From a bacterium (GTDB lineage Bacteria > UBP15 > UBA6099 > JAJRTR01), in contig JAJRTR010000139.1 in NCBI GenBank assembly GCA_024278215.1, positions 1-11,744 of the forward strand: a stretch of DNA of 11,744 nucleotides, in the 5' to 3' direction. The position numbers and the translations under genes were made by a program. The notes beneath the pieces are model-generated. The model did no database searches. It saw nothing but the letters and a program-made list of their open reading frames with translations, and was not told the origin of the DNA. Below are positions 1 through 11,744 of this stretch, in pieces (position 1 is the stretch's first letter; each line of letters begins with the position of its first letter).

Positions 1-2
1 AT

Positions 3-134
3 CACTCCTCAGACAACGCATTGCTCACCCTGATCGAAACTCTCAACGAATCACAGACCCGTTATCCCAACACAAACCTTCGCCTCGTCTACGAACTGGT
101 GTCAAACTCTTTTCCTCCAGGTCAGGAGTCCTGA
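3..134 (+). CDS. C-terminal tail of an unidentified protein (partial, possibly a transposase)
   Basis: An open frame enters from the left edge and ends at a TGA at 132-134, giving 43 residues. They read like the end of a real protein: an amphipathic helix (LLTLIETLNESQ), then a short strand-like stretch (LRLVYELV), then a polar tail ending PPGQES. Codon choice looks coding, with many C/G third positions, and the other two plus frames look less protein-like. The pattern of a helix followed by YPxTNLRLVYEL resembles the last residues of some insertion-sequence transposases, but this is a memory-based resemblance and not a firm match. The start and most of the gene lie outside the window, so no function is assigned. 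Confidence 0.5.
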   Translation, partial: HSSDNALLTLIETLNESQTRYPNTNLRLVYELVSNSFPPGQES

Positions 135-200
135 GTTTCAAAAATACAATATCTATTTCCGAGGCAATTGCAAAATTCTGAGTCTGCTGCGGTCGGCTGC

Positions 201-1826
201 TTATCCTGTCACTGCGGGATTGAAGAAGATGAATGTCACGAGAAGAAACAGCGGAACAAGTATTGCGATGGACCAGCCTATGTAGCCGATGAAAGAAGGC
301 ATTTCAACATCGTTTTCTTCGCAGATTGCTTTGACCATGAAGTTAGGTGCGTTGCCGATATAAGTGTTTGCGCCCATGAAGACCGCTCCCATCGAGATGG
401 CAAGCAGAATCTTCTGCGGCACACATCCGCCGACAACCGCAACACCCTGCGAAAGCAGCCCGGACTGCGCCAGATGGCACGCCCCGTCCGCCCCTATGGG
501 TATCATGGTTTTGGCGAGTGAGAGGAATGACAGGTATGTGGGCGCGTTGTCCAGGAAGCTGGAGAGAGTGCCCACCATCCAGAAGAATTGCCATGGGTGC
601 TCGATGGACAGTCCGCCGGTGGAGCCCGAGTATTCGAGATAGTTCAGCGCCGGTATCATGCAGGCGAAAATCGCGGCGAACAGTATCGCCACTTCCTTCA
701 CCGGGAACCATGTAAAACCGTTTTCGTCACGAAGCGCTTTGGATGTGAAAATCATAGAGAAAGCAGCCATAAGACACATCAGAACGACCTGGATAATGTC
801 ACGGCCAAAGAATGTATCCCATTCTTTCGGCATGAAACTTCCATAAGCTATGACTGTCAGGAGCACACCGGCGAGAAATAAGAAGTTGATCCCGCCTGCG
901 ATCTGGAATTTTTCGTTTCCTTTCAACTTTTTCGGGCCGCCCTCACGCTTGAGCATCAGGGTGTCGATCAGGAAGAACAGTCCCAGCAGCACACCGATCA
1001 TGAACGCCCAGCCTTTCAGCATGTGCTGCAAAGGCCATAAGAACGGCACGCCTTGCAGAAAACCAAGGAATAGGGGCGGGTCGCCAAGCGGTGTGAGCGA
1101 GCCGCCGATGTTGCTTACCAAAAATATGAAAAAAACGAATATATGAAGTTTGATTTTTCTTTCTTTATTGAGACGGAGCATAGGCCTGATGAGAACCATC
1201 GACGCACCGGCTGTTCCTATTAAGCTTGCGATCAATGCACCGATGAGCAGAAAGGTGCTGTTCACGACAGGTGTACTCTTGAACGAACCCCGTATCATTA
1301 TGCCGCCGGAGATGACAAACAGCGATCCGACAAGCACGATAAATGAACAGTATTCGACAAATGTATGGATGGTTTTCATCTGGAGCAGCCAGAACATAAG
1401 TACGACCATCGGCGCGCCCAGCAAGAGACTGACTTTCGGGAAGTTGTGGTGCCACCAGGTGCCGCTGATCAACGGAATAACGGCAATTGAAATCAGTAAG
1501 CAGATGAAAGGAATGAGCCACAGGATTGACATTTTCCTGGGTCCGTATCCGTCATGTTCGGCAGCTACTCCATATACGGACTCTTCATCGGCTGCCTCCG
1601 CGCTGTGTGCCCTGTTCGCTTCGGCTTCATGAATATCGACACCGCCCTGCCCCCCTGTGTGCGCCGGCGTTTCTCTGGTTGTCTCCAGCGCCTGCGCAAT
1701 GATAACGCACGTGCTGGACCATCCGGCATTGTCGCACACCTGGCCGGGTGTCACGAGCAGCATGGCACACATAATCAGAGGCAACACTATCGCTGTCTTA
1801 TAAATAGTTTCTGGTAATTTCATCAT
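201..1826 (-). CDS. IT-superfamily sodium:proton antiporter (NhaD/CitMHS_2-like)
   Basis: Predicted inner-membrane cation/proton antiporter of 541 residues. The membrane domain begins near residue 99 and shows about 11-12 hydrophobic segments. The two halves carry the related re-entrant motifs expected of the ion-transporter fold: NIGGSLTPLGDPPLFLG (about 239-255) and GANTYIGNAPNFMV (about 485-498). Further typical motifs are GTAGASMVLIRPML (204-217) and SSFLDNAPTYLSFL (422-435). This combination is usual for proteins annotated as sodium:proton antiporters or putative citrate transporters, so the exact substrate is not settled. Residues 8-27 look like a signal peptide or signal anchor, followed by a polar, His/Glu/Ala-rich linker (about 48-97) that most relatives would lack. 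GGAGG lies 2 nt from the first ATG and 5 nt from the second (1823), so the second Met may be the true start. The gene appears monocistronic. Confidence 0.85.
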   Translation of the reverse strand: MMKLPETIYKTAIVLPLIMCAMLLVTPGQVCDNAGWSSTCVIIAQALETTRETPAHTGGQGGVDIHEAEANRAHSAEAADEESVYGVAAEHDGYGPRKMSILWLIPFICLLISIAVIPLISGTWWHHNFPKVSLLLGAPMVVLMFWLLQMKTIHTFVEYCSFIVLVGSLFVISGGIMIRGSFKSTPVVNSTFLLIGALIASLIGTAGASMVLIRPMLRLNKERKIKLHIFVFFIFLVSNIGGSLTPLGDPPLFLGFLQGVPFLWPLQHMLKGWAFMIGVLLGLFFLIDTLMLKREGGPKKLKGNEKFQIAGGINFLFLAGVLLTVIAYGSFMPKEWDTFFGRDIIQVVLMCLMAAFSMIFTSKALRDENGFTWFPVKEVAILFAAIFACMIPALNYLEYSGSTGGLSIEHPWQFFWMVGTLSSFLDNAPTYLSFLSLAKTMIPIGADGACHLAQSGLLSQGVAVVGGCVPQKILLAISMGAVFMGANTYIGNAPNFMVKAICEENDVEMPSFIGYIGWSIAILVPLFLLVTFIFFNPAVTG

Positions 1827-1828
1827 AA

Positions 1829-1833
1829 CCTCC
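1829..1833 (-). promoter_or_regulatory. Ribosome binding site of the antiporter gene
   Basis: GGAGG on the minus strand. It stands only 2 nt before the ATG at 1826 but 5 nt before the ATG at 1823. The second spacing is the more usual one, so translation may begin at the second of the two adjacent methionines. Confidence 0.6.
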
Positions 1834-1891
1834 AGCGATGTAACGTCGATGAAGCAGGCGGATTCGCGGCACTCGCGCTCGACAACATCAA

Positions 1892-1925
1892 ACGATCTAT
1901 ATCCAGAATAATGAGAAACTCATTA
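1892..1925 (-). promoter_or_regulatory. Inverted repeat and possible promoter region upstream of the antiporter
   Basis: TAATGAG-AAA-CTCATTA (1909-1925) is a perfect 7-bp inverted repeat with a 3-nt spacer, about 85 nt upstream of the antiporter start. A TATAGAT stretch (minus strand, about 1892-1898) just inside it could be a -10 box, but I see no convincing -35 at the right spacing. The repeat could be an operator for the antiporter gene. It also touches the edge of the dispersed repeat at 1926-1950, so it may instead belong to that element. Confidence 0.3.
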
Positions 1926-1950
1926 ATCCGCATATTTCACCAATGCGGGC
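1926..1950 (+). repeat. Solo hairpin module of the dispersed intergenic repeat
   Basis: CCGCAT-ATTTCACCA-ATGCGG forms a 6-bp stem with a 9-nt loop. The core CCGCATATTTCACCAATG recurs about 70 nt further on at 1997-2014, where it begins repeat copy A. The same module, inverted and in better condition, closes copy B at 7281-7311. This looks like a detached end of the same element. Confidence 0.6.
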
Positions 1951-1994
1951 AATCCATGTCGATCCCGGCGTGCTGCGTAATGATATTACTTCTA

Positions 1995-2170
1995 TCCCGC
2001 ATATTTCACCAATGGGGGACAAAAATCAGGAGAATACCTGTAATACAGGGCGCGGCAAGTGAGTGGTGAGGGAGCATACTGCAGGTATGTGACCGATCCC
2101 GAATCGCCGACGCAACGCAGTAGAACAGGCGCTATCGTGATTTTCCGGATTTCTTTGTGAGAAATCCGGG
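1995..2170 (+). repeat. Dispersed intergenic repeat, copy A (about 175 bp)
   Basis: This stretch matches the reverse complement of 7108-7311 over almost its whole length. Shared blocks include GCGCGGCAAG, GAGTGGTGAGGGAGCA, GTGACCGATCCCGAATCGCC and GATTTTCCGGATTTCTTTG. The right end is a perfect 10-bp hairpin (CCGGATTTCT, TTGTG, AGAAATCCGG; 2145-2169), and the left end is a weaker CCCGCAT hairpin. The two ends also resemble each other in inverted orientation (TAGCCCG followed by an AT-rich run and TC), as in a small non-autonomous element. It contains no convincing gene. Copy A lacks about 24 bases present in copy B. Confidence 0.75.
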
Positions 2171-2215
2171 CTATGGGCGCATCCCGGTATTATCACCGCG
2201 AGGGGGTATTAACAA

Positions 2216-2245
2216 AGTACAGCCCCGCTTGTGCGGGGCTGTACT
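2216..2245 (-). terminator. Hairpin terminator downstream of flagellin 1
   Basis: AGTACAGCCCCGC, loop TTGT, GCGGGGCTGTACT gives a perfect 13-bp stem. On the minus strand it is followed by TTTGTTAA, and on the plus strand by GTTTT, so it could work both ways. It lies about 200 nt past the flagellin 1 stop and before the antiporter gene. It probably ends the flagellin 1 transcript and insulates the antiporter, which is on the same strand. The stem is the strongest hairpin in this gap. Confidence 0.75.
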
Positions 2246-2448
2246 GTTTTCAGCCTAACGGCTGCTTCTGGACTGCGACAAAAACAAATCGTCATAGTCA
2301 CGACATTGCAAAAATGTTACACGCCGACATCCTTAAACAGGTTTGTCTTCATCCCCGGCATTGCAGCCGTTGCATCCTCCTTACATGCACTTGAATAAGC
2401 GCAATAAGAACCACCAAATAATACCATTTGCAACAGAAGCCTAATGTT

Positions 2449-3321
2449 CTACTGGAACAGTTGCAATATGGACTGTGGTTGTGCGTTGGCCTGGGCCAGA
2501 ATCGCCGTGCCGCTCTGCTGGAGTATCTGGAGTCTTGTGAACTCGCTGATCTCCTTTGCCATGTCCGCGTCCATAATGCGGCTCTTGGCGGCAGTTATGT
2601 TGATCTCTGTGGTGTTAAGATCATCGATAACACTGTAGATGCGTCGTTCCTGAATACCAAGGTTTGCGCGAAGATCTGAAATCTGGTTGATGGCGCTTTG
2701 CACCTGGTCGATGGCGAACTGCGCGCTGGTTACAGCATTCAGGTTGGCGCGGTTGGAGCTGATCGCCTGGGCGGCGGTTCCCGCGCTGAGCAGCAGTGAG
2801 CTGACACCCAGGTTCGGTATGTTGATGGTCAGGCGAAGCAGAGCGCCGTTGTCCGCGCCGATCTGCAACACCAGCCCATTTGCGCCGCCGCCGGAGTACA
2901 ATCCACTGAACATAACCTTCGTGTTGAATGTCACTGCGTGGGATTTACGTTCGATCTCCGCCTTGAGGCTTGCCATCTCGTTGTCGAGCCTTCCAAGGTC
3001 TGCGCTTGTAAGTGTCGCCTCATTGCTTGCGCGGACCGCAAGGTCGCGCATTCGCAGGAGCATATCCTGTGTTTCCGCAAGTGAGCCGTCTACTGTGTGA
3101 ATCAGGTTTACACCGTCTTCAGCATTCTGAATTGCGACTCTCGTGCCGCCTATCTGGGCAGCCATGCTCTCTGCTATCGCCAATCCACTCGGATTGTCGG
3201 CGGCTTTGTTGATCTGTAGTCCGGAGGACAATCTCTCCAGTGAGGTGCGCAGCCCCAGGTTCGTCAGTCTCAGGTTGTTGAGGCCTATCATTGCGCTGAT
3301 ATTCGTGTTGATAATAGTCAA
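2449..3321 (-). CDS. fliC: Flagellin 1 (TTG start)
   Basis: Structural subunit of the flagellar filament, exported through the flagellar type III system. The 290-residue protein has the classical N-terminal D0/D1 coiled segment (INTNISAMIGLNNL at the start, LSSGLQINKAADNPSGLAIA at about 31-50). It has the matching C-terminal D1/D0 segment (SRIMDADMAKEISEFTRLQI, then AILAQANAQPQSILQL). The middle is almost absent: only a short loop around residues 140-165 separates the halves, so there is no D2/D3 domain. I place the start at TTG 3321 because it gives the conserved (M)TIINTN terminus and has GGAGGG 8 nt upstream. The open frame extends 51 codons further, but that part overlaps the ribosome site and leader hairpin and is unlike flagellin. 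This copy is 3 residues shorter than the others in the central loop (YSGGGANG). It appears monocistronic, ending in the hairpin near 2216-2245. Confidence 0.93.
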   Translation of the reverse strand: MTIINTNISAMIGLNNLRLTNLGLRTSLERLSSGLQINKAADNPSGLAIAESMAAQIGGTRVAIQNAEDGVNLIHTVDGSLAETQDMLLRMRDLAVRASNEATLTSADLGRLDNEMASLKAEIERKSHAVTFNTKVMFSGLYSGGGANGLVLQIGADNGALLRLTINIPNLGVSSLLLSAGTAAQAISSNRANLNAVTSAQFAIDQVQSAINQISDLRANLGIQERRIYSVIDDLNTTEINITAAKSRIMDADMAKEISEFTRLQILQQSGTAILAQANAQPQSILQLFQ

Positions 3322-3329
3322 AATAATGT

Positions 3330-3335
3330 CCCTCC
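3330..3335 (-). promoter_or_regulatory. Flagellin 1 ribosome binding site, also a GGA (CsrA-type) site
   Basis: GGAGGG lies 8 nt before the TTG start within the context ACATGGATGGAGGGAC. The strong site supports use of the weak TTG codon. The preceding ACATGGATG resembles the CsrA consensus core (ACANGGANGT), so the ribosome site and a CsrA-type site coincide. Confidence 0.7.
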
Positions 3336-3349
3336 ATCCATGTATGGTA

Positions 3350-3400
3350 TTAGCCATGCCGTATATCCATATACGGCTCACCTGGGGACATTCCAGGCAT
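3350..3400 (-). other. Possible 16-codon leader open frame before flagellin 1
   Basis: After AGGAGG (3403-3408) an ATG at 3400 opens a short frame reading MPGMSPGEPYMDIRHG and ending at TAA (3350-3352), just before the flagellin ribosome site. It spans the GGA-loop hairpin, so its translation would unfold the hairpin. The spacing to the first ATG is only 2 nt; the ATG at 3391 has 11 nt. Leader 3 has a comparable frame containing DIRYG. The AGGAGG may instead be a third CsrA-type site and not a ribosome site, so the frame could be accidental. Confidence 0.22.
3358..3377 (-). promoter_or_regulatory. Flagellin 1 leader hairpin with UGGA loop (CsrA-type site)
   Basis: Minus-strand RNA GCCGUAUAU-GG-AUAUACGGC has perfect 9-nt inverted arms around GG. 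In practice it is a stem closed by A-U with loop UGGA, 36 nt before the start codon. Equivalent hairpins stand at the same place in the three other flagellin leaders with different but compensating stem sequences. A loop-exposed GGA ahead of a GGA-containing ribosome site is the known arrangement of CsrA-repressed mRNAs. The CsrA assignment is inference. Confidence 0.65.
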
Positions 3401-3402
3401 TT

Positions 3403-3442
3403 CCTCCTATTTTCTGGGCGGATGTGTGCCAACACATCACCC
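3403..3442 (-). promoter_or_regulatory. Conserved upstream block of flagellin 1 with inverted repeat
   Basis: Minus strand shows a block shared with flagellin 2: GTGTTGGC(A/C)CACATC, CCC, (A/G)GAAAATAGGAGG. It contains GATGTGT-GCCA-ACACATC (3421-3438), a perfect 7-bp inverted repeat that extends into GGG/CCC flanks. It sits where a promoter or transcript start is expected, judging by the sigma-28 promoter of flagellin 4. It does not fit sigma-28, and lacks the GC of a sigma-54 -12 element at the right spacing. It may be an operator or a second leader hairpin. Confidence 0.5.
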
Positions 3443-3965
3443 AGCGCCGATCCGAAACCGGGCACCCGGATCACCGCATTATTACTATTTATTCTTAATC
3501 ACCACTCTAATATTCGGCACAGCAGGATACTTCAGCCATTCCCACTTTTCACGTGCCGCTGTTCGTGTGGCAATCGTCTGTTGTGCATATCCTCACCCAT
3601 ATACGATCGGGAATGAGGTGCTGAAAACTAACCGGTCCCATTACATCAAAATGTGTGTCCGCCGGGAGGATGCTTTCCTCTCCAGTGGTCGCGGCAGTGC
3701 TGCGAATCAACAGACAACACATCGCATGTCAACAGTACGTCCGGCCCTGCAAGCCCGCCGCCCGAAAACGCGGGATGCAAAAACGTGGCTGTATTACCTC
3801 GAAACTGCATAATTCCGACAACAGCATGGCTCTGAAATTCCTCCATAAAAACCTCAAAGAACACTGTTGCCGCAGTTCCGACGCATCCACCGGGCCTGGC
3901 ATCTTTTTAAGCGCGCACTCTTTAAATGCCGTCCCGTATAAACCGGACACCGGCTTGAAATACTG
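3443..3965. other. Non-coding gap between flagellins 1 and 2
   Basis: About 520 nt with no convincing gene. Short open frames on both strands (for example 66-72 codons on the minus strand at 3646-3864) lack family features or good start sites. The part next to flagellin 2 should contain that gene's terminator. The best I can find is an imperfect hairpin with GCC/GGC and GTCC/GGAC pairing (about 3928-3955) without a clean T-run, so the end of the flagellin 2 transcript is not resolved. Confidence 0.5.
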
Positions 3966-4847
3966 TTACTGCAACAATTGCAGTACGGACTGTGGTTGCG
4001 CGTTGGCCTGTGCGAGAATCGACGTACCGCTCTGCTGGAGTATCTGGAGCCTTGTGAACTCGCTGATCTCCTTTGCCATGTCCGCATCCATAATGCGGCT
4101 CTTGGCGGCGGAAATGTTGATATCCGTTGTGTTCAGGTCGTCGATTATGTGGTAAATACGTCGTTCCTGAATGCCAAGGTTCGCGCGAAGATCGGAAATC
4201 TGGTTGATGGCGCTTTGCACCTGGTCGATGGCGAACTGCGCGCTGGTTACAACATTCAGGTTGGCGCGGTTGGAGCTGATCGCCTGGGCGGCGGTTCCCG
4301 CACTGAGCAGCAGTGAGCTGACTCCGAGGTTCGGTATGTTGATGGTCAGGCGAAGAAGGGCGCCGTTGTCCGCGCCTATCTGCAACACCTGTCCATTTGC
4401 CGCCGTTCCCTGATTGCCCGAGAACAATCCGCTGAACACAACCTTCGTGTTGAATGTCACTGCGTGGGATTTGCGTTCGATCTCCGCCTTGAGGCTTGTC
4501 ATCTCGTTGTCGAGCCTTTGAAGGTCTGCGCTTGTGAGTGTCGCCTCATTGCTGGCACGGACCGCAAGGTCGCGCATTCGCAGGAGCATATCCTGTGTTT
4601 CCGCAAGTGAGCCATCTACTGTGTGAATCAGGTTTACACCGTCTTCAGCATTCTGGATCGCGACTCTCGTACCACCTATCTGGGCCTGCATTCCTTCCGC
4701 TATCGCAAGTCCGCTCGGGTTGTCCGCAGACTTGTTGATCTGCAGTCCCGAGGACAGTCTTTCAAGGGACGTTCTCAGTCCCAGGTTCGTCAGCCTCAAG
4801 TTGTTGAGGCCGATCATTGCACTGATGTTCGTGTTGATAACAGTCAA
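3966..4847 (-). CDS. fliC: Flagellin 2 (TTG start)
   Basis: Filament subunit of 293 residues with the same D0/D1-only architecture as flagellin 1. It has INTNISAMIGLNNL and LSSGLQINKSADNPSGLAIA at the N-terminus, a small central loop FSGNQGTAANGQVLQ, and SRIMDADMAKEISEF with ILAQANAQPQSVLQLLQ at the C-terminus. The start is taken at TTG 4847, giving (M)TVINTN, with GGAGG 8 nt upstream. The frame is open for 14 more codons to an ATG at 4889, but that ATG lies inside the conserved leader hairpin, so the longer form is less likely. DNA identity to flagellin 1 is very high in the region encoding the C-terminal half, including silent positions, which points to recent duplication or gene conversion. 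The gene has its own leader and appears monocistronic. Confidence 0.93.
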   Translation of the reverse strand: MTVINTNISAMIGLNNLRLTNLGLRTSLERLSSGLQINKSADNPSGLAIAEGMQAQIGGTRVAIQNAEDGVNLIHTVDGSLAETQDMLLRMRDLAVRASNEATLTSADLQRLDNEMTSLKAEIERKSHAVTFNTKVVFSGLFSGNQGTAANGQVLQIGADNGALLRLTINIPNLGVSSLLLSAGTAAQAISSNRANLNVVTSAQFAIDQVQSAINQISDLRANLGIQERRIYHIIDDLNTTDINISAAKSRIMDADMAKEISEFTRLQILQQSGTSILAQANAQPQSVLQLLQ

Positions 4848-4855
4848 ATCAAAAT

Positions 4856-4860
4856 CCTCC
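4856..4860 (-). promoter_or_regulatory. Flagellin 2 ribosome binding site, also a GGA site
   Basis: GGAGG stands 8 nt before TTG in the context AGGATGGAGGATTTTG. An ATG overlaps the site itself and cannot be served by it, which supports the TTG downstream as the start. Confidence 0.7.
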
Positions 4861-4877
4861 ATCCTGGTTTTAGCCGA

Positions 4878-4895
4878 CAGGATGTCCATATCCTG
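4878..4895 (-). promoter_or_regulatory. Flagellin 2 leader hairpin with UGGA loop (CsrA-type site)
   Basis: Minus-strand RNA CAGGAUAU-GG-ACAUCCUG pairs over 8 positions with a single A-C mismatch near the loop, exposing UGGA 30 nt before the start. The stem bases differ from those of the other three leaders but still pair, which argues for selection on structure. Confidence 0.6.
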
Positions 4896-4919
4896 CCCGT
4901 TCGGTGCTTCCGAACTGTG

Positions 4920-4958
4920 CCTCCTATTTCCGGGTAGATGTGGGCCAACACCCTACCC
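4920..4958 (-). promoter_or_regulatory. Conserved upstream block of flagellin 2 with inverted repeat
   Basis: Same block as upstream of flagellin 1: GTGTTGGCCCACATC, then CCCGGAAATAGGAGG. Arms GGGTAG (4932-4937) and CTACCC (4953-4958), plus GTG/CAC inside, pair around a GGCCAA loop on the plus strand. The outer arm sequence differs from that of flagellin 1 yet still pairs. No sigma-28 promoter is visible. AGGAGG (4920-4925) is followed by no start codon at usable distance here, so in this leader it is not a ribosome site for a leader peptide. Confidence 0.5.
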
Positions 4959-5585
4959 TGCCGCACCCTCGCAACTACTTTAACTTCTTGCGCTAATCTT
5001 TCGGTGTGGCTTGAATAGTAATTTTCGACCGCGCCCTATCGCAAAACACGGCGCAGACGCTACGGACATAACTGTCCCAATATGAAACCCGGCCTGTGCT
5101 GAAACAACAGGTGTTCACTGAAGCCACCCCGACATCGTCGAAGCGTTTTCGGTGCGCGTTTTCAAAAACGCTCACGTGCAGGCATAGCTCAAGTTCACCG
5201 TCGTTCAGGCTTCATTTCATAAGCGACCGGTATCATTCACAGGCTTCAGCCCACAAATATACCGTTATGCCCGGCGACCCATACGGGTGTTCTTGCAAGT
5301 TCCAGTAGGATCAGGATCCTGAAAAAACACTGTGTTCCTTAAACTACACACACCCGCAGGCCGCGCTATATTATCCGGCATGACATCCAGCCGGAAATAT
5401 TCAATGCCTTCAACCGTCCACATGGCGGTTTCCACACACCTGCCGGTATCACCGGCATTCCGTGTGCGTGGGAGTTTCGGAATACGATTTCCGAATTTCA
5501 GATGCCCCCGGAAATCTACAAATAACCGGCTCCGTGAACGGCTGATATCGCTATATTGTTGATACCCTTCTTAAAAAGGGCGGAT
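4959..5585. other. Non-coding gap between flagellins 2 and 3
   Basis: About 630 nt with no convincing gene; the 60-76 codon open frames have no recognisable features. It holds several hairpins: TGCCGGT-ATC-ACCGGCA (5441-5457) inside CACAC/GTGTG arms, TTCGGAA/TTCCGAA (5476-5495), and the 12-bp palindrome TCAGGATCCTGA (5311-5322). The cluster at 5430-5520 lies about 70-150 nt past the flagellin 3 stop and may serve as its transcript end, though none has a clear T-run. Confidence 0.5.
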
Positions 5586-6467
5586 TTACTGCATAAGCTG
5601 CAACACACTCTGCGGCTGCGCGTTTGCCTGGGCCAGGATCGCCGTGCCGCTCTGCTGGAGTATCTGGAGCCTCGTGAATTCGCTGATCTCCTTTGCCATG
5701 TCCGCGTCCATAATGCGACTCTTGGCGGCGGAAATATTGATGTCTGTTGTGTTCAGGTCATCTATGATGTGATAAATGCGTCGTTCCTGGATTCCAAGAT
5801 TGGCTCTCAGGTCCGATATCTGGTTGATGGCGCTCTGCACCTGGTCGATGGCGAACTGCGCGCTGGTTACAGCATTCAGGTTGGCGCGGTTGGAGCTGAT
5901 CGCCTGGGCGGCGGTTCCCGCGCTGAGCAGCAGTGAGCTGACACCCAGATTCGGTATGTTGATGGTCAGGCGAAGAAGGGCACCGTTGTCTGCGCCTATC
6001 TGCAACACCTGTCCATTTGCCGCCGTTCCCTGATTGCCGGAGTATAATCCGCTGAACAGTACCTTCGTGTTGAATGTTACCGCGTGGGATTTGCGTTCGA
6101 TCTCCGCCTTGAGGCTTGCCATCTCGTTGTCGAGCCTTTGAAGGTCCGCGCTTGTGAGGGTCGCCTCATTGCTGGCACGTACCGCGAGGTCCCGCATCCG
6201 CATAAGGATGTCCTGCGTTTCGGCCAGTGAGCCGTCGGCCGTATGAATCAGGTTTACTCCATCTTCCGCATTCTGAACCGCAGTTCTTATCCCACCCAAC
6301 TGGGCCTGCATTCCTTCTGCTATCGCAAGTCCACTGGGGTCATCCGCCGCTTTGTTGATACGCAGCCCGGACGAGAGCCTCTCGAGCGATGTTTTCAGCC
6401 CGACATTCGTCAGTCTCAGGTTGTTAAGACCTATCATTGCGCTAATGTTTGTGTTAATAATTGTCAT
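5586..6467 (-). CDS. fliC: Flagellin 3 (ATG start, apparent chimera)
   Basis: Filament subunit, 293 residues, D0/D1-only. It starts at ATG 6467 (MTIINTNISAMIGLNNL), with GGAG 10 nt upstream, a weaker and more distant ribosome site than in the other copies. Up to about residue 95 it carries the flagellin 4 variants: GLKTS, LRINKAADDPSG, GGIRTA, LIHTADG and QDILMRM. From about residue 110 on it carries the flagellin 2 variants: SGNQGTAANGQVLQIGADNG, ALLRLTINIPN, SLLLSAG, YHIIDDLNTTDINIS and DADMAKEISE. Silent sites follow the same switch. The gene therefore looks like the product of recombination between paralogues. It has its own leader with the UGGA hairpin. Confidence 0.94.
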   Translation of the reverse strand: MTIINTNISAMIGLNNLRLTNVGLKTSLERLSSGLRINKAADDPSGLAIAEGMQAQLGGIRTAVQNAEDGVNLIHTADGSLAETQDILMRMRDLAVRASNEATLTSADLQRLDNEMASLKAEIERKSHAVTFNTKVLFSGLYSGNQGTAANGQVLQIGADNGALLRLTINIPNLGVSSLLLSAGTAAQAISSNRANLNAVTSAQFAIDQVQSAINQISDLRANLGIQERRIYHIIDDLNTTDINISAAKSRIMDADMAKEISEFTRLQILQQSGTAILAQANAQPQSVLQLMQ

Positions 6468-6477
6468 TTTTCAATTT

Positions 6478-6481
6478 CTCC
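6478..6481 (-). promoter_or_regulatory. Flagellin 3 ribosome binding site (weak)
   Basis: GGAG in AAGGATGGAGAAATTG stands 10 nt before the ATG. Compared with GGAGG at 6-8 nt in the other three copies, this site should be weaker, partly balanced by the ATG start codon. Confidence 0.55.
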
Positions 6482-6485
6482 ATCC

Positions 6486-6527
6486 TTAGTTTTTGCCGTA
6501 CCGAATATCCGTATCCGGTGTATACAC
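6486..6527 (-). other. Possible 13-codon leader open frame before flagellin 3
   Basis: Behind AGGAGG (6531-6536), a GTG at 6527 opens a frame reading MYTPDTDIRYGKN (GTG read as Met) that ends at TAA 6486-6488, directly ahead of the flagellin ribosome site. It resembles the leader frame of flagellin 1 in place, length and the DIR-x-G ending. The spacing of 3 nt is short for initiation, and the frame crosses the hairpin, whose pairing alone could explain the similarity. Confidence 0.22.
6501..6518 (-). promoter_or_regulatory. Flagellin 3 leader hairpin with GGA loop (CsrA-type site)
   Basis: Minus-strand RNA CCGGAUAC-GG-AUAUUCGG pairs over 7 positions including one G-U, with a C-A mismatch next to the loop. 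One further A-U pair extends it at the base. GGA is in the loop, 33 nt before the start codon, matching the other three flagellin leaders. Confidence 0.6.
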
Positions 6528-6530
6528 TTG

Positions 6531-6563
6531 CCTCCTGACGTTAACAGGTATTCCAAAACACCT
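6531..6563 (-). promoter_or_regulatory. Upstream block of flagellin 3 with inverted repeat
   Basis: AGGTATT-CCAA-AACACCT on the plus strand (6546-6563) pairs over 7 positions with one wobble on the minus-strand RNA, exposing UUGG. It sits upstream of AGGAGG, as the inverted repeats of flagellins 1 and 2 do, though the primary sequence is largely different. I find no sigma-28 or sigma-54 promoter here. Confidence 0.35.
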
Positions 6564-6974
6564 CCCCTAAGCGATGATAACTATGCACGCTTTTGCAATT
6601 CAGCAATCTCAAGTTGCTATTTCACCTGCATAGCGCATATATACTTTTAACTCAGGCACTTCGGTGTATACCGATAACACCTGAACTAAACCCTTCTACA
6701 TATACTTCATATAGGCTTCTGTCTATTCCCGAAACATGCGATTATGCAAATAATCTACGATATAACCGCTCATATTTGAGAACAATGAAATAAAGGCTGT
6801 AAAACCCTATGTGCGTTTAATCAATATACCCTTAAACATCACTTCCTGTTCTTTATCTTTATTCAAAATTTATCTTTATTCCCGACACCAATACCCTGTC
6901 GTATTTCATGTAGGGTTATATATAGTGAAAAACAACTTCACTCCACCTATAAAATCACCACGCGACATGTACGT

Positions 6975-7010
6975 AATGACGTGCCATTCACGCGAAGGCG
7001 GAAATCCAGT
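6975..7010 (+). repeat. Degenerate short dispersed repeat (CATTCnCGCGAAGGCGGnAATCCAG type)
   Basis: CCATTCACGCGAAGGCGG followed by AAATCCAG matches, with a few changes, the very common bacterial palindromic repeat TCATTCCCGCGAAGGCGGGAATCCAG. In one plus frame it reads SREGGNPV, a well-known spurious peptide of that repeat. The two changes weaken the stem. Confidence 0.6.
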
Positions 7011-7107
7011 ATCTTTTACCACCAGAATAAAGGGTGGTGTTTTCAAATATCAGGCCCCGGCACAAAAGCCGGGACACTCTTTTCGATCGACATATATCGC
7101 TTCCAAT

Positions 7108-7311
7108 CCGGATCTCTCACAAAGAAATCCGGAAAATCACAATAACGCCTATTCTACTGCGTCGCGGCGGCGATTCGGGATCGGTCACAAACCTGCATTT
7201 TGCGCAAGAGGCCGGCTGGCCGGCTGCTCCCTCACCACTCGCTTGCCGCGCCTTGTATAACCCCAGGCATTCTCCCGGTTTTAGCCCGCATTAGCGAAAT
7301 ATGCGGGCTAA
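7108..7311 (-). repeat. Dispersed intergenic repeat, copy B (about 204 bp, inverted)
   Basis: Inverted copy of 1995-2170. Its outer end is a perfect 11-bp hairpin TTAGCCCGCAT-TAGCGAAAT-ATGCGGGCTAA (7281-7311). The other end is CCGGATCTCT-CACAA-AGAAATCCGG (7108-7132). Relative to copy A it has about 24 extra bases containing GCCGGCC twice. The ends are imperfect inverted repeats of each other, as in a miniature transposable element. No protein is encoded. Confidence 0.75.
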
Positions 7312-7440
7312 CCGTCCACTGTAAAACAACAGTGAATAATGGATAGGAAGAGAAATTTTCGATTGTCCTGACCCCCAGATAACGGTTCCTGTTGCTTCAT
7401 ATTCTTTTTGTCCCTGTACAGCAACTTGCCCAAACACATA

Positions 7441-7478
7441 ACGGGAGAAGCACGAACAAGTGTCGCAACTCCTCCCGT
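7441..7478. other. Long-loop hairpin, function unknown
   Basis: ACGGGAG (7441-7447) and CTCCCGT (7472-7478) pair perfectly over 7 bp around a 24-nt loop that contains a smaller CAC/GTG stem. It lies in the empty gap downstream of flagellin 4. It could be part of a small RNA, but I see no promoter or terminator that frames it. Confidence 0.25.
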
Positions 7479-7610
7479 ATCAGGTCTTTCTGTAATCCCT
7501 CATGGCCGCCGATGCCAGGGATGTTTTTTATATGCCTATGGGCTCATTATTTCCACCATAACTTATCTATATTGAGTTTATTATCTCTTACAGTCTGTTT
7601 TTAAGGCGCA

Positions 7611-7640
7611 AAATCCACCCGGCCTGCTAAGGCCGGATGG
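7611..7640 (-). terminator. Intrinsic terminator of flagellin 4
   Basis: On the minus strand CCATCCGGCCT, loop TAGC, AGGCCGGGTGG forms an 11-bp stem (one G-U), followed by ATTTTG. It lies about 125 nt past the flagellin 4 stop and is the best terminator for that transcript. Confidence 0.75.
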
Positions 7641-7763
7641 GTTGGAATTCTGATTAGTAGTAGGTTTACCATTTATGCGCTCTATTCTCAGTGTTTCGCC
7701 GCGGTGACAGGTATGAAAAACCGTAAGCGGCGGAATTTGTGACGATTATTATCCGTTAAGGAA

Positions 7764-8645
7764 CTACTGGAGCAACTGCAACACACTCTGCGGCTGTGCG
7801 TTGGCCTGTGCGAGAATCGCCGTGCCGCTCTGCTGAAGTATCTGGAGCCTTGTGAACTCGCTGATCTCGACCGACATGTCCGCGTCGTAGATGCGGCTCT
7901 TTGCGGCGGAGATGTTGATGTCCTCTGCGGCCAGGTCGTCGATGATGTGATACAGGCGTCTTTCCTGAATACCGAGGTTGGCCCTCAGGTCCGATATCTG
8001 GTTGATCGCGCTCTGCACCTGGTCGATTGCGAACTGCGCGCTGGTTACAACATTCAGGTTGGCACGGTTGGAGCTGATCGCCTGGGCGGCGGTTCCCGCG
8101 CTGAGACCCAGGGCACTGACACCCAGATTCGGTATGTTGATGGTCAGCCTGAAGTTGACGCCGTTGTCCGGACCGATCTGCAGGAGCTGGCCGTTGGCGG
8201 GGCTCCCATGGTCGCCGGAGAAAATTCCGCTGAACAGTACCTTCGTGTTGAATGTTACCGCGTGGGATTTTCTTTCGATTTCCGCCTTGAGGCTTGTCAT
8301 CTCGTTGTCGAGCCTCTGAAGGTCTGCGCTTGTGAGAGTCGCCTCATTGCTGGCGCGGACCGCGAGGTCCCGCATCCTCATAAGGATGTCCTGCGTTTCG
8401 GCCAGTGAGCCGTCGGCAGTGTGGATCAGGTTGATTCCGTCTTCAGCATTTTGTGTCGCTGTGCGGATTCCGCCTATCTGCGCTTCCATCCCCTTGGCGA
8501 TGGCAAGACCACTCGGATCGTCCGCGGCTTTGTTGATACGCAGCCCGGATGAGAGTCTTTCAAGTGATGTTTTCAGTCCGAGATTCGTCAGCCTCAGATT
8601 GTTGAGACCGATCATTGAAGAAATGTTTGTGTTGATTACGCTCAT
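7764..8645 (-). CDS. fliC: Flagellin 4 (ATG start, sigma-28 promoter)
   Basis: Filament subunit of 293 residues, the most divergent of the four. The ATG at 8645 gives MSVINTNISSMIGLNNL, with GGAGG 6 nt upstream, the best start context in the set. The frame is open for 21 further codons, but those cross the leader hairpin. It has LSSGLRINKAADDPSGLAIA near the N-terminus. The central loop is distinctive (SGDHGSPANGQLLQIGPDNG, then VNFRLTINIPN). The C-terminus has SRIYDADMSVEISEF in place of SRIMDADMAKEISEF, and ends QPQSVLQLLQ. It is the only copy with a clear sigma-28 promoter (8725-8751) and a clear intrinsic terminator (7611-7640). It may be the main or late-expressed flagellin; that role is inference. 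Confidence 0.95.
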   Translation of the reverse strand: MSVINTNISSMIGLNNLRLTNLGLKTSLERLSSGLRINKAADDPSGLAIAKGMEAQIGGIRTATQNAEDGINLIHTADGSLAETQDILMRMRDLAVRASNEATLTSADLQRLDNEMTSLKAEIERKSHAVTFNTKVLFSGIFSGDHGSPANGQLLQIGPDNGVNFRLTINIPNLGVSALGLSAGTAAQAISSNRANLNVVTSAQFAIDQVQSAINQISDLRANLGIQERRLYHIIDDLAAEDINISAAKSRIYDADMSVEISEFTRLQILQQSGTAILAQANAQPQSVLQLLQ

Positions 8646-8651
8646 AGTAAT

Positions 8652-8656
8652 CCTCC
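8652..8656 (-). promoter_or_regulatory. Flagellin 4 ribosome binding site
   Basis: GGAGG 6 nt before ATG 8645, the strongest start region of the four flagellins. It also provides a GGA site 15 nt after the leader hairpin. Confidence 0.75.
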
Positions 8657-8671
8657 CTGATTGTGGTTTGT

Positions 8672-8687
8672 CGGACATCCATGTCCG
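8672..8687 (-). promoter_or_regulatory. Flagellin 4 leader hairpin with UGGA loop (near-consensus CsrA site)
   Basis: Minus-strand RNA CGGACAU-GG-AUGUCCG has perfect 7-nt arms. The core ACAUGGAUGU matches the in-vitro CsrA consensus RUACARGGAUGU at nearly every position, and GGA is presented in the loop as CsrA prefers. It lies 26 nt before the start codon. Confidence 0.72.
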
Positions 8688-8724
8688 CGTTTTCCGTGCC
8701 GTTCTCATTCGGCATCTATTTTCT

Positions 8725-8751
8725 ATATCGTCACGTTCGAGAAAGACTTTA
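8725..8751 (-). promoter_or_regulatory. Sigma-28 (FliA-type) promoter of flagellin 4
   Basis: Minus strand: TAAAGTCT (8744-8751), an 11-nt spacer, GACGATAT (8725-8732). The FliA consensus is TAAAGTTT-N11-GCCGATAA, so 7 of 8 and 6 of 8 positions match at exact spacing. Transcription would start near 8718 in AGAAAATAG, giving a leader of about 73 nt that contains the UGGA hairpin. Confidence 0.8.
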
Positions 8752-9037
8752 CACCCAGACCGAAATTTTCTGTTTCTATTGATTTTTTCGTTGTTATATA
8801 TAAATTTATGGTAGTCATTATATTTATATATTTGCGTGGCCCGGCCTGAAAATAGTTATACTGTTTACAGGCCCTGTGTCTTGTCGTGAAGCGCGACACT
8901 TCACTCCGTTCGGCATGCCGACAATCTGTATGATAGAAGTGTATCATTCTGAGACGGTGCCGAAGAATCTACCGCTTATATGCGATAAACATGAAAAACT
9001 CACGATTTCGATATTTCCTCATCTACGGGAGCATATT
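8752..9037. other. Divergent intergenic region between flagellin 4 and the FlaG-like gene
   Basis: An AT-rich stretch (about 8760-8835) lies behind the flagellin 4 promoter, followed by the repeat at 8878-8975. A hairpin GGCCTG/CAGGCC (about 8841-8874) spans a 20-nt AT-rich loop. I see no strong promoter for the plus-strand gene; TAAACATG with TTCGATAT further down has a spacing 2 nt too long for sigma-28. Confidence 0.4.
8878..8975 (+). repeat. REP-like repeat (CATTCTGAG...GAAGAATC family)
   Basis: TCATTCTGAGACGGTGCCGA followed by AGAATC matches the widespread bacterial repeat TCATTCTGAGCGnAGCGAAGAATC. Upstream of it GTGAAG-CGCGACA-CTTCAC is a 6-bp hairpin, and CGGCATGCCG is a 10-bp palindrome. 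Together they look like one composite intergenic repeat. It lies inside the open frame upstream of the FlaG-like start, which argues that the longer frame is not translated. Confidence 0.5.
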
Positions 9038-9478
9038 ATGGGAGATCAGTTTTCCAGAACGATCAGGTCTATAAGCGACGACTACGCCGACAAGACCGAA
9101 AGTGGAGTAACACCCGCGCGAAGAGTCGAAGGCAAGAAGGTGCGCAGGGACTCGAGCACAACCGACAGGGAACCCGGCAAACATGCAAATAATATGTATT
9201 CCGAGTTCAAACGACTTCCCGACCCCGAGTTGTGGGATGTACTTATCGGTTCCGTCACCGAGTTCAACCGGCGTCAGGAGATGAGGGATTCTCCTTATGA
9301 AATCCGGGTCTGGGCGCAGAACAACGGTATCCGTCTCCAGATGATTCACGAAGAAACGGGAGACCTTATCAAACAGACAAAGATAATCCCTTTCAAAGAT
9401 ATTACTGAAGCTGATCTCAACAATATGATAAACGACCTGATAGGAGAGCGTGGAATTGTCATCGACGTTACTCGCTGA
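9038..9478 (+). CDS. flaG: FlaG-like flagellar protein
   Basis: A 146-residue protein. The C-terminal part (about 72-146) has the FlaG pattern: a short helix (VTEFNRRQE), a strand, the turn LQMIHEETGDLIKQT, a helix DITEADLNNMINDLI, and the end GERGIVIDV. FlaG proteins are small, usually lie beside flagellin or fliD genes, and affect filament length. The position next to four flagellins supports the call. Residues 1-60 are polar, charged and probably disordered (KKVRRDSSTTDREPGK), a longer N-terminal region than is needed for the FlaG fold. The usual IRQIPP segment is replaced by IKQTKIIPF, so the match is moderate. The start is taken at ATG 9038, with GGGAG 7 nt upstream; the frame is open upstream but runs through a repeat. 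Confidence 0.62.
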   Translation: MGDQFSRTIRSISDDYADKTESGVTPARRVEGKKVRRDSSTTDREPGKHANNMYSEFKRLPDPELWDVLIGSVTEFNRRQEMRDSPYEIRVWAQNNGIRLQMIHEETGDLIKQTKIIPFKDITEADLNNMINDLIGERGIVIDVTR

Positions 9479-9577
9479 ATGCTTTTAACACGCACTTTCT
9501 TTTCAAACAACACATTCTCATAGCAGCCCTTTAACCGCATGGCACACAGATGAATATGATCGGAGAAATAACTCGAT

Positions 9578-10654
9578 ATGCCTTTCAGATTCGTAAAAAA
9601 GAATCCCGACACAATCGGAAAACTTTATAAGATCGGCATTTATATCGGTGTGCCCGGACTCGGCGATCTGCTCTTTATTATCCCGCTTTTCCGCGCATTC
9701 AGACAGGCGCATCCCGATGCCGAGATCGTTTTCATAGGCAAACTTCTCCACAACTATGTCCGACCGGTCTTCGACAGTTGCACCTATATCGACCGCCTGC
9801 TCGATTACCATTTCTACGAGACGCGCTCTCTGAAAACTCATATCGGCTTCATACGCGAACTCAGGCAAGAGAAATTCAATCTTATTGTGGACACCCAGCG
9901 AAAGTTCGTTCCTTCTATGTTCCTTTCCCTGGGCGGCCCGAGGTTTATTGTCGGCTACAGTTCGCGTGGTGTGTTCTCAGATTTTATTGTTGATACGCAC
10001 GACCGCAATAAACGGCACACCAGCGATCTGTCCCTCGACCTCGCAAGGGCCGTGGGCATCGACAATCCGAATGTCGAACTCGAGATCACCATTCCGGATG
10101 AGAACACCGCTTATGCCGCTCGATTCTTCTCGGAGAACGACATATCCGAGACCGGCCTGCTTGCGGGCATGATCCCCTCGGCAGGCCACCACTCCCGAAA
10201 CTGGAAGGCCGATAGTTTCGCGCAACTCGCCGACAGACTTTACGAAGAATCAGGCTGCAAGATCATCTTTTTCGGGGCGGATGCCGACAGGGAAATCATC
10301 GAAAATATAATAGGAAAGATGTCCGCACCCGCGCTGGTCGAGGACTTCAATAGAAAATCGATACTCGACTCCGCCGCACTCATGGCACGTTGCAATGTGA
10401 TCGTCGGCAACGACTCGGGACCGCTTCATGTCGCCGACGCCGCCGGCGTACCTTGCGTCGGCATCTACGGCCCCACCCTTCCCGAGCGCTTCGGGCTGCT
10501 CGGCCCCGAAACAACGGAAATATGTCTCTACACCGACTGTGCCCCCTGCTCGGTACCCGAATGTAAACACCGCAGGTGTCTCGACGATATCACGGTCGAC
10601 CAGGTCTGCACCGCCGCGCGGCGGCTCATCGGGAATAACTCGACCGCCAGGTGA
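9578..10654 (+). CDS. Glycosyltransferase family 9 (heptosyltransferase-like)
   Basis: A 358-residue GT-B enzyme of the ADP-heptose:LPS heptosyltransferase family, acting on the cytoplasmic face of the inner membrane. The N-terminal Rossmann half has IYIGVPGLGDLLFIIPLFRA (21-40), the usual G-x-GD motif with a hydrophobic helix. The linker near 197-216 contains GMIPSAGHHSRNWKADSFAQ, the family's P-G-x-x-x-x-KxW-like segment. The donor-binding half has IVGNDSGPLHVADAAGVPCV (275-294), the family hallmark NDSGPxHxA. A Cys-rich segment CAPCSVPECKHRRC (321-334) follows, as in many family members. The ATG at 9578 has GGAG 12 nt upstream, a long spacing. The gene is 99 nt downstream of the FlaG-like gene on the same strand and may be co-transcribed. 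Its role could be lipopolysaccharide core synthesis or, given the neighbours, flagellin glycosylation; the sequence does not decide. Confidence 0.88.
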   Translation: MPFRFVKKNPDTIGKLYKIGIYIGVPGLGDLLFIIPLFRAFRQAHPDAEIVFIGKLLHNYVRPVFDSCTYIDRLLDYHFYETRSLKTHIGFIRELRQEKFNLIVDTQRKFVPSMFLSLGGPRFIVGYSSRGVFSDFIVDTHDRNKRHTSDLSLDLARAVGIDNPNVELEITIPDENTAYAARFFSENDISETGLLAGMIPSAGHHSRNWKADSFAQLADRLYEESGCKIIFFGADADREIIENIIGKMSAPALVEDFNRKSILDSAALMARCNVIVGNDSGPLHVADAAGVPCVGIYGPTLPERFGLLGPETTEICLYTDCAPCSVPECKHRRCLDDITVDQVCTAARRLIGNNSTAR

Positions 10655-10728
10655 GCCGCCCGCCGCCGCAACGGGCGTAGAATAGGCGTTCTCCCGATTT
10701 TCCGGGTTTCTCTGTGAGAAATCCGGGA
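10655..10728 (+). repeat. Dispersed intergenic repeat, partial copy C
   Basis: The last third of the repeat seen at 1995-2170 and 7108-7311. It has GCCGCCGCAACG, GTAGAATAGGCGTT, GATTTTCCGG and the terminal hairpin CCGGGTTTCT-CTGTG-AGAAATCCGG (10702-10726, one wobble). It begins immediately after the glycosyltransferase stop codon. The rest of the element is missing. Confidence 0.65.
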
Positions 10729-10742
10729 TAAAAATGGACACA

Positions 10743-10772
10743 AAAAAAGGACCCCTTTCGGGCTCCTTTTTT
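10743..10772. terminator. Bidirectional terminator between glycosyltransferase and acyl-CoA dehydrogenase
   Basis: AAAAAAGGA-C-CCC-TTTC-GGG-C-TCCTTTTTT: a stem with one C-C mismatch, an A-run before and a T-run after, so it can act on both strands. It is placed between two converging genes, 90 nt after the glycosyltransferase stop and 30 nt after the dehydrogenase stop. Confidence 0.85.
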
Positions 10773-10801
10773 CTGTTGGTTGCGTAATATTTGTGTCGGG
10801 G

Positions 10802-11744
10802 TCAGTCGAACACGAGTTCCAGCGGGCTTCTGTCGCCTGTATTGAAAGCATATTCTTTTGCGAAGACACCGGGCAGGATGTTCGAGCAATAGAACTGTGC
10901 TGTTTTGATTTTGTTGTGATAGAAAGCAGCTTCCGAACTGTCCTTTAGGACTTCTTTTTTCTTGTCGTCGTCCGAGGCACCTTTTTCATCGAATATGGCG
11001 GTCAGTTTCGCGTCCGCGATGGCGGCCTGTTCGAGCAGGATGTAGCTGCACACTATTTCGGCGAAGAGTTCGAGGAACGGTGTAGCGTAAAGGATGGGGT
11101 AGTAGGGGTCTTCTTTGCCCATTTTGCCGAGTTTGGCCGTGATGCCGGCAAATTTGTTTCTTGCCTCCTCGAGAATCGCAATGCTGGCACCGAGTGCTTC
11201 ACTTTCTTTATGCTTCATCATGAAAGCGTTGAGCTCCATGAGATAGCTCATCAGCACCATGCCACCCTTCATGCCGATCTTGCGTCCGAGAAGGTCGAGT
11301 GCCTGGATTCCGTTTGTTCCTTCGTATATCGAGCAGATTTTCACGTCGCGCATATACTGCTCGAGCGGGTATTCGGCGCAGTAGCCGTATCCGCCAAGCA
11401 CCTGAATACCGATTTCGGTTGTCTTGAAAGCCACGTCCGAGCAATATGCTTTACATATCGGGGTAAGAAGTTCGAGGAATGCCTGAGCTTCCTTTTTTGT
11501 TTTCTCGTCCGTGCTGTGTAATGCGAAATCAGCATAGTAGGCAGCCTTATAGAGAAGCCCGCGGCTGGCTTCGACGTAAGCTTTCATCGTCATGAGATTG
11601 CGGCGCACGTCGGGATGCTTGATTATGGCGACGCGCGGCGCGTTCGGGTCCTTCATATTCAGGATGTCGACGCCCTGGATGCGGTCTTTCGCATAGTCGA
11701 GGGCTTCGTTGTAAGCGGCGGCGGCCTGTGAGAGCGACTGGAGC
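10802..11744 (-). CDS. Acyl-CoA dehydrogenase, C-terminal part (5' end outside window)
   Basis: FAD-dependent enzyme of fatty-acid or related acyl-CoA beta-oxidation. About 313 C-terminal residues are visible. The frame is open through the right edge, beginning QSLSQAAAAYNEALDYAKDR, so the internal ATG at 11656 is not the start. Recognisable parts in order: AYNEALDYAKDRIQG, the helical C-domain (HPDVRRNLMTMKAYVEASRG), the flavin-binding stretch IQVLGGYGYCAEYPLEQYMR, and DVKICSIYEGTNGIQALDLL, whose YEGT glutamate is the usual catalytic position in this clade. After it comes an extra alpha-helical region of roughly 170 residues, as in the large acyl-CoA dehydrogenases with an added C-terminal domain (DmdC/FadE5-like group). 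Substrate cannot be inferred. It converges on the glycosyltransferase and ends before the shared terminator. Confidence 0.93.
   Translation of the reverse strand, partial: LQSLSQAAAAYNEALDYAKDRIQGVDILNMKDPNAPRVAIIKHPDVRRNLMTMKAYVEASRGLLYKAAYYADFALHSTDEKTKKEAQAFLELLTPICKAYCSDVAFKTTEIGIQVLGGYGYCAEYPLEQYMRDVKICSIYEGTNGIQALDLLGRKIGMKGGMVLMSYLMELNAFMMKHKESEALGASIAILEEARNKFAGITAKLGKMGKEDPYYPILYATPFLELFAEIVCSYILLEQAAIADAKLTAIFDEKGASDDDKKKEVLKDSSEAAFYHNKIKTAQFYCSNILPGVFAKEYAFNTGDRSPLELVFD

Follow-up and report, generated by a model that had tools for sequence, protein, structure and literature searches.

How might a bacterium that carries an array of divergent flagellin genes bring all of their mRNAs under one control? 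What is known of CsrA-FliW control of flagellin synthesis comes from work on single flagellins in a small number of cultured bacteria. The window considered here, that is, the whole stretch of 11,744 nucleotides that was analysed, belongs to a little-known lineage and encodes four flagellins on the minus strand: copy 1 (2449-3321, TTG start), copy 2 (3966-4847, TTG start), copy 3 (5586-6467, ATG start) and copy 4 (7764-8645, ATG start), each matching Pfam Flagellin_N / Flagellin_C. An earlier note, made from the letters alone, had described a GGA-loop hairpin in each leader and suggested that CsrA may repress all four flagellins with differing affinities. In this paper, we report a computational analysis of these leaders, of the related loci and of flagellin leaders in other bacteria.

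Leader hairpins of the flagellin array

A hairpin was located in all four leaders, on the minus strand and at the places claimed. It occupies 3358-3377 in copy 1 (7-bp stem, gccgtat-AUGGAU-atacggc; covariance-model match 3357-3378), 4876-4897 in copy 2 (8-bp stem, ggcaggat-AUGGAC-atcctgtc), 6500-6519 in copy 3 (7-bp stem, accggat-ACGGAU-attcggt) and 8672-8687 in copy 4 (5-bp stem, cggac-AUGGAU-gtccg). Folding of the leaders had been recommended, and the minimum-energy fold contains the hairpin in each of the four copies. When each leader was dinucleotide-shuffled, a GGA-hexaloop stem of equal or greater length arose by chance at frequencies of 0.0012, 0/5000, 0.0014 and 0.0056 for copies 1-4 respectively.

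Several details of the earlier description were refined. The distance from hairpin end to start codon, given as 26-36 nt, was measured as 36, 28, 32 and 26 nt, and copy 4 is indeed the closest to the CsrA consensus RUACARGGAUGU, agreeing at 10 of 12 positions. Of the proposed tip (A/C)(U/C)GGAU the GGA core stands; the actual hexaloop is A(U/C)GGA(U/C), with an invariant A as base 1 and, in copy 2, C in place of U as the last base. Stems of 7-9 bp describe copies 1-3, where 7, 8 and 7 bp close the hexaloop, but not copy 4 with its 5 bp.

A GGAG(G) ribosome site follows every hairpin, as had been noted. The Shine-Dalgarno sequence is GGAGG in copy 1 (3331-3335), copy 2 (4856-4860) and copy 4 (8652-8656), and GGAG in copy 3 (6478-6481), all on the minus strand. 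The GGAs of this region, presumed in copy 1 to form a second CsrA site, lie 26-34, 20-27, 22-26 and 21-24 nt past the hairpin GGA in copies 1-4, and the Shine-Dalgarno of copy 4 sits within a 4-bp AGGGAG hexaloop hairpin of its own. A sigma-28-like promoter, TAAA-N15-GACGATAT, was recognised by consensus match at 8725-8751 (minus strand) and would place the copy 4 hairpin within a leader of ~70 nt. Such matches were found for copy 4 and many orthologues, and the same search gave no recognisable match for copies 1-3.

Copies 1 and 4 resemble near-perfect DNA palindromes, and inverted repeats of this kind could be DNA operators at which a regulator controls flagellin transcription. A DNA-binding protein would need a common sequence, whereas here the stem sequence differs in every copy with complementarity retained, and the constant element, the GGA loop, is not palindromic and comes after the likely promoter. 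Hence, we give the operator explanation next to no weight.

Conservation of loop and pairing within the order

The order was sampled with the genome of the window and six related genomes, and the background was gauged by shuffles, loop-triplet controls and a genome-wide covariance-model search. The hairpin recurs in all six related genomes with different stems. Relatives that lose the hairpin or its GGA loop had been named as evidence against the CsrA reading, and this is not what was found: a hairpin picked by its position alone pairs in 28 of the 29 'major' flagellin leaders. In the sole exception (L075), the upstream loop is lost and an 8-bp hairpin with an ACGGAG hexaloop covers the ribosome site instead. 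Of 18 nonredundant leaders, 14 have a GGA-hexaloop stem of at least 5 bp, where shuffles predict 0.19, and other triplets put in the place of GGA were each found in at most 1 of the 18.

The suggestion that the stems covary, and that selection thus acts on structure, was borne out. Across 20 distinct hairpins, 90% of cells are paired, five of the six stem pairs are altered on both sides, and the covariation score is 0.64, compared with 0.22 in the shuffled control and no more than 0.16 in the slid one. The stem sequence is free, while the loop bases and the pairing are conserved across copies and relatives.

The conserved AUGGA loop could also be read as coding: it might hold the true start, or lie within a leader peptide or an N-terminally extended flagellin. 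The loop AUG of copy 2 is in frame with its flagellin with no stop between, and several long leaders carry an upstream AGGAGG and a short ORF across the hairpin; however, short leaders have no such ORF, many loops read ACGGA, and from leader to leader the loop AUG occupies each of the three frames. The coding readings were rejected on this frame analysis, and we consider them most improbable.

A covariance model, built partly from the four window sites, was used to score 150 pre-selected candidates in each of the seven genomes. In the genome of the window, the four window sites were the best four matches among the 150 pre-selected candidates scored, and the next lies inside a coding frame. Strong matches genome-wide are flagellin leaders nearly throughout; the strongest non-flagellin matches are mostly within coding frames, the others being intergenic inverted repeats such as CCGGGUACGGAGACCCGG in genome G005. 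With this narrow model and 150 candidates per genome, no clusters of matches of the kind expected for a CsrB/RsmZ-type sponge sRNA were seen in the seven genomes. None of the Rfam families (flg-Rhizobiales, which also represents flagellar gene leaders, and all other 4226) reaches its gathering score in the window, and a scan of the related loci returned chance-level matches only.

A proposed two-part CsrA site and its known counterparts

The earlier note had advised a search for csrA and fliW and had counted an absent csrA against its reading; both genes are present in all seven genomes of the order, csrA as one copy and fliW adjoining it. The encoded CsrA is 81 aa long with a C-terminal extension and shares 58% identity with the Bacillus sequence used for comparison. 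Its RNA-contacting L4 and R44 are invariant in the alignment, and in the PDB it matches 1t3o and 5dmb, a CsrA-FliW complex, best.

We propose, at a probability of about 0.87, that the CsrA site in every leader consists of two parts; one CsrA dimer would bridge the hairpin and the ribosome site and block flagellin translation until FliW titrates CsrA. The A-N-GGA-N of the upstream hexaloop would serve as the high-affinity site and the Shine-Dalgarno GGA, 17-34 nt downstream, as the second. A single dimer spanning both would mask the ribosome site, so that four flagellin mRNAs would be held off by one csrA product. FliW, encoded beside csrA, would strip CsrA away and would in turn be titrated by cytoplasmic flagellin, such that translation would follow flagellin export. 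For the lineage of the window, we infer from these features that CsrA binds the leaders, bridges the two sites and represses translation, and that FliW and flagellin feed back on it. The Shine-Dalgarno GGA is by itself weak evidence for a second site because GGA is common to the Shine-Dalgarno of nearly all genes. The first gap between hairpin GGA and Shine-Dalgarno GGA is 17-34 nt in every hairpin-bearing leader, which is within the bridging range reported for a CsrA dimer (10-63 nt, optimum >18; PMC7652899).

The hairpin itself does not name its ligand, and it might be read by an sRNA or by a different RNA-binding protein. This is improbable in view of the loop, which together with its closing pair (CANGGANG in genomes outside the order) constitutes the known CsrA/RsmE hexaloop motif (PMC4894983), and of the presence of csrA with fliW throughout the order.

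The CsrA reading has a close counterpart in the flaA leader of Campylobacter jejuni, which has the same layout and experimentally proven CsrA-FliW control (PMC4894983). There too, a short flagellin leader contains an ANGGA hexaloop hairpin with a second ANGGA at the ribosome site, at a spacing (21 nt) comparable to that found here, and the likeness extends to compensatory changes between species, FliW antagonism and a CsrB-type sRNA not being needed (PMC4894983). The two differ in that SL2 at the flaA ribosome site is a hexaloop hairpin, which is seen here only in some leaders (copy 4, 4 bp; L075, 8 bp), and in that each genome here repeats the element, with stems unrelated in sequence, over at least four flagellin paralogues. 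The hag leader of Bacillus subtilis likewise has one site upstream (BS1, A51-A55) and one over the Shine-Dalgarno (BS2, C75-G82) (PMC8523840), with FliW as antagonist and a C-terminally extended CsrA, but a single flagellin gene is controlled there. In Clostridioides difficile, the fliC leader has the two-site layout and the same proteins; its sites, BS1 TGACAAGGATGT and BS2 CTAAGGAGGG, are predicted only and serve one flagellin (PMC8523840). Judged by sequence, the window leaders would match the hag or flaA kind of switch. The general idea is already known from hag, flaA and fliC; what is new is the little-known lineage, the recurrence of the element along an array of divergent flagellins, the wide tracking of hairpin with FliW and the absence of an Rfam match.

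Flagellin leaders outside the order

In genomes outside the order that carry csrA and fliW, the hairpin was found in 31 of 82 leaders against 1.4 expected. Base 1 of the loop is A in all 31, although the scan did not require this base, and other loop triplets reached at most 2 of the 82 leaders. Hairpins selected by position covary here as well (0.62 versus 0.20). The hairpin is present in 25 of 49 genomes with csrA and fliW and in none of 11 flagellated genomes lacking fliW (Fisher p = 0.001), the latter set being small and differing in other respects too. In roughly half of the genomes outside the order with csrA and fliW, the sampled leaders contain no such hairpin with a stem of 5 bp or more.

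These data also bear on whether the hairpins are general stability or structure elements of the mRNA 5' end, or terminators, with the GGA loop incidental. The hairpins are indeed stable and belong to the leaders of genes expressed at very high levels, and one terminator-like pattern match overlaps copy 4, though on the opposite strand. Such elements would be unlikely to conserve the loop bases and leave the stem free, to disfavour other loop triplets both within and outside the order, and to track fliW, and this explanation is accordingly held to have little probability.

A hairpin of this CsrA type is apparently widespread among bacteria with csrA and fliW. We lean towards the view that the hairpin with the A-N-GGA-N hexaloop, at ~32-50 nt before the start codon, is an element of flagellin mRNAs that is ancient and spread across the bacteria, accompanies fliW and csrA, recurs in every member of an array and is without an Rfam match. 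One csrA product faces at least four divergent flagellin mRNAs per genome, and as the loop and its pairing are the only leader feature common to these mRNAs, selection on the site is directly visible; the array also provides binding studies with a ready natural set of stems and loops. Through the wider scan, the statement that FliW is widespread becomes testable at the RNA level, the hairpin being seen in fliW genomes and in none of the flagellated genomes without fliW. If the bacteria-wide view is true, RNA-level control of flagellin by CsrA and FliW would be ancestral and would operate in very many bacteria with fliW, and FliW-type control could be predicted from the flagellin leader alone.

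Flagellin array and leader hairpins

The contig (C114) belongs to a metagenome-assembled genome of 4.55 Mb, and its minus strand carries four flagellin genes, all with Flagellin_N and Flagellin_C by domain search; copy 3 shares 89-93% identity with each of copies 1, 2 and 4. On the minus strand, the leader hairpins read gccgtat-AUGGAU-atacggc (copy 1), ggcaggat-AUGGAC-atcctgtc (copy 2), accggat-ACGGAU-attcggt (copy 3) and cggac-AUGGAU-gtccg (copy 4), ending 36, 28, 32 and 26 nt, respectively, upstream of the start codon, which is TTG in copies 1 and 2. The GGA hexaloop hairpin that an earlier note had described in each leader is present in all four minimum-energy folds, and the chance of an equally long NNGGAN-loop stem, from dinucleotide shuffles of each leader, was 0.0012, <0.0002, 0.0014 and 0.0056 for copies 1-4. 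The loop had been given as (A/C)(U/C)GGAU; its GGA core stands, position 1 is A in every copy and position 6 is C in copy 2, while the proposed stem length of 7-9 bp fails for copy 4, in which 5 bp close the hexaloop.

A sigma-28-like promoter, TAAA-N15-GACGATAT, precedes copy 4 at 8751-8725 and would give a leader of ~70 nt that includes the hairpin; none was found for copies 1-3, and some orthologues have better ones (e.g. TAAA-N15-GCCGATAA at locus L084). In flagellins with long leaders, another perfect AGGAGG is found 69-96 nt before the start codon (window 6531-6536, 3403-3408 and 4920-4925, minus strand; also loci L060, L069, L085 and L103), and in several, not all, of them a short ORF follows it and runs through the GGA hairpin (MSPGEPYMDIRHG, VYTPDTDIRYGKN, MHPLQPNMEVRFFG..., MRPRQPDMDDR); its translation would open the hairpin. 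Similar intergenic text in both orientations at window 7110-7260, 10668-10740 and 2040-2175 (GAAATCCGG..., GGCGTTATTGTGATTTTCCGG-like, gggagcatactgcaggt / ctgctccctcaccactcgcttgccgcgcc) has the appearance of a dispersed intergenic repeat in this genome.

Conservation and covariation within and beyond the order

The comparison set comprised six other genomes of the same order, the only ones in the genome collection used that share a rank below domain with this one. When loops were selected by position only (ANGGA whose first G precedes the start by 24-64 nt), a pairing stem surrounded the loop in 28 of 29 'major' flagellin leaders, so that the relatives keep both the hairpin and its GGA. The sole exception, L075 (G002:C200; flagellin at 759), has lost the upstream GGA, with GGGC-AUGAC-GCCC in its place, and an 8-bp stem closes ACGGAG exactly over the Shine-Dalgarno (SD) sequence, possibly a one-site version. 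Uninterrupted stems of ≥5 bp occurred in 14 of 18 nonredundant leaders against a shuffled mean of 0.19, and each of the other 63 triplets in place of GGA gave at most 1/18. The stems vary yet stay complementary, as claimed from the four copies (GGGUC/GACCC, CGAUC/GAUCG, CCGAAU/GUUCGG, CCGGGU/ACCCGG, GGGC/GCCC): over 20 distinct hairpins, 90% of cells were paired, both sides changed at 5 of 6 stem pairs, and covariation was 0.64 versus 0.22 shuffled and ≤0.16 slid, sequence kinship inflating the shuffle control and not the slid one. AAGGAU hexaloop hairpins were also seen on minor flagellins of other subfamilies (L065, L053, L095, L108), with stems independent in sequence, e.g. CUCCGGC-AAGGAU-GCCGGAG and GCGGGAAAA-AAGGAU-UUUUCCCGU.

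A covariance model of the hairpin (R1) was scanned on the seven genomes, with 150 pre-selected candidates scored per genome and E-values that are rough. Among these candidates, matches 1-4 in the window's own genome were the four window sites; the fifth, and most weaker matches inspected, lay inside coding frames. Strong matches in the other six were flagellin leaders, save inverted repeats at a few intergenic sites (G003:C8, G005:C98, G005:C11).

Beyond the order, 212 genomes were screened for flagellin, FliW and CsrA, and leaders were taken from the flagellated ones. Leaders in which ≥5 bp close a GGA hexaloop occurred, one or more per genome, in 25 of 49 genomes having csrA and fliW (31/82 leaders; shuffled 1.4, maximum 6) and in none of 11 flagellated genomes lacking fliW (0/16 leaders; 10 also lack csrA), an association with Fisher p = 0.001 by genome, uncorrected for phylogeny. 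At a cut-off of ≥6 bp, GGA gave 29 hairpins and any other triplet at most 2; loop base 1 was A in 31/31, though the scan left it free, and most hairpins lay 32-50 nt upstream. In 49 sequences selected by position only (ANGGA at -30 to -50), 73% of the cells of six pairs were paired versus 46% shuffled and 31-42% slid, and covariation was 0.62 versus 0.20 shuffled. The closing pair was C-G in 38/49, giving CANGGANG, which PMC4894983 names as the high-affinity motif.

CsrA, FliW and the adjacent flagellin

Both csrA (single copy) and fliW, which the earlier note had proposed seeking, were found adjacent in 7/7 genomes of the order; the order in the window's own genome is flgK-flgL-fliW-csrA-flagellin, with flgK and flgL assigned by sequence and position. 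CsrA has 81 aa, retains L4 and R44 and carries a C-terminal extension, the C-terminus functioning in FliW binding (PMC7652899). Among solved structures, the best matches of CsrA are 1t3o and 5dmb, a CsrA-FliW complex that FliW also matches. A second fliW paralogue (L003, G000:C139:363-848), found in this genome alone within the order, has neither csrA nor flagellin nearby.

The flagellin immediately 3' of fliW-csrA has another leader type in 7/7 genomes (L051:10725-10857 in G000:C51, L070, L098, L062, L087, L093, L107): GGAGGUG... and a hairpin of varying stem that has AGGA(U/A/C) in its loop, followed by a GUUUCUGGUGGCUCCAG hairpin whose sequence does not vary, and GGAGGAGAUAAACCAUG. Each of the seven genomes contains UUUCUGGUGGCUCCAG exactly once, and an Rfam scan of L051, L070 and L098 gave no match. 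CsrA does not account for the invariant part of this leader.

Proposed control of the flagellins

In all hairpin-bearing leaders, 17-34 nt separate the hairpin GGA from the first GGA of the SD region; the spacing is 21 nt in Campylobacter flaA (PMC4894983), and a CsrA dimer can span sites separated by 10-63 nt, optimally by >18 nt (PMC7652899). The analysis establishes the hairpins with their covariation, position and spacing, the genes for the two proteins, and the association of the hairpin with fliW; from these we infer that CsrA binds, bridges and represses the leaders and that a feedback operates. In the most likely reading, the hairpin and the SD of each leader form a two-part CsrA site, which one dimer would bridge, blocking the ribosome; FliW would release the leader from CsrA, and cytoplasmic flagellin would titrate FliW. 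These leaders belong to an already known kind, since those of Bacillus hag, Campylobacter flaA and Clostridioides difficile fliC are alike (with experiments for hag and flaA), compensatory changes in flaA within Campylobacter are documented (PMC4894983) and deep-branching bacteria are known to conserve the FliW-CsrA protein module (PMC6529632). The leader hairpin had no Rfam match, and we found no description of it as an RNA family, or over several phyla, in the literature searched, most subscription papers being outside its coverage. The stem differences may set the four flagellins apart in affinity, and the TTG start codons of copies 1 and 2 may act likewise.
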